Below are positions 1 to 64,000 of a stretch of 64,000 bases of DNA, piece by piece. Within the stretch, counting starts at the first letter, position 1, and each line of letters begins with the position of its first letter. The stretch spans positions 124,001-188,000 of the forward strand of contig NZ_CP069338.1 of NCBI RefSeq assembly GCF_016859125.1, written 5' to 3'. Both the position numbers and the translations under genes were made by a program. A model generated the notes under the pieces. That model searched no databases. It was given only the letters and a program-made list of their open reading frames with translations, and was not told the origin of the DNA. The DNA comes from Archangium violaceum (GTDB lineage: Bacteria; Myxococcota; Myxococcia; Myxococcales; Myxococcaceae).

Positions 1-1622
1 TCCCGGCCCTGTGGCATGTCCACCAGCGCGCCGAGCGGATAGATGATGAGGTGCCGCTGGGGCTCGCTGCCGTGGCTCACCGTCTCCAGGTGGTAGCGCG
101 AGACGAGCCGGTGCTGCAGTTTGCGCAGCCGGGGAGGCCTCGGGGCCAGGGGCACCACCACGCCCTCGCTCAACACGCGCTGGATGGCGTGCTCGGCCTC
201 GGCCACCGCCTCGCGGATCTGGTCCTCGTCCACGCCCTCGGCGATGAGGAAGACGTCGCGCAGCACCCGCCGCATCTCCGACGAGCTGTTGCGCTTGATG
301 GCCAGCACCCGCGCCCCTGTCTTCTCCGACACCTTGCGCAACTTCGGATCATTGGCGCGCGAGCGCAGCGTGAGGACGACGTCCGCGTTCTCCAGCCGGC
401 CCACCACGCGCGCATCCGCCCCGAGGTCGCGCAGCACGCGCTCGAGCAGATCCCTGCTGGCCGCATGGGCGTAGACGCGCGTGGTGCCCTGGCGCAGGCC
501 GGGCTCTCGTCGCGGCGTGGGCGCGCCCTCCCGCACGGGGGCCTCGCCCGTCGGGGCGGGCCGTCCGGGCCGCGTGGGCCTCGCGGGCAGTGGGGCCACC
601 GCCTCGGGCTCCTCCTTCACCTCCACCTGGCCTCCGACGAGCTGGCGCCGCTCGCCTCCCACGTTCTCTCCCGCCAGCAACCGGTCCACCGACTGAGCGG
701 TGTCGCGATGCACCAGCACCTCGTCGCGCGTCACCATCTCCACCACCACGTCGAAGGTGGGCGGCGCCCGGCGCTCGCTGATCGTCTTCTGCGTGCGGCG
801 GCGCCGCGCCTCCTCGTCGCTGAGCGTGACGGTGTGCACACCGCCGACCAGGTCCGACAGCGTGGGGTTGAGCACCAGGTTCTCCAGCGTGTTGCCGTGG
901 GCCGTGGCCACGAGCTGCACGCCGCGCTCGGCGATGGTGCGCGCCGCGGAGGCCTCGGCCGAGGTGCCAATCTCATCCACGATGATGGCCTCGGGCATGT
1001 GGTTCTCCACCGCCTCGATCATCACGTCGTGCTGGCGATCCGGCCGCGACACCTGCATGCGCCGCGCGCCGCCGATGCCCGGGTGGGGAATATCGCCGTC
1101 CCCACCAATCTCGTTGGAGGTGTCCACCACCATGACGCGCTTGCCCAGGTCATCCGAGAGCACGCGCGCCACCTCGCGCAGCTTCGTCGTCTTGCCCACA
1201 CCGGGCCGGCCGAGCAGCAGGATGTTCAGGCCGGTGCCGATGAGATCCTTGAGCATGTCGATGGTGCCATAGATGGCGCGGCCCACGCGCAACGTGAGCC
1301 CCACCACCTTGCCCTGGCGGTTGCGGATGGCGGAGACACGGTGGAGGGTGCGCTCGATGCCGGCGCGGTTGTCCTCGCTCACCGTGCCCACCTGGGCCAA
1401 TACATGCTCCAGGTCCTTGCGGGTGACGGGGGACCCGGACAGGCGCACCACGCGTCCGGTGAGACGGGCCTCGGGCACGCGGCCCAGGTCCATCACCACC
1501 TCGAGGATCTCCCCGGAGGGCAGCTCCCGGACCGCGGTCTGCAACGGCTCGGGGAGGATGCCCACGAGGGACTGGAAGTCGTCATCAGGAACAGGAACGG
1601 CAATGGCGTCGCGTGGACTCAT
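1..1622 (-). CDS. R3H-domain AAA ATPase, SpoIIIAA/Ycf45-like (partial, 3' end off window)
   Basis: The start is the ATG at 1622 (MSPRDAIAV...) and the frame runs off the left edge. The N-terminal part has a Walker A loop, GRPGVGKTTK, near residues 137-146, followed by VMVVDTSNEIGG and a Walker B-like EAIIVDEIGT, then VATAHGNTLENL, which is the RecA/SpoIIIAA-type ATPase order. After a proline-rich linker comes a domain ending in KLQHRLVSRYHLETVSHG, the conserved core of an R3H single-stranded nucleic-acid binding domain. The family (R3H/AAA, related to chloroplast Ycf45 and SpoIIIAA) is conserved but poorly understood. DNA or RNA remodelling is likely (inference). No partner gene is visible inside the window. 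Confidence 0.85.
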   Translation of the reverse strand, partial: MSPRDAIAVPVPDDDFQSLVGILPEPLQTAVRELPSGEILEVVMDLGRVPEARLTGRVVRLSGSPVTRKDLEHVLAQVGTVSEDNRAGIERTLHRVSAIRNRQGKVVGLTLRVGRAIYGTIDMLKDLIGTGLNILLLGRPGVGKTTKLREVARVLSDDLGKRVMVVDTSNEIGGDGDIPHPGIGGARRMQVSRPDRQHDVMIEAVENHMPEAIIVDEIGTSAEASAARTIAERGVQLVATAHGNTLENLVLNPTLSDLVGGVHTVTLSDEEARRRRTQKTISERRAPPTFDVVVEMVTRDEVLVHRDTAQSVDRLLAGENVGGERRQLVGGQVEVKEEPEAVAPLPARPTRPGRPAPTGEAPVREGAPTPRREPGLRQGTTRVYAHAASRDLLERVLRDLGADARVVGRLENADVVLTLRSRANDPKLRKVSEKTGARVLAIKRNSSSEMRRVLRDVFLIAEGVDEDQIREAVAEAEHAIQRVLSEGVVVPLAPRPPRLRKLQHRLVSRYHLETVSHGSEPQRHLIIYPLGALVDMPQGR

Positions 1623-1808
1623 GGCGTGTCTAAAGGTGAATCCTTCCGAGTCGGGTTGCACGTGTTCCCGTGGCCGAGGGGCAACGAGGCACCCGATGCT
1701 AGCGGGCATCCGGGGGCCGCGCCGCTCTCTCGTGGCTGGGTACGGCCCGATGTCCTGCATAGCTCAGCGGGAGGGGCAGAGATGACCCCATCCCCAAGGA
1801 GCGACCCC

Positions 1809-2297
1809 ATGGCCCGGTACGACAAGGACACCGACATTCAAATCAACCCCCCTCTCACCGAGAAGCACCACGCCGACAAGCCCAAGGGCGAGATGAGCGT
1901 CCGAGATGCCGCCGCGATGGAGATGGGGATGTCGCAGCAAACCGTCGAGACCGGCATGCGCGGGGCGCCGGTGCACGGCTTCGGAAATGGGACCGAGACG
2001 ACGAAGCGCCATACCGGCATGGGCATGGACACGATGAGCATGGGTCCTATCGGCATGGGCGCGCCGCAGCAGAGCACCGGGGAGTCGCTGACCGAGGTGG
2101 TCGAGCACATCTTCCACCTTCCCTTCCAGGCGCAGCTCGGCCTGATGCGGATGATCGCTCCCAGGATCCTCGGGGCCATGGACGCGAGGGACCAGGAGAG
2201 CTTCCTGAATGACCTGCGCTCGGAGCTCTCCACGATGGCGGGCGAGGAGAGCACCCACGCCCCGCCCATGAACACGCAGGATCTCCAGGACACCTGA
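1809..2297 (+). CDS. Small hypothetical protein, methionine/glycine-rich middle
   Basis: The protein has 162 residues. The ATG at 1809 sits behind a clear Shine-Dalgarno (AGGAG at 1797-1801). The frame is also open upstream, but that stretch is antisense to the R3H gene. The N-terminal half is hydrophilic with several Met-Gly motifs (MGMDTMSMGPIGMG). The C-terminal half (LTEVVEHIFHLPFQAQLGLMRMIAPRIL...) looks like a compact helical domain, and the tail is acidic. There is no signal peptide or membrane segment. I do not recognise a family. A GC-rich hairpin follows the stop, so it is probably monocistronic. Confidence 0.7.
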   Translation: MARYDKDTDIQINPPLTEKHHADKPKGEMSVRDAAAMEMGMSQQTVETGMRGAPVHGFGNGTETTKRHTGMGMDTMSMGPIGMGAPQQSTGESLTEVVEHIFHLPFQAQLGLMRMIAPRILGAMDARDQESFLNDLRSELSTMAGEESTHAPPMNTQDLQDT

Positions 2298-2302
2298 ACA
2301 AG

Positions 2303-2321
2303 GGCCGGTGGGTAACCGGCC
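2303..2321 (+). terminator. GC-rich hairpin after the 1809 gene
   Basis: GGCCGGT at 2303-2309, a 5-nt loop, and the exact complement ACCGGCC at 2315-2321 follow the stop codon at 2297. There is no T-run, as is usual in GC-rich genomes. Nothing further is recognised between 2322 and about 2470. Confidence 0.45.
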
Positions 2322-2546
2322 GCCCGGCGGCTTCGGGTCCCGCCAGCCATGGAGGGGCGCCTCGCCCGGCTGGTGGGAGCCCCTTCCACCGTGACCTCCC
2401 GCCCCCCACGTTCCGCACATGGACCTTCGCCGGAGCGATAGCGCCGAGGAAACGGGCGCCGAGGGAGGATTCCACTGAAGGCGCCAGCACAGGAGCATCG
2501 GCGGAGCCACGTCGGGCTGTGGTCCCCACGCCCCGTCCAACGCTGG

Positions 2547-3320
2547 GTGGAGGTGGACGGCGTGCGCGCGCAGGTGCTCGAGGCCGGAGAGGGACCCGTG
2601 CTGCTCCTGCTCTCGAGCATGCTGGTGCGGGCCCGCACCTACCTGCCGCTCATCCGCCGGCTGTCGAAACATTTCCGTGTCCTCACTGTGGAGCTGCCGG
2701 GCTGCGGGCGCTCGGCCCGGGTCCGTAGGCCGTGGACGCTCTCGGCCCATGCCCGGTGGACCGCGCGCCTCGTGGAGCAGCTGCGGCTCGGGCGCGTGCT
2801 GCTGGTGGGACACTCCAACAGCGGAGGCGTGGCGCTGCTGGTGGCGGCCCGGTACGGCGGATACGTGGACAGGCTCGTGCTCACGGACACCATCGGAGCC
2901 CGGCGCGAGCGTTCCATTCCCCGCGTGGTGGGGGCGCGTACGGTGGATGCCTTCCTCGAATGGGGGCTCAACCTGCGCGCCTGGTGGCACATCGTCTACA
3001 ACGCGCTCCGCCACCCGCGCTCCTTCTTCCACCAGGTGAAGGTGGGGAGCCTGGCGGTGCTGCTCCGCCATGCGCCCAAGCTCCAGAGCCCCACCCTCCT
3101 CGCGTGGGGCCGGAGGGACCACACCATGCCCCTGTCCTGCGCGGACCGTCTGCGCGAACGAATGCCTCGGGCACAGGTGTACGTGGGCGCCGGCAGCCAC
3201 GACTGGCTCATCACCGATTCACGGGAGTTCACCCGGGCCGTCCTCGCGTTCGCCACTCGCGAGGAAGCGGTGGACGTCCCCCTTCCGTCACCCCAGACAG
3301 GCACCTGGAGGCTCACATGA
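2547..3320 (+). CDS. Alpha/beta-fold hydrolase
   Basis: The protein has 257 residues if started at the GTG at 2547. An alpha/beta hydrolase fold is shown by VLLLLSSML, VELPGCGRS, the nucleophile elbow GHSNSGG with its catalytic Ser, the Asp strand LLAWGRRDHTMP, and the terminal His in GAGSHDW. The start is uncertain. The frame stays open further upstream, where a CTG at 2475 has a good Shine-Dalgarno (GGAGG at 2464-2468, 6-nt spacer) that the GTG lacks. This would add 24 residues. The substrate is unknown; hydrolase or haloperoxidase-like esters are typical. The stop overlaps the next start (ATGA at 3317-3320), so translation of the two is coupled. Confidence 0.85.
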   Translation: MEVDGVRAQVLEAGEGPVLLLLSSMLVRARTYLPLIRRLSKHFRVLTVELPGCGRSARVRRPWTLSAHARWTARLVEQLRLGRVLLVGHSNSGGVALLVAARYGGYVDRLVLTDTIGARRERSIPRVVGARTVDAFLEWGLNLRAWWHIVYNALRHPRSFFHQVKVGSLAVLLRHAPKLQSPTLLAWGRRDHTMPLSCADRLRERMPRAQVYVGAGSHDWLITDSREFTRAVLAFATREEAVDVPLPSPQTGTWRLT

Positions 3321-3628
3321 GGGAACACGAGCCGCGGCCGTGGCAGGCTCCCTCTTGGGATACCCGGCTCCACGTCACCCCGGACTCGCTGCGCGAGGAC
3401 GTGGCCGCGCTGGCGCTCGACATGGCCGCGCTGGCGCTCGACATCGGCGAGCGCAACCTCCGCGATGACGCGAGCCACCAGCGCTTGCGGCGGACAGGTT
3501 CGCGAAAGGCGTGGTCGGGAGGTCGGCGAAGCGCGAGGGACAGGGACCCCTCCGGGCGCGGTCTTCAGCAACTTGTCCGACTGTCGGACAAGTTGGAGGA
3601 AAATGCGGCCGGAGGGCAGCGGGGATGA
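3317..3628 (+). CDS. Small hypothetical protein with tandem repeat and palindrome in its 3' end
   Basis: The ORF has 103 residues, starts at the ATG at 3317 and overlaps the stop of the hydrolase by 4 nt. The first 60 residues look like a normal soluble protein (DSLREDVAALALDMAALALDIGERNL). They include an in-frame 21-bp tandem duplication at 3402-3443 that repeats a seven-residue unit. From about residue 60 the sequence becomes Arg/Gly-rich (RRTGSRKAWSGGRRSARDRD) and runs through a perfect 27-bp palindrome at 3569-3595. The 3' third may therefore be an inserted repeat element rather than original coding sequence. No family recognised. Confidence 0.5.
   Translation: MREHEPRPWQAPSWDTRLHVTPDSLREDVAALALDMAALALDIGERNLRDDASHQRLRRTGSRKAWSGGRRSARDRDPSGRGLQQLVRLSDKLEENAAGGQRG
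3569..3595. repeat. Perfect 27-bp palindrome (13-bp arms, 1-nt centre)
   Basis: The left arm CAACTTGTCCGAC (3569-3581) is the exact reverse complement of GTCGGACAAGTTG (3583-3595) around a single central T. It shares the half-site TTGTCC/GGACAA with the palindrome at 4659-4678 but has wider spacing. It could be a REP-type dispersed element or an operator. Confidence 0.8.
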
Positions 3629-3715
3629 GGTCGTGACTGGCGCACGGGGTGCGAATGCGCTGGCTCCGAGGGAGCCCCTGACAGGACTTTCTTCTCCTGG
3701 CTTAGGGGAAGGTGC

Positions 3716-4621
3716 TCAGCGTTCCGGTGTGCGCGGGGCGTCCAGGCCGAGCGCCGAGGATTTGAGACCAGCGCTGGCGGTGAGCGCCATGAACCGGAGC
3801 GCCTGCCGAGGATCCGCCAGCATCCGCTGCAGCTCGCTCCCGAGTTCCTGGAACAAGGTCCGGTAGGCCTCCACCTTCTCCGCGTCCGAGAGCGGGGAGG
3901 CATGCCCCAGCACGGGAAGCCGCCGCTGCCAGTCCCGCGAGCGCAACAATTGAGCGCGCAGGTAGTCCAGGACGTCGAGCGCCGTCGGAGGCATGAGGCC
4001 CACGGAGATGGAGATGGACTCCTGCTCCGGCGCGGTCACGTGGTGCCAGTAGCCACCGGGAATGTAGAGCCAGTCACCGGCTTCGAGTCGGCACTCCTGC
4101 ACCGGCGTCCGTTCGCGCGAGATGTCCGGCGCGTCGGTGAGCGTCTCGTGGACGGGCGTCGGGTTGAGCGTGTTCTGCCGCAGCAGGTAGCGCTTGGCCC
4201 CCAGCGTCTGGAAGATGAAGACCTCCTCCGGGTCGCAATGCCACCCGAAGCTGCCGTGCCCCGCCGGGGTGCAATAGAGCTGCAGGTTGACCGTGCCTTG
4301 CAGCTCGGCGGACAGACGGCGCCCCAGCACCGCGAGGCCCGCGTCATGACGATCCGCGTGCCGCAAGACGAGCGAGTAGCCCTCCGCGTGGAGCGCGCGG
4401 GCCTCCCGGGCGCTCGTGGGCCGGGGACCCGACCACACCTCGCCATCGCGGACCAGCAGCAGATCGCACGGGGTGTGCTCGATGAGCCGCTCGGCGGTGG
4501 CCCAGGTCGCCAGCTCCCCCAGGGATGCCGCCGTGGACGGCCGTGCGAGCGGCTGCTGGAGATAGTGCTCTTGGAAGAAGGTCGAGCGCGGAAGATCGCC
4601 CAGTAGCGTGTCGATGAGCAT
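3716..4621 (-). CDS. JmjC-like cupin Fe(II)/2-oxoglutarate oxygenase
   Basis: The protein has 301 residues and starts at the ATG at 4621 (MLIDTLLGDLPRS). It has the cupin-4/JmjC arrangement: GWHCDPEEVFIFQTLGAKRY supplies the H-x-D iron ligands and a downstream Lys/Arg context, and GDWLYIPGGYWHHVTAP supplies the distal His. Such proteins hydroxylate ribosomal proteins or peptides (for example the YcfD family) or act on small substrates. The target here is unknown. The N-terminus (FFQEHYLQQPLARP) matches the usual opening of this family. A 20-bp palindrome lies 37 nt upstream of the start. The gene converges on the small ORF ending at 3628. Confidence 0.85.
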   Translation of the reverse strand: MLIDTLLGDLPRSTFFQEHYLQQPLARPSTAASLGELATWATAERLIEHTPCDLLLVRDGEVWSGPRPTSAREARALHAEGYSLVLRHADRHDAGLAVLGRRLSAELQGTVNLQLYCTPAGHGSFGWHCDPEEVFIFQTLGAKRYLLRQNTLNPTPVHETLTDAPDISRERTPVQECRLEAGDWLYIPGGYWHHVTAPEQESISISVGLMPPTALDVLDYLRAQLLRSRDWQRRLPVLGHASPLSDAEKVEAYRTLFQELGSELQRMLADPRQALRFMALTASAGLKSSALGLDAPRTPER

Positions 4622-4658
4622 GTATTGGCCTTTGGACACTGACGGGAGCCCCTGCTGC

Positions 4659-4678
4659 CATTGTCCTGGAGGACAATG
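4659..4678 (-). promoter_or_regulatory. Perfect 20-bp palindrome upstream of the cupin gene
   Basis: CATTGTCCTGGAGGACAATG is fully self-complementary apart from its two central bases (9-bp arms, GG/CC centre). It ends 37 nt before the start codon at 4621, a position typical of an operator overlapping a promoter. A close relative lies at 14139-14158. Confidence 0.6.
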
Positions 4679-4857
4679 ACAGGCGTCCACCCAAGAAAAG
4701 ATCCCCAAGGCGCGAGGCCTTGAGGACCTTCCCCTGGTCTCGCTGGAACCCACGTGAGAGGGAACCACTGGGGGGCGAAGTGGCCTCCCTCGTGGAACCA
4801 GGATGACCCACCCACGTTGTCCGCACGCGATGTCAGCGCGCGTCGGGCCTTCCGGCC

Positions 4858-5310
4858 TCAACGGCCCGTACTGCCACCCGAGCCCGTACCACCTGTGCCC
4901 GTGCCACCACCCACGTCGCCCGCGCCGCCGCTGCCCGAGCCCGTGCCACCGCCCATGCCACCACCCACGCCGCCCGTGCCCGTGCCGCCCGTGCCCGTGC
5001 CGCCCGTGCCCGTGCCGCCCAGGTCATCACCCGTGCCACCGGAGCCGCCACCCACGCCGCCCGCGCCCGTGCCGCCCGTGCCACCGCCGCCCGCGCCCGT
5101 TCCTCCAGTATCGCCGCCGATGGCGGAACCTCCACCCATGTCACCGCCCGTCGCGCCTCCACCCTGGGTCGTGGAACCGCCCTGGTTCATTCCCGCTCCG
5201 CCCGTCCCCTGCTGCCCTTGCTGCCCCTGCTGTCCACCGCCCCTGCACCCCGCCCCCAAGAGAAGTGCCGCCGCCGCCGCGCCCACGAATACAGCCTTGA
5301 GATGCCTCAT
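4858..5310 (-). CDS. Glycine-rich lipoprotein
   Basis: The protein has 150 residues. It starts at the ATG at 5310 behind a strong Shine-Dalgarno (GGAGGAGG). The signal peptide is MRHLKAVFVGAAAAALLLGAGC, with the lipobox LGAGC at about residue 22. The remainder is almost entirely Gly with Thr, Ser, Gln and a few Asp, arranged as GGTGTGG-type repeats after a short QQGQQGQQG segment. It should be a flexible surface-exposed or periplasmic lipoprotein; no enzymatic domain is present. The opposite strand shows a long proline-rich frame that is only the shadow of these repeats. Confidence 0.8.
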   Translation of the reverse strand: MRHLKAVFVGAAAAALLLGAGCRGGGQQGQQGQQGTGGAGMNQGGSTTQGGGATGGDMGGGSAIGGDTGGTGAGGGGTGGTGAGGVGGGSGGTGDDLGGTGTGGTGTGGTGTGGVGGGMGGGTGSGSGGAGDVGGGTGTGGTGSGGSTGR

Positions 5311-5513
5311 TGACTCGTCCTCCTCCTGTGAAAGGGCTACATGGGGAAGGTTAGGTACTGTTCACCTCGCGCAGCATTGGACCCCAAGACGAGTCGCCCT
5401 CCGAGGTCGTCAGCCGGACGGCGTGGCGAACGAGCCACACCCACCCGAAGGAAGGCGGCGCTCCTCGGCCGTCACCCGCGGTCCTAGCGTCCTGTGAGCA
5501 ACGAGGAGAACGC

Positions 5514-6515
5514 ATGCCCAGGAAGATTCAGGATTCGGTCGTGGTCATCACCGGTGCGTCCAGTGGAATCGGTCGCGCCACGGCACTCGAATTCGCCCGC
5601 CGGGGAGCGAAGGTGGTGCTCGCGGCCAGGCGTGAGCAACCGCTGGCCGAGCTGGCCGCTCAATGCATCGCGGCGGGCGGCAAGGCCCTGGTGGTTCCCA
5701 CGGACGTCACGGACGAGACGGCGGTGATGGCGCTGGCTCGGAGGGCCGTGGAGGAGTTCGGTCGTCTGGACGTCTGGGTGAACAACGCGGCCGTCACCGC
5801 CTTCGGGCTGTTCGAGGACATACCGCAGGACGTCTTCCGCCGCGTCATCGACACCAACCTCTTCGGCTACGTGCATGGAGCGCGGGCGGCACTGCCCTAT
5901 TTCCACGAGCAGGGCAGCGGGGTGCTCATCAACAACGCCTCCATGGTGGCCCGGCTGTCGGAGCCGTACGTCAGCTCCTATGTCATCTCCAAGCACGGCA
6001 TCCGCGGCCTGGCCCAGAGCCTGAGACAGGAGCTGGAGCTGAAGAAGGCGCGGGACATCCATGTATGCACCGTGATGCCGGCCACCATCGACACCCCCTT
6101 CTTCCAGCACGCGGCCAACTACACCGGCCGGAGCACCAAGGCGATGCCCCCGGTATACCCTCCCGAGCGGGTGGCGCGAGCCATGGTGCGAATGGCCCAA
6201 CGGCCGAGACGGGAGATGTTCGTGGGCAACTCCGCCCGCCAGTTCAATCTCCTGTCCTACGTGGCCCCGGGCCTGGCCGAGCGCCTCATGGCCGTCATGG
6301 TCGACAGGCAGCACCTGTACAAGGACGTCCCCGCCGCGCCGACGCCGGGCAACCTCTTCCAACCCCTGCCGGAGGGAACGGACGCGCATGGCGGATGGAT
6401 GCCACACGGCATGGCGCGCGTGGGCCGCGCCGCCCTGCGTGGCACCCTGGCCCTGGTACCGGCGGCACTGGGACTCCTGTGGTTGCGGCCCCGGCTGCTC
6501 GCCCGCGCCACGTGA
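5514..6515 (+). CDS. Short-chain dehydrogenase/reductase with C-terminal membrane segment
   Basis: The protein has 333 residues. The ATG at 5514 follows the Shine-Dalgarno GAGGAG. It is a classical SDR: the nucleotide loop TGASSGIG is near residues 14-21, then NNAAV, a catalytic Ser region (LINNASMVAR), and Y-x3-K in SSYVISKHGIRG. The reaction is NAD(P)-dependent oxidation or reduction of an alcohol or ketone; the substrate is unknown. The C-terminal extension (ALRGTLALVPAALGLLWLRPRLLARAT) contains a hydrophobic segment that could anchor the enzyme to the membrane. This is common in the DltE-like SDR clade of about 330 residues. It is convergent with the cyanophycinase gene. Confidence 0.88.
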   Translation: MPRKIQDSVVVITGASSGIGRATALEFARRGAKVVLAARREQPLAELAAQCIAAGGKALVVPTDVTDETAVMALARRAVEEFGRLDVWVNNAAVTAFGLFEDIPQDVFRRVIDTNLFGYVHGARAALPYFHEQGSGVLINNASMVARLSEPYVSSYVISKHGIRGLAQSLRQELELKKARDIHVCTVMPATIDTPFFQHAANYTGRSTKAMPPVYPPERVARAMVRMAQRPRREMFVGNSARQFNLLSYVAPGLAERLMAVMVDRQHLYKDVPAAPTPGNLFQPLPEGTDAHGGWMPHGMARVGRAALRGTLALVPAALGLLWLRPRLLARAT

Positions 6516-6560
6516 GCGCCAACCCGTGAGGATTCCAGGCCGCGCGAGGAAGCGCACGGC

Positions 6561-7409
6561 CTACGGGACAGAGGGAGCAGAGGGAGGGAGGGGACGACGC
6601 TCCTTCAAGCTGAAGCGATCGTTACGGGCCAGCACGTGGACGCGTGCATCGTGGACGGTGAGGATGCCCTGGGTGTGCATGTCCGAGAGGCTGGTGAAGC
6701 GGATGCCCAGCCCATCGATGACATAGACACCGCCCGAGCCGAGGACGGTGAACTCCTCGTCGTTGTTCCTCACGAGGACGGCGGTGTCCTCGTCGAGGCC
6801 GATGCCCAGGTTGTGGGGATTCTGCGCGACGGCGCCCATCAACCGCGCGAAGCGGCCCCGCTCGGAGAAGTGCGAGTCCACGATGACGCCCCGGAGCAGT
6901 CCGAGCCCCGGCGCCATGGCCAATGAAGAGAGGCAGGGGTTGCTGCCGTTGGTGGTGGCACTGCCGGAGCCGCCGATGAGCATCGTCCCGGACATGGCCG
7001 CCGCGCCCGCCGAGGTGCCGACGATGACCACTCCCTCCTGGTGCAGCGCGAAGATGCGCTCGAGCAGCGGCGAGCCTCCCATCTGGCTGGTGATGCGCAA
7101 CTGGTCGCCGCCGGAGAAGAACAGCACCGAGGCGCCCGAGAGCTTCTCCACGTTGGCCGGCTCATAGGCCTGCTCGCGGTTGCGGATGTCGAGCACCTCC
7201 ATGCGGCGCACACCCAACCGGCCGAAGGCCTTGCGATAGGTCTCCGCGGTCTGCTCGGGCTCCATGGTGGCCACGGTCAGCAGGACGATGTGCCCGCCAT
7301 CCTCCGTGATCGCCTTCTTCGCCGCCTGCCGCAGGATGGCCTGCTCCTCGTCGGATTCCTTGTCCTCGCTGCCTCCGATGATCAGCAGGTCCCCCGGCTG
7401 CCTCTTCAT
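6561..7409 (-). CDS. cphB: Cyanophycinase (peptidase S51)
   Basis: The protein has 282 residues, the usual cytosolic CphB length. It hydrolyses the storage polymer cyanophycin to beta-Asp-Arg dipeptides. Visible signatures: the N-terminal LLIIGGSEDKES, Gln in GGDQLR (about Q103), the nucleophile in VGTSAGAAAM (S133), DSHFSERGRF (H180) and LGIGLDEDTA (E207). There is no signal peptide, so it acts on intracellular granules. It is the last gene of a three-gene operon transcribed leftwards. Its start overlaps the stop of the dipeptidase gene by 4 nt, so the product dipeptide is handled by its neighbour. Confidence 0.93.
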   Translation of the reverse strand: MKRQPGDLLIIGGSEDKESDEEQAILRQAAKKAITEDGGHIVLLTVATMEPEQTAETYRKAFGRLGVRRMEVLDIRNREQAYEPANVEKLSGASVLFFSGGDQLRITSQMGGSPLLERIFALHQEGVVIVGTSAGAAAMSGTMLIGGSGSATTNGSNPCLSSLAMAPGLGLLRGVIVDSHFSERGRFARLMGAVAQNPHNLGIGLDEDTAVLVRNNDEEFTVLGSGGVYVIDGLGIRFTSLSDMHTQGILTVHDARVHVLARNDRFSLKERRPLPPSAPSVP

Positions 7410-8521
7410 GCCTCGTCTCCTTGCCTCCCCGCGAGCAGCCGCCCATCCCGCACCCGCTGCCGCCCCCGCGCGAAGACGTGGACGACCTCGAGCGAGCGCC
7501 CATCCAGCACCACCACGTCACCATCCAACTCCGGTGCGAGCCTGCCCTTTCCACGCAGCTTCAGCGCCGCGGCCGGATTGGCCGTGAAGAAAGGTAGTAC
7601 CAGCTCGAGCGGGAGCCCGTGCTCGCGCACGGCGGCGACGAATTCCTGGTGTAGCTTCGCCGGCTCCGCGCCCGCCGTGTGGGCATCCGAGGACACGGTG
7701 AGCCGCTCGGGCACGCCTCCGTGCTCCAGATAGTAGCGGATCCACCGGCCCGCTCCGGGGTCCACCGTGTCCACGTCCACGAAGGCGCCCCGGCGTGACA
7801 GGGCGATGGCGTCGTCCATCAACGCGTCGGAGCGGTTGGCGTGGGTGACGTAGAGGCACTCGGGCACCACCTCGTACCCGTCGAGCAGTGCGTGGAGCGG
7901 CGCGAGCAGGGTGCGGCCCGGCCCGACGTGGAAGTGGGTGACGCCCGCCTTGCCCGCGGTCCGCCCGCCCACCATCGCCGCGGACACCAGCCGCGCCAGC
8001 TCGTCCAACGTGGGATGGCTCGAGCGGACGTCGGAGATGGCCAGCTCGCCCACGCCGAGCACGCGGTCGATGAAGACCAGGTCATCCGTCACGGAGCCGG
8101 TGAGCGTGAGGGGCGGGAGGTGGAAACCGCCCGTATAAAGGAAGGCGCTCACCCCCTGCGCTACCAACTGCCGCACCTTGCCCAGCAGCGCGCCCAGGTG
8201 CCGCGTGGAGCCATCCGTGCCCAGACACCCCACCACGGTGGTGATGCCCGCGAGCAGCAATTGCTCCAGGGACACCTCGGGCATGCGGCTGGCGAAGCCC
8301 TTCTCCCCACCGGCCCCGATGAGGTGCTGATGGGGGTCCACGAAGCCGGGGATGACGAGGCCTCCCCGCGCATCGACGACCTCGAAGGGCAACCCGAGCG
8401 CGGCCAGCGCGGCCTCGTCCACCTCTCCCAGCCGGGCCACGCGCTCGCCGACCAGCAGCACCGACCGGGCGTCCACCGGTGCCGGCGTATGGAGGACTCC
8501 GTTGCGGATGAGGGTGAACAT
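7406..8521 (-). CDS. iadA: Isoaspartyl (beta-aspartyl) dipeptidase, amidohydrolase family
   Basis: The protein has 371 residues. It is an amidohydrolase-superfamily metalloenzyme: the first metal motif is VIPGFVDPHQH, followed by the isoaspartyl-dipeptidase hallmarks GGEKGF, TTVVGCLGTDG, YTGGFHLPPLTLTGS, HFHVGPG (metal His), the downstream His/Asp sites and SSDAH. It splits beta-Asp-Xaa dipeptides. Next to a cyanophycinase the natural substrate is probably beta-Asp-Arg, released as Asp plus Arg. It lies in one operon with the truncated synthetase-like gene (17-nt gap upstream) and cphB (4-nt overlap downstream). Confidence 0.9.
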   Translation of the reverse strand: MFTLIRNGVLHTPAPVDARSVLLVGERVARLGEVDEAALAALGLPFEVVDARGGLVIPGFVDPHQHLIGAGGEKGFASRMPEVSLEQLLLAGITTVVGCLGTDGSTRHLGALLGKVRQLVAQGVSAFLYTGGFHLPPLTLTGSVTDDLVFIDRVLGVGELAISDVRSSHPTLDELARLVSAAMVGGRTAGKAGVTHFHVGPGRTLLAPLHALLDGYEVVPECLYVTHANRSDALMDDAIALSRRGAFVDVDTVDPGAGRWIRYYLEHGGVPERLTVSSDAHTAGAEPAKLHQEFVAAVREHGLPLELVLPFFTANPAAALKLRGKGRLAPELDGDVVVLDGRSLEVVHVFARGRQRVRDGRLLAGRQGDEA

Positions 8522-8538
8522 CGGACGCCCCGCTCCGC

Positions 8539-9708
8539 CTACTCGAAGCTCCGCGACACCGGGGCCTCGCAGGTGCCCTCCTCACCCACCTCCACATCGG
8601 CGAGCGCCTCGAGCACCTCCAGCGCCTCCTCCACCAGGTCCGCGATGATGACCAGCCGGTCCCCGGGCCGGGAGAGCTGGAAGCCGAGGAGGATGCCCTC
8701 GCGCTGGTCCGCGGCGAAGTGGTGGGGTGTGTCCGAAGCCAGGCAGCTGCGCATCAACTGGGGGATCTCCAGCTCCGCGCGCCCGCGACGATCCTTCAGA
8801 TCATGGAACACGTACTCGTCCACGAAGGGGAGCGACGCCTGGGTGGTGGCCAGGATGTCCTCGTCACGGCGGTCTCCGGGCAGGCCCATCACCATGAGGG
8901 TGCGGCGGTGGGTATCACGGGGCAGCGCCTCGGCGATGGCTCGCATGGCCCCGACGTTGTGCCCGTAGTCCAGGATGACCTGCCGTCCCGCCAGCCCCAG
9001 TACGTTGAAGCGCCCCGGTACCATGCGGTGGTCCGAGCGGAAGGTGGTCAGCGCCCGCACGATGAGGGCGGGGTTGAGCCCCTGCGCCACGTTGCGCAGC
9101 ACCCGGTTGGTGAGCGGCTTCTCCTGGCAGATCTCCACGGCCAGGGCGGACGTATCGGATGTCTGCGAGGCGAGAATCCGCTTCTGGTGGATGCCATAAC
9201 CGAGCTGCACCAGGCTGCCGGTGGGGGTCAGCCGACGCACGGGGATCTTCCGGCGACGCGCCGCGTCGACGATGGCGCGGGTGCTCGGGCCGAGCCGGTA
9301 CTCGTCGGCGATCTCCCGCAGGCGCTCGATGGCCGCGGCGGCGTCGTAGGGCTCGTCGAGCATGGCGGCGAGCGTCATCTCCAGCGCCGTCTTGAAGGCC
9401 TCGCGCGCGGGCTCCTCCTCTTCATAGGCGATCACCACGGTGTACACCCCGGTCTCGCCCGTGCCGCGTGCGCGGCCATAGCCCACGTCGAAACCCATCT
9501 CGTTCTGGAGCGCGAGCGTGACGTGCTCGCAGATGTGGGCCAGGTACGTGCCGCGCCTCAGCCGCTCCACGAAACCGCCCGGTCTGCCCACGCTGCACTC
9601 GTGCGTGTGGAGCCCGGGCACCCAGGACGTCAGCCGCTCGACGAAACCCGGAAAGGAGTTGCTCGGCCGCGTCTCGAACGGACCGATGTCCAGTTCGATG
9701 CGCAGCAC
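8539..9708 (-). CDS. Cyanophycin synthetase-like protein lacking both ATP-dependent ligase cores
   Basis: The protein has 389 residues, against roughly 870 for CphA. It starts at a GTG at 9708. Residues 1-200 match the CphA N-domain, including H58-x2-E61-H62 in YLAHICEHVTLALQ and the GSLVQLGYGIHQKRI run that normally leads into the ATP-grasp domain. At about residues 200-212 (PLTNRVLRNVAQGLNPALI) the sequence jumps straight into the Mur-ligase C-terminal region (MVPGRFNVLGLAG, VILDYGHNVGA, VMGLPGDRRDED). The ATP-grasp catalytic part and the Mur-ligase P-loop are therefore absent, and it cannot polymerise. The frame is intact with normal codon use, so it looks maintained rather than decayed. 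It leads the iadA-cphB operon. Confidence 0.85.
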   Translation of the reverse strand: MLRIELDIGPFETRPSNSFPGFVERLTSWVPGLHTHECSVGRPGGFVERLRRGTYLAHICEHVTLALQNEMGFDVGYGRARGTGETGVYTVVIAYEEEEPAREAFKTALEMTLAAMLDEPYDAAAAIERLREIADEYRLGPSTRAIVDAARRRKIPVRRLTPTGSLVQLGYGIHQKRILASQTSDTSALAVEICQEKPLTNRVLRNVAQGLNPALIVRALTTFRSDHRMVPGRFNVLGLAGRQVILDYGHNVGAMRAIAEALPRDTHRRTLMVMGLPGDRRDEDILATTQASLPFVDEYVFHDLKDRRGRAELEIPQLMRSCLASDTPHHFAADQREGILLGFQLSRPGDRLVIIADLVEEALEVLEALADVEVGEEGTCEAPVSRSFE

Positions 9709-9881
9709 GGGCTTGTATGCATGGAGATTGGGACCCGAAGGGCCTGGACCCTGCGGACCGTCACGCAGTGGGAGGTCATTGGGAAGGATTCCAGATCGAG
9801 ATGATTCCAGACGAGCCGCATGGCTGTCTGACTGCTTTTAGAGGTATTCCTGCCCTTCCCGGCCGGCACTTGTCCTCGGGT

Positions 9882-10060
9882 TCAATGTGGCCCGTGCTTC
9901 ACGGTCCGGAAGCTCAGCGAATAACGCAGCGTCTTCACGGGTGAGAGGGTGTGCTGCCACTGCGAGCGCGAGGCACCGGCCATGAGGTAGAGGGAAAAGC
10001 CAGGCAGATAGCGCAGTCCTTCTGGAAGCTCGGCCACCTGGGAAGATTGAGAAGCGGGCA
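9882..10060 (-). pseudogene. 3' remnant of an AlkB-like 2-oxoglutarate/Fe(II) oxygenase gene
   Basis: The frame ending at the TGA at 9882-9884 encodes LPEGLRYLPGFSLYLMAG, then ASRSQWQHTLSPVK and LRYSLSFRTVKHGPH. This matches the C-terminal block of AlkB-family dealkylases: the Leu-Tyr strand, the WQH containing the distal iron His, and the Arg in RYSLSFR. Nothing upstream encodes the H-x-D half. The frame meets the stop codon of the DUF2231 gene at 10092-10094 and has no start of its own. It is a deletion remnant. The rest of the gap 9709-9881 shows nothing recognisable. Confidence 0.65.
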
Positions 10061-10091
10061 CCGTGGCCGCGACCGGGCCTGACGCATCTGG

Positions 10092-10769
10092 TCAGAGCAT
10101 CGGCGCGTTGGGGAGCGACTCGGTGGAGTCCGGCACCATGGCCTCGTCCGGAATCGTGGGTCCCTCGTAGCCCCGGCCAAAGCCCTTGGCGCCCGAGTGC
10201 AGGGGATGGGCCCCCGACAAGAGGCTCCTCGCGCGGCCGAACAGCCAGCGCAGGCCCTGGAGCCCATCGCGCACGAGCGCCGCCGGCGCCTCACGCGACA
10301 GCAACGGCGGTCCCTTCAACGTCCCCGTCGAGGCGTCCGCCGGCATCGGGTTGATGCCCACGCCCAGCTCGTAGACCATCTTGCCGCCGAGCGTCGCCGT
10401 GTACAGCGCCACGGAGTTGGCGACCAGTCCGATGAGGCTCTGACCGAGCGAGGGGGGACGGCTCAGCCGCCACAACGTCACACCGACCGCGCCGAGCGTG
10501 ACGACGGCATTGCCCAGGCCGTGGAGGAACACCATGTCCCGAGCGCGGGGCTCCTCGAGCCGCACCTCCTGGGAGGAGGCCAGTCCCGCCAGTCCCGAGA
10601 AGAGGGCGCTCACCGTACCGGCCACCCACAACCGCCGGCCCACCTTCGCCCAGGCCTTGTCTCCACTCGCGACCGCGATGAAGTCGGCCACCGTCGCGGT
10701 GGGCAACAGGGCCAGCGGCGCGTGGACGACGGACGGGTGCAACTCGTGAAGCAGCATCTTCTTCTTCAT
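10092..10769 (-). CDS. DUF2231-type membrane protein
   Basis: The protein has 225 residues and starts at the ATG at 10769 (MKKKMLLHELHPSVVHAPLALLP). The opening HPSVVHAPLALLP and the four hydrophobic segments within residues 12-150 (WVAGTVSALFSGLAGLASS, FLHGLGNAVVTLGAVGVTLW, SLIGLVANSVALYTATLGG) fit DUF2231, a predicted inner-membrane family often found with haem or redox proteins. The C-terminal tail of about 75 residues is soluble and Gly/Pro-rich. Function unknown. Its stop codon is shared in frame with the AlkB remnant downstream. Confidence 0.82.
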   Translation of the reverse strand: MKKKMLLHELHPSVVHAPLALLPTATVADFIAVASGDKAWAKVGRRLWVAGTVSALFSGLAGLASSQEVRLEEPRARDMVFLHGLGNAVVTLGAVGVTLWRLSRPPSLGQSLIGLVANSVALYTATLGGKMVYELGVGINPMPADASTGTLKGPPLLSREAPAALVRDGLQGLRWLFGRARSLLSGAHPLHSGAKGFGRGYEGPTIPDEAMVPDSTESLPNAPML

Positions 10770-10985
10770 GGCGTCTCCCCCATGGCTGCGAGGGCACGCG
10801 GCACGGCCGCACCTGCCCCCGTGATGCCTGGAAGGTAGGCACCCCCACCACTCCCTGCGTCCTCCCGAGCGACCTGCCCGAGGCTCGTCCTCCTGCTCGG
10901 GCTGCATCCGCGATGTGAAGCATCAGGCGCAACGGACTTCCCGTGGGCAGATTCGGGAGAGAGCTCGAGCAGGGAGGTTCACACC

Positions 10986-11171
10986 ATGAAAGAGCCGGCG
11001 AAGGAACGAGGCTCCGGGGCCCCACCAGGACCCGAGGAGCCTCTCGAGGGAGTCCAGTCGGAGGAGGGCCGTTCGGCTGAATCGGACGCGGTCCCCGACG
11101 AACAGATCGAGGGCCGCGCGATGGACACCATCACGGACGGCGACGGGAACTACCTGGAGCCGCCAGACTGA
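10986..11171 (+). CDS. Small acidic hypothetical protein
   Basis: The protein has 61 residues, with the ATG at 10986 preceded by GGGAGG. It is strongly acidic and Pro/Gly-rich (PGPEEPLEGVQSEEGRSAESD) and ends YLEPPD. There are no hydrophobic segments or cysteines, so it is likely disordered and cytosolic. No family recognised. Good ribosome binding and a following hairpin support it as a real gene. Confidence 0.6.
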   Translation: MKEPAKERGSGAPPGPEEPLEGVQSEEGRSAESDAVPDEQIEGRAMDTITDGDGNYLEPPD

Positions 11172-11183
11172 GTGCATACGAGG

Positions 11184-11207
11184 GGTGGCCCGGCTCCCCG
11201 GGCCACC
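11184..11207. terminator. Bidirectional hairpin terminator
   Basis: GGTGGCCCGG (11184-11193), loop CTCC, and the exact complement CCGGGCCACC (11198-11207) lie between the converging stops at 11171 and 11208. Confidence 0.6.
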
Positions 11208-12104
11208 TCAGTGCCGGACTTCGTTTCCCGGGTGGTGCGAGGAGCTGTCGATCTTCTGCTCCACCGTCCTGGCGAACTCATGCGACGGGCGACGGGTCCG
11301 GAGGTCGAAGCTGTCGCCCTGACTCAAGACATGGAGTCGGACGTTGAAGAGCGAGAGGGTCCGTTCACGCTCTTCCTCCGCCACGTTGGTGTAGGTCACG
11401 TCCTCGGCGTCGGCGACGTAGACGGCTCCGGAGCCCACGACGGTGAAGGACTCCTCCCGCTCGACGATGATCGCCGTGTTCTCGTCGATGCCCAGGCCGA
11501 TGAAGCGCGGATTCTGGGCCACCGCGCCCAGGAGCCGGCCGATGCGCCCACGCTCGGCGAAGTGCTGGTCGATGATGACATCCCGGATGAACCCGAGCCC
11601 CGGAGCCATCTGCAACGTCTCGCCAATCTTGTGGGTCTCCGCGCTGACGCCGGACACGAGCATCGTATCGGCCATGACGGACGCGCCGGCCGACGTGCCC
11701 ACCACCGTGCCGCCCCGGCGGTAGAACTCCTCGACCGCGCTGCACAGCCGGGTGCCCGCGAAGCGCGTGGTGATCTTCAACTGCGCGCCGCCGGTGAAGA
11801 AGAAGACGTCGGCCCCCTCGAGCAGCTCCAGCGGTGGATCGAGCAGCAGGTCCGCGCGCTGTTCGATGCCCAGGTGGACGACATCCTTGCACCCCAGTTC
11901 ACGAAAGGTGCGCTGGTAATCCTCTGATGATGAGCCGCCGGCAACCGGCCGTCGCGCTTCGGAAGGCGCCAGGGTGCGCGCCGGAGGGTGGAGGGAGCCA
12001 TCGCTCGGCCGCTCCGTCTGGGTCCGGCTCTGTGCCGTGCTCTCGCGTCTGGCCTTGCCGTGCCCGTTATTTCCACCCCGCTTCGTCCTGGTCGTTCGTG
12101 CCAT
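11208..12104 (-). CDS. Cyanophycinase-like protein with replaced N-terminus (possibly inactive)
   Basis: The protein has 298 residues from the ATG at 12104 (GGAG 5 nt upstream). From residue 61 onward it is a clear S51 cyanophycinase homologue: EDYQRTFRELG, GGAQLKITTRF, VGTSAGASVM (S138), IIDQHFAERGRIGR (H181), GLGIDENTA (E208). Residues 1-60 (MARTTRTKRGGNNGHGKARR...) are basic and low-complexity. They lack the family's first beta strand and GG-x-E-D-K turn, and no other frame supplies them. Either the gene is decaying or the start region has been rearranged. It is distinct from the intact cphB at 6561-7409. Confidence 0.75.
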   Translation of the reverse strand: MARTTRTKRGGNNGHGKARRESTAQSRTQTERPSDGSLHPPARTLAPSEARRPVAGGSSSEDYQRTFRELGCKDVVHLGIEQRADLLLDPPLELLEGADVFFFTGGAQLKITTRFAGTRLCSAVEEFYRRGGTVVGTSAGASVMADTMLVSGVSAETHKIGETLQMAPGLGFIRDVIIDQHFAERGRIGRLLGAVAQNPRFIGLGIDENTAIIVEREESFTVVGSGAVYVADAEDVTYTNVAEEERERTLSLFNVRLHVLSQGDSFDLRTRRPSHEFARTVEQKIDSSSHHPGNEVRH

Positions 12105-12211
12105 GCGCTCCGCTCTCTCCCCCTCCAGGAAGGATTGGTCTCGCATCCCAGATTGAACAGGGTGAGGACCATGGCCTCGCGGCGTGTGTGGTCCACGGGA
12201 TGGTGGAGCCA

Positions 12212-12940
12212 ATGACGAGTAGAGAGAAGGTGGAAGCGGGACAGCGGGACGAAGCCTGGCGTTCCGCCCGGCAGGGGCATCTGCATGCGCGGCCGGGAAC
12301 CCCTCGGATCGAAGGAGCTCTGGGCCTGCACCCCCTGGGCTTGAGCCTCGGACATGATGGAATCATCTACGTGCCGCCAGGCTACCGGCCGGATCAGCCA
12401 GCGCCGCTCGCCGTGATGCTTCATGGAGCCGGAGGCTCGGCCCAACATGGACTGGAGCTGCTCCTGGCCCGGGCCGATGAGGCGAACGTGATCCTCCTGG
12501 CACCGGGCTCCCGAGGCCCCACCTGGGACGTCATCGTGGACGACTACGGGCCGGACGTGCACTTCATCGATCAGGCACTCGCGCATGTCTTCGAGCAGTA
12601 CGCGGTGGACCCCGCGCGGGTGGCCATCGGGGGATTCTCCGACGGAGCGTCGTACGCGCTCTCGCTCGGAATCGGGAATGGGGACCTGTTCCGGCACATC
12701 ATCGCCTTCTCCCCGGGCTTCGCCGTACCACCCAGACGGCAGGGCACGCCGCGCATCTTCATGAGCCACGGCACGGATGACCGGGTGCTCCCCATCGACC
12801 GGTGCAGCCGCCGGCTGATGCAGGTGTTCGAGCGCGCGGGCCAGGACGTGCACTACGTGGAGTTCAAGGGCCCGCACGTCGTCCCCGAGGAGGTGACGCG
12901 CGAGGCGGTGCGCTGGTGGCTGGAGGGCTCGGTCCACTGA
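12212..12940 (+). CDS. Phospholipase/carboxylesterase-type alpha/beta hydrolase
   Basis: The protein has 242 residues. The ATG at 12212 follows GGAG with a short spacer; an ATG at 12200 is an alternative. The fold markers are IIYVPPGYRP, LAVMLHGAGGSAQHGL (oxyanion region), the nucleophile in IGGFSDGASYAL, Asp in MSHGTDDRVLP and His in FKGPHVVPEE. This matches the small carboxylesterase family that hydrolyses short acyl esters or lysophospholipids. There is no signal peptide. It is divergent from the truncated cyanophycinase gene and convergent with the pyrophosphorylase gene. Confidence 0.85.
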   Translation: MTSREKVEAGQRDEAWRSARQGHLHARPGTPRIEGALGLHPLGLSLGHDGIIYVPPGYRPDQPAPLAVMLHGAGGSAQHGLELLLARADEANVILLAPGSRGPTWDVIVDDYGPDVHFIDQALAHVFEQYAVDPARVAIGGFSDGASYALSLGIGNGDLFRHIIAFSPGFAVPPRRQGTPRIFMSHGTDDRVLPIDRCSRRLMQVFERAGQDVHYVEFKGPHVVPEEVTREAVRWWLEGSVH

Positions 12941-12974
12941 CCGAGGCCCTTGGACATGCTCCGAGGCAGGTGCC

Positions 12975-14090
12975 TCACGAAGACACGAGGCGCTGGCGGA
13001 GCCGCTTCGCCACGCGCGGAAGGTCATCGGGCGCCTTCACCGGCTCGAACCGGCTGGTCACCGGATCCGTCCGGCTCACCTCGATGAAGGCGACGGGGAG
13101 GAGCGGCTGACCATCCGGACGGGTGAGGCTGCTGGCCTCCGCCGTTACCTGCTCGAGCTGGAGCACGGGCTGTCCCTCCACCTTCTTGGAGACCACCCGG
13201 TAGGGAATGGGAATCTCCTTGTCGAGGATGGCCTCCAGGTCGAAGGTGATGTTGTTGGTCGAGATGAAGGCGTGCTGGGCCGGGTCCACCTTCTCGACGA
13301 GTTGGAGCTGGCCGTTCAAGCGCACCGGCGCCGCGCCCGCGTCGAGCGCCCCGCTGGGGTTCTTCCGCGGCGTCACCTCCACCGTCATGGCCTTACCCAA
13401 CGCCAGGTGCATGCCGATGACGACCGGGTCGAGCGTCGCCGCCAGGTTGTCCACATTGGAGAAGTACACGCAGCGCACGCCGCGCCGGCGCAGCTCCTCC
13501 CCCACCCCGCTCTCGTGCAAGGCCCGGAAGACGTCCCCATGTCCCGAGGGAGCGAACGAGAGCTTGCCGTCCGGGCCTCGGAACAGTTCACCCGTTGGCG
13601 TGAGCCGCGGAAGCATCCGCTGTCGGAAGAGGAACACACCTTCCTTCTGACCCCGTTGCGTCAGGTGCGCGTCGATCTCGTCATGGGTGAGAAAGGACGT
13701 CATCACCGCCACGGGCACCGGGCGCCCGAGGCGCTCGCCCAGCCGGCGCGCCTCCGCGAGCTTGAAGTCGAGGAAGGTGCGCTCCCCCACCACGGGCACG
13801 AGCCCCTTCACGCCACCACCGAAACGCGTGCCGGCGCCACCGGCCACGATGAGGGCGGCCACCTGGCCCTGGCGGAACGCCTCCTCACCGCGTGCCCGGT
13901 ACGCCTCGTAGTCGAGAGACCCCTCGGGAGGGAGCGCGCGGATGTCACCCTCCTCGAGTGACTGGAGGGAGCCCGCGAGCGGCGGAGCTTCGACCAGCTC
14001 ACCGCGTTGGTAGCGGGCGAGCAGTTCTCGGAAGCTCGCGGCGTCGAAGCCATCGCGCGCGAATTGAGGATTATCGAGGTCCGTATCCAT
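12975..14090 (-). CDS. UTP-hexose-1-phosphate uridylyltransferase (UDPGP family)
   Basis: The protein has 371 residues from the ATG at 14090; a GTG at 14111 would add seven. It forms UDP-sugars from UTP and sugar-1-phosphate. The signature is [15 protein letters not shown] then VKGLVPV (residues about 70-90), the nucleotide-binding loop of the eukaryote-like UDPGP/UAP1 family. Further matches are [25 protein letters not shown] and the substrate site [11 protein letters not shown]. Divergent from the galactose operon, it probably supplies UDP-glucose for galE and glf. A palindromic motif lies 27-48 nt upstream, depending on the start. Confidence 0.85.
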
Positions 14091-14138
14091 CGGTTGGCAG
14101 GTCACGGGCACAAGGTTCAGCTCTCATCCCCCGGTACG

Positions 14139-14158
14139 CATTGTCCTCCAGGACAGGA
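14139..14158 (-). promoter_or_regulatory. Operator-like motif related to 4659-4678
   Basis: CATTGTCCTCCAGGACAGGA contains the exact inverted repeat TGTCCT-CC-AGGACA. It matches 17 of 20 positions of the reverse complement of the palindrome in front of the cupin gene. It lies shortly upstream of the pyrophosphorylase start. Confidence 0.5.
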
Positions 14159-14195
14159 CGCGCCGGGTTGGTGGACGCTCAACCACCCGAGCGGT

Positions 14196-14263
14196 GTCAG
14201 GGCGCGAGTTGAAGGCTCTCGCCCCAGCCATTTCACCGCTTCCACCGCCGCCCGCGCCCTGAC
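14196..14263. repeat. Long-range inverted repeat between divergent sugar genes
   Basis: GTCAGGGCGCG (14196-14206) is exactly complementary to CGCGCCCTGAC (14253-14263), separated by 46 nt. It lies in the 235-bp region between the pyrophosphorylase and GH2 starts. It could be paired operator halves or an mRNA leader structure. Confidence 0.4.
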
Positions 14264-14346
14264 GGCCGCATCCGCCGGGATGCTCCGCGACCGGGCGGGG
14301 AAGGCACCCACACTGCTCATCCACACGCGGTGCCTACTCTTGCCGC

Positions 14347-16305
14347 ATGGGTAGCCAGGACTCGACGCGTGCGGCAAACACTTCCGCTGTACCGGGGGCC
14401 ACTGTACCGGAGGCCACACCCGTTCCCTCCCCCTGGGCGGGAGCGAAGGAGGATGGGGGCACCGAGGCGCGTGGTTACCCACGCCCGCAGCTGAGGCGCG
14501 CGGCCTGGTGCCCGCTCAATGGACGATGGGACTTCGCGCTGGATCCGCTCGGGCGGTGGTCGGTCCCGGCCGAGGTGGGCTGGAACGCCCATATCCGCGT
14601 GCCCTTCGCTCCGGAGACGGAGCGCAGCGGCGTGGGGGACACCGGCTTCTATCGCGCGTGCTGGTACCGCCGCACCTTCGAGCCGCCCACGATGGGTCCG
14701 CAGGAGCGCCTGGTGCTGCACTTCGGGGCGGTGGACCACACGGCCACCGTCTGGGTCAACGGCTCGCGCTGCGCCCACCACGAGGGCGGCTACGTGCCCT
14801 TCAAGGTCGACATCACCGACCTGCTCCACCGCGACGGTCCCCAGGAGATCGTCGTGCGCGCGGAGGACGACCCGGCCGATCTCGCCAAGCCGCGAGGCAA
14901 GCAGGACTGGCAGCTCCAGCCCCACTCCATCTGGTACCCGCGCACCACCGGCATCTGGCAGACGGTGTGGCTCGAGCGCGTCCCCGTCACCCGTATCGAG
15001 AGCCTGCGCTGGACGCCCAACCTCGCGCGCTGGGAGCTGGGGCTCGAGGTCCACATCGAGGGGACGCGGCCCGAGGGGCTGCGGTTGGACGTGCGGCTGA
15101 GCGTGGGAGACACGCTGCTCGCCCAGGACTCGTACACGGTGGTGCTGGGCGAGGTGTACCGCCGCATCGCCCTCTCGGATCCGGGCATCGACGACTTCCG
15201 CAACGAGCTGCTGTGGAGTCCCTCCTCGCCCACGCTCATCAAAGCCCGGCTCGAGCTGCGCGACGCCAACGGCCAGTTGCTCGACGCGGTGGACAGCTAC
15301 ACGGCGCTGCGCTCCGTCTCGGTACAGGGCGACCGCTTCGTGCTCAACGGACGCCCCTACCCGCTGCGGCTGGTGCTCGACCAGGGCTACTGGGATGGCA
15401 CCGGCATCACCGCGCCGGATGACGCGGCGCTCCGGCGCGACGTGGAGCTCGCCCGGGCCATGGGCTTCAACGGCGTGCGCAAGCACCAGAAGATCGAGGA
15501 TCCGCGCTACCTCTACTGGGCGGACCGCCTGGGGCTCATCGTCTGGGAGGAGATGCCCAGCGCCTACCGCTTCACCCGCCAGTCCGTCGAGCGGCTCACG
15601 CGCGAGTGGTTCGAGGTGCTCGCGCGCGACTACAGCCACCCGTGCATCGTGGCGTGGGTGCCGCTCAACGAGTCCTGGGGCGTGCCCAACCTGCCCGACA
15701 ACGCCGCCGAGCGGCACTACGTGCAGGCGCTCTTCCATCTCACCCGCACGTTGGATCCGATACGCCCGGTCATCGGCAACGACGGTTGGGAGAGCGTGGC
15801 CACCGACATCATCGGCATCCACGACTACGACTCGGACCCCGCGGAGATCGGCAAACGCTACCACTCGCACGAGGTGCGCCCGCACCTGTTCCGGCGCGAG
15901 CGCCCGGGTGGGCGGGTGATCATCCTGTCGGATCATCCTCATGCCGATCATCCCATCGTGCTCTCCGAGTTCGGCGGCATCTCGATGGCGAGGGGCGACC
16001 AGCGGGAGTGGGGCTACACCCAGTGCAAGGGGCCGGACGAACTGGAGAGCCGCTACACCGCGCTGCTCGAGGTGGTGCGCTCGCTCGATCTGTTCGCGGG
16101 CTTCTGTTACACGCAGTTCGCCGACACGTACCAGGAGGCGAACGGGCTGCTCTACTCGGACCGCACGCCCAAGTTCCCCCTGGAGCGGATAGCGGAGGCC
16201 ACGCGAGGCCCGCGCTTCTTCAGCGACATTCCCATGCCCCCCGCCCCCTCCGGGAGACCCCGCCCCACGACCGAAACGGGCGAGCCCGAGCCCGCGGGGG
16301 CCTGA
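14347..16305 (+). CDS. Glycoside hydrolase family 2 (beta-galactosidase/beta-glucuronidase-like)
   Basis: The protein has 652 residues and starts at the ATG at 14347 (no good Shine-Dalgarno). The GH2 domains come in order: a sugar-binding jelly roll with GFYRACWYRRTF and HEGGYVPFKVDITDLL, an Ig-like middle domain, and a TIM barrel. The barrel has FNGVRKHQKIEDPRYLYW, the acid/base Glu in WVPLNESWG (E442), and the nucleophile Glu in VLSEFGGIS (E541). There is no signal peptide; the first 45 residues are Pro/Ala-rich and unrelated to GH2. It heads a galactose operon, so release of galactose from intracellular beta-galactosides is the likely role (inference). Confidence 0.88.
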   Translation: MGSQDSTRAANTSAVPGATVPEATPVPSPWAGAKEDGGTEARGYPRPQLRRAAWCPLNGRWDFALDPLGRWSVPAEVGWNAHIRVPFAPETERSGVGDTGFYRACWYRRTFEPPTMGPQERLVLHFGAVDHTATVWVNGSRCAHHEGGYVPFKVDITDLLHRDGPQEIVVRAEDDPADLAKPRGKQDWQLQPHSIWYPRTTGIWQTVWLERVPVTRIESLRWTPNLARWELGLEVHIEGTRPEGLRLDVRLSVGDTLLAQDSYTVVLGEVYRRIALSDPGIDDFRNELLWSPSSPTLIKARLELRDANGQLLDAVDSYTALRSVSVQGDRFVLNGRPYPLRLVLDQGYWDGTGITAPDDAALRRDVELARAMGFNGVRKHQKIEDPRYLYWADRLGLIVWEEMPSAYRFTRQSVERLTREWFEVLARDYSHPCIVAWVPLNESWGVPNLPDNAAERHYVQALFHLTRTLDPIRPVIGNDGWESVATDIIGIHDYDSDPAEIGKRYHSHEVRPHLFRRERPGGRVIILSDHPHADHPIVLSEFGGISMARGDQREWGYTQCKGPDELESRYTALLEVVRSLDLFAGFCYTQFADTYQEANGLLYSDRTPKFPLERIAEATRGPRFFSDIPMPPAPSGRPRPTTETGEPEPAGA

Positions 16306-16323
16306 GCCACGAGAGGAACGGCC

Positions 16324-17454
16324 ATGCGAGCCCCCCAGGATGATGCCCCCCAGTTCGAAGCGCTCTTCGGCCGGCCACCGAAGGTACGGGCCCAGGCACC
16401 CGGGCGGGTGAACCTCATTGGCGAGCACACCGACTACAACGGTGGCTTCGTGCTGCCCATGGCCATTCCCCAGCAGACCGAGGTGGTGCTGGCCCCGCGC
16501 GAGGACCAACAGGTGCGCGCCTTCAGCGCCAACCTCGGAGCCTCCGGGAAGGTGGACACGTACGAGCTGGGACAGGAGAAGGCCGGTAGGGGCTGGCTCG
16601 ACTACGTGCAGGGCGTCACCCGCGTGCTGCACGACGAGGGCCATGCGCTCGGAGGCTTCGACCTGTGGCTGCGCTCGGACGTACCGCTCGGCAGTGGCCT
16701 GTCCTCGAGCGCCGCCCTCGAGGTGGCGCTCCTGCGCGGCCTGCGGGAGTGCTTCGGGCTGAAGCTGGATGACGTGCGCGTCGCGCTGCTGGGCCAGAAG
16801 GTGGAGTGCGACTTCGTCGGCGCGCCGGTGGGCGTGATGGACCAGATGGCCTCCAGCCTCGCGCACGGGGGCGCGGCGCTCTTCCTGGATACGCGCAGTC
16901 TCCAATATGAGCGCGTGCCACTGCCCGCGCAGGTGGAGCCCATCGTCATCAACTCGGGCGTGACGCACAGCCACGCGGGCGGCGACTACCGGGTGCGCCG
17001 TGCCGAGTGTGAGCGCGCCGCGAAGCTGCTCGGTGTCGAACAACTGCGCGACCTGCCCGACGCGGAGCTGCCGCGTGCCCTCGCCCTGCCCGAGCCACTC
17101 GGCCGGCGCGTGCGCCATGTCCTCACCGAGAACGCGCGCGTGCTGGACACCGTGCGGGCGCTGCGCGCGGGAGACCTGGCCGCGCTGGGCCCCCTGCTCT
17201 ACGCCTCTCACGCCTCGCAGCGGGACGACTACGAGGTGTCCGTCCCGGAGATCGATCTCCTGGTGGACCTCGCCCGCGAGGAGCCCGACGTCCTCGGGGC
17301 GCGGCTGACCGGCGGCGGCTTCGGCGGCTCCGTGGTGATGCTCGCCCGGACGGGAAAAGGCGCGGAGGCCGCGCTCCGCATCGCCACCCGCTACGGCGAG
17401 CGCGCGCCTCACAAGGCCACCGTCCTCGTTCCCCAGCCTGCCCCCTCGGTCTGA
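16324..17454 (+). CDS. galK: Galactokinase
   Basis: The protein has 376 residues and lies 18 nt after the GH2 stop. It phosphorylates galactose to galactose-1-phosphate (Leloir pathway). The galactokinase signature APGRVNLIGEHTDYNGG is at residues 25-41, the GHMP ATP loop is PLGSGLSSSAALEV, and the C-terminal GHMP motif is RLTGGGFGGSVVML. The catalytic Asp region is VGVMDQMASSLA. No galT is present in the window. The UDPGP-family enzyme at 12975-14090 may serve for nucleotide transfer, or galT may lie elsewhere. Confidence 0.95.
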   Translation: MRAPQDDAPQFEALFGRPPKVRAQAPGRVNLIGEHTDYNGGFVLPMAIPQQTEVVLAPREDQQVRAFSANLGASGKVDTYELGQEKAGRGWLDYVQGVTRVLHDEGHALGGFDLWLRSDVPLGSGLSSSAALEVALLRGLRECFGLKLDDVRVALLGQKVECDFVGAPVGVMDQMASSLAHGGAALFLDTRSLQYERVPLPAQVEPIVINSGVTHSHAGGDYRVRRAECERAAKLLGVEQLRDLPDAELPRALALPEPLGRRVRHVLTENARVLDTVRALRAGDLAALGPLLYASHASQRDDYEVSVPEIDLLVDLAREEPDVLGARLTGGGFGGSVVMLARTGKGAEAALRIATRYGERAPHKATVLVPQPAPSV

Positions 17455-17578
17455 TCCGCGGGGTGAGAGCGAGCGACCGGGCGGACCACCTCTGTACCTC
17501 AGGTCAGTAGGAGTGACTGAGAGAGGTGCCCACCCTCTGTCCGTACCCCAGGGCGTGTACGGATACGGAGGAGGGCGG

Positions 17579-18772
17579 ATGACGACACAGTCGAGCAACA
17601 CCGTGGTGGGAACTCAGCAGTTGCCGGATCTTGTTTGCCTCTCGCATCTGCGCTGGAACTTCGTCTTCCAACGTCCCCAGCACCTGCTCAGCCGCTTCGC
17701 GCGTGAGCGCCGGGTGTTCTTCTACGAGGAGCCCATCTTCGGGCAGGGCCGGCCGCGGCTGCACGTCACCCGCTCTCCCGAGGGCGTCTGGGTGGCGGTG
17801 CCCCACCTGCCGGAGGGTCTCGACCCGGAGCGGGTGGTGGCCCTGCAACAGGAGATGCTCGACGAGCTCCTGCTCGAGCACGCCGTGCGCCACTACGTGA
17901 GCTGGTACTACACCCCGATGGCGCTGCCCTTCACGCGCCACCTCCAGCCACGGGCCGTGGCCTACGACTGCATGGATGAGCTGTCGGCCTTCCGGGGCGC
18001 GCCGCCCGCGCTGCTGCGCTACGAGCTCGAGCTGCTCCAGCGCGCGCACGTGGTCTTCACCGGCGGCCAGAGCCTCTATGAGGCCAAGCGGGACCGGCAC
18101 CACAGCGTGCACGCCTTCCCCAGCAGCGTGGACGTGGCGCACTTCGCCACCGCGCGCGGCGAGCTCCGAGAGCCCGCGGACCAGGCATCCATTCCCCATC
18201 CCCGGCTCGGCTTCTTCGGCGTGGTGGACGAGCGGATGGACCTCGCGCTGCTCGAGGCGGTGGCCGACGCCCGCCCCGACTGGCAGCTCGTCATCATCGG
18301 TCCGGTGGTGAAGATCGACCCGGCGACCCTGCCACGCCGGCCCAACCTCCACTTCCTGGGTGGCAAGCTCTACACCGAGCTGCCGTCATACCTCGCGGGC
18401 TGGGACGTGGCGCTGCTGCCGTTCGCGCGCAACGAGTCCACGCGCTTCATCTCGCCCACCAAGACGCCCGAGTACCTCGCGGCCGGAAAGCCCGTGGTGT
18501 CCACGTCCATCCGTGACGTGGTGCGTCCCTACGGCGAGCTGGGCCTGGTGCGCATCGCGGACACGCCGGAGGACTTCGTGCGCGCCTGCGAGGCGGCCCT
18601 GGCCGAGGACCGCGCCGCGTGGCTGCCCCGTGTGGACGAGTACCTGGCGGAGATGTCCTGGGACAACACCTGGTCCGGGATGAAGGCCCTGCTCGACGCG
18701 GCCTCGGCGCGGCGCGAGGTGGGTGTGACACCCGAGGTCGCGGCGGCATCCGAGGAGATGGCCACCGTTTGA
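17579..18772 (+). CDS. Glycosyltransferase, GT-B fold, glf-linked
   Basis: The protein has 397 residues. The ATG at 17579 follows GGAGGAGG. The opening LVCLSHLRWNFVFQRPQHLLSRFA is typical of a GT group found beside UDP-galactopyranose mutase genes. The C-terminal half has the nucleotide-sugar site pattern (LHFLGGKLYTELPSYLAGWDVALLPF, then SPTKTPEYLAAGKPVVST), with the E-x7-E-like region of GT1/GT4 enzymes. Donor and acceptor are not determined. Because glf follows 41 nt later, a galactofuranose or galactose transferase of the cell envelope is plausible (inference). Confidence 0.82.
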   Translation: MTTQSSNTVVGTQQLPDLVCLSHLRWNFVFQRPQHLLSRFARERRVFFYEEPIFGQGRPRLHVTRSPEGVWVAVPHLPEGLDPERVVALQQEMLDELLLEHAVRHYVSWYYTPMALPFTRHLQPRAVAYDCMDELSAFRGAPPALLRYELELLQRAHVVFTGGQSLYEAKRDRHHSVHAFPSSVDVAHFATARGELREPADQASIPHPRLGFFGVVDERMDLALLEAVADARPDWQLVIIGPVVKIDPATLPRRPNLHFLGGKLYTELPSYLAGWDVALLPFARNESTRFISPTKTPEYLAAGKPVVSTSIRDVVRPYGELGLVRIADTPEDFVRACEAALAEDRAAWLPRVDEYLAEMSWDNTWSGMKALLDAASARREVGVTPEVAAASEEMATV

Positions 18773-18813
18773 GACAACCGGCGCTGACGGGCGCCCCGAG
18801 CGAGGAAGACGAA

Positions 18814-19947
18814 ATGTTCGACTACATGATCGTGGGTGCGGGCTTCGCCGGTAGTGTGATGGCCGAGCGGCTCGCAACTGTGTACGGCAAACGGGTCATC
18901 ATCGTGGAGAAGCGGCCGCACATCGGCGGCAACGCCTACGACCACTACAACGATGACGGGCTGCTCGTGCACAAGTACGGCCCGCACATCTTCCACACCA
19001 ACTCGCAAGACGTCTTCGACTATCTCAGCCGCTTCACGGAGTGGCGCCCCTATCAGCACCGGGTGTTGGCGAGCGTGGACGGGCAGCTCATGCCCATCCC
19101 CATCAACCTCACCACCATCAACCAGTACTTCGGCCTCAACCTCACCGCCTTCCAGGTGGAGGAGTTCCTGCAGAAGCTCGCGGAGAAGCGCGACAAGATC
19201 CGCACCTCCGAGGACGTCATCATCACCAAGGTGGGCAAGGAGCTGTACGAGAAGTTCTTCCGCAACTACACGCGCAAGCAGTGGGGCCTGGATCCGAGCG
19301 AGCTGGACTCCACCGTCATCGCCCGCATCCCGGTGCGCTCCAACCGCGATGACCGCTACTTCAGCGACAAGTACCAGGTGATGCCGCTGCACGGGTACAC
19401 CCGGATGTTCGAGCGGATGCTCGATCATCCCAACATCAAGGTGCTGCTGAACACGGACTACCACGAGGTGAAGAACATCATCCCCTACCGGGAGATGATC
19501 TTCACGGGCCCGGTCGACGAGTACTTCGACTATTGCTACGGCAAGCTGCCCTACCGCTCGCTGAAGTTCCGCCACGAGACGCACAGCACGGAGCGCTTCC
19601 AGGCGGCGCCGGTGGTGAACTTTCCCAACGAGTACCCGTACACCCGCTGCACCGAGTTCAAGTACCTCACCGGCCAGGAGCACCCGAAGACGAGCGTCGT
19701 CTACGAGTACCCCACCGCCGAGGGTGACCCGTACTACCCGGTGCCCCGCCCGGAGAACGCCGAGCTGTACCGCAAGTACGAGCAGCTCGCGAAGGACACG
19801 CCGGGTGTGCACTTCGTGGGCCGGCTGGCCACGTACAAGTACTACAACATGGACCAGGTGGTGGCGCAGGCGCTCACCTTGTGCACGAAGATCATCGGCA
19901 TGCGCCGCCGGGAGCTGCTCGACATGCAGGTGGAGGGGCACGCGTGA
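18814..19947 (+). CDS. glf: UDP-galactopyranose mutase
   Basis: The protein has 377 residues. The ATG at 18814 follows AGGAAG. It interconverts UDP-galactopyranose and UDP-galactofuranose with reduced FAD. The FAD loop is MIVGAGFAGSVMAERLA, followed by EKRPHIGGNAYD, HKYGPHIFHT, the conserved KQWG, RSNRDDRYFSDKYQVMPLHGYT, and the C-terminal FVGRLATYKYYNMDQ. All are hallmarks of bacterial Glf, and the length is standard. The stop overlaps the next start (GTGA). It shows that this strain can make galactofuranose-containing glycans. Confidence 0.95.
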   Translation: MFDYMIVGAGFAGSVMAERLATVYGKRVIIVEKRPHIGGNAYDHYNDDGLLVHKYGPHIFHTNSQDVFDYLSRFTEWRPYQHRVLASVDGQLMPIPINLTTINQYFGLNLTAFQVEEFLQKLAEKRDKIRTSEDVIITKVGKELYEKFFRNYTRKQWGLDPSELDSTVIARIPVRSNRDDRYFSDKYQVMPLHGYTRMFERMLDHPNIKVLLNTDYHEVKNIIPYREMIFTGPVDEYFDYCYGKLPYRSLKFRHETHSTERFQAAPVVNFPNEYPYTRCTEFKYLTGQEHPKTSVVYEYPTAEGDPYYPVPRPENAELYRKYEQLAKDTPGVHFVGRLATYKYYNMDQVVAQALTLCTKIIGMRRRELLDMQVEGHA

Positions 19948-22295
19948 GCGCGACCTCCGGAAGCTCCAATGGCCTCCCCGAGATATGGGGAGGCGTCGAG
20001 GGCACGGTCAACCGGGTGGGTGACCGGTACTTCGACCAGATGCGGCGCAGCGGCCACTGGGAGCGCATCGAGGATCTGGACCTCATCGCGGCACTCGGCA
20101 TCAAGGCCCTGCGCTACCCGGTGCTGTGGGAGCAGCTCGCCCCGCTCGGTCCCGAGCGGGCGGACTGGACCTGGCCGGACGCGCGACTGGCACGCCTGCG
20201 GAAGTTGGGGGTGAGGCCCATCGTCGGGCTCGTCCACCACGGCAGCGGACCGCGGCACACCAGCCTGGTGGACCCGGCCTTCCCCTTCGAGCTCGCACGG
20301 TACGCGCGGGCCGTGGCCGAGCGTTACCCGTGGGTGGATGACTACACCCCGGTGAACGAGCCGCTGACCACCGGGCGCTTCAGCGGGCTGTACGGTCACT
20401 GGTATCCGCACGGCAAGGACTACCCCACCTTCGCGCGCACGATGATGGTGCAGTGCCGCGCGATCGTGGAGGCCATGCGCGCCATCCGCGAGGTGAATCC
20501 CGGAGCCCGCCTCATCCAGACGGAGGACATGGGGCGCACGTACAGCACTCCGCATCTGGCCTACCAGGCGGAGTTCGAGAACCACCGGCGTTGGCTGAGC
20601 CTGGATCTGCTCTGCGGGCGCATCGATCGTTACCACCCGCTGTGGCCCCACCTGCTGCAATGGGGCGTCTCCGAGAAGGAGCTCGGGTGGTTCCTCGACA
20701 ACCCGATGCCCCCGGACGTGGTGGGGCTCAACTACTACATCACCAGTGACCGGCTGCTCGACGAGCGGATGGAGCACTACCCGGCCTGGTCCCACGGCGG
20801 AAACCATCGGGACGCCTACGCGGACGTGCATGTGGCCGGAGTGTGGAAGAACGCCATCACCGGCCACCGGGACGTGCTCGCCTGGGCGTGGGAGCGCTAC
20901 CGGCTGCCCGTGGCCCTCACCGAGGTGCACCTGGGCTGCACGCGGGAGGACCAGCTGCGCTGGCTGGCGGAGGCGTGGGAGGCGGCCTGCTCGCTACGCG
21001 CGGAGGGCGTGGACGTGCGCGCCCTCACGGTGTGGAGCCTGCTGGGGGCCTACGACTGGAACACGCTGGTGACGGCCGACCGCGGCTTCTACGAGCCCGG
21101 CGTCTTCGACATGCGCGCGCCGCGCCCACGCCCCACCGCGCTGGCCCGGATGACGCACGCGCTGGCCACCCGCGGGGACTTCGAGCACCCGGTCCTCGCC
21201 TCGCCGGGCTGGTGGCGGAGGAAGGAGCGGCCGGAAGTCAATTTCGCCGCCAGCCTCCATGGCGACAGCCCGGTGCCCTACGTGACGTATGTGCCCGCTC
21301 GGCGCGCGAGGTCCAAGGCCCCCCGGCCCGTCCTCATCTCGGGTGCGACGGGAACGCTGGGACGGGCCTTCGCCCGGCTGTGCAAGAATCGGGGAATCGC
21401 CTTCCAGCTTCTCTCGCGTCAGGACATGGACATCGCCTCGCTGGAGTCGGTGGAGCGCGCGATCGAGCGTTTCCAACCCTGGGCCCTCATCAACGCCGCG
21501 GGCTACGTGCGCGTGGACGATGCCGAGCTGGACGCCGCGAGATGCTTCCGGGAGAACGCCCTCGGTCCAGAGGTGCTCGCCACCGCCTGCGGTGCGCGGG
21601 GCGTGCGGCTGGTGACGTTCTCCTCGGACCTCGTCTTCGGAGGAGAACGCAACTCGGCCTACCTGGAGAGCTGCCCGGTACAGCCGCTCAACCAGTACGG
21701 CCGCAGCAAGGTGGAGGCCGAACGCAGGGTGCTGGAGCGGATGCCCGAGGCGTTGGTGGTGCGCACGGGGGCCTTCTTCGGCCCGTGGGATCGCCACAAC
21801 TTCGTCACCCTCGCGCTCGGGACGCTCGCGAAGGGGGATCGGTTCGCGGCGGCGGACGACGTGGTCGTCTCCCCCACGTACGTGCCAGACCTGGTGCACA
21901 CCTGCCTGGATCTGCTCCTCGACGAGGCGAGCGGCGTCTGGCACCTCACCAACGAGGGCGAGGTGACGTGGGCGGAGCTCGCGCGCCAGGCCGCCTCCCT
22001 GATGGGACTCAACCCGCGGCGGGTGGAGGGCCGTCCCCTCGAATCATTCGGGTGGTCGGCACCGAGGCCTCGTTATAGTGCCCTGTCGAGCGAGCGCGCC
22101 CAACTCATGCCCCCGCTCACCAAGGCCCTCGAGCGTTACCTCGAGGAAAATGAAAACAAGCCCGCGCAACGGGCAGCCGGCGGTGGCCGGGCGGTCTGCG
22201 CGGAGTGTGGAGGGACTGTCGATGAAGGTCATGGTGACGGGCGGTGCGGGCTACATCGGGAGCGTGGTGACGGAGGAGTTGCTGCGGGGGGGTGA
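19944..22295 (+). CDS. Fusion: GH1-like glycosidase + RmlD/dTDP-4-dehydrorhamnose reductase-like domain
   Basis: The protein has 783 residues. The GTG at 19944 overlaps the glf stop, with GGAGG upstream. Residues 1 to about 430 are a family 1 glycoside hydrolase-like barrel with YTPVNEPLTTGRF (acid/base E139) and VALTEVHLGC (nucleophile E327). Residues from about 460 form a RmlD-type extended SDR: LISGATGTLGRAF, FSSDLVFGGERN, YGRSKVEAE (Y585, K589) and SPTYVPDLVH. The last 50 residues (PAQRAAGGGRAVCAECGG...) are non-conserved and overlap galE by 74 nt in another frame, so the original stop was probably lost. It may trim or remodel a deoxysugar- or galactofuranose-containing glycan (inference). 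Confidence 0.85.
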   Translation: MSATSGSSNGLPEIWGGVEGTVNRVGDRYFDQMRRSGHWERIEDLDLIAALGIKALRYPVLWEQLAPLGPERADWTWPDARLARLRKLGVRPIVGLVHHGSGPRHTSLVDPAFPFELARYARAVAERYPWVDDYTPVNEPLTTGRFSGLYGHWYPHGKDYPTFARTMMVQCRAIVEAMRAIREVNPGARLIQTEDMGRTYSTPHLAYQAEFENHRRWLSLDLLCGRIDRYHPLWPHLLQWGVSEKELGWFLDNPMPPDVVGLNYYITSDRLLDERMEHYPAWSHGGNHRDAYADVHVAGVWKNAITGHRDVLAWAWERYRLPVALTEVHLGCTREDQLRWLAEAWEAACSLRAEGVDVRALTVWSLLGAYDWNTLVTADRGFYEPGVFDMRAPRPRPTALARMTHALATRGDFEHPVLASPGWWRRKERPEVNFAASLHGDSPVPYVTYVPARRARSKAPRPVLISGATGTLGRAFARLCKNRGIAFQLLSRQDMDIASLESVERAIERFQPWALINAAGYVRVDDAELDAARCFRENALGPEVLATACGARGVRLVTFSSDLVFGGERNSAYLESCPVQPLNQYGRSKVEAERRVLERMPEALVVRTGAFFGPWDRHNFVTLALGTLAKGDRFAAADDVVVSPTYVPDLVHTCLDLLLDEASGVWHLTNEGEVTWAELARQAASLMGLNPRRVEGRPLESFGWSAPRPRYSALSSERAQLMPPLTKALERYLEENENKPAQRAAGGGRAVCAECGGTVDEGHGDGRCGLHRERGDGGVAAGG

Positions 22296-23193
22296 CGAAG
22301 TCGTCGTCTACGACAGCCTCTACAAGGGTCACCGGGAGGCGGTGGTGGAGGGCGCCACCTTCGTGAAGGGCGATCTGCTCGACACCGCGCTGCTGCGCGA
22401 GACGCTCGCCCACCACAAGGTCGAGGCGGTGGTGCACATGGCAGCCGACTCGCTGGTGGGCGAGTCGGTGAAGGTGCCGGCGAAGTACTACCGCAACAAC
22501 GTCCTCGGGGGGCTCAGCCTGCTGGATGCCATGCTCGGGGCGGAGGTGAAGTACCTCGTCTTCTCCTCCACCGCCGCCGTCTACGGCGAGCCAGCCAAGC
22601 AACCCATCGAGGAGACGGATCCCACCCAGCCGACCAACCCGTATGGCGAGACGAAGCTCGCCTTCGAGCGGGCCCTGCGCTGGTACGACGAGGCCCACGG
22701 GCTGCGCTTCGTGAGCCTGCGCTACTTCAACGCCGCGGGTGCCACCGAGCGCAGCGGCGAGCGCCATGATCCCGAGACGCACCTCATCCCGATCATCCTC
22801 CAGGCGGCGGCCGGCCAGCGGCCCGAGGTCACCGTCTTCGGCGACGACTACCCCACCCCGGATGGCACCTGCGTGCGTGACTACATCCACGTGGTGGACC
22901 TGGCGCAGGCGCACATCCTCGCCCTGCACGCACTGGCCAAGGGGCACCCGAGCTCCATCTACAACCTGGGCTGCGGCGGTGAGGGCTATAGCGTGAAGCA
23001 GGTCATCGACTGTGCCCGCCGCGTCACGGGACGGGAGATTCCCGTGAGCAAGGGACCGCGGCGGGCCGGAGATCCAGCGGTGCTCATCGCCAGCTCCGCG
23101 CGCATCGTGCGCGAGCTCGGCTGGCGGCCCACGCAGCAGAAGCTCGACGCCATCGTGGAGTCCGCCTGGCGCTGGATGCAGCGCCAGCGCTAA
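22222..23193 (+). CDS. galE: UDP-glucose 4-epimerase
   Basis: The protein has 323 residues. The ATG at 22222 is preceded by GGAGGG inside the tail of the fusion gene. It interconverts UDP-glucose and UDP-galactose. Seen: MKVMVTGGAGYIGS (NAD loop), AADSLVGESV, FSSTAAVYGEP (catalytic Ser/Thr), NPYGETKLAFE (Y-x3-K), RYFNAAGA and GTCVRDYIHVVDLAQAH. It supplies UDP-galactose to Glf and closes the operon. A strong hairpin follows the stop. Confidence 0.95.
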   Translation: MKVMVTGGAGYIGSVVTEELLRGGDEVVVYDSLYKGHREAVVEGATFVKGDLLDTALLRETLAHHKVEAVVHMAADSLVGESVKVPAKYYRNNVLGGLSLLDAMLGAEVKYLVFSSTAAVYGEPAKQPIEETDPTQPTNPYGETKLAFERALRWYDEAHGLRFVSLRYFNAAGATERSGERHDPETHLIPIILQAAAGQRPEVTVFGDDYPTPDGTCVRDYIHVVDLAQAHILALHALAKGHPSSIYNLGCGGEGYSVKQVIDCARRVTGREIPVSKGPRRAGDPAVLIASSARIVRELGWRPTQQKLDAIVESAWRWMQRQR

Positions 23194-23202
23194 CGGAGTG
23201 TG

Positions 23203-23227
23203 TCCCCTCTCCCTCTGGGAGAGGGGA
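23203..23227. terminator. Perfect hairpin after galE
   Basis: TCCCCTCTCCC (23203-23213), loop TCT, and the exact complement GGGAGAGGGGA (23217-23227) lie between the galE stop and the convergent M24 gene. This sequence type is also a common dispersed hairpin in GC-rich bacteria. Confidence 0.6.
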
Positions 23228-23291
23228 AATTGGCTGCGGTTGTCAGCTCCTGTTCCCAGTGGCACTCCTTCGTGGACCTACCTGAAGGGGC

Positions 23292-24371
23292 TCAGCGCAC
23301 GAGGAGATCCGGCCGAGCGCGCCCCGCCACCTGCACCGTGGGCCAGCGCGAGTCCACGGTGAGGATCTCCAGGCCATCCGGGGACACCACGACCGTGTCC
23401 TCGATCTTCGCGCCGGGCAGGGAGGGGTTCCACGCCATCGCGTTGTAGAGCTCGAGCGCCACCGTCGAGCCAGGGCGCGCCACCACGTCCCGGGAGAGGT
23501 AGCCGCAGGAGCCTCCCTGGTGGTGGAACGCCTCGCCTCCCGGATGCCCCGCCGCGGCGTAGGCCTGGACGAGCGCGGAGTAGACCTGGCCGAGCGTGGT
23601 GCCCGGGCGGCACACCTCCAACGCGGCGGCCTCCACCTGAGCCACGTCGTTCGCGAGCCGGCGCTCCTCGGCCGAGGGCTGCCGGAAATAGACGAAGCGG
23701 GTGAGGTTGGCGAAGAGGCCGTGCCTGCGACCACAGAAGACGAGCATCGCCCGGCCCCCGAGCCGATCCTTCGAGGCCGTGGCATGCCGGTGCACGGGAA
23801 GGCGGCGCTCGTCCCCGACGAGGGTCAGGGTGGGATGGATGCCGCGCGCCCAGAGCGCCTCGGCCCCGGCGCCGGCCAGCTCGAAGCCCGTCCATTCCGG
23901 CTTCGCGGCGAGCAGCACCTCGGTCATCGCCTCGGCCGCATCCCGTCCGAGCGCGCGGTAGCGATCGAGCTCCTCGGGAAGGAGCGACCAGCGGGCACGC
24001 GTCAGGCGCTCGGGCAGCGGCACCTCGCCCGCCGAGGGACGATCCGAGGCGATGGAGCCAGACCCGCGACGCTCGGCCACGAAGGCCTCGCGCTGAGCGC
24101 TGTCCTGCCACGGATGCGACCACACCTGCAGCCCAGGAGGCAGCTCCTCCTGCTCCAGACGAGCCGCCTCGATGTTGTCCGTGAGCACCCAGGCACCGTC
24201 CGCGGTGACGAGCACCTCCGCGACGCCCGCCTCCGTCGAGAGGATCACCACGTTGGAGCCACCACACGTCATCCACGCGAACCAGTCCACGCCGCGAAGG
24301 CGGACTGCGCCCAGACCGTGCTCGTTCATGTTCTCTCGCACCAATGCGAGCTTGGTCGCCAATTCGTTCAT
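23292..24371 (-). CDS. M24-fold (creatinase/aminopeptidase P-like) protein, probable loss of metal ligands
   Basis: The protein has 359 residues from the ATG at 24371 (MNELATKLALVRENM). It has the two-domain creatinase/prolidase layout: the N-terminal domain to about residue 150, then the pita-bread domain with the His region FHHQGGSCGYLS and the C-terminal PGAKIEDTVVVSPDGLEILT. In active M24B peptidases the metal Asps sit in D-x-G...D-x-T-R. Here the equivalent is LVFCGRRHGLFANLTRF, where both are replaced and the second becomes Asn. It may act like metal-free creatinase or be a pseudo-enzyme. It is transcribed downstream of the ATPase gene with an 84-nt gap. Confidence 0.75.
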   Translation of the reverse strand: MNELATKLALVRENMNEHGLGAVRLRGVDWFAWMTCGGSNVVILSTEAGVAEVLVTADGAWVLTDNIEAARLEQEELPPGLQVWSHPWQDSAQREAFVAERRGSGSIASDRPSAGEVPLPERLTRARWSLLPEELDRYRALGRDAAEAMTEVLLAAKPEWTGFELAGAGAEALWARGIHPTLTLVGDERRLPVHRHATASKDRLGGRAMLVFCGRRHGLFANLTRFVYFRQPSAEERRLANDVAQVEAAALEVCRPGTTLGQVYSALVQAYAAAGHPGGEAFHHQGGSCGYLSRDVVARPGSTVALELYNAMAWNPSLPGAKIEDTVVVSPDGLEILTVDSRWPTVQVAGRARPDLLVR

Positions 24372-24455
24372 GACAGCCTCATGGGGGTGGCAATCGTTGT
24401 CGCGAAAATGACCACGGCGCAGTAGTGCCACAAGGCGAGAGGCCGGACAGTGGGA

Positions 24456-25565
24456 TTATTCCTCCGGCGCCTCATTTCCCTCCAGCACTGTTGCCCCGAG
24501 TTCTTTTGTCAGCCGCACCGGCTCCACCCCCGAGCGCTCCGCGATGGCCCGGGCCAGCGGCTCCGCATGGGTCGTGACCCAGATTTGACCGTGAAGCGAG
24601 GCGTCCACGATGAGCCGCCCCAGCGGCGCCAGGAGTTCCGGGTGGAGGCTCGTCTCCGGCTCGTTGAGCGCGAGGAACGCGGGAGGTCGCGGACTCAGCA
24701 GCGCCGCCAGGAGGCAGAGGTAGCGCAGCGTCCCGTCCGACAGCTCGCGCGCGGCGAGAGGACGCAGCAGCCCCGGCTGGTGGAGGAACAGGCTGAAGCG
24801 CCCCTGCGGCGCCTGCACCTCCACCCGCGAGCCCGGGAACGCATCCGAGACAGCGCGCTCGAGCCCCTTCTCATCTCCGATCTCGATGATGGTCTGGAGG
24901 GCGGCGGCCAGATCACGCCCATCATGAGCCAGCACGGGCGTGCGCACGCCCACCTGTGGCGAGCGCTGGGGCGCCTCCGGATCCGTGCGGAAGTGGTGGT
25001 AGAAGCGCCACATCCGAAGCGTGCGCTGCAACTCGGACAGGCGAGGGAAGCGGTGCGGCTCGGCGAGCTGGGACATCACCGACTCGCCCTCCCAGAGCTG
25101 CACGGGGAAGGAGGTCCGGTTGCCCTCCGAGTCCCGGAGGAAGGCCGTGCGGTTCTTGCGCTCCATGAGCACCGCGCGCCGCCCGCCATCGAGTGACCAC
25201 AGGTGCTCCTCCTTCACCTCCGGATCGAGGTTGAAGAGGCTGGGGGAGTATTTGTCCCTCCCACCCGCGGGAGGTACGGGACCGATGCTCAGCTCGTAGG
25301 CCAGGTCATCCAGGGTGACGCCAACGGTCATGCGCACGGGCTTCTTCTCGCGCGAGCCCGCCCACAGCACGCTGGGCACGCCGCCCTCTTCGGCGAGCAC
25401 CTGAGCCAACCGGCCATCGGCCGCCGCGGACAGGAGGAAGAGCGAGCGATAGAGGTTCGTCTTGCCACTGCCATTGGGCCCCACGATGACGGTGAGGGGA
25501 CCCACGGGCAGCACGAGACCGCGCACCGAGCGGTACCCGGCGACCTCGAGTTGGGTGATGGCCAT
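24456..25565 (-). CDS. AAA/ABC-type ATPase, RecF/OLD-like (AAA_21)
   Basis: The protein has 369 residues from the ATG at 25565 (MAITQLEVAGYRSVRG). The opening matches RecF/SMC-like ATPases, with Walker A VGPNGSGKTNL at about residues 28-38, the signature ARELSDGTLRYL, Walker B PAFLALNEPETSLHP and the switch His in IWVTTHAEPL. There is no coiled-coil insert long enough for an SMC and no TOPRIM domain, so this is the short single-domain class. Such proteins can be stand-alone or part of defence or repair pairs. Here no nuclease gene is directly attached. Confidence 0.83.
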   Translation of the reverse strand: MAITQLEVAGYRSVRGLVLPVGPLTVIVGPNGSGKTNLYRSLFLLSAAADGRLAQVLAEEGGVPSVLWAGSREKKPVRMTVGVTLDDLAYELSIGPVPPAGGRDKYSPSLFNLDPEVKEEHLWSLDGGRRAVLMERKNRTAFLRDSEGNRTSFPVQLWEGESVMSQLAEPHRFPRLSELQRTLRMWRFYHHFRTDPEAPQRSPQVGVRTPVLAHDGRDLAAALQTIIEIGDEKGLERAVSDAFPGSRVEVQAPQGRFSLFLHQPGLLRPLAARELSDGTLRYLCLLAALLSPRPPAFLALNEPETSLHPELLAPLGRLIVDASLHGQIWVTTHAEPLARAIAERSGVEPVRLTKELGATVLEGNEAPEE

Positions 25566-25997
25566 GGCACCGCACCTTACGCCGCGAGCCACCCCACCGG
25601 AATCCACTACAGTCGAAGTGCACCGCACCAGGAGGAAGTCGAGGGATGCCCACCCGGCTCATGGGCCCCTGGCCGAGAGATAACAAAGAGGACATGAAGC
25701 GGTGAGAGCGCCGCTTCCTCGATTGACGTTCGCCGCACAGCGCCAACGCCAACGAGATGACACTGCTTCACCCGTGAAAACCCACGGCTCCTGAGCGCTC
25801 GCGTTCCCAGATTTCGAGAGGGAACGAGCCCCGCGGAGACACTGTCGTGCAGCCTGCTCGCCTGCCCTCCCGTGGGGATGTGAGCCGTGCACGAGACAAC
25901 GCACGCGCGCATAGCGCCAACCTCCCACACTCCCGGTGCCTGCGGGCCATCCCTAGTTCTAGGCCCTCACGCGATATGCGTGCCTCGAACAAGGGGA
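25566..25997. other. Intergenic region between the ATPase gene and the lytic transglycosylase gene
   Basis: This is a 432-bp divergent region. It holds a possible 19-codon ORF (25646-25705) and a 12-bp palindrome CCTAGTTCTAGG (25952-25963) about 35 bp before the transglycosylase start. No RNA gene or clear promoter was identified. Confidence 0.5.
25646..25705 (+). CDS. Possible 19-residue small ORF or leader peptide
   Basis: The ATG at 25646 follows AGGAGG (10-nt spacer) and encodes MPTRLMGPWPRDNKEDMKR before a TGA. Ribosome binding is good but there is no other support. Confidence 0.2.
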   Translation: MPTRLMGPWPRDNKEDMKR

Positions 25998-28448
25998 ATG
26001 GTCGTGGGACTGGAACACGCAACGCTCCGAGGCATCCTGCGGCACACGAGCCCGCTGATGAGCTGGCCACTCGTCGCCGCCCTCTGGGTGGCGCCCGCTC
26101 GAGCCGAGCAGCCGGCGCCTGGCCCGCAGAACACGGTCCAGCAGAAGGACGGAGACATCTCCAATCTCGCCGAGAGCGCTTCCTCCCGGCCCCAGCTGGA
26201 CTCCTCGCTGGACAGCGAAAGTGAGGAGGCCCCACCCGAGTTCACCATCGGGCCCGCGGAGCCGGTGGCTCCCGGTGAGCGCCAGTGGGTGCGCAAGTTC
26301 GAGCGCTCGGACATCAAGTCCTACTTCGCGGAGGGAGAGCTCGCGAAGGCGAAGGCCGCGTATGACCGGGGCCGCTACCGCACCGCGCGCCAGTTGCTGG
26401 AGACCCAGGAGGCCACGCCGCCGGTGCGCTACCTCCGGGCGATGAGCGCGCTGCGCATGAGGCAGTGGGCCACGGCGGCCGAGGAGTTCGCGTCGCTGGC
26501 GGAGGCCCATCCGCCCCTGCGCGACTACTGCCACTTCGAGGCGGCGCGCGCCCATGAGCGGATGCGCAAGTGGACCGAGGCCATCCAGCACTACGGAGCC
26601 GTGTCCCCGGGCGCGCGGCGCTACGAGGACGCCCGCTTCGGCATGGCGTCCATCCTCGAGAAGAAGAAGCGGGACTACGCCGGGGCCGTGGCGGCGCTCA
26701 CCCCCATCGTCCAGACGGACTCGCCCAAGCCCAACAACCCCGCGCAGGCCAGGGCGTGGCTGACCATCGCCCGGCTGGCGCGCTACCAGGCCGACTACAA
26801 CGGCGAGCACCGGGCGCACCTCGCGGTGTGGGCGCTCCATCCCTTCTCCAGGGAGGCCTCCGCGGCCGTGAAGGGGCTGCGCGACCTGCCCTACGTGCCC
26901 AAATGGAAGGTGGCGCGCGCCGAGACGCTGCTCTCCCTGCACCACAACCACGAGGCGATGGACATCCTGGAGCGGCTGCTTCCGAAGATGGAGCTGCCGG
27001 ATCCGCTCGCCTGCCGCGCACAGTTCGCCTACGGCACGGCCCTGCGCAAGGAGCGCAAGCACTCGCTGGCCATCCGCGCGCTGCGGCCCGTCGTCGAGCA
27101 GTGCCAGGACGAGAACCTCCGCCCGCGCGCTCTGTACGTGCTGGGCTACTCGGAGTCGGTGGTGGAGCCGGAGAGCTCCATCCCCACCTACCTGAAGCTG
27201 GCGCAGGACTATCCCCAGCACCCGTACGCGGATGACGCGCTCTTCTACGCGGCGCACAAGTCGCTGGAGCTGGGCAACAAGGTGGCGGCCATGGGCTACC
27301 TGGATCAGCTCATCGCCCACCATCCGGACGGCAACTTCGCGTCCGAGGCGCTCTTCCAGCGCTTCATGGTGCACCGTGCAGAGGGACAGAACGAAGCGGC
27401 GCTCGAGGCGCTCTCGCGCATCGAGGAGCTCAAGGGCAAGGGCTCCACGCACGAGTCGGTGCAGCGGGCCCGCTACTGGCGATCGCGCGTGCTGCTGTCG
27501 CTGAACCGTCCCGTGGAGGCGCACGCGCTGATGGAGCGGGTGGCCGCCGAGGGCGCGGCCACGTGGTACGGGCTGCTGGCGCGCTCGCGTCTGACGCACG
27601 AGGCGCCGGAGCGGGCCCGCGCCGTCCTGGATCGGCTGCGCAGCCCCCTGGCCAACGCGGACGTCTGGCCGCTGGACGCGGGCAACCTCGCGCAGGATCC
27701 GCACTTCGTCACCGGCATCGAACTGCTGAAGCTGGAGCACCGCGAGGCGCCCGCGGAGCTGCTGGCCGTGGACCGCAAGGGCCGCGGCGAGGAGTCCATC
27801 CGGCTGCTCTTCCACATCCTCCACTCGTCCGGCTACGAGCGGTACGCGCGCAGCATCGCGTGGGCCCTGCGGCGCGAGGGGCTGGCCGCGCCCACCGAGG
27901 CCGAGACGCGCCTCATCTACGCCGCGGCCTACCCGCACGCCTTCCGCAACCTGGTGGTGCAGCACAGCCGGTCGGCGCGCGTGCACCCGGACATCATGCA
28001 GGCCCTCATCCGCGAGGAGAGCGCCTTCAACCCCAGGGCGCGCTCGCCCACGGGAGCGCTGGGGCTGTCCCAGCTCATGCCGGCCACGGCCTTCGCGGTG
28101 GCTCGCCAGCTCAACGTGCCACTGGCCACCCCCGCGGCGCTGCTCGAGCCCCGGGAGAACATCCGCCTCGGCTCGGCGTACCTGGGCAGCCTGCAACGAC
28201 GCTTCGCGGGCAACCCGGCCTACGCGGTGGCCAGCTACAACGCGGGCCCTGGTGCGGTGGACCGCTGGCTGTCGCGCTTCCCCGACTCCGAGCTGGACGA
28301 GTGGGTGGAGCGGATTCCGGTGGAGGAGACGCGCCTCTACGTCAAGCGGGTGCTCGGCAGCGCAGCCGCCTACCAACTGCTCTACGCCTCCTCCTTCACC
28401 ACGCTGGCCTTCGGGGAGCGAGGCTCCAATAATGCGGGCTCGCGCTGA
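25998..28448 (+). CDS. Soluble lytic murein transglycosylase with TPR-like N-domain
   Basis: The protein has 816 residues from the ATG at 25998; a GTG at 26004 has better Shine-Dalgarno spacing to AGGGG at 25992. The signal peptide is GILRHTSPLMSWPLVAALWVAPARA, cut before EQ. A long helical repeat region (residues about 110-640) with tetratricopeptide-like units (AKAAYDRGRYRTARQLLE) resembles the Slt70 superhelix. The C-terminal SLT domain has ALIREESAFNPRARS (catalytic E674), GALGLSQLMPATA and VASYNAGPGAV. It cleaves peptidoglycan glycan strands to anhydromuropeptides in the periplasm. A GNAT gene follows after 8 nt. Confidence 0.9.
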   Translation: MVVGLEHATLRGILRHTSPLMSWPLVAALWVAPARAEQPAPGPQNTVQQKDGDISNLAESASSRPQLDSSLDSESEEAPPEFTIGPAEPVAPGERQWVRKFERSDIKSYFAEGELAKAKAAYDRGRYRTARQLLETQEATPPVRYLRAMSALRMRQWATAAEEFASLAEAHPPLRDYCHFEAARAHERMRKWTEAIQHYGAVSPGARRYEDARFGMASILEKKKRDYAGAVAALTPIVQTDSPKPNNPAQARAWLTIARLARYQADYNGEHRAHLAVWALHPFSREASAAVKGLRDLPYVPKWKVARAETLLSLHHNHEAMDILERLLPKMELPDPLACRAQFAYGTALRKERKHSLAIRALRPVVEQCQDENLRPRALYVLGYSESVVEPESSIPTYLKLAQDYPQHPYADDALFYAAHKSLELGNKVAAMGYLDQLIAHHPDGNFASEALFQRFMVHRAEGQNEAALEALSRIEELKGKGSTHESVQRARYWRSRVLLSLNRPVEAHALMERVAAEGAATWYGLLARSRLTHEAPERARAVLDRLRSPLANADVWPLDAGNLAQDPHFVTGIELLKLEHREAPAELLAVDRKGRGEESIRLLFHILHSSGYERYARSIAWALRREGLAAPTEAETRLIYAAAYPHAFRNLVVQHSRSARVHPDIMQALIREESAFNPRARSPTGALGLSQLMPATAFAVARQLNVPLATPAALLEPRENIRLGSAYLGSLQRRFAGNPAYAVASYNAGPGAVDRWLSRFPDSELDEWVERIPVEETRLYVKRVLGSAAAYQLLYASSFTTLAFGERGSNNAGSR

Positions 28449-28456
28449 GCCCCCGC

Positions 28457-29263
28457 ATGTCCATCGACGAGATCCACGAATCCAATACCCAGTTCCATGA
28501 GTCCTGGCGCTTCTTCGCCAGGAACAGCGTCGCCGGAGAAGTGCTCGACCTGCCCGAGGTGTGCATCGCGTCGAGCAACGTCTCCTGGTCGATGATGAAC
28601 GCGGCCTTCCTTCCGGCCCCGGTGGAGACGGAGGAGGCGCTGGAGCGGGCCGCGGCCGCCGCCGCGAGCTTCTTCCTCCCCAAGGGGCGGGGGTGGATGC
28701 TGGCCCTGTGCGAGGACTGGGTGCCGCCCCGGCTGCGCGAGCGGGCCGGGCAGCTCTTCGCCCCACACGGATTGAAGCCGTCCCTGGTGGCCACCGGCAT
28801 GGTGGCCGAGCGCCTCGCACCGCCCATGCGGCCCCTGCCGGTGATGGAGGTGCGCCAGGCGGAGGACTCGCGGGGGCGGAGCGACCTCTCCGACGTCAAC
28901 TCCCTCTGCTACGACGTGCCGCTCCCGGTAGGACGCGAGGCCTTCGACGTGCCGGGACTCTTCTCGGGCGACAGCAAGGGCTTCGTCGGATACCGCCACG
29001 GAGAGGCCGCCACCAGCGCCGCCGTCATCCGGGTGCGGGACGTGGCCTACATCGCGATGGTGGCCACCCTGCCCTCGCACCGGCAGCTCGGCTGCGCCGA
29101 GACCGTCATGCGCCACGCGCTCGCCGAGGCGAAGCAGGCGTGGGGAATCGAGCGCACGGTGCTGCACGCCACCCCGGCGGGACTGCCCGTGTACCGCCGC
29201 ATGGGGTACCGGGCCGTCACGCGCTTCCACTTCTACATGGCGGAGCCCCCACAGCGCGGGTGA
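28457..29263 (+). CDS. GNAT-family N-acetyltransferase
   Basis: The protein has 268 residues, and its ATG lies 8 nt after the transglycosylase stop. The C-terminal half carries the GNAT core: the beta4 strand VAYIAMVATLPSHRQLGCAETVMRHAL with the acetyl-CoA pyrophosphate loop (Q/R-x2-G-x-A-like), then LHATPAGLPVYRRMGYRAV. The N-terminal 140 residues are a poorly conserved partner domain. The substrate is unknown. Co-transcription with the transglycosylase gene is likely from the spacing. Confidence 0.82.
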   Translation: MSIDEIHESNTQFHESWRFFARNSVAGEVLDLPEVCIASSNVSWSMMNAAFLPAPVETEEALERAAAAAASFFLPKGRGWMLALCEDWVPPRLRERAGQLFAPHGLKPSLVATGMVAERLAPPMRPLPVMEVRQAEDSRGRSDLSDVNSLCYDVPLPVGREAFDVPGLFSGDSKGFVGYRHGEAATSAAVIRVRDVAYIAMVATLPSHRQLGCAETVMRHALAEAKQAWGIERTVLHATPAGLPVYRRMGYRAVTRFHFYMAEPPQRG

Positions 29264-29269
29264 GCCGGC

Positions 29270-30103
29270 TCAGCGGCTGGCGGAGGGCAGCGCGAGCGCC
29301 CCCTGCAGCTCGCGCAGCTTCGCCTGGAGGGCCCGGGCGTTGGCCGGCCCCATGCGCAGCAGGTGCTTCTGGGCGGCGCTGAGCTGCTCCAGCTCCGGCG
29401 CCGCGTAGGTGAAGTTCACGCCCGGCGTGTCCACCACCTCCAGGTCCCCCTCGGGCACCGGCGTGTCGAGCATCCGCTGGATGGCCTGGGAGAGCGTCTG
29501 GTCGAAGCGCTGGCCGGGGCGGCTGATCTCCCCGTAGGCCTCGTCGATGAGCGGCTTGAGCGCCTTGTACGTGTGCGCGCTCATCTGCGTGTCGAGCGAG
29601 GTGATGACGCGCACCACGGGATCATAGCGGGCGAAGCTCTCGGGGGCGATGACGGTGCGGCCGTCGCGCTCGATGACCTGGAAGGCCCCCGGAGGCGCCA
29701 TGAACGAGAGGGCGGCGCGCGGACTCTCGCCCTCGGCGATGTTGCTGACGGACGAGGTGAAGCGCCGGATCAGATCCTCGGTGGAGGCGAGCCACTTCTG
29801 CAACAGGGGCTCGGGGGACAGCAGCGCCACGAGCTCGCGCACGCGGACATCGCTCTGCCCCAGGGGCGGCATGCGCTGGGCGGGCGCGGCATCGGACCCG
29901 GCATCGGGAGTGGACGGGGCCTCGGCCACGGGCTGCGCGGGAGGCGGGATGGCGGCCGGCACTTCCTTCTCACGCCACAGCAGGTACCCACCGATGCCCA
30001 GGAGGGCCACCACGACGACTCCGAGGGCGATGAACACGGGCGTGCGCGACGAAGCGGGCTTCGGTGCGCCGTCTCGAGGCTGCTGCGGCTGCGGATCGCT
30101 CAT
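29270..30103 (-). CDS. DUF3014 membrane-anchored protein
   Basis: The protein has 277 residues. The ATG at 30103 follows GGAGG. The N-terminal region is Pro/Gln-rich, with a single transmembrane helix (PVFIALGVVVVALLGIGGYLLW, residues about 22-43). A Pro/Ala-rich linker and a conserved soluble domain follow (LLSPEPLLQKWLASTEDLIRRF, FARYDPVVRVITSLD, YGEISRPGQRFDQTL), matching DUF3014. It is predicted as an inner-membrane protein with a periplasmic domain; function unknown. It sits 20 nt downstream of the sigma-54 activator gene and is probably co-transcribed with it. Confidence 0.82.
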   Translation of the reverse strand: MSDPQPQQPRDGAPKPASSRTPVFIALGVVVVALLGIGGYLLWREKEVPAAIPPPAQPVAEAPSTPDAGSDAAPAQRMPPLGQSDVRVRELVALLSPEPLLQKWLASTEDLIRRFTSSVSNIAEGESPRAALSFMAPPGAFQVIERDGRTVIAPESFARYDPVVRVITSLDTQMSAHTYKALKPLIDEAYGEISRPGQRFDQTLSQAIQRMLDTPVPEGDLEVVDTPGVNFTYAAPELEQLSAAQKHLLRMGPANARALQAKLRELQGALALPSASR

Positions 30104-30123
30104 GATTCCTCCAGGAAGGGTGT

Positions 30124-31704
30124 CTATTTCGCCACGTATTGCTCCAACCGGGCGATTCCCAGCTTCTTCATGCGACTCTGCAGCGTGGAGGGTTTGAGAC
30201 CCAACAACGCCGCGGCGCCTCCCGGGCCGTAGATGCGGCCCTGCGTCAGCGTCAGCACACGCAGGATGTGCTGCCGCTGCACCTCCTCCAGTGTGGGCAC
30301 CGCGCCTGCTTGCAGCGGCGGAGCCTCCACCGTGCCGTCCACCGTCTCCGGCACGCGCAGCGGCAGGTCGAACGCCTCGGCGCCCAGCTCCGGCTTGCGC
30401 GACAGGATGGTGGCGCGCTCCAGCGCGTTGGCCAGCTCGCGGATGTTGCCCGGCCAGTCGTACGCCGCGAGGCGGGCGATCCCCTCCGGCGTCACCCTCA
30501 CCCCCCGCCGCCCGGTGCGCCGGGCCTGCTCCTCCAGGAGGAACGCGCACAGCTGCGGCAGATCCTCGAGCCGCTCGCGCAAGGGAGGCAGCCGCAGCGG
30601 GAAGACGCTCAGCCGGTAGTACAGGTCCTCCCGGAAGCGCCGCTCGGCGATGGCCTTCTGCAGGTCCACGTGCGTGGCCGCGAGGATCCGCACGTCCGCG
30701 CGCACCGTGCGGTCGCTGCCCACCGGCTCGAAGGTCTTCTCCTGCAGGGCTCGCAGCAGCTTGGCCTGCAGCTCCACCGGCAGCTCACCCACCTCGTCCA
30801 GGAAGAGCGTGCCCCCATGTGCCATCTGGAAGCGGCCAGCCCTGTCCCGCGTGGCGCCCGTGAAGGCCCCCTTCACGTGGCCGAACAGCTCACTTTCCAA
30901 CAGCCCCGCGGGGATGGCCGCGCAGTTGAGCGTCACGAAGGGCCCCTCCGCCCGGGGGCTCCAGCGGTGCACCGCTCGCGCCAGCCGCTCCTTGCCCGTG
31001 CCCGTCTCGCCCAGCACCAGCACCGGCGTCTCCGTCTCCGCCACCTGCCGCCCCCGCCGCGCCAGCTCGCGCACCGCCGCGCTGCGCGACGTCTCCAGCA
31101 CCCCCACCTCGTCCCCACCCAGCTGCGCCTCCAGCAGCCGCGCGTGCTCGTGCTCCCTCCGGTGCAGCCGCTCGAAGGTGCTCTTCTGCTCCGTCTCCTG
31201 CAGTGACGTGGCCAGCATCTGTCCGTACACCTCCACCAGGTCCACCACCGCCTGCGGGTACGTCTCGCACTCCGTCCGGTCCAACGTCAGCAGCCCGTAG
31301 CAGCGCTCCCCCGCGCACAACGGCACCACCATGCACGAGTGCCCCGGCGGCAGATCCAACACCCCATCGAAGGGGTCTCCGTCCCCGTGCGCGTGGTCCT
31401 CATGGGTGAAGGCCCGGGCCCGGCGCGTCTCCAGGGCCTGGCGCAGCGTGGGGAAGTCCGTCAGCTTCAGCTCGTGGCGCCGCACCTGCTCCGAGGCCAA
31501 CGGCCCCCGTGCCGCCACCGCCACCAGCTTTCCTTCTCGCAACAAGAAGAGGGTCGCCAGGTCGAAGCGAACCACACGTGTGAGCCAGTCCAGGCCCCGG
31601 CGCAGCAGCTCCGCCACCGTCTCTTCCGAGGTCGCCAGCTCGATCAGGTCCCGGGCTTCCCTGCGAAGTTCGGCCCGTGTCAGCGCAACGATGTCATCCG
31701 CCAT
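30124..31704 (-). CDS. GAF-domain sigma-54 enhancer-binding protein (Fis family)
   Basis: The protein has 526 residues and starts at the ATG at 31704. An N-terminal GAF domain (about 20-165) contains four cysteines (C124, C130, C135, C146). A central AAA+ domain has Walker A GETGTGKE (about 231-238), the sigma-54 contact loop GAFTGA (about 279-284), Walker [13 protein letters not shown] and arginine-finger motifs. A C-terminal Fis helix-turn-helix ends [16 protein letters not shown]. It activates RNA polymerase-sigma54. It is divergent from ahpC, whose upstream region holds a -24/-12 promoter and a palindromic site, so ahpCD is the probable target and an oxidant or other small-molecule signal to GAF is likely (inference). 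Confidence 0.92.
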
Positions 31705-31737
31705 GCGTCAGCTTAAATAACCGGGGCGACACCGAAA

Positions 31738-31755
31738 TGTCAGTGGCGTCTGACA
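31738..31755. promoter_or_regulatory. Enhancer-like palindrome (UAS) for the sigma-54 activator
   Basis: TGTCAG-N6-CTGACA is a perfect inverted repeat centred about 97 bp upstream of the -24 element at 31843. This distance is typical of enhancer sites. It also lies just upstream of the activator gene's own start at 31704, so autoregulation is possible. Confidence 0.6.
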
Positions 31756-31762
31756 CCGATAT

Positions 31763-31778
31763 TTCGGTATGTACCGAA
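31763..31778. promoter_or_regulatory. Second inverted repeat in the ahpC regulatory region
   Basis: TTCGGT-ATGT-ACCGAA is perfect. ATTTCGGT at 31761-31768 also pairs with ACCGAAAT at 31731-31738, giving three related ACCGAA elements around the TGTCAG palindrome. It could be a second activator dimer site. Confidence 0.45.
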
Positions 31779-31841
31779 CCGGCGGCACCGTTCGTGAAGT
31801 GGGAAGGAGTCAACCCTTTGGAATCATTGGTGGAGTTTCCC

Positions 31842-31857
31842 TGGCACGAACGCTGCT
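31842..31857 (+). promoter_or_regulatory. Sigma-54 (-24/-12) promoter of ahpCD
   Basis: TGGCACGAACGCTGCT has the invariant GG (31843-31844) and GC (31855-31856) separated by exactly 10 nt. It matches the consensus TGGCAC-N5-TTGCW at all but one base. It lies 72 nt before the ahpC start, with transcription expected near 31868. Confidence 0.8.
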
Positions 31858-31929
31858 CCAAGTAGTACGCGAAACGAACCTGTCCGGCCCGCCAGCAGGC
31901 GGGCCTCAACCCCGAAGGAGTCGAACCAA

Positions 31930-32484
31930 ATGCTGACCGTTGGCGACAAGCTTCCCGCGTTCAACCTCACTGCCACCGTGAGCCTGGAGAAGGGCAAGGA
32001 GTTCAAGGAGATCAACCAGGACTCCTACAAGGGGAAGTGGCTGGTCCTCTTCGCCTGGCCCAAGGACTTCACCTTCATCTGCCCGACCGAGATCGCCGAG
32101 TTCGGTAAGCGCGACAAGGACTTCCAGGACCGCAACGCGCAGGTGCTCGGCCTGAGCACCGACAGCGAGTACGTGCACCACGCGTGGCGCACGCACCACC
32201 CGGACCTGAAGAACCTGCCCTTCCCGATGCTCGCGGACATCAAGCGTGAGCTGAGCGCGGCCCTGGGCATCCTGCACAAGGACGCGGGCGTGGCGCTGCG
32301 CGCGACCTTCATCGTGGACCCGCAGGGCATCATCCGGCACGTGTCGGTGAACGACCTGTCGGTGGGCCGCAACGTGAGCGAGGTGCTCCGCACGCTGGAC
32401 GCGTTCCAGACGGACGAGCTCTGCCCCTGCAACTGGCAGAAGGGCGAGGAGACGCTCACCAAGAAGCTGGCGAAGGCGGGGTAA
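31930..32484 (+). CDS. ahpC: Alkyl hydroperoxide reductase, peroxiredoxin subunit
   Basis: The protein has 184 residues. The ATG at 31930 follows AAGGAG. It is a 2-Cys peroxiredoxin reducing peroxides and peroxynitrite in the cytosol. The peroxidatic Cys is in DFTFICPTEIAEF, the conserved Arg region is LRATFIVDPQG, and the resolving Cys is in the C-terminal DELCPCNWQKGE. The CPC pair is typical of the AhpC form that is recycled by AhpD, whose gene follows after 6 nt. Expression is predicted from the sigma-54 promoter at 31842 (seen) under the divergent activator (inference). Confidence 0.95.
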   Translation: MLTVGDKLPAFNLTATVSLEKGKEFKEINQDSYKGKWLVLFAWPKDFTFICPTEIAEFGKRDKDFQDRNAQVLGLSTDSEYVHHAWRTHHPDLKNLPFPMLADIKRELSAALGILHKDAGVALRATFIVDPQGIIRHVSVNDLSVGRNVSEVLRTLDAFQTDELCPCNWQKGEETLTKKLAKAG

Positions 32485-32490
32485 TACGCC

Positions 32491-33018
32491 ATGGCGTCGC
32501 TCGAAGTCGTTCGTGGTGAGTTGGCGGATGCCCACAGGGACACCCGGCTGAACCTCCAGTCGGTGCTGGAGAACAACAGCCTCACCCCCGAGCAGCGCTG
32601 GGGGGTGGCGGTGGGCAGTGCCTACGCGGCTCGTAACGAGCTGATCAAGAAGGCCCTGCTCAACGAGGCCCGTCAGGCGCTGGGCGAGAAGGCCGAGAAC
32701 GTCATCGAGGACGCGCGCGCCGCGGCCTCGCTGATGGGGATGAACAACATCTACTACCGGTTCCGCCACATGGTGGGGAAGGAGTCCTACTCCACCAAGC
32801 GGGCCGGTCTGCGGATGAATCGGCTGGTGCAGGTGCTCACCAACAAGGTGGACTTCGAGCTCGTCTGCCTGGCGGTGAGCGCCATCAACGGCTGTGAGAC
32901 GTGCATCCAGGCCCACGAGAAGGTCGTCATCGAGGGCGGTCTCTCCGAGGACCAGGTGCACGACGCCGTCCGCATCGCCGCGGTCATCCACGCGGCGGCG
33001 GTGGGTCTCGAGTCGTAG
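32491..33018 (+). CDS. ahpD: AhpD, alkylhydroperoxidase (carboxymuconolactone decarboxylase family)
   Basis: The protein has 175 residues. It reduces oxidised AhpC using a CxxC active site: AINGCETCIQAHEKVV contains C-x2-C followed by the proton-relay His. The flanking helices (RLVQVLTNKVDFELVCLAVSA, GLSEDQVHDAVRIAAVIHAAA) fit the AhpD helical fold, and the length is standard. In mycobacteria AhpD is recharged by lipoamide and dihydrolipoyl dehydrogenase; the same link is likely here (family knowledge). It is the second gene of the operon and is followed by a strong terminator. Confidence 0.93.
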   Translation: MASLEVVRGELADAHRDTRLNLQSVLENNSLTPEQRWGVAVGSAYAARNELIKKALLNEARQALGEKAENVIEDARAAASLMGMNNIYYRFRHMVGKESYSTKRAGLRMNRLVQVLTNKVDFELVCLAVSAINGCETCIQAHEKVVIEGGLSEDQVHDAVRIAAVIHAAAVGLES

Positions 33019-33045
33019 TAGGCGTTCCGCTTCATGCTGACATCA

Positions 33046-33087
33046 GACGCGCCCTCCGGTGGAAACACCGGGGGGCGCGTCGCTTTT
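33046..33087 (+). terminator. Rho-independent terminator after ahpD
   Basis: GACGCGCCCTCCGGTG, a GAAA loop, and CACCGGGGGGCGCGTC form a 16-bp stem with a single T-G wobble. The stem is followed by GCTTTT. It separates ahpCD from dps. Confidence 0.85.
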
Positions 33088-33135
33088 GGAGTCCACGCAT
33101 CCAAAGAAGCAAACGAACACGAAAGGAACGAACGC

Positions 33136-33612
33136 ATGTACCGCAGCCCGAGCCCCCTTCCCGAGCAGACCCGCTCCGCCGTCTCCGCCACCCTCAACGA
33201 GCGACTCGCCGATGGTCTGGATCTGCACAGTCAGATCAAGGTCGCCCACTGGAACATCAAGGGCCCGCAGTTCGCGGCGCTCCATCCGCTCTTCGAGACC
33301 TTCGCCGTCAGCCTGGCGACCCACAACGACTCGGTGGCCGAGCGCGCGGTAACGCTGGGAGGCAAGGCGTATGGCACCACCCGGCACGTGGCGAAGACGA
33401 GCCGCATCCCGGACTACCCGCAGGACACGACGAAGGACCTCGAGCACGTGCGGCTGTTGGCCGAGCGCATCGAGGCGTACCTGAGTGGCGTACGTGAGAG
33501 CCGCAAGGTGGCCGAGCAGCACCAGGACACGGACACGGTGGACCTGCTCACGGGCATCATCACCGAGTTCGAGAAGCACGCCTGGTTCCTGCGCGCCTCG
33601 CTGGAGAGCTGA
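33136..33612 (+). CDS. dps: Dps-family DNA-protection ferritin
   Basis: The protein has 158 residues. The ATG at 33136 follows AAGGAA. It is a dodecameric mini-ferritin that oxidises Fe(II) with peroxide and protects DNA. Seen: VAHWNIKGPQFAALHPLFETF (ferroxidase His and neighbouring acidic sites), ATHNDSVAERAVTLGGKAYGT, and ITEFEKHAWFLRASLES at the end. It stands just after the ahpCD terminator, extending the oxidative-stress island. Separate or read-through transcription cannot be decided from the sequence. Confidence 0.93.
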   Translation: MYRSPSPLPEQTRSAVSATLNERLADGLDLHSQIKVAHWNIKGPQFAALHPLFETFAVSLATHNDSVAERAVTLGGKAYGTTRHVAKTSRIPDYPQDTTKDLEHVRLLAERIEAYLSGVRESRKVAEQHQDTDTVDLLTGIITEFEKHAWFLRASLES

Positions 33613-33675
33613 GCCCGGACACCCCGCGCACTCCAGGAGCCGAGTCCGGCCCGGGCTCCTGGAAGCAGGTGCTTC

Positions 33676-34050
33676 CTACCGCCGCGGAGCCTCGTCCGTC
33701 TGGCGCTTCGCATCGTCCGTCGGCCCCTCGTCGATGACCTCGGAGTCAGCCTCCACCTCGCCGGAGCCACCGGTGGCCTCATCAGCCGGCGTCCTCGGCT
33801 CGTCGCCGCCGGGCTCCTCCTGGACATCCCACGTCTGCCCGTCGGGGGTCGTCACCGTGCTGTGGGTGCCACTGTCGCCGGAGACCGTGGTGTCATAGAC
33901 GGTGGGCGCGTCCTCGCGGGACTCGCGCGCCTGCTCCTCGCTGATGATCTCCTCCATGGTGGGCGCATCGGCTTCCCGCGCCTTCGAGGTGTTGGCACAG
34001 CCCCAGAGGCCGAGCACGGCGGTGGCAGCCAGGATGGAAAGCTTCTTCAC
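33676..34050 (-). CDS. Acidic lipoprotein, hypothetical
   Basis: The protein has 124 residues, starting at a GTG at 34050 with AAGGAG 7 nt upstream. The signal peptide is MKKLSILAATAVLGLWGC, with the lipid-modified Cys at residue 18; Trp at -2 is unusual. The mature part is hydrophilic and strongly acidic (EADAPTMEEIISEEQ, GSGEVEADSEVIDEGPTDD) and probably disordered. No family recognised. An inverted repeat overlaps the Shine-Dalgarno (see 34060-34086). Confidence 0.75.
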   Translation of the reverse strand: MKKLSILAATAVLGLWGCANTSKAREADAPTMEEIISEEQARESREDAPTVYDTTVSGDSGTHSTVTTPDGQTWDVQEEPGGDEPRTPADEATGGSGEVEADSEVIDEGPTDDAKRQTDEAPRR

Positions 34051-34059
34051 GTTGCATCT

Positions 34060-34086
34060 CCTTGTCCGAGTCGTCCCCGAACAAGG
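34060..34086 (-). promoter_or_regulatory. Inverted repeat overlapping the ribosome-binding site of the acidic lipoprotein
   Basis: On the minus strand CCTTGTTCG-N9-CGGACAAGG (8 of 9 pairs) overlaps the AAGGAG at 34058-34063. Folded in mRNA it would hide part of the Shine-Dalgarno. As DNA it could be an operator. Confidence 0.35.
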
Positions 34087-34115
34087 TGGATGCCCTCCAG
34101 TCGGAGGCAAGGCGA

Positions 34116-34153
34116 CGAGCGGGCGTTCCAGGCAGGGCCCGGATGCCCGCTCG
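34116..34153 (-). terminator. Hairpin downstream of prolyl oligopeptidase gene
   Basis: CGAGCGGGC (34116-34124) and GCCCGCTCG (34145-34153) are exact complements with a 20-nt loop, 14 nt past the stop codon at 34167. Confidence 0.4.
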
Positions 34154-34166
34154 CCCCTACCGGCCT

Positions 34167-36395
34167 CTAGCGGGTCTGATCACCCGCGACGGGCTGCTCA
34201 CCGCCCAGACCCATCTGCGCCAGCGAGAAGGCCCACAGGTCGGTGTACTCCTCGATGATCTTGCTCGTGGGCTTGCCCGCGCCATGGCCGGCCTTGGTCT
34301 CGATGCGGATGAGCACCGGGGCCTCGCCGGTCTGCGCCGCCTGGGCGGCCGCCGTGAACTTGAAGCTGTGGCCCGGCACCACGCGGTCATCGTGGTCCGC
34401 GGTGTGGACGAGCATGGCGGGGTAGCGCGCCGGCTTCAGGTTGTGCAGCGGCGAGTACGCATGGAGCGCCTTGAACTCCTCCGGGTTCTCCGCGGAGCCG
34501 TAGTCGCTCGTCCATGCCCAGCCGATGGTGAACTTGTGGAAGCGCAGCATGTCCATCACGCCCACGCCCGGCAGGGCCACGCCGAACAGGTCCGGACGCT
34601 GCGTCACCGCCGCGCCCACCAGCAGGCCGCCGTTGGACCGGCCGTTGATGGCCAGGCGCTGGGGGGTGGTGTACTTGTGGGAGATGAGCCACTCGGCCGC
34701 GGCGATGAAGTCGTCGAAGACGTTCTGCTTCTTGAGCTTCATGCCGGCCTCGTGCCACTCGCGGCCGTACTCACCGCCGCCGCGCAGGTTCGCCACGGCG
34801 TAGACGCCGCCCTGCTCCATCCACACCAGGTTGGCCACGTTGAAGCCCGGCGTCATTGGCGCGTTGAAGCCGCCGTAGCCGTAGAGCAGCGTGGGGTTCG
34901 TCCCATCCAGCTTCAGCCCCTTCTTGTGGCTGAGGAACATGGGGACGCGGGTGCCATCCTTGCTCGTGTAGAAGACCTGCGTCGTCTCGAATTGCGACGG
35001 GTCGAACTTCACCGTCGGCGCCTTGAACACCTCGCTCTGGCCCTTCTTCAGGTCATAGCGGTAGATGGTGGTCGGCGTGGTGTAGCTGGAGTAGGCGTAG
35101 AAGGTCTCCGTGTCCTCGCGCTTGCCGCCGAGGCCGTAGACGGTGCCCAGGCCCGGCAGCGGCAGCTCGCCCGCGAGCTTGCCGTCACGCGAGTACAGGC
35201 GCACCTGCGAGTGCGCATCCTTCATCACGCCGACGATGAACTGGCCGTTGATGAGGTTCACCGAGGAGAGCGTCTCCGTGCCCTGGGGGATGACCTCCTT
35301 CCAGCTCTTGCGCTCCGGCTTGCGCAGGTCGATGGCGACGACGCGGCCACGCGGCGCATCCAGGTCGGTCTTGAACCAGAAGAGTGAGCCATCGTTGTCG
35401 ATGTACTCGTACTCCGCCTCCCAATCGCGCAGGAACTCGACGACCTTGGCCTTGGGATCCTTCAGGTCCTTGTAGAAGACGAGGTTCTTGCGCTCGGTGC
35501 CGCGCGTGATGTCGATGACGAGGTAGCGCCCGTCGTCGGTGACGAAGCCGCCGATGCCCCACTCCTTCTGGTCCTTGCGCTCGTAGACGAGGGTGTCCTC
35601 GCTCTGCGCCGTGCCCAGCTTGTGGAAGTAGAGCTTCTGGTAGTAGTTGGTCCCGCTGAGCGCCTCGCCGGCCTTGGGCTCGTCATAGCGGCTGTAGAAG
35701 AAGCCCTTGCCGTCCTTCGTCCACGAGGGGTTCGAGAACTTCACCCACTTGACGACGTCCGGCAGATCCTTGCCCGTGCGCACGTCGCGCACGCGGATCT
35801 CCTTCCAGTCACTGCCGGCGGAGGCCACGCCGTACGCCATCAGGTTGCCATCCTGGGTGATGTCCAGGCCGGCCAGGGCCACGGTGCCATCCGCGGACAG
35901 CGTGTTCGGATCGAGCAACACCCGGGGCTCGGCCTCGAGCGAGTCGGCCGTGTAGAGCACGGACTGGTTCTGCAGGCCGTTGTTGCGGTGGAAGAAGTAG
36001 CGGGAGCCCTCACGCCAGGGCACGCTATATTTCTCGTAGTCCCACAGCTCGGTCATCCGCTGCTTGAGGCGGGCGCGGACGGGGATCTTCTCCAGATAGC
36101 CGAAGGTGAGCTGGTTCTCGGCTTCGATCCACTGGCGGGACTCGGGGGAGTCCGGGTTCTCCAGCCAGCGGTACGGATCGGCCACTTCGGTCCCGTGGTA
36201 GTTGTCGACCACGGAGTCCTTGCGCGCGGCCGGATAGCGCAGGCGCACGGGCGCCTGGACGGTGGCGGACGGGGTGGCTCCGGATTCGGTGCCCTGGGAC
36301 GCGCTGGGGGCCTGGGCCTCCAGCTGCGTCGGGGCATGGCTGCAGTGCGTGAGCCAGAGAGCGCACGCAACGGCGGAGAAGGCGCGGATTTTCAT
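34167..36395 (-). CDS. Prolyl oligopeptidase (S9A), lipoprotein
   Basis: The protein has 742 residues. A lipoprotein-type signal, [18 protein letters not shown], places it in the cell envelope. Residues about 50-130 give the S9A N-terminus ([27 protein letters not shown]). A seven-bladed propeller follows to about 450, and the C-terminal hydrolase domain has the nucleophile in [12 protein letters not shown] (about S587), Asp in [13 protein letters not shown] and His in [11 protein letters not shown]. It cleaves small peptides after proline. Related enzymes are well known in Myxococcus. The M13 peptidase gene lies 97 nt upstream on the same strand, which suggests joint peptide turnover. Confidence 0.93.
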
Positions 36396-36492
36396 GGTGC
36401 GCGCGAACCTACCAGCCCGGGGACGTATTTCCGAGACGGGCCATGACTCGCCGCGTCGGAGCCGTCCCCGGGAGCGCGCCCTCAGGTGTCGC

Positions 36493-38589
36493 TCACCACA
36501 CCTTCACGCGCTTGTCGGGCGGCAGGTACGCGCCATCGCCTTCCTTCACGCCGAAGGCCGAGTAGAACTCGGGCATGTTGCGCACCACGCCGTTCACCCG
36601 GTACTCGCCCGGGGAGTGCGGATCCGTGAGCAGCTGCTGCCGGAGCGCATCGTCGCGGTTGAGCGTGCGCCACACCTGGGCCCAGCCGAGGAAGAAGCGC
36701 TGATCCCCGGTGAAGCCCTCGATGACCGGAGCGCCCTGGTCGCCCAGGGACAGCTTGTAGGCCTTGTAGGCCACGGTCAGGCCGCTCAGGTCGCCGATGT
36801 TCTCGCCCAGCGTCAGCTTGCCGTTGACGTTCAGGCCCTGCAGCGGGCTGAAGGCGCTGTACTGGTCGGCGAGCATGGTGGTGCGCTGCTGGAAGGCGGC
36901 CTTGTCCTCCGCGGTCCACCAGTCGCGCAGGTTGCCGTCACCATCGGAGCGGCTGCCCTGGTCGTCGAAGCCGTGGCTGAACTCATGCCCGATGACGCCG
37001 CCGATGGCGCCGTAGTTGGTGGCGTCATCCGCCTCGGGGTTGAAGAACGGCGGCTGGAGGATGGCGGCCGGGAAGACGATCTCGTTCATCGTCGAGCTGT
37101 AGTAGGCATTCACCGTCTGCGGCGTCATGCCCCACTCGAGCCGGTCGATGGGCTTGCCGAGCTTGTCCACGTTGCGGCGGAACTCGACCTCGCTGGAGCG
37201 CCTCACGTTGCCGACGAGGTCGCCCTTGTCGATGGTGAGCGCGGAGTAGTCCTTCCACTTCTCCGGGTAGCCGATCTTCACGTTGAACTTCGCCAGCTTG
37301 GCCTGGGCCTGCGCCTTGGTGGCGGGGCTCATCCACTCGAGCTGATCAATCCCCTTCTGGAAGGCCACGCGCAGGTTCTTCACCAGCTCCTGCATGCGGA
37401 CCTTGCTCTCGGGGCTGAAGTGGCGCTCCACGTAGAGCTTGCCGAGCACCTCGCCCAGCGCGCCGTCCACCGTCTCCACGCCGCGCTTCCACCGGGGGCG
37501 GTTCTCCTGCAGGCCCTGGAGCGTCTTGCCGTAGAAGACGAAGTGGGCCTCCTCGAAGGGGCTGCTCAGCAGCGGCGCGTACCTGTCGAGCACCTTGAAG
37601 GAGAGGTACGTCTTGAGCGTGGGCAGCGGCGTGCTGGCCAGCGTCGAGGCCAGGGCCTGGAAGTAGTCCGGCTGGCGGATGATGACGCCCGGCGTCTTGT
37701 CCTCGCCCGCGGCCTGGAGGAAGCGCGACCACGAGAAGCCCGGCGTGAGCTTGTCCAGCTCGGCGACGCTCTTGAGGTTGTAGGTGGCCTCGCGGTCACG
37801 GTTGCGCACGCGATCCCAGTGCTTCTCCGCCAGCGAGGTCTCCAGGGCCAGGATGGCCTTGGCCCCACCCGAGGGATCCTTCTCACCCGCCAGGCGCAGC
37901 AGCGTCTCGATATAGGCGAGGTACGCGGAGCGCGTCTCGACGAAGCGCGGCTCCTGCTTGAAGTAGTAGTCGCGATCCGGCAGGCCCAAGCCGCTCTGGT
38001 TGGCGTAGACGATGTAGCGGTCCGCCTGCTTCGCGTCCTGGCCCACGTAGGTGGAGAACGGCGTCTGGACACCCAGACGCGCCAGCGTGCCGAACAGCTC
38101 CGGCAGTTCCTTCTTGTCCTCGAGCGCGGCGACACGGGCGAGGTCCGGACGCACCGGCTCGATGCCGAGCGACTGGATGCGCGCCGTGTCCATGAAGCTC
38201 TGGTACAGGTCGCCGACCTTCTGCAGGTCGGAGCCGGCCTTCTTGTCCTGGGCGGCGGCGGCCTCCTCGATGAGGGCGCGAAGGGCGGCCTCGCTCTTGT
38301 CGCGCAGCTCGATGAAGGAACCATAGCGGCCCTTGTCCGCGGGAATCTGCGCCGTCTTCAGCCACGTGCCGTTGACGTAGCGGAAGAAGTCGTCCTGCGG
38401 GCGCACGCTGGTGTCGAAGTACTTCGTCTCGACACCGAGCGCCCGGGGCTTCGCGGTCTGGGCGGGCGTGGACTGCTGCAGGGTCGCATCCTGCGGGGTG
38501 CTGCGAGTCGTGGCCGTGCACCCCAGGAGGAGGCAGGCGCCGAGCGTGCCGCTAGCCCAGGAATGACGGAGGAACTTCATGCTGTTCAT
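36493..38589 (-). CDS. M13 family metallopeptidase (neprilysin/PepO-like), lipoprotein
   Basis: The protein has 698 residues from the ATG at 38589; an ATG at 38580 is an alternative. The signal peptide is FLRHSWASGTLGACLLLGC, with a lipobox Cys. The M13 N-domain has DFFRYVNGTWLKTAQIPADK. The catalytic domain has NAYYSSTMNEIVFPA, zinc motif IGHEFSHGFDD (H535), the third ligand in ENIGDLSGL, and the M13 C-terminal block NGVVRNMPEFYSAF ending in Val-Trp. It is a periplasmic or surface zinc endopeptidase for short peptides. It shares strand and likely role with the downstream prolyl oligopeptidase. Confidence 0.94.
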   Translation of the reverse strand: MNSMKFLRHSWASGTLGACLLLGCTATTRSTPQDATLQQSTPAQTAKPRALGVETKYFDTSVRPQDDFFRYVNGTWLKTAQIPADKGRYGSFIELRDKSEAALRALIEEAAAAQDKKAGSDLQKVGDLYQSFMDTARIQSLGIEPVRPDLARVAALEDKKELPELFGTLARLGVQTPFSTYVGQDAKQADRYIVYANQSGLGLPDRDYYFKQEPRFVETRSAYLAYIETLLRLAGEKDPSGGAKAILALETSLAEKHWDRVRNRDREATYNLKSVAELDKLTPGFSWSRFLQAAGEDKTPGVIIRQPDYFQALASTLASTPLPTLKTYLSFKVLDRYAPLLSSPFEEAHFVFYGKTLQGLQENRPRWKRGVETVDGALGEVLGKLYVERHFSPESKVRMQELVKNLRVAFQKGIDQLEWMSPATKAQAQAKLAKFNVKIGYPEKWKDYSALTIDKGDLVGNVRRSSEVEFRRNVDKLGKPIDRLEWGMTPQTVNAYYSSTMNEIVFPAAILQPPFFNPEADDATNYGAIGGVIGHEFSHGFDDQGSRSDGDGNLRDWWTAEDKAAFQQRTTMLADQYSAFSPLQGLNVNGKLTLGENIGDLSGLTVAYKAYKLSLGDQGAPVIEGFTGDQRFFLGWAQVWRTLNRDDALRQQLLTDPHSPGEYRVNGVVRNMPEFYSAFGVKEGDGAYLPPDKRVKVW

Positions 38590-38826
38590 GCGCTCTCGCT
38601 GTGCTGTGTCGGGTGGGACGAAGGAAGGTAACTCCGGAAGCGACGGGGAATTCCCAGGACGCCCGGGATTCCGCACCCCTTCGGAGGCGCGCATGCTGCC
38701 CGGGCCGGGAGCGCGGCGTCCACCCGCCCCCAGTAACCCCTTCCGACACGCCAGGTCGTAATGGATTCTTCATTCTCCAGGCGCCCTCCGTGGCAGATGA
38801 TGCGCCGCGACAGAGAGGGGATGACC

Positions 38827-39270
38827 ATGCGCTTCGACCGTCTTCTGTACAGTGGGGCACCACCGGCCACACTCCTCATCCGGGTGATGGTGGGCGCGGT
38901 CTTCCTTTCCGAGGGCATCCAGAAGTTCCTCTTCCCCGGAGAGCTGGGGGTCGGCCGCTTCACGAAGATTGGCATTCCCGCTCCGGAGGTGCTGGCGCCC
39001 TTCGTCGGAGGGGTGGAGATCGTCGGGGGCACACTCCTGCTGCTCGGACTGATGACGCGGCTGGCGGCGGTGCCACTGATCATCGACATGCTGGTGGCCA
39101 TCGCCAGCACGAAGGTGCCCATCCTGCTGCAGCGCGGCTTCTGGAACATGGCGCACGACTCCCGGACGGACTTCTCGATGTTGCTCGGCTCCCTCTTCCT
39201 GCTGCTCGTCGGGGCGGGGCCCCTGTCGGTGGACGCGCGGCTCTCGGGTCGCACGGGGAACCGGACATGA
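38827..39270 (+). CDS. DoxX-family membrane protein
   Basis: The protein has 147 residues from the ATG at 38827 (GAGGGG 6 nt upstream); the ATG at 38821 is too close to that site. The DoxX pattern is LLIRVMVGAVFLSEGIQKFLFP with GVGRF, then three further hydrophobic helices (FVGGVEIVGGTLLLLGLMTRLAAVPL, FSMLLGSLFLLLVGAGPLSVDA). It is an inner-membrane protein of uncertain role, often tied to thiol or redox stress. The stop overlaps the chrA start (ATGA), so the two are translated together. Confidence 0.85.
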   Translation: MRFDRLLYSGAPPATLLIRVMVGAVFLSEGIQKFLFPGELGVGRFTKIGIPAPEVLAPFVGGVEIVGGTLLLLGLMTRLAAVPLIIDMLVAIASTKVPILLQRGFWNMAHDSRTDFSMLLGSLFLLLVGAGPLSVDARLSGRTGNRT

Positions 39271-40421
39271 GCGAGCCCGGCGCGCTGCGGGAGCTGGCGC
39301 TGCTCTTCCTCCGGCTGGGGACGACGGCCTTCGGCGGCCCGGCGGCCCACGTCGCCATGATGGAGGACGAGGTCGTCCGGCGCCGCCAATGGCTCACGCG
39401 CGAGGAGTTCCTGGATCTGCTGGGAGCCACCAACCTCATCCCCGGACCGAACTCGACCGAGCTGGCCATCCACATCGGCCACCGGCGCGCGGGCTGGAGC
39501 GGACTGGTGGTGGCGGGCACCTGCTTCATCCTCCCGGCGTTCCTCATCGTGTCGGCCATCGGCTGGGTGTACACGCGCTTCGGACAGCTGCCGCAGGTGG
39601 CGAACCTCCTCTACGGCGTGAAGCCCGTCATCATCGCCGTGGTGCTCCAGGCCATCTGGGGGCTGACGCGTGGGGCGGCGAAGACGAAGCTGCTGGCCGG
39701 AGTGGGCGTGGCCTGCGCGGCGCTGGGCTTCCTCGGGGTGAACGAGCTGCTCCTGCTGGTCCTGGCGGGCGGCTTCGTGACGCTGTGCCGTCTGGTGGCC
39801 CGAAGGCGCGAGAGTGGAGGGGTGGCTCCATCCGTGAAGGCGCTCCTCCCGGGCCTGCCGCTGGGCGGAGTGATGGCGGCGACGGCGGCTCCGGGCTTCA
39901 ACCTCGGCGGCCTCTTCCTCTTCTTCCTGAAGGTGGGATCCATCCTCTACGGCAGTGGCTACGTGCTGCTCGCCTTCCTGCGCGCGGACCTCGTGGAGCG
40001 CTGGGGCTGGCTCACCGAGGCCCAGCTGCTCGACGCGGTGGCGGTGGGCCAGGTGACTCCCGGGCCCGTCTTCACCACGGCGACCTTCATCGGCTACGTG
40101 CTGGGAGGGCCCTCGGGCGCGGTGGTGGCCACCGTGGGCATCTTCCTGCCCGCCTTCTTCTTCGTCGCGGTGAGCGGACCGCTCGTGCCCCGCATGCGCC
40201 GCTCGTGGGTGGCCGGTGCCTTCCTCGACGGCGTCAACGTGGCCTCGCTCGCGCTGATGGCCACCGTCACCTGGCAGCTCGGGCGCGCCGCCCTGGTGGA
40301 CGTGTGGACCGTGGGCCTCGCGCTCGCCAGCGCCGTGCTGCTCATCCGCTACCGCGTCAACTCCGCATGGCTCGTGCTGGGAGGCGCGGCGGTGGGACTG
40401 CTGCGCCTCTGGGTGCCCTGA
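39267..40421 (+). CDS. chrA: Chromate transporter, two-domain ChrA
   Basis: The protein has 384 residues. The ATG at 39267 overlaps the doxX stop. It has two homologous CHR halves: residues 5-180 with RLGTTAFGGPAAHVAMMEDEVV, LGATNLIPGPNSTELAIHIG, and residues about 205-380 with FFLKVGSILYGSGYVLLAFLRADLVE, AVAVGQVTPGPVFTTATFIGY. About ten hydrophobic helices are present. The family effluxes chromate; many members have other or unknown anion substrates. The P-G-P-x(3,4)-T/E motifs in both halves are conserved. The gene converges on the GST gene with a 12-nt gap. Confidence 0.92.
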   Translation: MSEPGALRELALLFLRLGTTAFGGPAAHVAMMEDEVVRRRQWLTREEFLDLLGATNLIPGPNSTELAIHIGHRRAGWSGLVVAGTCFILPAFLIVSAIGWVYTRFGQLPQVANLLYGVKPVIIAVVLQAIWGLTRGAAKTKLLAGVGVACAALGFLGVNELLLLVLAGGFVTLCRLVARRRESGGVAPSVKALLPGLPLGGVMAATAAPGFNLGGLFLFFLKVGSILYGSGYVLLAFLRADLVERWGWLTEAQLLDAVAVGQVTPGPVFTTATFIGYVLGGPSGAVVATVGIFLPAFFFVAVSGPLVPRMRRSWVAGAFLDGVNVASLALMATVTWQLGRAALVDVWTVGLALASAVLLIRYRVNSAWLVLGGAAVGLLRLWVP

Positions 40422-40433
40422 TCGACGGCGGAC

Positions 40434-41246
40434 TCAGCCGTTCGCCGCCTCGGAGCGCGCGCCAAACCCACGGGCCAGTCGCCGACGATCCTCCTTGTAG
40501 CGCCGCAGCAACCACTGGCCCGCGGGCCTCGCCTGGATCGCCGCGCGCAGCTCGGCGATCTCCGGCGGAACCAGCTCTCCGGGCCGCACCGCATACGGAG
40601 AACCCTCCGTCGCCATCAACGGGCCGTAGAGCGCCGCCGCGGTGATGTCCGCGATCGACAGGGACTCGCCCACCAGATAGCGAGAGGGGTCTCCCTGAAT
40701 CTCCCGCTCCAGCCGATCGATCCCCTCCAGGATCTTCACACGCGACTCCTCCACCTTGTCGGGCGTCAGCGTGTACTGGCGCCGGATGGCCGCCTTGATG
40801 AGGGGGAGCATCGCGGACCCGACCAGGCGCAGCGACGGCGTGAACGCGTTGAACATGAACGACTTGATGTCCGCGTCACTGGCGAAGAGCTTCGCGTACA
40901 CCCAGCGGCGCACGTGCTTGCCCGCCACCTCGTCGAACCAGGCCTCCAGCTCGAGGACCCGCTCGCGCTCGGGCCCCGCGGCCGGTATCAGCGCGGGCGT
41001 CGATGGATGGGCTCGCTCCAGGTACAGGGCGATGTCGGTCGAGTCGGCGACGACGCTTCCCCCATCCACCATCACGGGCACGGTGCCTCGGCCGCCCTTC
41101 GTCAGGCGCTTCGTCACCAGGCGGTGCAGGCCGGGAATCAGGTTCTCGATGCGAAAGGAGAGCCCCTTGGCATCGAGGTTCCAGCGGGTCTTCTCGCAGT
41201 AGTGCGAGATGGGGATTTGGTAGAGGGTGATCTCTGGCTGGGGCAT
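40434..41246 (-). CDS. Glutathione S-transferase family protein
   Basis: The protein has 270 residues and starts at the ATG at 41246. The thioredoxin-like N-domain (ITLYQIPISHYCEKTRWNLD) has a Ser/Cys active-site region, the cis-Pro GRGTVPVMVDGGSVVADSTDIALYLE is intact, and an all-helical C-domain includes YLVGESLSIADITAAALYGP. It is longer than the usual 200-220 residues because of extra helices around 100-160. Probable roles are glutathione conjugation or peroxide reduction. The substrate is unknown. Confidence 0.85.
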   Translation of the reverse strand: MPQPEITLYQIPISHYCEKTRWNLDAKGLSFRIENLIPGLHRLVTKRLTKGGRGTVPVMVDGGSVVADSTDIALYLERAHPSTPALIPAAGPERERVLELEAWFDEVAGKHVRRWVYAKLFASDADIKSFMFNAFTPSLRLVGSAMLPLIKAAIRRQYTLTPDKVEESRVKILEGIDRLEREIQGDPSRYLVGESLSIADITAAALYGPLMATEGSPYAVRPGELVPPEIAELRAAIQARPAGQWLLRRYKEDRRRLARGFGARSEAANG

Positions 41247-41463
41247 GTCGGGGGCCTCGGGTTGCCGGGAGCATGCCGTTCCCCGTCCTCCCGGTACAAC
41301 CGTCCGAGCGTGACGAATCCACCCCCAGACCGTGCAACCCCCTGCACGGGCTCAGGACCGGGCCTCGGGACTTCGCGGGTTTGTACGGAGGGCACGCGGG
41401 TTGCTCTCATGACATCCGTCCGGGACCCCGAGCAGCCGGGTCCCCCTCCGCGGAGATGTCCCC

Positions 41464-42273
41464 ATGCGAATTCCCACCTGCCTCGCCCTCGTCCTCCTCT
41501 CCACCTCTTGCGGCCGGGAGCCACCGTCGAAGGAGGAGATCGAAGACGCGAGGGCCCGGGTGGACCTCGCGGTCCACGCGGCGCACCAGGCCCGCACGGC
41601 GCTCGAGCTGCTCGGACTCCTCCCCGTCTACACCTGCGGCGAGCCCCGCCGTACCTTCGTGGGCAAGGTCACCGATGGCATCCAGGTTCAGGTGGCCTGC
41701 GTCACCGCCACCACCGAGGCCCGGGGCGACGCCTCGGACGCGGTGGTGCTCTCCTTCCCCGAGGCCCACTGCTCCGTGAACGGGCACACCGTGTCCGGCC
41801 AGAGCGCCTTCATCTACCAGGGAGGCGAGGAGCGGATGGACGTCTTCGCCGATCTGCGCGGGCTGAAGGTGGATGGCGAGTCGCTCGAAGCCAAGGTGGG
41901 CTACGGCACCTGCGGCGACGAGAAGCGCTTCTGGACCGAGGCCGCTGGCGCCCTCCCGGGCCGGGCCGGCAGCAGCTACAGCGTGAACGGGCGGGTGGGC
42001 CTGCGCGAGGATGGCCTGCCCCTCATCGGCGGCACCACGCTCGTGTTCGACGGGCCCGCCGAGGTGACCGGGCCGCTGGGCACGGATCACATCACCCTCT
42101 CCGAGCTGCAGTACGAGGTGGGCGAGTTCCTGCCCAAGAAGGGCGAGGCCCTCATCTCGACCGCGGATGGCCGCCGGATGAAGGTCACCTTCAGTGAAGT
42201 GTTGTGGCGCGTGGGCAAGGTGGAGGTCGAAATCGACGACAAGGAGCCGGTGACGGTGCCCATCGTCCGGTGA
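41464..42273 (+). CDS. Hypothetical lipoprotein
   Basis: The protein has 269 residues. The signal is MRIPTCLALVLLSTSC, giving a lipid-modified Cys16. The mature protein begins with a short helix (KEEIEDARARVDLAVHAAHQART), followed by a beta-rich domain with four cysteines (YTCGEP, VACVTA, EAHCSV, GTCGDE) that may form two disulfides. The C-terminal part (EVGEFLPKKGEALISTADGRRMKVTF) is also beta-rich. No family recognised. It lies 22 nt before the phasin-like gene but looks functionally unrelated. Confidence 0.75.
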   Translation: MRIPTCLALVLLSTSCGREPPSKEEIEDARARVDLAVHAAHQARTALELLGLLPVYTCGEPRRTFVGKVTDGIQVQVACVTATTEARGDASDAVVLSFPEAHCSVNGHTVSGQSAFIYQGGEERMDVFADLRGLKVDGESLEAKVGYGTCGDEKRFWTEAAGALPGRAGSSYSVNGRVGLREDGLPLIGGTTLVFDGPAEVTGPLGTDHITLSELQYEVGEFLPKKGEALISTADGRRMKVTFSEVLWRVGKVEVEIDDKEPVTVPIVR

Positions 42274-42295
42274 GTCCGAGGTAGGATTCCGGGGT

Positions 42296-42727
42296 ATGAC
42301 CGCCCCAGACTCCCGCCCCTCCCCTGGCCTGCTCGCCCGTGCCCTGAAGAAGGTCGGGCAGCTCACCAGCCCGGAGACCCGCTCGGGCCAGGTCTTCGCC
42401 AAGGCCGAGCGGGGTCTCACCCAGGTGGCCGCGCGCCTCGCCGAGAGCCCCACCTTCCTGCGCGTCAGCGGCGGCCTCATGCGCCGTGGCTTCACCCAGC
42501 AGATCCGCCGCACCTCGATGATGGAGAAGACGCTGCACTCGCTGCGCGTGCCCACCGCCTCCGAGGTCGATGCCCTTCGCGACCAGCTGCGCCGCATGGG
42601 AGATCAGGTCGAGGCGCTCGGCTCGCAGCTCGAGCACGTCGTCGAGCTGCTGGAGCGCCAGGAGCAGCAGCCGGCCCCCTCCTCCACCCCCGCGCCCCGC
42701 CGTCGCCGGACGCCCTCGTCCAGGTAG
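42296..42727 (+). CDS. Phasin-like / PHA-associated small protein
   Basis: The protein has 143 residues: an N-terminal amphipathic region (LLARALKKVGQLTSPETRSGQVFAKAERGLTQV), a helical heptad-like stretch (DALRDQLRRMGDQVEALGSQLEHVVELLERQEQQ), and a basic Pro/Arg tail (APRRRRTPSS). This is the layout of phasin or PHA-granule associated proteins: coiled coil plus basic tail. The assignment rests mainly on the PhaC-like gene two positions downstream, so it is tentative. The basic tail would also suit DNA binding, as in PhaM. Confidence 0.55.
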   Translation: MTAPDSRPSPGLLARALKKVGQLTSPETRSGQVFAKAERGLTQVAARLAESPTFLRVSGGLMRRGFTQQIRRTSMMEKTLHSLRVPTASEVDALRDQLRRMGDQVEALGSQLEHVVELLERQEQQPAPSSTPAPRRRRTPSSR

Positions 42728-42753
42728 AGCTCCTGGCATCCGCGAGGTCTCCC

Positions 42754-43350
42754 ATGCCTCGGACCGCAGAACAGAACCAACGGTTGAAGGAGGAGCGGCG
42801 GCGCGCGCTGCTGAAGGCGGCGCGCGAGGTCTTCGCTCGCCGGGGACTGGCGGCCACCAAGATGACGGACCTCGCCGCCGCCGCGGGCATCAGCTACGGG
42901 CTCGTCTATCACTACTTCCCGGACAAGGAGTCCGTGTTCGCCGCACTCGTGGATGAGACCGTGCGGGGCGGTATCGAGCTGCTCGTCTCGGCGCGGCAAA
43001 GGCCCGGAACGCCCTGGGAGCAACTCCATTACGTCTGCACCCAGATGTTGGAGGGCATCCGGAAGCAGCCCGCCATCCCCCTCATCCTCGTGCAGGCGCA
43101 TGCCAGCGAGAGTATCCCCGCCGCGGTGGAGCAGGCCCTGGACCGCTACAGCACCGAGTTCAACCGGAACCTCGAGGAGCTCATCACGTCCGGACAGAAG
43201 GCGGGGCAGATCGTGGACGTCCCCGCCGAGGAGCTCGCGCGGACCTTCATTGCCACCGTGCAGGGGCTCGCGCTGACGCAGCTCTTCCCCCAGATGAGGG
43301 ACACGCCATTTCCCTCGACCGACACCGTCCTGCGGCTCTTCAAGCCCTGA
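42754..43350 (+). CDS. TetR-family transcriptional regulator
   Basis: The protein has 198 residues. The helix-turn-helix is ALLKAAREVFARRGLAATKMTDLAAAAGISYGLVYHYFPDKESVF at residues about 17-60, with the TetR consensus intact. The C-terminal helical ligand domain (QAHASESIPAAVEQALDRYS) is variable. It lies between the phasin-like and PhaC-like genes on the same strand and probably controls this PHA or lipid locus, perhaps through an acyl ligand (inference). No clear operator was found in the short gaps. Confidence 0.9.
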   Translation: MPRTAEQNQRLKEERRRALLKAAREVFARRGLAATKMTDLAAAAGISYGLVYHYFPDKESVFAALVDETVRGGIELLVSARQRPGTPWEQLHYVCTQMLEGIRKQPAIPLILVQAHASESIPAAVEQALDRYSTEFNRNLEELITSGQKAGQIVDVPAEELARTFIATVQGLALTQLFPQMRDTPFPSTDTVLRLFKP

Positions 43351-43387
43351 GCTATGGTAGCGGCTACCTGATACCCGGAGCTCACTC

Positions 43388-44524
43388 GTGAATCGGCCCG
43401 CCCAAGCCATCCAGCGGATCCGCTCGTTCGTCTCGTCCCAGGTCGACGTCTCGCGCTCGCTCGCGCAGGCCCTGCAGGACCGCTCCATCAACCCCTATCC
43501 GTACCTCAAGCCCTTCATCGAGAAGGCCGCCAACGTCCGCGAGCCGCCCATCAGCCCCACCCCGCACTCGGTGGTGTACACGCGCGGCAGCATGCGTCTG
43601 TTGCGTTACGCCTCGCCCCGGCGCCGCTTCCGCACGCCCATCCTCTTCGTCTACTCGCTCATCAACCGCTGGTACATCCTCGACTTCCTGCCCGGCCGCA
43701 GTCTCATCGAGTACCTCACCCGCCAGGGCTACGACGTCTACGCCATCGACTGGGGCGTCGCCGGGCAGGACGAGCAGAACCTCACGTGGAGCGAGCTGCT
43801 GGGCGGACACCTGCGCTCCGCCGTGCGCTGGACGCTGCGCGTGAGCGACAGCGAGGACCTGACGCTCTACGGCTACTGCATGGGTGGCACCATGGCGCTG
43901 GCCTACACCTCGCTCTACCCCGAGGGCGTGCGCAACCTGGTGGTCCAGGCGACTCCCGTGGACTTCACGAAGGGCGGCATCTACTCGCTGTGGACGCAGC
44001 AGCGGCACTTCGACGTGGACTCGCTGGTGGATGCCTACGGCAACGTGCCCACCTACGTGCTGGAGAGCGGCTTCTTCATGGCGGGCCCCGTCCAGCGCAT
44101 CACCAAGTGGCTCGACGTGTGCCGGCAGATCGACGACCCGGGCTTCGTCACCACCTTCCTCGCCCTGGAGCGCTGGGGCTCGGATGCCGTCCCCTTCCCC
44201 GGTGAGGTCTACCGGCAGTACATCCGCGACTGCTACCAGCAGAACCTCTTCTGTCAGAACCGCATGGAGGTGGGCGGCGAGCGCGTGGACCTGGGCAACA
44301 TCCAGTGCCCCGTGCTCAACATCATCGCGGAGCAGGACAACATCGCCCCACCGGCCATGAGCGAGCCGCTGCCGGACCTGGTGGGCACGAAGGACTGCGA
44401 GACGATGCGCTTCCCGGTGGGCCACATCGGCCTGTCGGCGTCCAGCAAGTCGCCGGTGAGGGTGTGGCCCCGCATCTCCGCCTGGATGGGACAGCGCTCG
44501 CGGGTACTGGAGGCAGGAGAATGA
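43388..44524 (+). CDS. Poly(3-hydroxyalkanoate) synthase-like protein (PhaC family)
   Basis: The protein has 378 residues from the GTG at 43388 (GGAG 7 nt upstream). The lipase-like box has Cys instead of Ser, LTLYGYCMGGTMAL (C164), which defines PhaC polymerases rather than esterases. The Asp (NIIAEQDNIAPP) and His (FPVGHIGLS) complete the triad. The length matches class III/IV PhaC subunits (about 355-390), which need a PhaE or PhaR partner; none is obvious unless the phasin-like gene serves. It forms polyester granules from hydroxyacyl-CoA. The stop overlaps the next start. Confidence 0.87.
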   Translation: MNRPAQAIQRIRSFVSSQVDVSRSLAQALQDRSINPYPYLKPFIEKAANVREPPISPTPHSVVYTRGSMRLLRYASPRRRFRTPILFVYSLINRWYILDFLPGRSLIEYLTRQGYDVYAIDWGVAGQDEQNLTWSELLGGHLRSAVRWTLRVSDSEDLTLYGYCMGGTMALAYTSLYPEGVRNLVVQATPVDFTKGGIYSLWTQQRHFDVDSLVDAYGNVPTYVLESGFFMAGPVQRITKWLDVCRQIDDPGFVTTFLALERWGSDAVPFPGEVYRQYIRDCYQQNLFCQNRMEVGGERVDLGNIQCPVLNIIAEQDNIAPPAMSEPLPDLVGTKDCETMRFPVGHIGLSASSKSPVRVWPRISAWMGQRSRVLEAGE

Positions 44525-45420
44525 ACGAGGCGCGGGCAAGGGAGAACGCGGTGCACTCGAGGGAGGGCGCCATCCGGCTGCGCGACGGGCGCACGCTGGC
44601 CTACGTCGAGTCCGGAAACCTCGAGGGCATGCCGGTCATCTTCATGCACGGCAACCCGGGCTCCCGCTACATGCGGCACCCGGATGACGGGCTCACGGCG
44701 AGCCTGGGCGTGCGGCTCATCACCCCGGACCGGCCGGGCTACGGCAAGTCGGACTTCAAGAAGGGACGCACCCTGCTGGACATGCCAGCGGACGTCGAGC
44801 AACTGGCCAACACGCTGGGGCTGGGCCGCTTCGCCGTCATGGGCGTGTCCGCGGGAGGCCCCTACGTGGCGGCCTGCGCGTACCGCCTGGGCGAGCGGCT
44901 CACGGGCGCGGCCATCGTCTCCGGCTCGGCGCCTTTCAACCGCTCCGGGGCCATGGCGGGCGTGAACCGGGACTACCGCGCCGCCTACAGCATGGCCATG
45001 TGGCCGGGCTGGCTGCTGCTGCCGGTGATGTCGCTGCACGACCAGACCGTGCGCCGCAAGCCCGAGCGCGCGCTGGAGACGTTGATGAAGGAGTGCTCGG
45101 CGGATGACCGGGCGCTGCTGTCGGATCCAGCCATCGCCGCCCAGGTGAAGGGCTTCCGCTTCGAGGCCTCGCGCCAGGGCGTACAGGGGATGATTCAAGA
45201 GGCCCGGCTGCTCACCTCCCCGTGGGGCTTCCCACTCGAGGACATCCGCATCCCCGTACACCTCTGGTACTGGGAGGGAGACTCCATCGTGCCGCTGCAG
45301 ATGGGACGCTACCTGCACGCGCGCATCCCGAACACGGTACCCCACTTCCTGCAGGGAGGCGGGCACTTCTCCCTCTACTCCCACTGGAAGGACATCCTCG
45401 CCGCGCTGGTGCGCGGCTGA
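44521..45420 (+). CDS. Alpha/beta hydrolase
   Basis: The protein has 299 residues. The ATG at 44521 overlaps the PhaC-like stop (ATGA). Fold markers: VIFMHGNPGSRYM (oxyanion HGNPG), TPDRPGYGKSD, the nucleophile in VMGVSAGGPYVA, Asp in LWYWEGDSIVPLQ and His in LQGGGHFSLYS. It resembles general esterase or epoxide-hydrolase-like proteins. Translational coupling to PhaC suggests a role in hydroxyacyl or polymer turnover, for example as an intracellular depolymerase or thioesterase (inference). Confidence 0.85.
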   Translation: MNEARARENAVHSREGAIRLRDGRTLAYVESGNLEGMPVIFMHGNPGSRYMRHPDDGLTASLGVRLITPDRPGYGKSDFKKGRTLLDMPADVEQLANTLGLGRFAVMGVSAGGPYVAACAYRLGERLTGAAIVSGSAPFNRSGAMAGVNRDYRAAYSMAMWPGWLLLPVMSLHDQTVRRKPERALETLMKECSADDRALLSDPAIAAQVKGFRFEASRQGVQGMIQEARLLTSPWGFPLEDIRIPVHLWYWEGDSIVPLQMGRYLHARIPNTVPHFLQGGGHFSLYSHWKDILAALVRG

Positions 45421-45456
45421 CAACCCAGAGGATTCCGATGCGGTGAGGGGCCCGCG

Positions 45457-45885
45457 CTATCGCACGTCGAGGATGCGGCCCCTCCCATCAATGGCATAGG
45501 TCGCTCCGGCGTCGAGGACAATGGCATCAAGGCCACATCGGGACAGCCGGGGCAGGAAGCTCACGAAGTAGAGGTCGTCGTTGGCCCGCAGAACAGACGT
45601 ATCATACGTCGACCAACGAGAGAGACACTCGGCGATCCGTTCGTTGTCTCCCTTCACCTTCGAACCGGGAGGAAGGAAGTCATCCATCGCGACCCTGAGT
45701 GCCCCCATGTGCTGTCCATTCAGATGCACCCCCGGCTCGAAGGAGTCAGGAAACCTCACCTGCTCCGCCTCTTCGGACGGCGCACGCTCCGCCGTGGGAC
45801 GCTTGTAATAGCCAAAGTGGGACAGCAGAGAACAACCCGTCAGGAAGCAGGAGAAGCAGAGCACAACGGGTACGAGCGATTTCAT
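45457..45885 (-). CDS. Hypothetical lipoprotein, lower-GC pair member
   Basis: The protein has 142 residues. The signal is MKSLVPVVLCFSCFLTGC, with the lipobox FLTGC. The mature part has SFEPGVHLNGQHMGALRVAMDDFLPPG and ends DAIVLDAGATYAIDGRGRILDVR, which looks like a small beta-rich domain. Codon use is less GC-rich than the surroundings, suggesting horizontal acquisition. It follows, on the same strand, the broken JAMM-motif lipoprotein gene, and the two probably arrived together. No family recognised. Confidence 0.75.
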   Translation of the reverse strand: MKSLVPVVLCFSCFLTGCSLLSHFGYYKRPTAERAPSEEAEQVRFPDSFEPGVHLNGQHMGALRVAMDDFLPPGSKVKGDNERIAECLSRWSTYDTSVLRANDDLYFVSFLPRLSRCGLDAIVLDAGATYAIDGRGRILDVR

Positions 45886-45963
45886 GACGTCTCATTGATC
45901 TGAACATCGTGAGAACGGCTCATGGCGCCAATCCGCCGCCATGCTCCACTTCCGGGCATCATC

Positions 45964-46551
45964 TCAGGGCAACCAACCTTGCCCCTCGAGCATCCGAATG
46001 TCTCCATCTTCATTGATGACCTGGCCAATGGGAGCCCATCTGCCTTCACGTAAAGCCGAGACCACACGTGACGTGTTGTTATAACCATACGCTCTGCATT
46101 CTCCACTCCTCTCCCGGTAGAGCATCAGCAAGTCACGGTCGAAGATTCGTCCAGTGCGCTTATCCAAGAACCGTGTCGGACGCCATTGGCTATCGATGCT
46201 CAGATCTTCCCTCGAGAACTGTCGATTGTTGGGATGAGAGTGCGCTCCACCCAGGATGATGGCGTCCGTGTGCTCAGGATCGTCAAGAGACCTGGGAAGT
46301 TCGCAATACTTCTTTCCGCCCTCCTTGCTACCTCCGATGTCGGAGAGATAGCTGAGAAAGAACGCATCCTTCATCCCGGAATAATAGTGCAACGCGCAGT
46401 ACTCGAACCCGTAGGCACCATTCGACGCACCGGGCTGGCGGGTCATGATTTCACATGCGTTCGCGGCCAGTTCCTCGCTCGTCTTGAACGGTCCGGCCAG
46501 TGGGGCCCTGCACCTGGAGTAATCCATCCTCCATGCGGCGCACCCGGACAT
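45964..46551 (-). pseudogene. 3' part of an IS-split lipoprotein gene with a JAMM-like HSHP motif
   Basis: The surviving frame has 195 codons from an ATG that lies inside the IS target duplication. It encodes a domain with AIILGGAHSHPNNRQFSREDLS, resembling the H-x-H-P...S-x2-D metal motif of JAMM/DUF4329 peptidases, plus AYGFEYCALHYY. The original start and lipoprotein signal are at 48239-48320, beyond the insertion sequence. Rejoining the two pieces also needs a one-base correction in the G4/C4 run at 46502-46505 to give QVQGPLAGPFKTSEELA. The visible N-terminus MSGCAAWRMDYSRC is therefore an out-of-frame artefact. Confidence 0.65.
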
Positions 46552-46557
46552 GAGGGT
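46546..46557 (+). repeat. Left target-site duplication of the IS
   Basis: GGACATGAGGGT directly abuts the left terminal inverted repeat and is repeated exactly at 48239-48250. Confidence 0.85.
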
Positions 46558-46588
46558 CAGGCTTGATTCAAAGTCCCACGGGAGAGGT
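46558..46588 (+). repeat. Left terminal inverted repeat of the IS
   Basis: It pairs with 48209-48238, including the exact blocks TTGAT, CAAAGTCC and GGAGAGGT with a few mismatches between. Confidence 0.8.
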
Positions 46589-46725
46589 CATCCCACCCAG
46601 GCCTACGGCTGAAGTATAGTCCCGCCTACAGGCGCCCACCGGAGGCGAGCAGCCGCGGGCTGATCGCGAGGGGGAGCGCCAGCACAGAGCCGGAGACGGG
46701 CCGGACAGGTCCGGGGAGAAGAAGG

Positions 46726-48038
46726 ATGAGTGGGAAGAAAAACCGGGGCGGGAGGACTGGCGGGCCATCCACACCCCAAGCGGGAAACGGGAAGGGGAAG
46801 AAGGACGAGCAGGAAACCCCCTCCCGCGTGCAGAGGATGATGGCGAGCCTGGGGCTGACATTCAAGGAGGTAAAGGACCCCCGGGCCCGCCGGGGACAGA
46901 GGCATCCGCTGGCGGCGATGTTGATGCTGCTGGTGCAGGCGCTGGCGGTGGGGCGGCGGGTGTTGAGGCATGCCGAGGCGCTGGGGAGGACATGCTGCGC
47001 GAAGGCACGGCGCCCGAGGGGCTGAAGCGGCCGGTGTCCGACACGACGTTGGATAGGCTGCTGGGGAAGTTGGAGCCAGAGGGGTTGGAGCAGGAGGTGC
47101 ACCAGATGGTGCACCGAGGCCTGGAAGTGGGGCTGATACGCCATGAGCTCTTCGCCCGGGGCGTCGTCAGCATTGACGGGAAGGCAGGGGAGAGCACGCC
47201 GGGGCAGCCGCCGTGCGAGCCGAGCCACACGACGAAGGATGAGCAGGGGCGGGAGTACTGGTACCCGTACGCGCTGCGCGCCAGTCTCACCAGCAGCGCG
47301 GCCCAGCCGGTGCTCGACCAGAAGTTGCTGGAAGGCAAGCAGGGAGAGGCGACGGCGTTCCCGGAGTTGTTCAAACGGGTGGTGGAGAAGTTCGGGCGGC
47401 ATTTCGAGTACGTGACAGTGGACGCGGGAATGACGAGCGCGGCCAATGCGCGGGTGGTGAGGGAGGCGGGCAAGCACTACCTGATGGCGCTCAAGGAGAA
47501 CTTCCACCGGCTACATGACAAGGCGTGGGTGGCGCTGGCGGTGGCGCCAGTGAAGGTGCGCACGCGCGAGCGGACGAGCGGGGAGTGGGTGGAGAGGGAG
47601 TTGAGGGTGGTGGACAAGCCGCCAGAGGAGGACTTTCCCGGCGCCCAGCAATGGGTATGGGTGCGGCAGACGCGAACCAGAGACGGCGAGCTGCCGAAGG
47701 TGGAGACGCGGCTGTTCCTCACCTCCATTCCCACAGGGCAACTGTCCCCGGAGCGGATGCTGACGTTGGTACGCCGGCACTGGGGGATTGAGAACGGGCC
47801 CAACTGGACAGCGGACGTGGTGCTGGAGGAGGACAGCGCCTCGCCCAGCCTGCGAGGCAATGCACCCCTGGTGCTCAGCTGGCTGCGTTTGCTGGCCTAC
47901 AACCTGCTGGCCCTGGTGCGCACGCACCTGCCGACTCGCGACAAACGGCCCCAAAGCTTCGCACGCACCATGGAGGTGCTCTACCAGGGCCTGTTGGGTC
48001 TGGCCGTGCTGCCCGAGAGTCTGGCCACACTTGCCTGA
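46726..48038 (+). pseudogene. ISAs1-family transposase, frameshifted
   Basis: The first frame (46726-47025) encodes the N-terminal part (MMASLGLTFKEVKDPRARRGQRHPLAAML). The second frame, open from about 46992, carries the DDE domain: VVSIDGKAGE (first Asp), YVTVDAGMTSA (second Asp), RRHWGIENGPNWTADVV (Glu region). Inserting one G in the run at 46983-46986 would restore ALGEDMLREG and a continuous protein of about 437 residues. The element is therefore probably non-autonomous as sequenced, unless the shift is programmed or a homopolymer error. Confidence 0.85.
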
Positions 48039-48208
48039 GCGCCCGCCAGCTGCTCCCGCTCCGGCCTTCCCGCGCCTCTTCTCCCCTGGCTGTTCGGCCT
48101 GTGTACCTTCACTCCTGTCCTTCCACGGCGCCCCTCTTTCAGGCGCCGTCCGGAGGGATGCTCCCTCTTTGCCTGTGAATGTCTGGACTTGCTCTCCGCC
48201 TCTTCAAA

Positions 48209-48238
48209 ACCTCTCCTACGGACTTTGGATCAATCCTG
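48209..48238 (-). repeat. Right terminal inverted repeat of the IS
   Basis: ACCTCTCC and GGACTTTG lead to ATCAATCCTG, complementary to the left end at 46558-46588. Confidence 0.8.
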
Positions 48239-48250
48239 GGACATGAGGGT
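48239..48250 (+). repeat. Right target-site duplication of the IS
   Basis: GGACATGAGGGT, identical to 46546-46557. Confidence 0.85.
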
Positions 48251-48320
48251 TGGGCGTCGAGCAGCCACAGGTGCTACTCATCAGCCACAACACAATCGCC
48301 CAGCAGGAACTCCTGAGCAT
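48239..48320 (-). pseudogene. Displaced 5' end (signal peptide) of the IS-split lipoprotein gene
   Basis: The ATG at 48320 follows GGAG (5-nt spacer) on the minus strand and encodes MLRSSCWAIVLWLMSSTCGC followed by STPNPHV. This is a lipoprotein signal with a Cys after T-C-G. Joined to 46545 across the IS it continues RVRRMEDGLLQVQG, then meets the frameshift described at 45964-46551. The remaining gap to 48503 (about 180 bp) shows no gene. Confidence 0.6.
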
Positions 48321-48503
48321 GCTCGCTCCGTAAACGATTACGCGCAGCCGGTCAAGAAGACCCTATTCAAGATTACCATGCAAACACAGCACGGTCGAGG
48401 GAGGAACGGTCCTTCACCTCATTGGCATGGGCAGTCCCCCGCGGAGCCCCCGCAGTCACCAGCACCCGTTGCCGACAACAGGCCACCAACCAGTGAGAGG
48501 AAA

Positions 48504-50555
48504 TCAGGCGGAGAGTGACCGCGCCACCTCCGCGTGCGGCAGGGTGAAGTGGAAGGTGGCGCCTTGATCCACCGCGCCCTCGGCCCAGGTCCGCCCACCG
48601 TGGCGGGCGATGATGCGTCGCACGTTGGCCAGGCCGATCCCCGTCCCCTCGAACTGCTCGGGCCGGTGCAGCCGCTGGAAGACGCCGAAGAGCTTGTCGA
48701 CGTACTGCATTTCAAAGCCCACACCGTTGTCGCGCACGAACACCTCGGTCTCGCCTTCCCCTTCGCTGGCCCCCACCTCGATGACCGCCTCCTCGCGAAG
48801 CCGCGAATACTTCAGGGCATTGGCGAGCAGGTTCTTGAGCACCAGACGCAACAGCGCCGGGTCCGCCTGAACCTCCGGCAGTGTCCCCACCCGCCACTGC
48901 ACCTTGCGCCCCTCCATCTCGGGCGAGAGCTCGCGCTGCACCTCCGCCACGAGGTCCCGCAGCGACACCGACGCCTTCTTCAGCTCCGTGCGGCCCATGC
49001 GGCTGAACTCGAGCAGGTCATCCACCAGCTTGCCGCCCTGCCGGGCCGCGTCGGCGATCGTCTTCACGTGGCGACGGGCCGTGGCATCCAGGTTCGCGCT
49101 CGAGCGTGACTCGAGCAACTGGGCAAAGCCCATGATGTGGCGCAAGGGAGCCCTCAGGTCGTGGCTCACCGAGTAGCTGAAGGACTCCAACTCCTTGTTG
49201 GCCTCCAGCAGCGCCGCGGTGCGCTCCTGCACCCGCCGCTCGAGCTGCTGGTTGAAGCGCCGCATCTCCTCTTCCGCTCGCTTGATCTCGGTAATGTCGA
49301 GGACGCTGCCGATGAACCCGAGGAACTCGCCCGTGGGGCTCACGCGGGGGGTGGCGGAGTTGAGGACCCAGCGGTACTCGCCATCCTGGCGCCGCAACCG
49401 CATCTCCCTGCGGAAGGCCTCGCGCCTCTCCGTGGCGGCGCGCAGCGCGTCCGCGGCGGCGCGGGCGTCGTCGGGGTGCACGACGGAGAGCCAGCCCTCT
49501 CCCAGCCCCATCCCTTCGGTCTGCCCGGTGAAGTCGTACCAGACCTTGGAGAGGTAGGTGCAGGAGGCCGAGGCGTCCGTCACCCACAGTATGACGGGGG
49601 CGTGGTCCGCCATGTTCCGAAAGCGCGCTTCGCTCTCCTTGAGGGCGGCTTCCGTGCGCTTCTGCTCGGTGATGTCGTGCCCCTGGACGAAAATGCCCGC
49701 CACCGAACCGTCCACCCCTTGGATGGGCTGGTAGATGAAATCCACGTACGCATCTTCCAGCGGCCCCCCCGCGCGCCGCTGAATGGAGACACCCACTCCA
49801 CGACCGATGAAGGGCTCACCCGTGGTGAAGACACGATCGAGCAGCGCGATGAAGCCCTGATCCACCACCTCTGGCAGCGCCTCCCGTACGGGCTTGCCCA
49901 CCAGCTCCCGCTGTCCCACCAGCTGGGCGTAGGCGGGGTTGACCAGCTCGAAGACGTGATCCTTCCCACGCAGGAAGCACATGAAGCTGGGAGCCTGCTC
50001 GAAGAGGCCCCGGAGGTGGCGGCGCTCCGAGTCGAGCAGCCGGTTGGTCTCCTGGAGCATCCTTGCCCGGCCCAGTACGCCCGCCTCCATGACCGCGGAC
50101 GTGGCGGTCTCGCGCCACTCCATCTTGGCCTCGTTGGCGGCCTGCTTGAGCTGCTCCAGCTCCGTCACGTCCACCGTGTGCTGGAGGATGTAGGCCACCT
50201 CCCCGCGCTCATCGAGCAGGGGCACGTGGGTGGCGCTCCAGAAGCGCTCCTTCACCACGACGCCCGTCTCGGTATTCATGGGGACGCGGTAGGGGATGAG
50301 CGCCAGGACGTCCGGTGCCCGCGAGGCAAGCACGCGCTCCAGGGAGGTGCGCAACATCACCATGCTCGCGTTGTTGGGGTTGTCCGGGTCGTGGGGAAAG
50401 AGCTCGAAGAGGTAGCGGCCCTTGATGTCCTCGAGCCGGCTCGCCGTGGAGCGCAGGTAGGCGTCGTTGGCGGCCACGTAGCGCAGCTGCCGGTCGAGCA
50501 CCATGTAGGGGTTGGGAGAGAGCCGGAAGATCTCTCCAAAGTCGAGTGGATGCAT
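48504..50555 (-). CDS. Multi-PAS sensor histidine kinase
   Basis: The protein has 683 residues. Three PAS modules are visible: residues about 5-130 (LSPNPYMVLDRQLRYVAANDAYL), about 175-300 (LFEQAPSFMCFLRGKDHVFELVNPAYAQLVG) and about 305-430 (LSKVWYDFTGQTEGMGLGEGW, HPDD). A coiled linker then leads to the HisKA motif YSVSHDLRAPLRHIMGF (phospho-His about 466) and a HATPase domain (NLLANALKYSR, DNGVGFEM, GTGIGLANVRRI). There are no membrane helices, so it is cytosolic. It is the last gene of a three-gene signalling cluster, 12 nt after the hybrid kinase. Confidence 0.93.
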   Translation of the reverse strand: MHPLDFGEIFRLSPNPYMVLDRQLRYVAANDAYLRSTASRLEDIKGRYLFELFPHDPDNPNNASMVMLRTSLERVLASRAPDVLALIPYRVPMNTETGVVVKERFWSATHVPLLDERGEVAYILQHTVDVTELEQLKQAANEAKMEWRETATSAVMEAGVLGRARMLQETNRLLDSERRHLRGLFEQAPSFMCFLRGKDHVFELVNPAYAQLVGQRELVGKPVREALPEVVDQGFIALLDRVFTTGEPFIGRGVGVSIQRRAGGPLEDAYVDFIYQPIQGVDGSVAGIFVQGHDITEQKRTEAALKESEARFRNMADHAPVILWVTDASASCTYLSKVWYDFTGQTEGMGLGEGWLSVVHPDDARAAADALRAATERREAFRREMRLRRQDGEYRWVLNSATPRVSPTGEFLGFIGSVLDITEIKRAEEEMRRFNQQLERRVQERTAALLEANKELESFSYSVSHDLRAPLRHIMGFAQLLESRSSANLDATARRHVKTIADAARQGGKLVDDLLEFSRMGRTELKKASVSLRDLVAEVQRELSPEMEGRKVQWRVGTLPEVQADPALLRLVLKNLLANALKYSRLREEAVIEVGASEGEGETEVFVRDNGVGFEMQYVDKLFGVFQRLHRPEQFEGTGIGLANVRRIIARHGGRTWAEGAVDQGATFHFTLPHAEVARSLSA

Positions 50556-50567
50556 GGGGGGGGTCTT

Positions 50568-52112
50568 CTAGGAGGAAGAGGGGCTGCGCGGAAACCGGAC
50601 GGAGAAGAGCGTTCCCTCCGCGGCCGCGGAGCTCACGTGGATGGAGCCACCGTGCGCGCGCACGATGCTGTCGACGATGTAGAGCCCCAGCCCGATGCTG
50701 CGGGTCTGCATGTCCGTCTTGTCCGTGCCACGGCTCAGCGGCTTGAACAGATGGGGAATGCGCTCGGGAGGAATCGGCTCGCCCCTGTTGTGGACCTCGA
50801 GCAGAACCGCGCGCTCCTCGCCACGGATACGCACCCTCACCACGCTATCGGGAGGCGAGTACTTGAGGGCATTGCCCACCAGGTTGGTGATGACCTGCGC
50901 GACGCGGTCCGGATCCCACTCCCCGTGAGTGTCACCCTCCTGGGTGAGCTCCAACCCGCGCTCGGGATGGGTGTGCCTGAGCTCATCGAGGACCTGGCCC
51001 GCCTGGGCATGGAGGCAGAGCGGGGTGCGTACCACGGGGATGCCACCCAGCCGCGCCTGGGTGAAGTCGAGCAGGTCGCGAATCATGCGGCCCGCGCGCT
51101 CGGCGCTCGAGAGGATGCGCCGCACCGAGCCGGTGACCTTCTCGTCCAGCCCCTCGCGCTTGAGCAGCGTGGAGGCCCCCAGGGTAATGGCGAAGAGGGG
51201 GTTGCGCAGGTCGTGCGAGACGATGCCGATGAGCTGCTGCTCGAACTCGATGCGCCGCTTCACCTCTTCTTCGGCCAGCTTCTGCTGGGTGATGTCGGTA
51301 ACGAAGCCCTCGGAGCACTCCGGGGTGCCATCCGGACCGAGCCGGAGAAGGGAGCGGCTCCACAACCAGCGCTCCTCGCCTCCCCGGGTGCGGATGCGGT
51401 AGGTGGTCGTGAGCTGGCGCCCCTCGGCGAAGGCGGACCGTGCCTCGGACTCCACCCGCTCCAGATCCTCCGGGTGGAGGAGGCAATCCCAGCTGAGCGC
51501 TCCGCCGGCAGCAAAGGCCTCGGGGGGCCAGCCGGTGAGCGCCAGGCACCCGTCGCTCGCGAACTCGAGGTGCCACGGCCTTCCCCCCGCCTTGCGTCGG
51601 AAGGCCATGCCCGGCAGGTTGGCCATGAGGGTGGAGAGGGTGTGCTCGCGCTCCTGCAGCCGCGCCTCGGCCAGGTGGCGCTCCCTCCGCTCGTGCGCCT
51701 CGCGCAGGGCGCGCTCGACGCTCGGCACCAGCCGCTCCAGCCTATCCTTGAGGACGTAGTCGGTGGCGCCGCGCTTGAGCAGCTCGATGGCCCGCTCCTC
51801 GCCCAGCGCCCCCGAGACGAAGAGGAAGGGCACCTCCGGGCATGCGAGTTGGCAGGCGGCCAGGGCCCTCGGCCCGTCGAAGCCGGGGATGCTGTAGTCG
51901 CTGAGGATGAGGTCGAAGCGGCGCCCGGCCAGGGCCGCGTTGAAGCGCTCGTAGCTGTCCACGCGGGTCAGTTCGAAGAGCAGACCGCCCTCCTCGAGGC
52001 GCGCGGCGATGAGCTCGGCATCAAGGACGCTGTCCTCCACCAGGAGGAGGGACAGCGTGCGGCCTGGTGCCCACACCTGTGCACGATGCGCTTCTGCGAC
52101 CCGTGGCCTCAC
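50568..52112 (-). CDS. Response-regulator/PAS/histidine kinase hybrid
   Basis: The protein has 514 residues. The GTG at 52112 overlaps the stop of the upstream response regulator (GTGA), fixing the start. The N-terminal receiver domain (LLLVEDSVLDAELIAARLE, phospho-acceptor Asp in LILSDYSIPGFDG, Lys in YVLKDRLE) is followed by a PAS domain (about 155-285), HisKA IGIVSHDLRNPLFAITL and HATPase (NLVGNALKYSPPDS, SIGLGLYIVDSIVRAHGG). The receiver-first layout suggests that it is itself controlled by phosphorylation. It is cytosolic and translationally coupled to its neighbour. Confidence 0.92.
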   Translation of the reverse strand: MRPRVAEAHRAQVWAPGRTLSLLLVEDSVLDAELIAARLEEGGLLFELTRVDSYERFNAALAGRRFDLILSDYSIPGFDGPRALAACQLACPEVPFLFVSGALGEERAIELLKRGATDYVLKDRLERLVPSVERALREAHERRERHLAEARLQEREHTLSTLMANLPGMAFRRKAGGRPWHLEFASDGCLALTGWPPEAFAAGGALSWDCLLHPEDLERVESEARSAFAEGRQLTTTYRIRTRGGEERWLWSRSLLRLGPDGTPECSEGFVTDITQQKLAEEEVKRRIEFEQQLIGIVSHDLRNPLFAITLGASTLLKREGLDEKVTGSVRRILSSAERAGRMIRDLLDFTQARLGGIPVVRTPLCLHAQAGQVLDELRHTHPERGLELTQEGDTHGEWDPDRVAQVITNLVGNALKYSPPDSVVRVRIRGEERAVLLEVHNRGEPIPPERIPHLFKPLSRGTDKTDMQTRSIGLGLYIVDSIVRAHGGSIHVSSAAAEGTLFSVRFPRSPSSS

Positions 52113-52570
52113 GAAAGGTTGGACCTCCGGAGCGAGCCTGGAGGCGGCTCGTTCACCACCGCCCAGAACAGCCCCAGATCCTTCAAGGCCTTGACGAACT
52201 CAGGAAAACCCACTGGCTTCACCACGTAGGCGTTGACGCCCAGACCGTAGGAGCGCGCCAGATCTGCCTCCTCCCGACTGCTGGTGAGCATCACCACCGG
52301 AACCGTCTTGAGCTGCGAGTTCGTCTTGATCTGCTCGAGCACCTGCAGCCCATCCACCTTGGGCATCTTCAAATCCAGCAGGACCACGGCCGGTAGCCCG
52401 TCGGGTCGCTCGGCGAATGTGCCTTCCTTGTAGAGGTAGTCGAGCGCCTCCCGGCCATCCCGAACCCACACCACCTCGTTAGCCAGCCCGCTCTCCGCGA
52501 ATGCCTCCAACGTCAGCTCTGCGTCATTGGGGCTGTCCTCCACGAGAAGCACCCGCTTGAGCTCCGTCAT
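52109..52570 (-). CDS. Single-domain response regulator (Rcp1-like)
   Basis: The protein has 153 residues. The ATG at 52570 follows GGGGAGA. It is a stand-alone receiver: VLLVEDSPNDAELTLEAF (acidic pair), AVVLLDLKMPKVDGL (phospho-Asp), VVMLTSSREEADLA (Thr/Ser switch) and AYVVKPVGFPEF (Lys). The E-D-S-P-x-D opening and 150-residue length are typical of Rcp1-type regulators paired with phytochrome-like multi-PAS kinases. It is the first gene of the cluster. There is no output domain, so it probably relays phosphate or acts by protein contact. Confidence 0.92.
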   Translation of the reverse strand: MTELKRVLLVEDSPNDAELTLEAFAESGLANEVVWVRDGREALDYLYKEGTFAERPDGLPAVVLLDLKMPKVDGLQVLEQIKTNSQLKTVPVVMLTSSREEADLARSYGLGVNAYVVKPVGFPEFVKALKDLGLFWAVVNEPPPGSLRRSNLS

Positions 52571-52946
52571 CGTTTCTCCCCTACCTCGATTGGTGGAAAA
52601 ATACCGGTCTCCGGATACCGGAGGTGGACACGAATGATTTACTGGCCAACACCCCAGCCGGGCGTTCCCCTACTTGGGACCGTTCTTCTGTCTCCCGTCG
52701 AACCGGGCAGGTCAAGCTGAAGACGCCTTTGGGCCGTTCCGCCTATTCCCGGAGAGGGCACTGCCAGCAACACAAAGCCGCTCGCGTCCGCTCCGCCATG
52801 AGCGCCAACCGGTATGGCCGGGATTCTGATGACCCCATGCTCAGCACCTCGCCCCGAGGGCGGCGAGCAAGCCTGACGCATGGGCCCTCATGGGAGGTCA
52901 TTTCAGTGGATGAAGGCCACGCGCGTTCTCCGCTAGCGTCTGGCCC
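52571..52946. other. Divergent intergenic region
   Basis: This 376-bp region lies between the response regulator and aminotransferase genes. Near the regulator it holds the inverted repeat CTCCGG-ATA-CCGGAG (52609-52623) next to a short A-rich tract (GGAAAAATACCGG). No gene is convincing in the rest. Confidence 0.5.
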
Positions 52947-54212
52947 GTGAGCGACGACCTCTCCCTGCCAGCGTTCCGCACCGTGCCGCGCACGGGCGTC
53001 ATCTACGTCACCGCCGAGGCCATGCGCCGGGGCTACCGGGGCGGCGACCCCGAATGGTGCAACCTCGGCCAGGGGCAACCCGAGACGGGGGACCTGCCCA
53101 ACGCCCCCCCTCGCGTCGGCAGCGTCACGGTGGACGTGAACGACCTCGAGTACGCCCCCGTGGCCGGCCTCTGGGAAGTCCGAGAGACCATCGCCGCCCT
53201 CTACAACCGGCTGTACCGGCGCGGCCTGCCGAGCCAGTACAGCGCGGAGAACGTCTCCCTCTCCGGCGGTGGCCGCGCCGCCCTCACCCGCGCCGCCGCC
53301 AGCCTCGGCTCCGTCAACCTCGGCCACTTCCTCCCGGACTACACCGCCTACGAGGAGCTGCTGGACGTCTTCAAGGCCTTCACCGCCATCCCCATCCTCC
53401 TCGAGGGCGAGCGCGGCTACGCCTTCACCCACGAGGACCTTCGCCGCGAGGTGCAGGGCCGCGGCCTCTCCGCCCTCCTCTTCTCCAACCCCTGCAATCC
53501 CACCGGCAAGCTCGTGCAGGGCGACGAGCTGGCGCGCTGGGTGTCCGTCGCCCGCGAGCTCGAGTGCACCCTGCTCATCGACGAGTTCTACTCGCACTAC
53601 ATCTGGACGGGCCGCCCCGGTCAGCTCCCCGTGGAGAGCGCCGCCCGCTACGTGGAGGACGTCAACAAGGATCCCCTCGTCCTCTTCGACGGCTTCACCA
53701 AGAACTGGCGCTACCCGGGCTGGCGCATGACGTGGACGTTGGGCCCCCGCCAGGTCATCGAGGCCGTGTCCAGCGCGGGCAGCTTCCTCGATGGTGGCGG
53801 CAGCCGTCCCCTGCAGCGCGCCGCGATTCCCCTGCTGGAAGAGCAGCACGTGGTGAAGGAGACGCTCGCCATCAACCACCACTTCCGAGAGAAGCGCGAC
53901 CGCTTCCACTCGCGTCTGGAGCGGCTCGGCATCCGCACGGACCGGACTCCCGATGGCACCTTCTACATCTGGGGCAACGTGTCCGGCCTGCCCCCGCCCC
54001 TCAATGATGGCATGGGCTTCTTCCGCGCCGCGCTCGAGCAGAAGATCATCACCGTCCCCGGCGAGTTCTTCGACGTGAACCCCGGCAAGCGCCGCGCCCG
54101 CCCCTCGCGATTCCGCAACTACGTGCGTCTGTCCTTCGGCCCCTCCATGGAGGTGCTGGACAAGGCCCTGGGCCGGCTGGAGGCCCTGGTGCTGCGCCAC
54201 ACGAGCGCGTAG
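52947..54212 (+). CDS. Fold-type I PLP aminotransferase
   Basis: The protein has 421 residues from the GTG at 52947. PLP-enzyme landmarks: NLGQGQPETGDLP, EYAPVAGLWEVRETIAALYNRLYRRG, LSGGGRAALTRAAA, the cofactor loop FSNPCNPTGKLVQG, LLIDEFYSHYIW, and the Schiff-base Lys in FDGFTKNWRYPGWRMTW, with the substrate Arg in RNYVRLSFG. It transfers an amino group from an unknown amino acid. It is convergent with the MocR regulator gene (7-nt gap). Confidence 0.85.
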   Translation: MSDDLSLPAFRTVPRTGVIYVTAEAMRRGYRGGDPEWCNLGQGQPETGDLPNAPPRVGSVTVDVNDLEYAPVAGLWEVRETIAALYNRLYRRGLPSQYSAENVSLSGGGRAALTRAAASLGSVNLGHFLPDYTAYEELLDVFKAFTAIPILLEGERGYAFTHEDLRREVQGRGLSALLFSNPCNPTGKLVQGDELARWVSVARELECTLLIDEFYSHYIWTGRPGQLPVESAARYVEDVNKDPLVLFDGFTKNWRYPGWRMTWTLGPRQVIEAVSSAGSFLDGGGSRPLQRAAIPLLEEQHVVKETLAINHHFREKRDRFHSRLERLGIRTDRTPDGTFYIWGNVSGLPPPLNDGMGFFRAALEQKIITVPGEFFDVNPGKRRARPSRFRNYVRLSFGPSMEVLDKALGRLEALVLRHTSA

Positions 54213-54219
54213 GACGAGC

Positions 54220-55695
54220 TCAGCTCCGCCGCGGGCGGGCGAGGGCCAGGCGCCGCACGCCCTCGCGCAACTCCTGGGGCGTCAGCGAGGCGAAGCCCAA
54301 GCGGAAGGCCGCCGGGCCCCTCCCCTCGAGCGCGAAGGCATGACCCGGGGTGACGAGCACACCGCGCGAGGCCGCGCGCTCCGCCCAGGCGCTCACATCG
54401 AGAGCCTCGTCCACCCGGGCCCAGAGCGCGAGCCCACCCGCCGGCACCTCGAAGTCCACGGAGCCTCCCAGCTCCTCGCGCAGCGCTTCCGCCAGCGCAT
54501 CCCGCCGGGCGTGGTACTCCCGGCGGGCCCTGCGGGCATGCCGCTGCAACTCCCCCTCCTCCAGCAACTCCACCAGGGCCCGCTCCAGCGGCGCATCCCC
54601 CTGGCGATCCACCACCGTCCGAAGGGCCGACAGGGCACGCACCAGCGGCGCGGGAGCCACCACGTAGCCAAGCCTCAACCCCGGAGCGATCAGCTTGGAG
54701 AGCGAGCCCACGTAGACGACACACCCGGCCCGGTCCGAGCTCGCCAGGGGAAGGACGGGCCTGCCCTCGTAGTGGAACTCGTGGTCATAGTCGTCCTCCA
54801 CCACCGCCACGCGCGCCTCGGTGGCCAGGCGCAGCAACTCCATCCTCCGAGCGGCGGTGAGGGTGACGGTGGTGGGGTACTGGTGATGGGGCGTCACATA
54901 GACGGCACGCACCGGCTGCTTCGCCATCAACGCCTGGAGCGCGTCCACCCTCATGCCCTGCGCATCCACCGGGAGCCCCACGAGCCGGGCGCCCGCCAGC
55001 CGCAGCGCGTCCCACGCGGGCCGATACCCGAGCCCCTCCACGGCCACGGCATCTCCCGGGCGGAGGAGGGCACGCGCCACGAGGAAGAGCGCCATCTGGC
55101 TTCCCCGCGTGACGAGCACGTCATCCGCCCCCGCGGCGAGGCCCCGTGTGCGGCTGAGCATCCCCGCGAGCGCCTCGCGCAATCCGGGCTCTCCGCGCGC
55201 ATCTCCCACGCCCAGCGCCGTTCGGGCGCGGCCCGTGAGGACCCGACGGAAGGCACGCGACAGGGCCACCGCTGGCGCCAGACGCACGTCGGGGGCGCCA
55301 TCGTTGAACACCAGCACCCCCTTGGGAGCGGGTGACGCCCACTCGAGAGACAGCTCCTCTCGCGGAAGGGAGAAGCCCGGCCGCGCGGGCATCCGCTGCC
55401 GGGGCGAGCCACCGAACCCCTTCGGCGTCGCCACGGGGAGCGCCTGGGAGATGAAGGTGCCGCGGGAAGGCTCGGCGCACGCCCAGCCCTGTTGGACGAG
55501 CTCGCGATAGGCGGCGTCCACCGTGTTGCGATGAATCCCCAGGGAGACGGCCAGTGCCCGCGTCCCGGGGAGAGCATCTCCTGGGGACAACCGCCCCCGC
55601 TCGATGTCTCGGATGACCGCGCGCGCGAGCTGGACGAAGAGCGGCACGGGCGAGGACGGATCGACTTCCAGGGTGAGCTTCCAGGTACGCAGCAC
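54220..55695 (-). CDS. MocR/PdxR-type GntR regulator with aminotransferase domain
   Basis: The protein has 491 residues, GTG start at 55695. The N-terminal winged helix (VPLFVQLARAVIRDIERGRLSPGDALPGTRALAVSLGIHRNTVDAAY) is a GntR-type DNA-binding domain. From about residue 110 there is a fold-type I aminotransferase domain with VTRGSQMALFLVARALLRPGD, YVTPHHQYPTTVT, EDDYDHEFHYEG and the PLP Lys in YVGSLSKLIAPGLRLGYV. MocR proteins sense PLP or an amino compound and control divergent genes. Here the target is probably the cupin/DapA-like pair, with inverted repeats in the 83-bp gap. Confidence 0.92.
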   Translation of the reverse strand: MLRTWKLTLEVDPSSPVPLFVQLARAVIRDIERGRLSPGDALPGTRALAVSLGIHRNTVDAAYRELVQQGWACAEPSRGTFISQALPVATPKGFGGSPRQRMPARPGFSLPREELSLEWASPAPKGVLVFNDGAPDVRLAPAVALSRAFRRVLTGRARTALGVGDARGEPGLREALAGMLSRTRGLAAGADDVLVTRGSQMALFLVARALLRPGDAVAVEGLGYRPAWDALRLAGARLVGLPVDAQGMRVDALQALMAKQPVRAVYVTPHHQYPTTVTLTAARRMELLRLATEARVAVVEDDYDHEFHYEGRPVLPLASSDRAGCVVYVGSLSKLIAPGLRLGYVVAPAPLVRALSALRTVVDRQGDAPLERALVELLEEGELQRHARRARREYHARRDALAEALREELGGSVDFEVPAGGLALWARVDEALDVSAWAERAASRGVLVTPGHAFALEGRGPAAFRLGFASLTPQELREGVRRLALARPRRS

Positions 55696-55716
55696 CGGCC
55701 CAATCTACTTCGCCAA

Positions 55717-55751
55717 ACCGGCTCTTTCGAGGGTGCCGGTAGGTCTCTACC
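55717..55751. promoter_or_regulatory. Inverted repeats between the MocR and cupin genes
   Basis: ACCGGC-N12-GCCGGT (55717-55740) overlaps GGTAG-GTCT-CTACC (55738-55751). Both are perfect and sit between the divergent starts at 55695 and 55779, so they are candidate MocR binding sites. Confidence 0.5.
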
Positions 55752-55778
55752 TTCCGCCGCACACAAGGAGGCCCATTC

Positions 55779-56288
55779 ATGAGCCAGACCGTGAGCACCC
55801 AGAGCACGAGGTACCACTCCGCCGATTTCGACAAGACGCCCCCACGCCCGCGCGTGGTGATCCCCGACAAGCTCTTCCACCCCGCAGTGGAGAGCGCAGG
55901 CCAGAACGAGGGCTACTCGAAGGAGCGCAAGCACCCCGTCTTCTTCGTGGACCTGCCCTCGCACGCCCTCAGCATGACGATCGGCTGGCTGGAGCCGGGC
56001 CAGTCCTCCAACAGGCACCGCCACACGTACGAGACGGTCCTCTACGTGCTCGAGGGAGAGGGGTACTCGGACATCCAGGGCAAGCGCATTCCCTGGAAGC
56101 AGGGCGACGCGCTCTACATCCCCGTGTGGGCCTGGCACAACCACGTCAACACCCACCCCACGCAACGCGCGCGCTACCTGGCCTGCGAGAACGCGCCCAT
56201 GCTCCAGAACATGGGAGGCATCGCCCTGCGCGAGGAGGTCCCGGAGAAGGGTCAGAAGCCGGTCCGCGAGGACGAGGAGGAGGGCTGA
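55779..56288 (+). CDS. Cupin-domain protein
   Basis: The protein has 169 residues. The ATG at 55779 follows AAGGAGG. A single cupin: motif 1 SSNRHRHTYETVLYVLEGEGYSDIQG has the metal ligands H-x-H...E, and motif 2 GDALYIPVWAWHNHVNTH has the distal His. All four metal positions are present. The first 60 residues (KHPVFFVDLPSHALSMTIGWLEPG) form the leading strands. It could be a dioxygenase, isomerase or small-ligand binder. Coupled by a 1-nt gap to the DapA-like aldolase, it probably acts in the same pathway. Confidence 0.83.
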   Translation: MSQTVSTQSTRYHSADFDKTPPRPRVVIPDKLFHPAVESAGQNEGYSKERKHPVFFVDLPSHALSMTIGWLEPGQSSNRHRHTYETVLYVLEGEGYSDIQGKRIPWKQGDALYIPVWAWHNHVNTHPTQRARYLACENAPMLQNMGGIALREEVPEKGQKPVREDEEEG

Positions 56289-56289
56289 C

Positions 56290-57189
56290 ATGAACCGTCA
56301 CGTTCCGCTGCGCGGCATCATCGGCTACACCCTCACGCCCTTCCGCACCGACGGGAAGGTGGACCTCGACAAGCTCCGGACGCTCACCGGGCGAATGGTG
56401 GACTCGGGCGTCCATGCCATCGCCCCGCTCGGGAGCACGGGCAGCCTGCCCTATCTGGACGACGAGGAGCGCGAGGCCGTCGCCGAGGCGACCGTGAAGG
56501 TCGTGGGTGGCCGAGTCCCGGTAATGGTCGGCGTCTCGAGCCTCACCACCGAGCGAACCCTCCACCACGCCCGCTTCGCCGAGCGCGTGGGCGCGGATGC
56601 CGTGATGATCATCCCGATGAGCTACTGGAAGCTCACCGAGGAGGAAATCTTCCGGCACTTCGACACGGTGGCCCGAGCCATCTCCCTCCCCATCATGGCC
56701 TACAACAACCCGGCCACCGGCGGACTGGACATGACGCCGGAGTTCCTCGCGCGGCTGCTGGAGATTCCCAACGTCACCATGGTGAAGGAGAGCACGGGAG
56801 ACGTCGGGAGGATGCACCGCCTGCGGCAGGTGGCGGGTGAGGAGGTGGCCTTCTTCAACGGCTCCAACCCGCTCGCCCTCGCGGCCTTCGCGGCGGGAGC
56901 CCGGGGCTGGTGCACCGCCGCGGCGCACCTCATCCCCGAGCTCACCCTGGAGCTGTACCGGCAGGTGGTGGAGAAGGCCAACCTCGTGGAGGCACGCAAG
57001 GTGTTCCAGCAGCAGCTCCCGCTCCTCCAGTTCATCGTGAAGGGAGGACTGCCACGCACGGTGTCCGCGGGCCTGGAGCTGCTCGGGACGGAGATGGGGC
57101 CCCTGCGCGCGCCCCTCCTCCCGCTCCCCAGGCCGGAAGTGGAAGCACTGCGGCGCATCCTCGCGTCCGCTCGGCCAACACGTCCCTGA
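56290..57189 (+). CDS. DapA/N-acetylneuraminate lyase-family aldolase
   Basis: The protein has 299 residues and lies 1 nt after the cupin gene. TIM-barrel class I aldolase: the Schiff-base Lys is in VTMVKESTGDVGRM (K166) and the catalytic Tyr in PIMAYNNPATGG (Y138). The pyruvate-carboxylate loop is PLGSTGSLPYL (residues 48-52 GSTGS). True dihydrodipicolinate synthases usually read G-T-T-G-E, so this is more likely a lyase or aldolase of another 2-oxo acid than a lysine-pathway DapA. Context: a MocR-regulated catabolic pair with the cupin. Confidence 0.87.
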   Translation: MNRHVPLRGIIGYTLTPFRTDGKVDLDKLRTLTGRMVDSGVHAIAPLGSTGSLPYLDDEEREAVAEATVKVVGGRVPVMVGVSSLTTERTLHHARFAERVGADAVMIIPMSYWKLTEEEIFRHFDTVARAISLPIMAYNNPATGGLDMTPEFLARLLEIPNVTMVKESTGDVGRMHRLRQVAGEEVAFFNGSNPLALAAFAAGARGWCTAAAHLIPELTLELYRQVVEKANLVEARKVFQQQLPLLQFIVKGGLPRTVSAGLELLGTEMGPLRAPLLPLPRPEVEALRRILASARPTRP

Positions 57190-57253
57190 GCGACCGGGCA
57201 ACCGGGCGAGCATTCGCGCTCTCCCATTCGCAACCTCCTCCGGGAGGAATTGC

Positions 57254-59383
57254 TTGGGACGTCTGAAGCGCCGTCTACACCCGACGCATCTCTGGGATCT
57301 CTTCGTCACCTCCGACCCGGACCTGGGCCGACTGCGGATGGGCCTGCGCTCCATGCTGGGGGCGGGCCTGTCCGCCCTCGTCATCTCCCAGCTGGCCAGC
57401 CTGCTGGGCGAGCCACCCACCGTCACCATGGTGGGCACCATGATGGGGATGATGGGGTCCCAGATCGCAACGGACCCCAAGCCCCGGGAGCAGCGTCTCA
57501 CGACCCTGCTCCTGGCACTCCCGGCCATGGTCTCGATCGTCGTGGGAACGCTCGCCTCCCAAGTCCCCGTGCTCGGCGCGGCGGCCTTCGCGGTGACGAT
57601 CTTCATCGCCACCTACGTGCGCCGGTTCGGGCCCAGGGGGCTCGCGATGGGGATGATTGGCTTCTTCGCCTTCTTCAACGCGCTCTTCTTCCATGCGCAA
57701 CTGGCGCAGATACCGGCCCTCGTCGGCGCCATCGCTGTCGCCATCTGCATCGCCTATGCGGTGCGGTTCGTGCTCGTCCGCGACCGTCCCGACCTCGACC
57801 TGCGGCGCTTCGTCCGGTCGTTCCAGAAGACGGTCGCCCTCGTACTCTGGGAGCTCACGGACTTCCCCGAACAGCGACGGGTGACTCCCGCCATGCAGCG
57901 TCGGCTCCGCCGTGAAGCCGATCGCCTGAACGACGCGGCGCTCGCGGTGGAGGACCTGCTCACCCGCTGCCAGCCCGCCCTGCGACTGCGGATCTTCGAC
58001 CTCGAGCTCGCGGCCGACCGAGTGATCGCCGCCGTCCGCCAGGTGGTGGAGTCGGGTTCGCTGCCCCTCGAGGCGCGCAAGGAGCTCCGGCAGGCCCTGT
58101 TCGCCGCACACGCCTCCGTGCGCAATCGAGACCCGGTTGCGCGAAAGGTGATGCAGGAGCACCTCGCACACCTCCAGGAAACCGTGTCGGGCGCGCCCGA
58201 ATCCGGGCAGGGCCGTTCGGATGCCCGGCGCTTCGCCACCTCCATCACGGACCTGGTGGAGGCCGCCGCCAACCTCCCGGGCGAGCTCCCCCGGCTCGCA
58301 CCAGGACAGGCGACCGCGGTGAAGGCGGGCACGGGCCCCCAGGGGGCGCCCCCGAAGAACGGCCTCCATCCATCCACGCGCCAGGCGCTCCAGGTCACCG
58401 TGGCGTGCGTGCTCGCCATGGTGGTGGGCCACGCGGTGTCCTCCGAGCGCTGGTACTGGGCCGTCATCACCGCGTTCGTCACCTTCACGAGGACGCGGAC
58501 GCTCGGCGACACCCTGCTGCGTGGCTGGTCCCGGGTGCTCGGCACCTTCCTGGGAGTCATCGCCGGGTTGTTGCTCGCGGGAGTCGTCAGCGGACACCGC
58601 ACCGTCGAGCTCGTGAGCCTCTTCGTGTGCGTCTTCTTCGGCTTCTATCTGATACGGATTTCCTACGGGTGGATGGTCTTCTGGTTCACCACGATGTTGT
58701 CGGTCCTCTACAGCCTGCTCGGCCGGTTCTCCCCCGACCTCCTCGTCCTGCGCATCGAGGAGACGCTGATCGGCGCCGGGCTCGGCGTGCTCATCGCCAC
58801 CCTCCTCCTCCCGGAGCGGACGACGGTGCACATCCACGCGACCGCGAAGCAGGTCCTTTCCGCGGTGTGCGACTACCTCGAGGAAGCCGTGGTGAATCGC
58901 TCGCCGGAGTCGGACCCGGCCCGGTTGATCGACCTGGCGAGAACCCTCGATGCGAAGCTTCGTGAGCTGAGGACGGTGGCGCGTCCCCTCACCGGCTCCC
59001 TCGTACGGTTGGCACCCCGAACGGCGCGCACGGTGCACTCGGTCTCCGAGCTCGTCGTCTTCGTCCGGCACCTCGCTCTGGGCAAGGGCGTCCTGCAGGT
59101 ACACGACGAGGTCCACGAATTGATTCGCGAGGCGGCAGCCAGGCTCGCGAGCAATGCGCGCACGCTCGCGCGGACATTGGACCAGGATGAAAAGCCCACC
59201 CTCGAGCCCGCGGCCGCGCTGCTCGAAAAGGCCCGGAGAGCACTCGTCGGAGAGGAGACCGTGCGGCGCGGTCCGGCGAGCCCTCCCATCTTCCTTCATT
59301 GGCTCGCACGCGTGGACGACACGCTCAATGTCCTCGCCAAGGCCTCGAGTCCCCTGACCCGGAACCCACTCGCGTCGACATAG
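57254..59383 (+). CDS. FUSC-family inner-membrane protein
   Basis: The protein has 709 residues from a TTG at 57254 behind GGGAGG. It has two membrane blocks of about five to six helices each: residues 28-170 (AGLSALVISQLASLLG, GTMMGMMGSQIATD, LAMGMIGFFAFFNALFFHAQ) and 375-520 (LQVTVACVLAMVVGHAVSSE, GTFLGVIAGLLLAGVVSG). Long soluble helical regions at about 180-370 and 525-700 separate or follow them. This duplicated layout matches FUSC/YccS-type proteins related to AaeB aromatic-acid efflux pumps. The transported substrate is unknown. It follows the DapA-like gene by 64 nt. Confidence 0.87.
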   Translation: MGRLKRRLHPTHLWDLFVTSDPDLGRLRMGLRSMLGAGLSALVISQLASLLGEPPTVTMVGTMMGMMGSQIATDPKPREQRLTTLLLALPAMVSIVVGTLASQVPVLGAAAFAVTIFIATYVRRFGPRGLAMGMIGFFAFFNALFFHAQLAQIPALVGAIAVAICIAYAVRFVLVRDRPDLDLRRFVRSFQKTVALVLWELTDFPEQRRVTPAMQRRLRREADRLNDAALAVEDLLTRCQPALRLRIFDLELAADRVIAAVRQVVESGSLPLEARKELRQALFAAHASVRNRDPVARKVMQEHLAHLQETVSGAPESGQGRSDARRFATSITDLVEAAANLPGELPRLAPGQATAVKAGTGPQGAPPKNGLHPSTRQALQVTVACVLAMVVGHAVSSERWYWAVITAFVTFTRTRTLGDTLLRGWSRVLGTFLGVIAGLLLAGVVSGHRTVELVSLFVCVFFGFYLIRISYGWMVFWFTTMLSVLYSLLGRFSPDLLVLRIEETLIGAGLGVLIATLLLPERTTVHIHATAKQVLSAVCDYLEEAVVNRSPESDPARLIDLARTLDAKLRELRTVARPLTGSLVRLAPRTARTVHSVSELVVFVRHLALGKGVLQVHDEVHELIREAAARLASNARTLARTLDQDEKPTLEPAAALLEKARRALVGEETVRRGPASPPIFLHWLARVDDTLNVLAKASSPLTRNPLAST

Positions 59384-59590
59384 GTATTTCCTCTCACGTC
59401 ACGCGGTCTCCCCGCCCGCCACGCGTCTGTTTTGTTTTCGCCATATTCTTTGACATATCAATAATCCTTTCCGAGACATCGATAGCGTGTTAGTGACTGC
59501 CGCGCGGCGCGCATCCGCGCCGTTTGTCTCATCACCGTCTCATTCCAGACACGGCGTGGTGGGACTCTCGGCCTCAAGGAGATCAATGTC
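59384..59590. other. AT-richer promoter region of the GH71/99-like gene
   Basis: It contains the most AT-rich stretch noticed here (about 59428-59475) with TTTGACA at 59449-59455, a candidate -35 element. No convincing -10 follows at 16-18 bp, so the promoter call is weak. Confidence 0.35.
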
Positions 59591-61303
59591 ATGGAACATC
59601 GTCGTTTCCTTTCCGAAGGAGCGGGCGCGTTCGCCGCGCTCATGTTGACGGGATGTGGTCTAGCCTCGCCCGAAAGCCAGAGCATCACCCTTTCGGGGGA
59701 GAAGGAGCCCACCGCCACCCTCACCGCCCCCGTTTCCGTGAGCAAGACCTTCACGAAGAAGGTCTATGTCCACCTGATGCCCTGGTTCGAGACCAGGGAG
59801 TCCTCGGGCAACGGCACCTGGGGAGTCCACTGGACCATGAGCACCAAGAACCCCGACGTGGTCGACTCCACGGGCAAGCGGCAGATCGCCTCACATTATT
59901 ATCCGCTGATCGGTCCCTACGCGTCGGGCGACAAGGACGTGGTGGAGTACCAGTTGCTGCTCATGAAGTACGCGGGCGTGGATGGCGTGCTCATCGACTG
60001 GCCCGGCACCCTCGACTGCGTGGACTACCCCAAGAACAGGCAGAACGCCGAGGCCTTCATCAACAAGACCGCCGCGGTGGGTCTCGAGTTCGCCATCGTC
60101 TACGAGGACCACAACCTGACGCTGGCGCCCACGTACGGCTGCTCCGTTCCGGACAAACTCGCCGCGGCCCGTAACGACATGGCCTACCTGCGAGACAACT
60201 ACTTCTCGCGGAGCAACTACATCAAGGTCAACAACGCGCCCCTGCTCCTGGACTTCGGACCGCAGACCTTCAAGTCGCCGGACGACTGGAGCAACATCTT
60301 CTCGCCCCTCTCACCCAAGCCGACCTTCCTGACGCTCTGGTACCAGAGCGGTGATGCCGGGGCCAACGCCCAGGGCGAGTACCCGTGGATCTACTCGGAC
60401 TTCATCACCGGATTGCAAAACTTCTATGACAACCGTCCGCTGAACGTGAAGTTCGGCGTGGCCTACCCGGGCTTCAACACCTTCTACTCCGAGGGGGGCT
60501 GGGGCGGTCCAACGTGGGGCCTGCCCTACGATGGGACCGGCACCTTTGGCCAGACGTTGGACATGGCCAAGAACAGCGGCGTGAACTGGATCCAACTCGC
60601 CACCTGGAACGACTACGGCGAAGGCACGATGATCGAGCCGACGCGCGAGTTCGGCTATGGCTTCCTGACCACCCTGCAGCAGAAGCTCGGTGTGTCCTAC
60701 GGGCAGAGCCAGCTGGAACTCATCGCCAGGCTCCATGAGCAGCGCAAGCAGTACGCGGGCGACGCATCCAAGCAGGCCCAGCTCGACCAGGCCTTCAACT
60801 ACCTCGTGGCCCTGCAACCCGATCAGGCCGCGAACATCCTCAATGACACCCAGCCGCCGCCCACCTCTCCCACCGTCGTCAACGCCGGCTTCGAGTCCGG
60901 TATGACGGGCTGGAACACCTGGTCGCCCGATGGCACCGCCGGGGCCGCGCTCACCGAGACCTACAACGGGGGCCACCACAGCACCTACCACCTGACGCAC
61001 TACAGCCCGGGGGCCTTCGAGACGTGGACGTACCAGATGCTCAACAACATCCCCAACGGCAACTACCGGGTACGTGCCTGGGTCCGGAAGGGCGGCGACT
61101 TCCACTTCTCCCGGCTCCAGGCCAAGATTTGCGCCGAATGCACGCCGGCCGCCACCGAGCTCGGCACGTACGGCGACTGGACGCAGCTGGAGACGCCGAC
61201 CATCGCCGTGACCGCGGGCTACCTCGAGTTCGGCCTCCACACCAAGGCCACGAGCGGCAGCAGCTTCGTCCACCTGGACGACGTGCAGGTCATCCGTCAG
61301 TAG
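59591..61303 (+). CDS. GH71/99-like glycoside hydrolase lipoprotein with C-terminal carbohydrate-binding module
   Basis: The protein has 570 residues. The lipoprotein signal is MEHRRFLSEGAGAFAALMLTGC. Residues about 50-400 form a barrel of the GH71/GH99 group: VYVHLMPWFETRE, GTWGVHW, HYYPLIGPYASGDKDVVEYQ, YAGVDGVLIDWPG, VYEDHNL, and the active-site block ATWNDYGEGTMIEPTREFG, equivalent to the N-E-W-x-E-G-T-x-I-E-P motif of GH99. Residues about 430-570 (NAGFESGMTGWNTWSPDG ... FVHLDDVQVIR) are a CBM4-like beta-sandwich. It is likely a surface alpha-mannanase or alpha-glucanase for prey or plant polysaccharide (inference). Confidence 0.85.
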   Translation: MEHRRFLSEGAGAFAALMLTGCGLASPESQSITLSGEKEPTATLTAPVSVSKTFTKKVYVHLMPWFETRESSGNGTWGVHWTMSTKNPDVVDSTGKRQIASHYYPLIGPYASGDKDVVEYQLLLMKYAGVDGVLIDWPGTLDCVDYPKNRQNAEAFINKTAAVGLEFAIVYEDHNLTLAPTYGCSVPDKLAAARNDMAYLRDNYFSRSNYIKVNNAPLLLDFGPQTFKSPDDWSNIFSPLSPKPTFLTLWYQSGDAGANAQGEYPWIYSDFITGLQNFYDNRPLNVKFGVAYPGFNTFYSEGGWGGPTWGLPYDGTGTFGQTLDMAKNSGVNWIQLATWNDYGEGTMIEPTREFGYGFLTTLQQKLGVSYGQSQLELIARLHEQRKQYAGDASKQAQLDQAFNYLVALQPDQAANILNDTQPPPTSPTVVNAGFESGMTGWNTWSPDGTAGAALTETYNGGHHSTYHLTHYSPGAFETWTYQMLNNIPNGNYRVRAWVRKGGDFHFSRLQAKICAECTPAATELGTYGDWTQLETPTIAVTAGYLEFGLHTKATSGSSFVHLDDVQVIRQ

Positions 61304-61438
61304 CCGCGAGGCCCGCCGCAGTTGGGAAGCACCCGGGTGCGGGTCAAGTGCCCAGGTGCATCCCCTCGATGATGCGCTAATGATGCGCTCGCTCTGGAGG
61401 GAGGATTGCTCCGTCGGCTCCCGCGCACACCCCGCGGC

Positions 61439-62869
61439 TCACGACACGCTCCGGGGCGGCGAGGCCCCGAAGTCCAGCGTGTACTCACGTGCCACGCGGG
61501 AGAGCTTGCGCTCCAGACGCTCGATGCGGCGCCGCAATGCCTCGCCACTCTCGGCGGGTGAGGCGAGCCGCGCGTGGTGCAGGGCACGCGGGAGGTCCTT
61601 GAGATCGTGCTCGTACAGCTTGGCCAGCGAGAGGTGGAGGGGCGCGGCCTGGTCCGCCCGCGCCGACGCGAGCGCCCGCTGGAGGTTCGCCGCCGCCGTC
61701 TGGTCATCCCCCACCCGGCGTGACAGGCGGGAGGCCAGCGCGAGCGCCTCGACGCCCACCGCACCTCCGTCTCCCGCCGCGGCGGCCCGGGCGAAGGCGT
61801 GGGCCCGCTCATAGTCCCGCGCCCGGAGCGCCACGCTCGCGAAGCCCAGCAGGTCGCGTGCATCCTTCCCCTCGGCGCCGCTCGCCCGGAAGCGCCGCAC
61901 CAGCACGCCCAGCAGCGCCGCCAGCAACAGAAGATCGTTCGCGTTGTGCTCCAGCACCGGCGTCAGGGCCGAGCCATCCGCGCCCCGCAGGAAGCGGAAG
62001 TAGAGGTCCGGAATCAACGAGCCGTCCACGTCCCCCACCCGGTGGTAGCCGAGCACCTGCTCCTCCAGGTGCACCAGCCGCGTCCCGGAGCCGCGGTATT
62101 TGAAGACGCGGCGCGCGCAGTGCAGCAGGTCCAGGTGTGGCAGCTCGGCGGGAGGCGTCACGCGGTTGAGCACGAAGCGCGTTCGCAGCAGCGGCCAGTC
62201 GAAGCTCTTGCCGTTGAACGTCACCAGACAGGAGGACTCCGCCATGCGCTCGGCCAACACGCGCAGCATCGGCGCCTCCTCTCCCAGCTTGCGAAGGAAG
62301 AGTTGATGCACCCGCAGCGAGCGGCCCTCGAACCAGGCCAGGCCCACCAGGAAGGGCACCGTGCCCGTACCGCCCGCGAGCCCCGTCGTCTCCGTGTCCA
62401 GGAAGAGCATCCGCCGGAAGTCCACGCCCGCCAGCCCCGGCTGCAGCGCCAGGCTCGCCACCAGCGGTGACTCCACATCCAGCGCCTCCGCGAGCGGCGC
62501 GCTGCCGTGGTGGTGGTCCGGTGGCAGCACGCGCTCGGCGACATGGACGACGCCGTGCGGTGTGCTTCGGGGCTCCGCGGGCAGAGGACCCGGAGGCGGC
62601 GCCGCGGAGGTGCCCCGGCGACCCACCGCCGCGCCCCGACGCTCGGCCCAATCCCCGAGCATCCGGCGCAAGGCAACCACGCGCGGATCCGGCTCGTTCC
62701 GAGGCGCCTCGGAGGGAGGATCCTCCACCTGCGTGGGCGGGACTTCCACCGCCGGAGCGACGGACGCAGGTTCCACCTCCGGGGCCTGCGGAGCTGGAGA
62801 CGGTTTCGCCCCCGGCTTGCCGCCGGGACCCACGCCGCCGAGCCGAGCCAGCTTGCGTTTCAAGTCCAC
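61439..62869 (-). CDS. mrfB: YprB/MrfB-like 3'-5' exonuclease (RNase H fold)
   Basis: The protein has 476 residues; its ATG at 62869 lies 12 nt after the helicase stop. After a Pro-rich N-terminal 100 residues comes a DEDD exonuclease domain: MLFLDTETTGLAGG (D158, E160), VTFNGKSFDWPLLR (D224) and LEHNANDLLLLAAL (D312). The C-terminal 130 residues are TPR-like helices (ASVALRARDYERAHAFARAA). This is the layout of Bacillus YprB (MrfB), which works with the helicase YprA (MrfA) in mitomycin-lesion repair. The same gene pair and order are seen here. Confidence 0.85.
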   Translation of the reverse strand: MDLKRKLARLGGVGPGGKPGAKPSPAPQAPEVEPASVAPAVEVPPTQVEDPPSEAPRNEPDPRVVALRRMLGDWAERRGAAVGRRGTSAAPPPGPLPAEPRSTPHGVVHVAERVLPPDHHHGSAPLAEALDVESPLVASLALQPGLAGVDFRRMLFLDTETTGLAGGTGTVPFLVGLAWFEGRSLRVHQLFLRKLGEEAPMLRVLAERMAESSCLVTFNGKSFDWPLLRTRFVLNRVTPPAELPHLDLLHCARRVFKYRGSGTRLVHLEEQVLGYHRVGDVDGSLIPDLYFRFLRGADGSALTPVLEHNANDLLLLAALLGVLVRRFRASGAEGKDARDLLGFASVALRARDYERAHAFARAAAAGDGGAVGVEALALASRLSRRVGDDQTAAANLQRALASARADQAAPLHLSLAKLYEHDLKDLPRALHHARLASPAESGEALRRRIERLERKLSRVAREYTLDFGASPPRSVS

Positions 62870-62881
62870 GGCGCACCTCGC

Positions 62882-64000
62882 CTACTGCAGGGCCACGACA
62901 CCCAGGGCCGAGAGAATCTCCAACCCGAGCCGCTTGCGCGGGTGGGTGTCCACCGGCGCGCTGCCGGGCATGACGCCCGCGGCGGGGCCGATGCACGCGG
63001 GGCACCCATCCTCGCAGCCGCACGACTCCAGCAGCCGCCGCGCGCGCCGCAACAACTCCTCTCGCTGGTCGAACAGACGCGCGGCCAGCCCCACCCCTCC
63101 CGGAATGTTGTCGTAGAGGAAGATGGTCGGATCGAAACCCACGCCTCCGTCCTTGCGCGGCGGACCGTCCGCGTCGTCCTTGCTCCCGAGCGTCTTGCCA
63201 ATATCCCTCGGGTCGATCATCAGCCCCACGCAGGCCACCGTCCGCAGCGCGCTGGCTATTCCCCGGAGCGCATCGATGACGGCGGGCCGCGGCGCGCCCA
63301 TGGAGCGCACCACGCTCTCCGGCACGGTGAGCCAGAGCGAGGTGGTGTGCATCTGCATCTCCGGCAGGTTCACGTCCCCGTAGCCCACGTTCTCGTGGGT
63401 GTGGAACTTGATCTTCTTGTAGCCCACCACCTTCTCGATGACGCTCACCTCGCCCATGCCCGCCTGCAGGTCCGGCCCGAGCGCGGCGCCCTGGTCCTCC
63501 TGGATGACGTTCACCCGCACGTACGTCATCGCGTCGGTGAAGTAGTCCGGCGCCACCTTGCGCACGTAGGCCTTGTGGTTCTCGTAGTCGAAGCGCTCGA
63601 CCTGGTACTGCTCGGCCTCGTGCTGGTAGATGGCCTGCTCGTGCAACATCGTGTGCGCCGAGCGGAAGTCCATCTCCGCCAGTGTGCGATCCGTGCCCAG
63701 CTCGATGATGACCACGTTGTCCCAGCCCACGCTGCGCAGCGAGACGTGGTTGGCCGGGTACGCGTCCGCGGACCAGTGGAACATCCGCTTGCCCTGGGGG
63801 CCCGGCGTGGGGTGCACCACCTCGTGCTGCGCGAGATAGCCGAGCGCGTCCGTGGTGGACTCGGCCGGCACGTCCCCGAAGGTGTCCCCCTCCTCGAAGG
63901 GCAGCTCGAAGGCCGCGCACTTGAGATGTTGGACGAGGATCTCCACGTTGTCCGGATCGATGCGCGCGTGCTCCACCGGAGCGCCCGTGAGGGACTTCGG
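62882..64000 (-). CDS. mrfA: DEAD/DEAH helicase YprA/MrfA-like, C-terminal part with DUF1998 (5' end off window)
   Basis: The visible 372 codons are the C-terminal third and are open to the right edge. Seen: EHARIDPDNVEILVQHLKCAAFELPF, a region matching YprA after the helicase core, and the DUF1998 (MZB) domain. In that domain TSLWLTVPESVV, YDNIPGGVGLAARLFDQ and the four-cysteine cluster CGCEDGCPACIG (Cys-x-Cys-x3-Cys-x2-Cys) bind metal. The helicase motor domains lie outside the window. With the exonuclease gene 12 nt downstream, this forms an MrfAB-type DNA-repair pair. Confidence 0.85.
   Translation of the reverse strand, partial: PKSLTGAPVEHARIDPDNVEILVQHLKCAAFELPFEEGDTFGDVPAESTTDALGYLAQHEVVHPTPGPQGKRMFHWSADAYPANHVSLRSVGWDNVVIIELGTDRTLAEMDFRSAHTMLHEQAIYQHEAEQYQVERFDYENHKAYVRKVAPDYFTDAMTYVRVNVIQEDQGAALGPDLQAGMGEVSVIEKVVGYKKIKFHTHENVGYGDVNLPEMQMHTTSLWLTVPESVVRSMGAPRPAVIDALRGIASALRTVACVGLMIDPRDIGKTLGSKDDADGPPRKDGGVGFDPTIFLYDNIPGGVGLAARLFDQREELLRRARRLLESCGCEDGCPACIGPAAGVMPGSAPVDTHPRKRLGLEILSALGVVALQ

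Follow-up and report, generated by a model that had tools for sequence, protein, structure and literature searches.

We propose that the gene divergent from ahpCD encodes a dedicated NorR-like sigma-54 activator of this operon, carries a peroxide-altered GAF domain and belongs to a peroxide-defence family, a reading to which we assign a probability of about 0.68. The activator would bind tandem ACCGAAATnnCRGT-type sites, the putative operators, and its NorR-type GAF domain probably holds one non-haem iron. Peroxide would alter the GAF domain and lift its restraint on the AAA+ ring, the GAFTGA loop of which would open the sigma-54 polymerase at 31842-31857, so that AhpC and AhpD are made. The activator would be one member of a family attached to varied peroxide-removing genes. 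The promoter, the operators, the loop and the gene order, plus their conservation, are visible in the sequence, from which we infer activation, the iron, the peroxide signal and autoregulation. Features of the window, i.e. the whole 64-kb stretch of DNA analysed, are listed in Table 1.

Table 1. Features of the ahpCD locus and its divergent activator, in window coordinates.
Feature	Position	Strand	Basis
NorR-like activator, 526 aa: GAF + AAA+ (Sigma54_activat) + HTH_8	30124..31704	-	Pfam, NCBIfam, orthologues
GAFTGA loop (sigma-54 contact)	30853..30870	-	sequence read and alignment
GAF sensor domain, residues 28-169	31198..31623	-	Pfam, alignment, predicted fold
Putative operator 1, ACCGAAATGTCAGT	31731..31744	+	conservation
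Palindrome TGTCAG-N6-CTGACA of the original prediction, present, not conserved	31738..31755	.	sequence, genus comparison
Putative operator 2, ACCGATATTTCGGT	31755..31768	+	conservation
Palindrome TTCGGTATGTACCGAA, weakly conserved, containing a third ACCG half-site (~31774)	31763..31778	.	sequence, conservation
-24/-12 element TGGCACGAACGCTGCT, GG-N10-GC spacing	31842..31857	+	pattern match, conservation
Predicted transcription start, 12 bp past -12	31868	+	inferred from element position
ahpC peroxiredoxin, FICPTE and ELCPCNW cysteine motifs	31930..32484	+	sequence, Pfam, NCBIfam
ahpD, CETC motif	32491..33018	+	sequence, Pfam, NCBIfam
dps, next same-strand gene after ahpD, operon membership putative	33136..33612	+	Pfam, NCBIfam, neighbour scans

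Domain models upheld the identities first given to ahpC (AhpC-TSA) and ahpD (CMD, AhpD family), and Pfam and the alignment confirmed the divergent activator as a GAF, Sigma54_activat and HTH_8 protein with an intact GAFTGA loop. The regulator adjoining ahpC belongs to the AAA+ activators and to neither the LysR nor the Fur family. It has the NorR architecture (GAF, AAA+ with GAFTGA, Fis-type HTH), and its top NCBIfam model is NorR (401.8 bits, below the cut-off of 476 for NF003451), a cut-off exceeded in none of the 20 relatives' genomes. The genome has a single rpoN match (223.4 bits).

The element TGGCACG-N4-CTGCT, predicted at the outset to lie before ahpC, was borne out: 72 bp separate the end of TGGCACGAACGCTGCT from the ahpC ATG, and this is the single match to TGGCACGN4YTGCW in the 64-kb window (0.02 expected). 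In the whole 12.68-Mb genome, the pattern occurs 24 times, versus 10 for a reversed control pattern. Among close relatives, the -24/-12 element is present at 16 of the 20 loci with upstream DNA when the first pattern is used, and is kept at fixed spacing, as the original prediction would have it. Sigma-54 control of ahpCD is therefore well supported by sequence conservation.

It is improbable that ahpC is driven mainly by another promoter or regulator (OxyR-like, Fur-family or housekeeping sigma), with the sigma-54 element playing a minor part. OxyR-like and Fur-family genes do occur elsewhere in the genome, a conserved block including CAACCCTTTGGAATCA (31811-31826) lies unexplained upstream of -24, and a clade of relatives with a destroyed GAFTGA loop retains ahpCD without the sigma-54 element. 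Against these points, scans of 31600-33250 found neither a sigma-70-like promoter nor a terminator, and the -24/-12 element and the operators are conserved with fixed spacing. CAACCCTTTGGAATCA falls within a longer stretch, AAcccCTGGAATCA, kept in close relatives between the operators and -24; this stretch may be the site of another regulator, a sigma factor or a bending protein.

A dedicated sigma-54 switch for ahpCD, as predicted, has good support from conservation, with the qualification that it probably adds to classical regulation rather than replacing it. The window genome encodes an OxyR-like protein (279.5 bits, under the 329-bit OxyR cut-off) and two Fur-family proteins, the latter away from ahpCD. 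In one relative (G004, locus L193), an OxyR-like gene and a catalase gene form a divergent pair. Because an OxyR-like protein is present, and is catalase-divergent in that relative, the sigma-54 switch probably complements classical control; the presence of this protein counts against our best reading.

The putative operators are two tandem ACCGAAATnnCRGT-type sites, 24 bp apart, which we call ACCGAAAT sites. Their centres lie ~105 and ~130 bp ahead of the predicted start at 31868. Two sites within 4 mismatches of the consensus ACCGAAATTTCGGT were found in 50 of 55 intergenic regions and in 5 of 2750 shuffles, the consensus having been derived from the same, related loci on which it was counted. 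The operators flank and partly overlap the palindrome TGTCAG-N6-CTGACA, of which a single copy exists in the window at up to 1 mismatch (0.14 expected). The palindrome is real but was rejected as the operator: its right arm is altered in other genomes of the genus, so that the conservation expected of it among relatives was not found.

Since the operators sit 27-64 bp from the activator's own start, autoregulation is likely on positional grounds. It is nevertheless very improbable that autoregulation or control of an unlinked regulon is the main role of the sites and the activator, with the proximity of ahpC being incidental. The activator-ahpCD gene pair is retained across Myxococcota, and targets vary between clades yet remain peroxide-removing. 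A genome-wide regulon built on the operator pattern was also discarded, as hits away from ahpC are at background (9 versus 12 for the control).

A second copy of the activator, 53% identical over nearly its full length, is encoded in the same genome (L029:2573-6540, about 9.586-9.590 Mb), with a catalase and an ankyrin-repeat gene directly downstream. A separate AACGAAATnnCGTT-type site accompanies this paralogue; the corresponding pattern has one genome-wide hit, ahead of the gene for the paralogue itself, equal in number to the single hit of the control pattern. The catalase is preceded by no more than a weak -24/-12 candidate (score 18.5), which counts against our best reading.

Orthologues of the window activator, defined by E <= 1e-150, were found in 21 of 59 relatives, the window's genome counted. 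ahpC and ahpD are divergent from and adjacent to the activator at all 20 loci with upstream DNA, window included; L027, which lacks such DNA, was excluded from this count. Across Myxococcota, the GAF model matches 74 of 195 genomes and 17 of 90 genera.

Scanning 84,980 species genomes with the pattern GH[SA]C, we retained the best 80 loci. Among these best 80, ahpC is found near 57, dps is matched at 26 and often kept in place, and a peroxide-removing gene lies near 70, compared with 0 of 11 true NorR loci. In contrast, NO-detoxification genes occur at none of the best 80 family loci and at all 11 NorR loci. Neighbours were sought within the fetched stretch (up to ~4 kb per side). The peroxide panel (AhpC, AhpC-glutaredoxin, KatG, catalase, cytochrome c peroxidase and rubrerythrin) was drawn partly from the family's own loci, and the 11 NorR loci and pieces of the window genome served as controls; of 42 such pieces (172.5 kb), only 2 match, both carrying the window's own ahpC. 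The NorR set comprises the E. coli protein and ten plasmid-borne ones, and all 11 loci match norV, norW, hmpA, norB or ytfE.

Pfam identified the neighbours at several other loci as KatG-type peroxidases (L106, L120), di-haem cytochrome c peroxidases (L125, L126), rubrerythrins (L128, L129, L134, L141), proteins combining Redoxin and Glutaredoxin (L133, L140) and an Fe/Mn superoxide dismutase (L136). Twelve other non-ahpCD loci were examined for a -24/-12 element between activator and neighbour: ten score at least 20 and the remaining two 19.0 and 19.5, scores that carry no shuffle control and include the L120 site, which falls inside the annotated start. Ten family loci have no match to the panel (L075, L076, L099, L115, L116, L127, L131, L135, L137 and L139). 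L075 (Myxococcus dinghuensis) and L076 (Corallococcus sp. AS-1-6) are close orthologues with no ahpC within ~4 kb, and a dicarboxylate symporter gene adjoins the L075 activator.

The analogy with NorR first suggested for the activator was upheld and extended by the sensor domain. The window GAF domain has the NorR-type residues D110, D113, H122, C124 and D142, along with the family-only residues H104 and C146; of the iron ligands proposed for NorR, the window protein has D96, D99, C113 and D131, together with H111, and lacks R75. In a family set of 82 proteins (window, paralogue and the best 80 loci), Asp96, His111, Cys113 and Asp131 of NorR are kept in all 82 and D99 in 75; the retention of H111 and C113 is in part a product of the scan pattern, whereas the other columns are free of such selection. 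Arg75 is present in all 11 NorRs and in none of the 82 family proteins, where the residue is S (42), T (33, among them the window protein), D (3), M (2), G (1) or A (1). His104 and Cys146 are invariant in the family (82/82); among the 11 NorRs, one has the His and none the Cys. A quick tree splits NorRs from the family with full SH-aLRT support. The predicted GAF fold (mean pLDDT 81) has as its top PDB match 3k2n, a domain of a sigma-54 regulator, while the search for solved relatives by sequence returned one weak hit alone, 3o5y.

That the kept sensor residues are those of an NO sensor speaks against our best reading, and the activator could instead sense NO or peroxynitrite as NorR does, with AhpCD acting as a peroxynitrite reductase. 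Peroxynitrite is reducible by AhpC-type peroxiredoxins, and the full retention of four ligand residues, with D99 in most proteins, fits this alternative. We regard it as unlikely. Homologues of norV, norW, norB, hmpA and ytfE, found at all 11 NorR loci, are missing from the neighbourhoods of the best 80. Moreover, the family lacks R75 throughout, the ligand proposed for displacement by NO in NorR in the available part of PMC2941729.

The family resembles NorR in its GAF-AAA+-HTH layout, GAFTGA loop and -24/-12 promoter, in its divergence from the target, in the tandem upstream sites and in the residues D96, H111, C113 and D131. It differs in the loss of R75, in the additional invariant H104 and C146, and in its targets, which are peroxide-removing genes rather than norVW, norAB or hmp. 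Its operators are ACCGAAATTTCGGT-like, unlike the tandem GT-N7-AC sites described for NorR in the portion of PMC1274295 at hand, and the window activator scores below the NorR cut-off. On Arg75, score, neighbours and operator, the activator falls outside NorR, although its working mode is probably NorR-like.

The preferred reading, that of a peroxide-responsive activator, can be extended beyond this locus. The occurrence of the family beside peroxide genes in several phyla points to an overlooked sensor of peroxide or a related stress. We hold with evenly balanced confidence that this is a third type of bacterial peroxide sensor, next to OxyR and PerR, in which a GAF metal site derived from that of NorR has exchanged Arg75 for other residues and gained His104 and Cys146. 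It would drive the sigma-54 promoters of AhpCD, KatG, catalase, cytochrome c peroxidase, rubrerythrin and peroxiredoxin-glutaredoxin genes in Myxococcota and, by record titles, in Planctomycetota, Gemmatimonadota and Acidobacteriota. If this is true, the family is a separate solution to peroxide sensing with an ATP-driven switch, and an example of an NO-sensing iron site that has been retuned.

According to the accessible text of PMC8115020, OxyR or PerR is considered to be the H2O2 sensor of most bacteria. ahpC under OxyR or PerR control is the same kind of target, AhpC being found with AhpD and with Dps nearby, but the regulator is a LysR- or Fur-family protein, whereas here it is an adjoining sigma-54 AAA+ activator. 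Peroxiredoxin and cytochrome c peroxidase genes are also found on sigma-54 promoters in Mesorhizobium, where, according to the available part of PMC3538637, prxS and ccpR are under NifA/RpoN control. That activator, NifA, is tied to symbiotic nitrogen fixation in the same portion of text, while the activator described here is a dedicated neighbour. Searches of the open-licence literature, judged by titles, openings of abstracts and the parts of the texts that were accessible, turned up no recognisable report of an ahpCD-dedicated sigma-54 activator or of a peroxide-sensing NorR relative. In M. xanthus, MXAN_1564 is AhpC (accessible parts of PMC4158809 and PMC7643160), and MXAN_1565 is listed as an NtrC-like activator for which an insertion mutant exists (PMC8570273, Table 1, seen as an extract). 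Because the two gene numbers are neighbours, and given locus L069 of M. xanthus AM003, MXAN_1565 is likely the orthologue of the window activator; with its listed mutant, the peroxide-switch reading is directly testable in that species.

Variation in the GAFTGA loop was compared with promoter content in 55 rows, namely the window and 54 of the best 80 loci with a divergent ahpC within 900 bp. Loci were dropped if they lacked a divergent ahpC at this distance or had ahpC on the same strand (L117, L132), and L093 was measured from dps; the operator count given above used these same 55 rows. A fixed -24/-12 score with unfitted weights was applied to the region 30-130 bp before the first gene. Of the 46 loci with a GA[FY][TS]GA loop, 44 have the element; among the 9 whose loop is altered, 1 has it, and the opposite strand yields it in 1 of 55. 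A strict correlation (Fisher p 3e-7) had to be toned down: the tree has 2 independent loop changes, which is few and counts against our best reading, and several of the exceptions carry -24 elements.

When a -12 without C is allowed, a -24 element is present at all 46 canonical loci and at all 5 G[GS]FTGA loci, 45 of these 51 having the canonical -12 GC, and at none of 4 loci with destroyed loops (GAFAGA, GAFASA and two deletions); this relaxed rule was set after the exceptions had been inspected, and is reached by 330 of 2200 shuffles and 5 of 55 opposite strands. L091, L092, L094 and L096, which have G[GS]FTGA loops, share TGGCCCGAWTCTCGAT before ahpC, a -24 with an unusual -12. TGGCCCA-N4-TTG(A/T) precedes ahpC at L098 and L101. 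In the GSFTGA and GGFTGA group, loop and -12 may have co-evolved.

Orthologues with destroyed loops (L097, L112, L119, L122 and L131) form one clade, and the joint loss of the loop and of -24/-12 is therefore suggestive only. The four of these loci with ahpC DNA retain the operators and lack -24/-12, and thus another mode of control would operate in that clade, as if the activator had turned sigma-54 independent, which counts against our best reading. This clade offers a natural experiment in how an AAA+ activator becomes independent of sigma-54.

In the activator tree, the nearest named relatives of the window genome are Archangium species. L066, from a record titled Comamonas sp. KCTC 72670, is a Myxococcus-like locus that falls within Myxococcus, for which mislabelling or contamination of the record is the probable cause.
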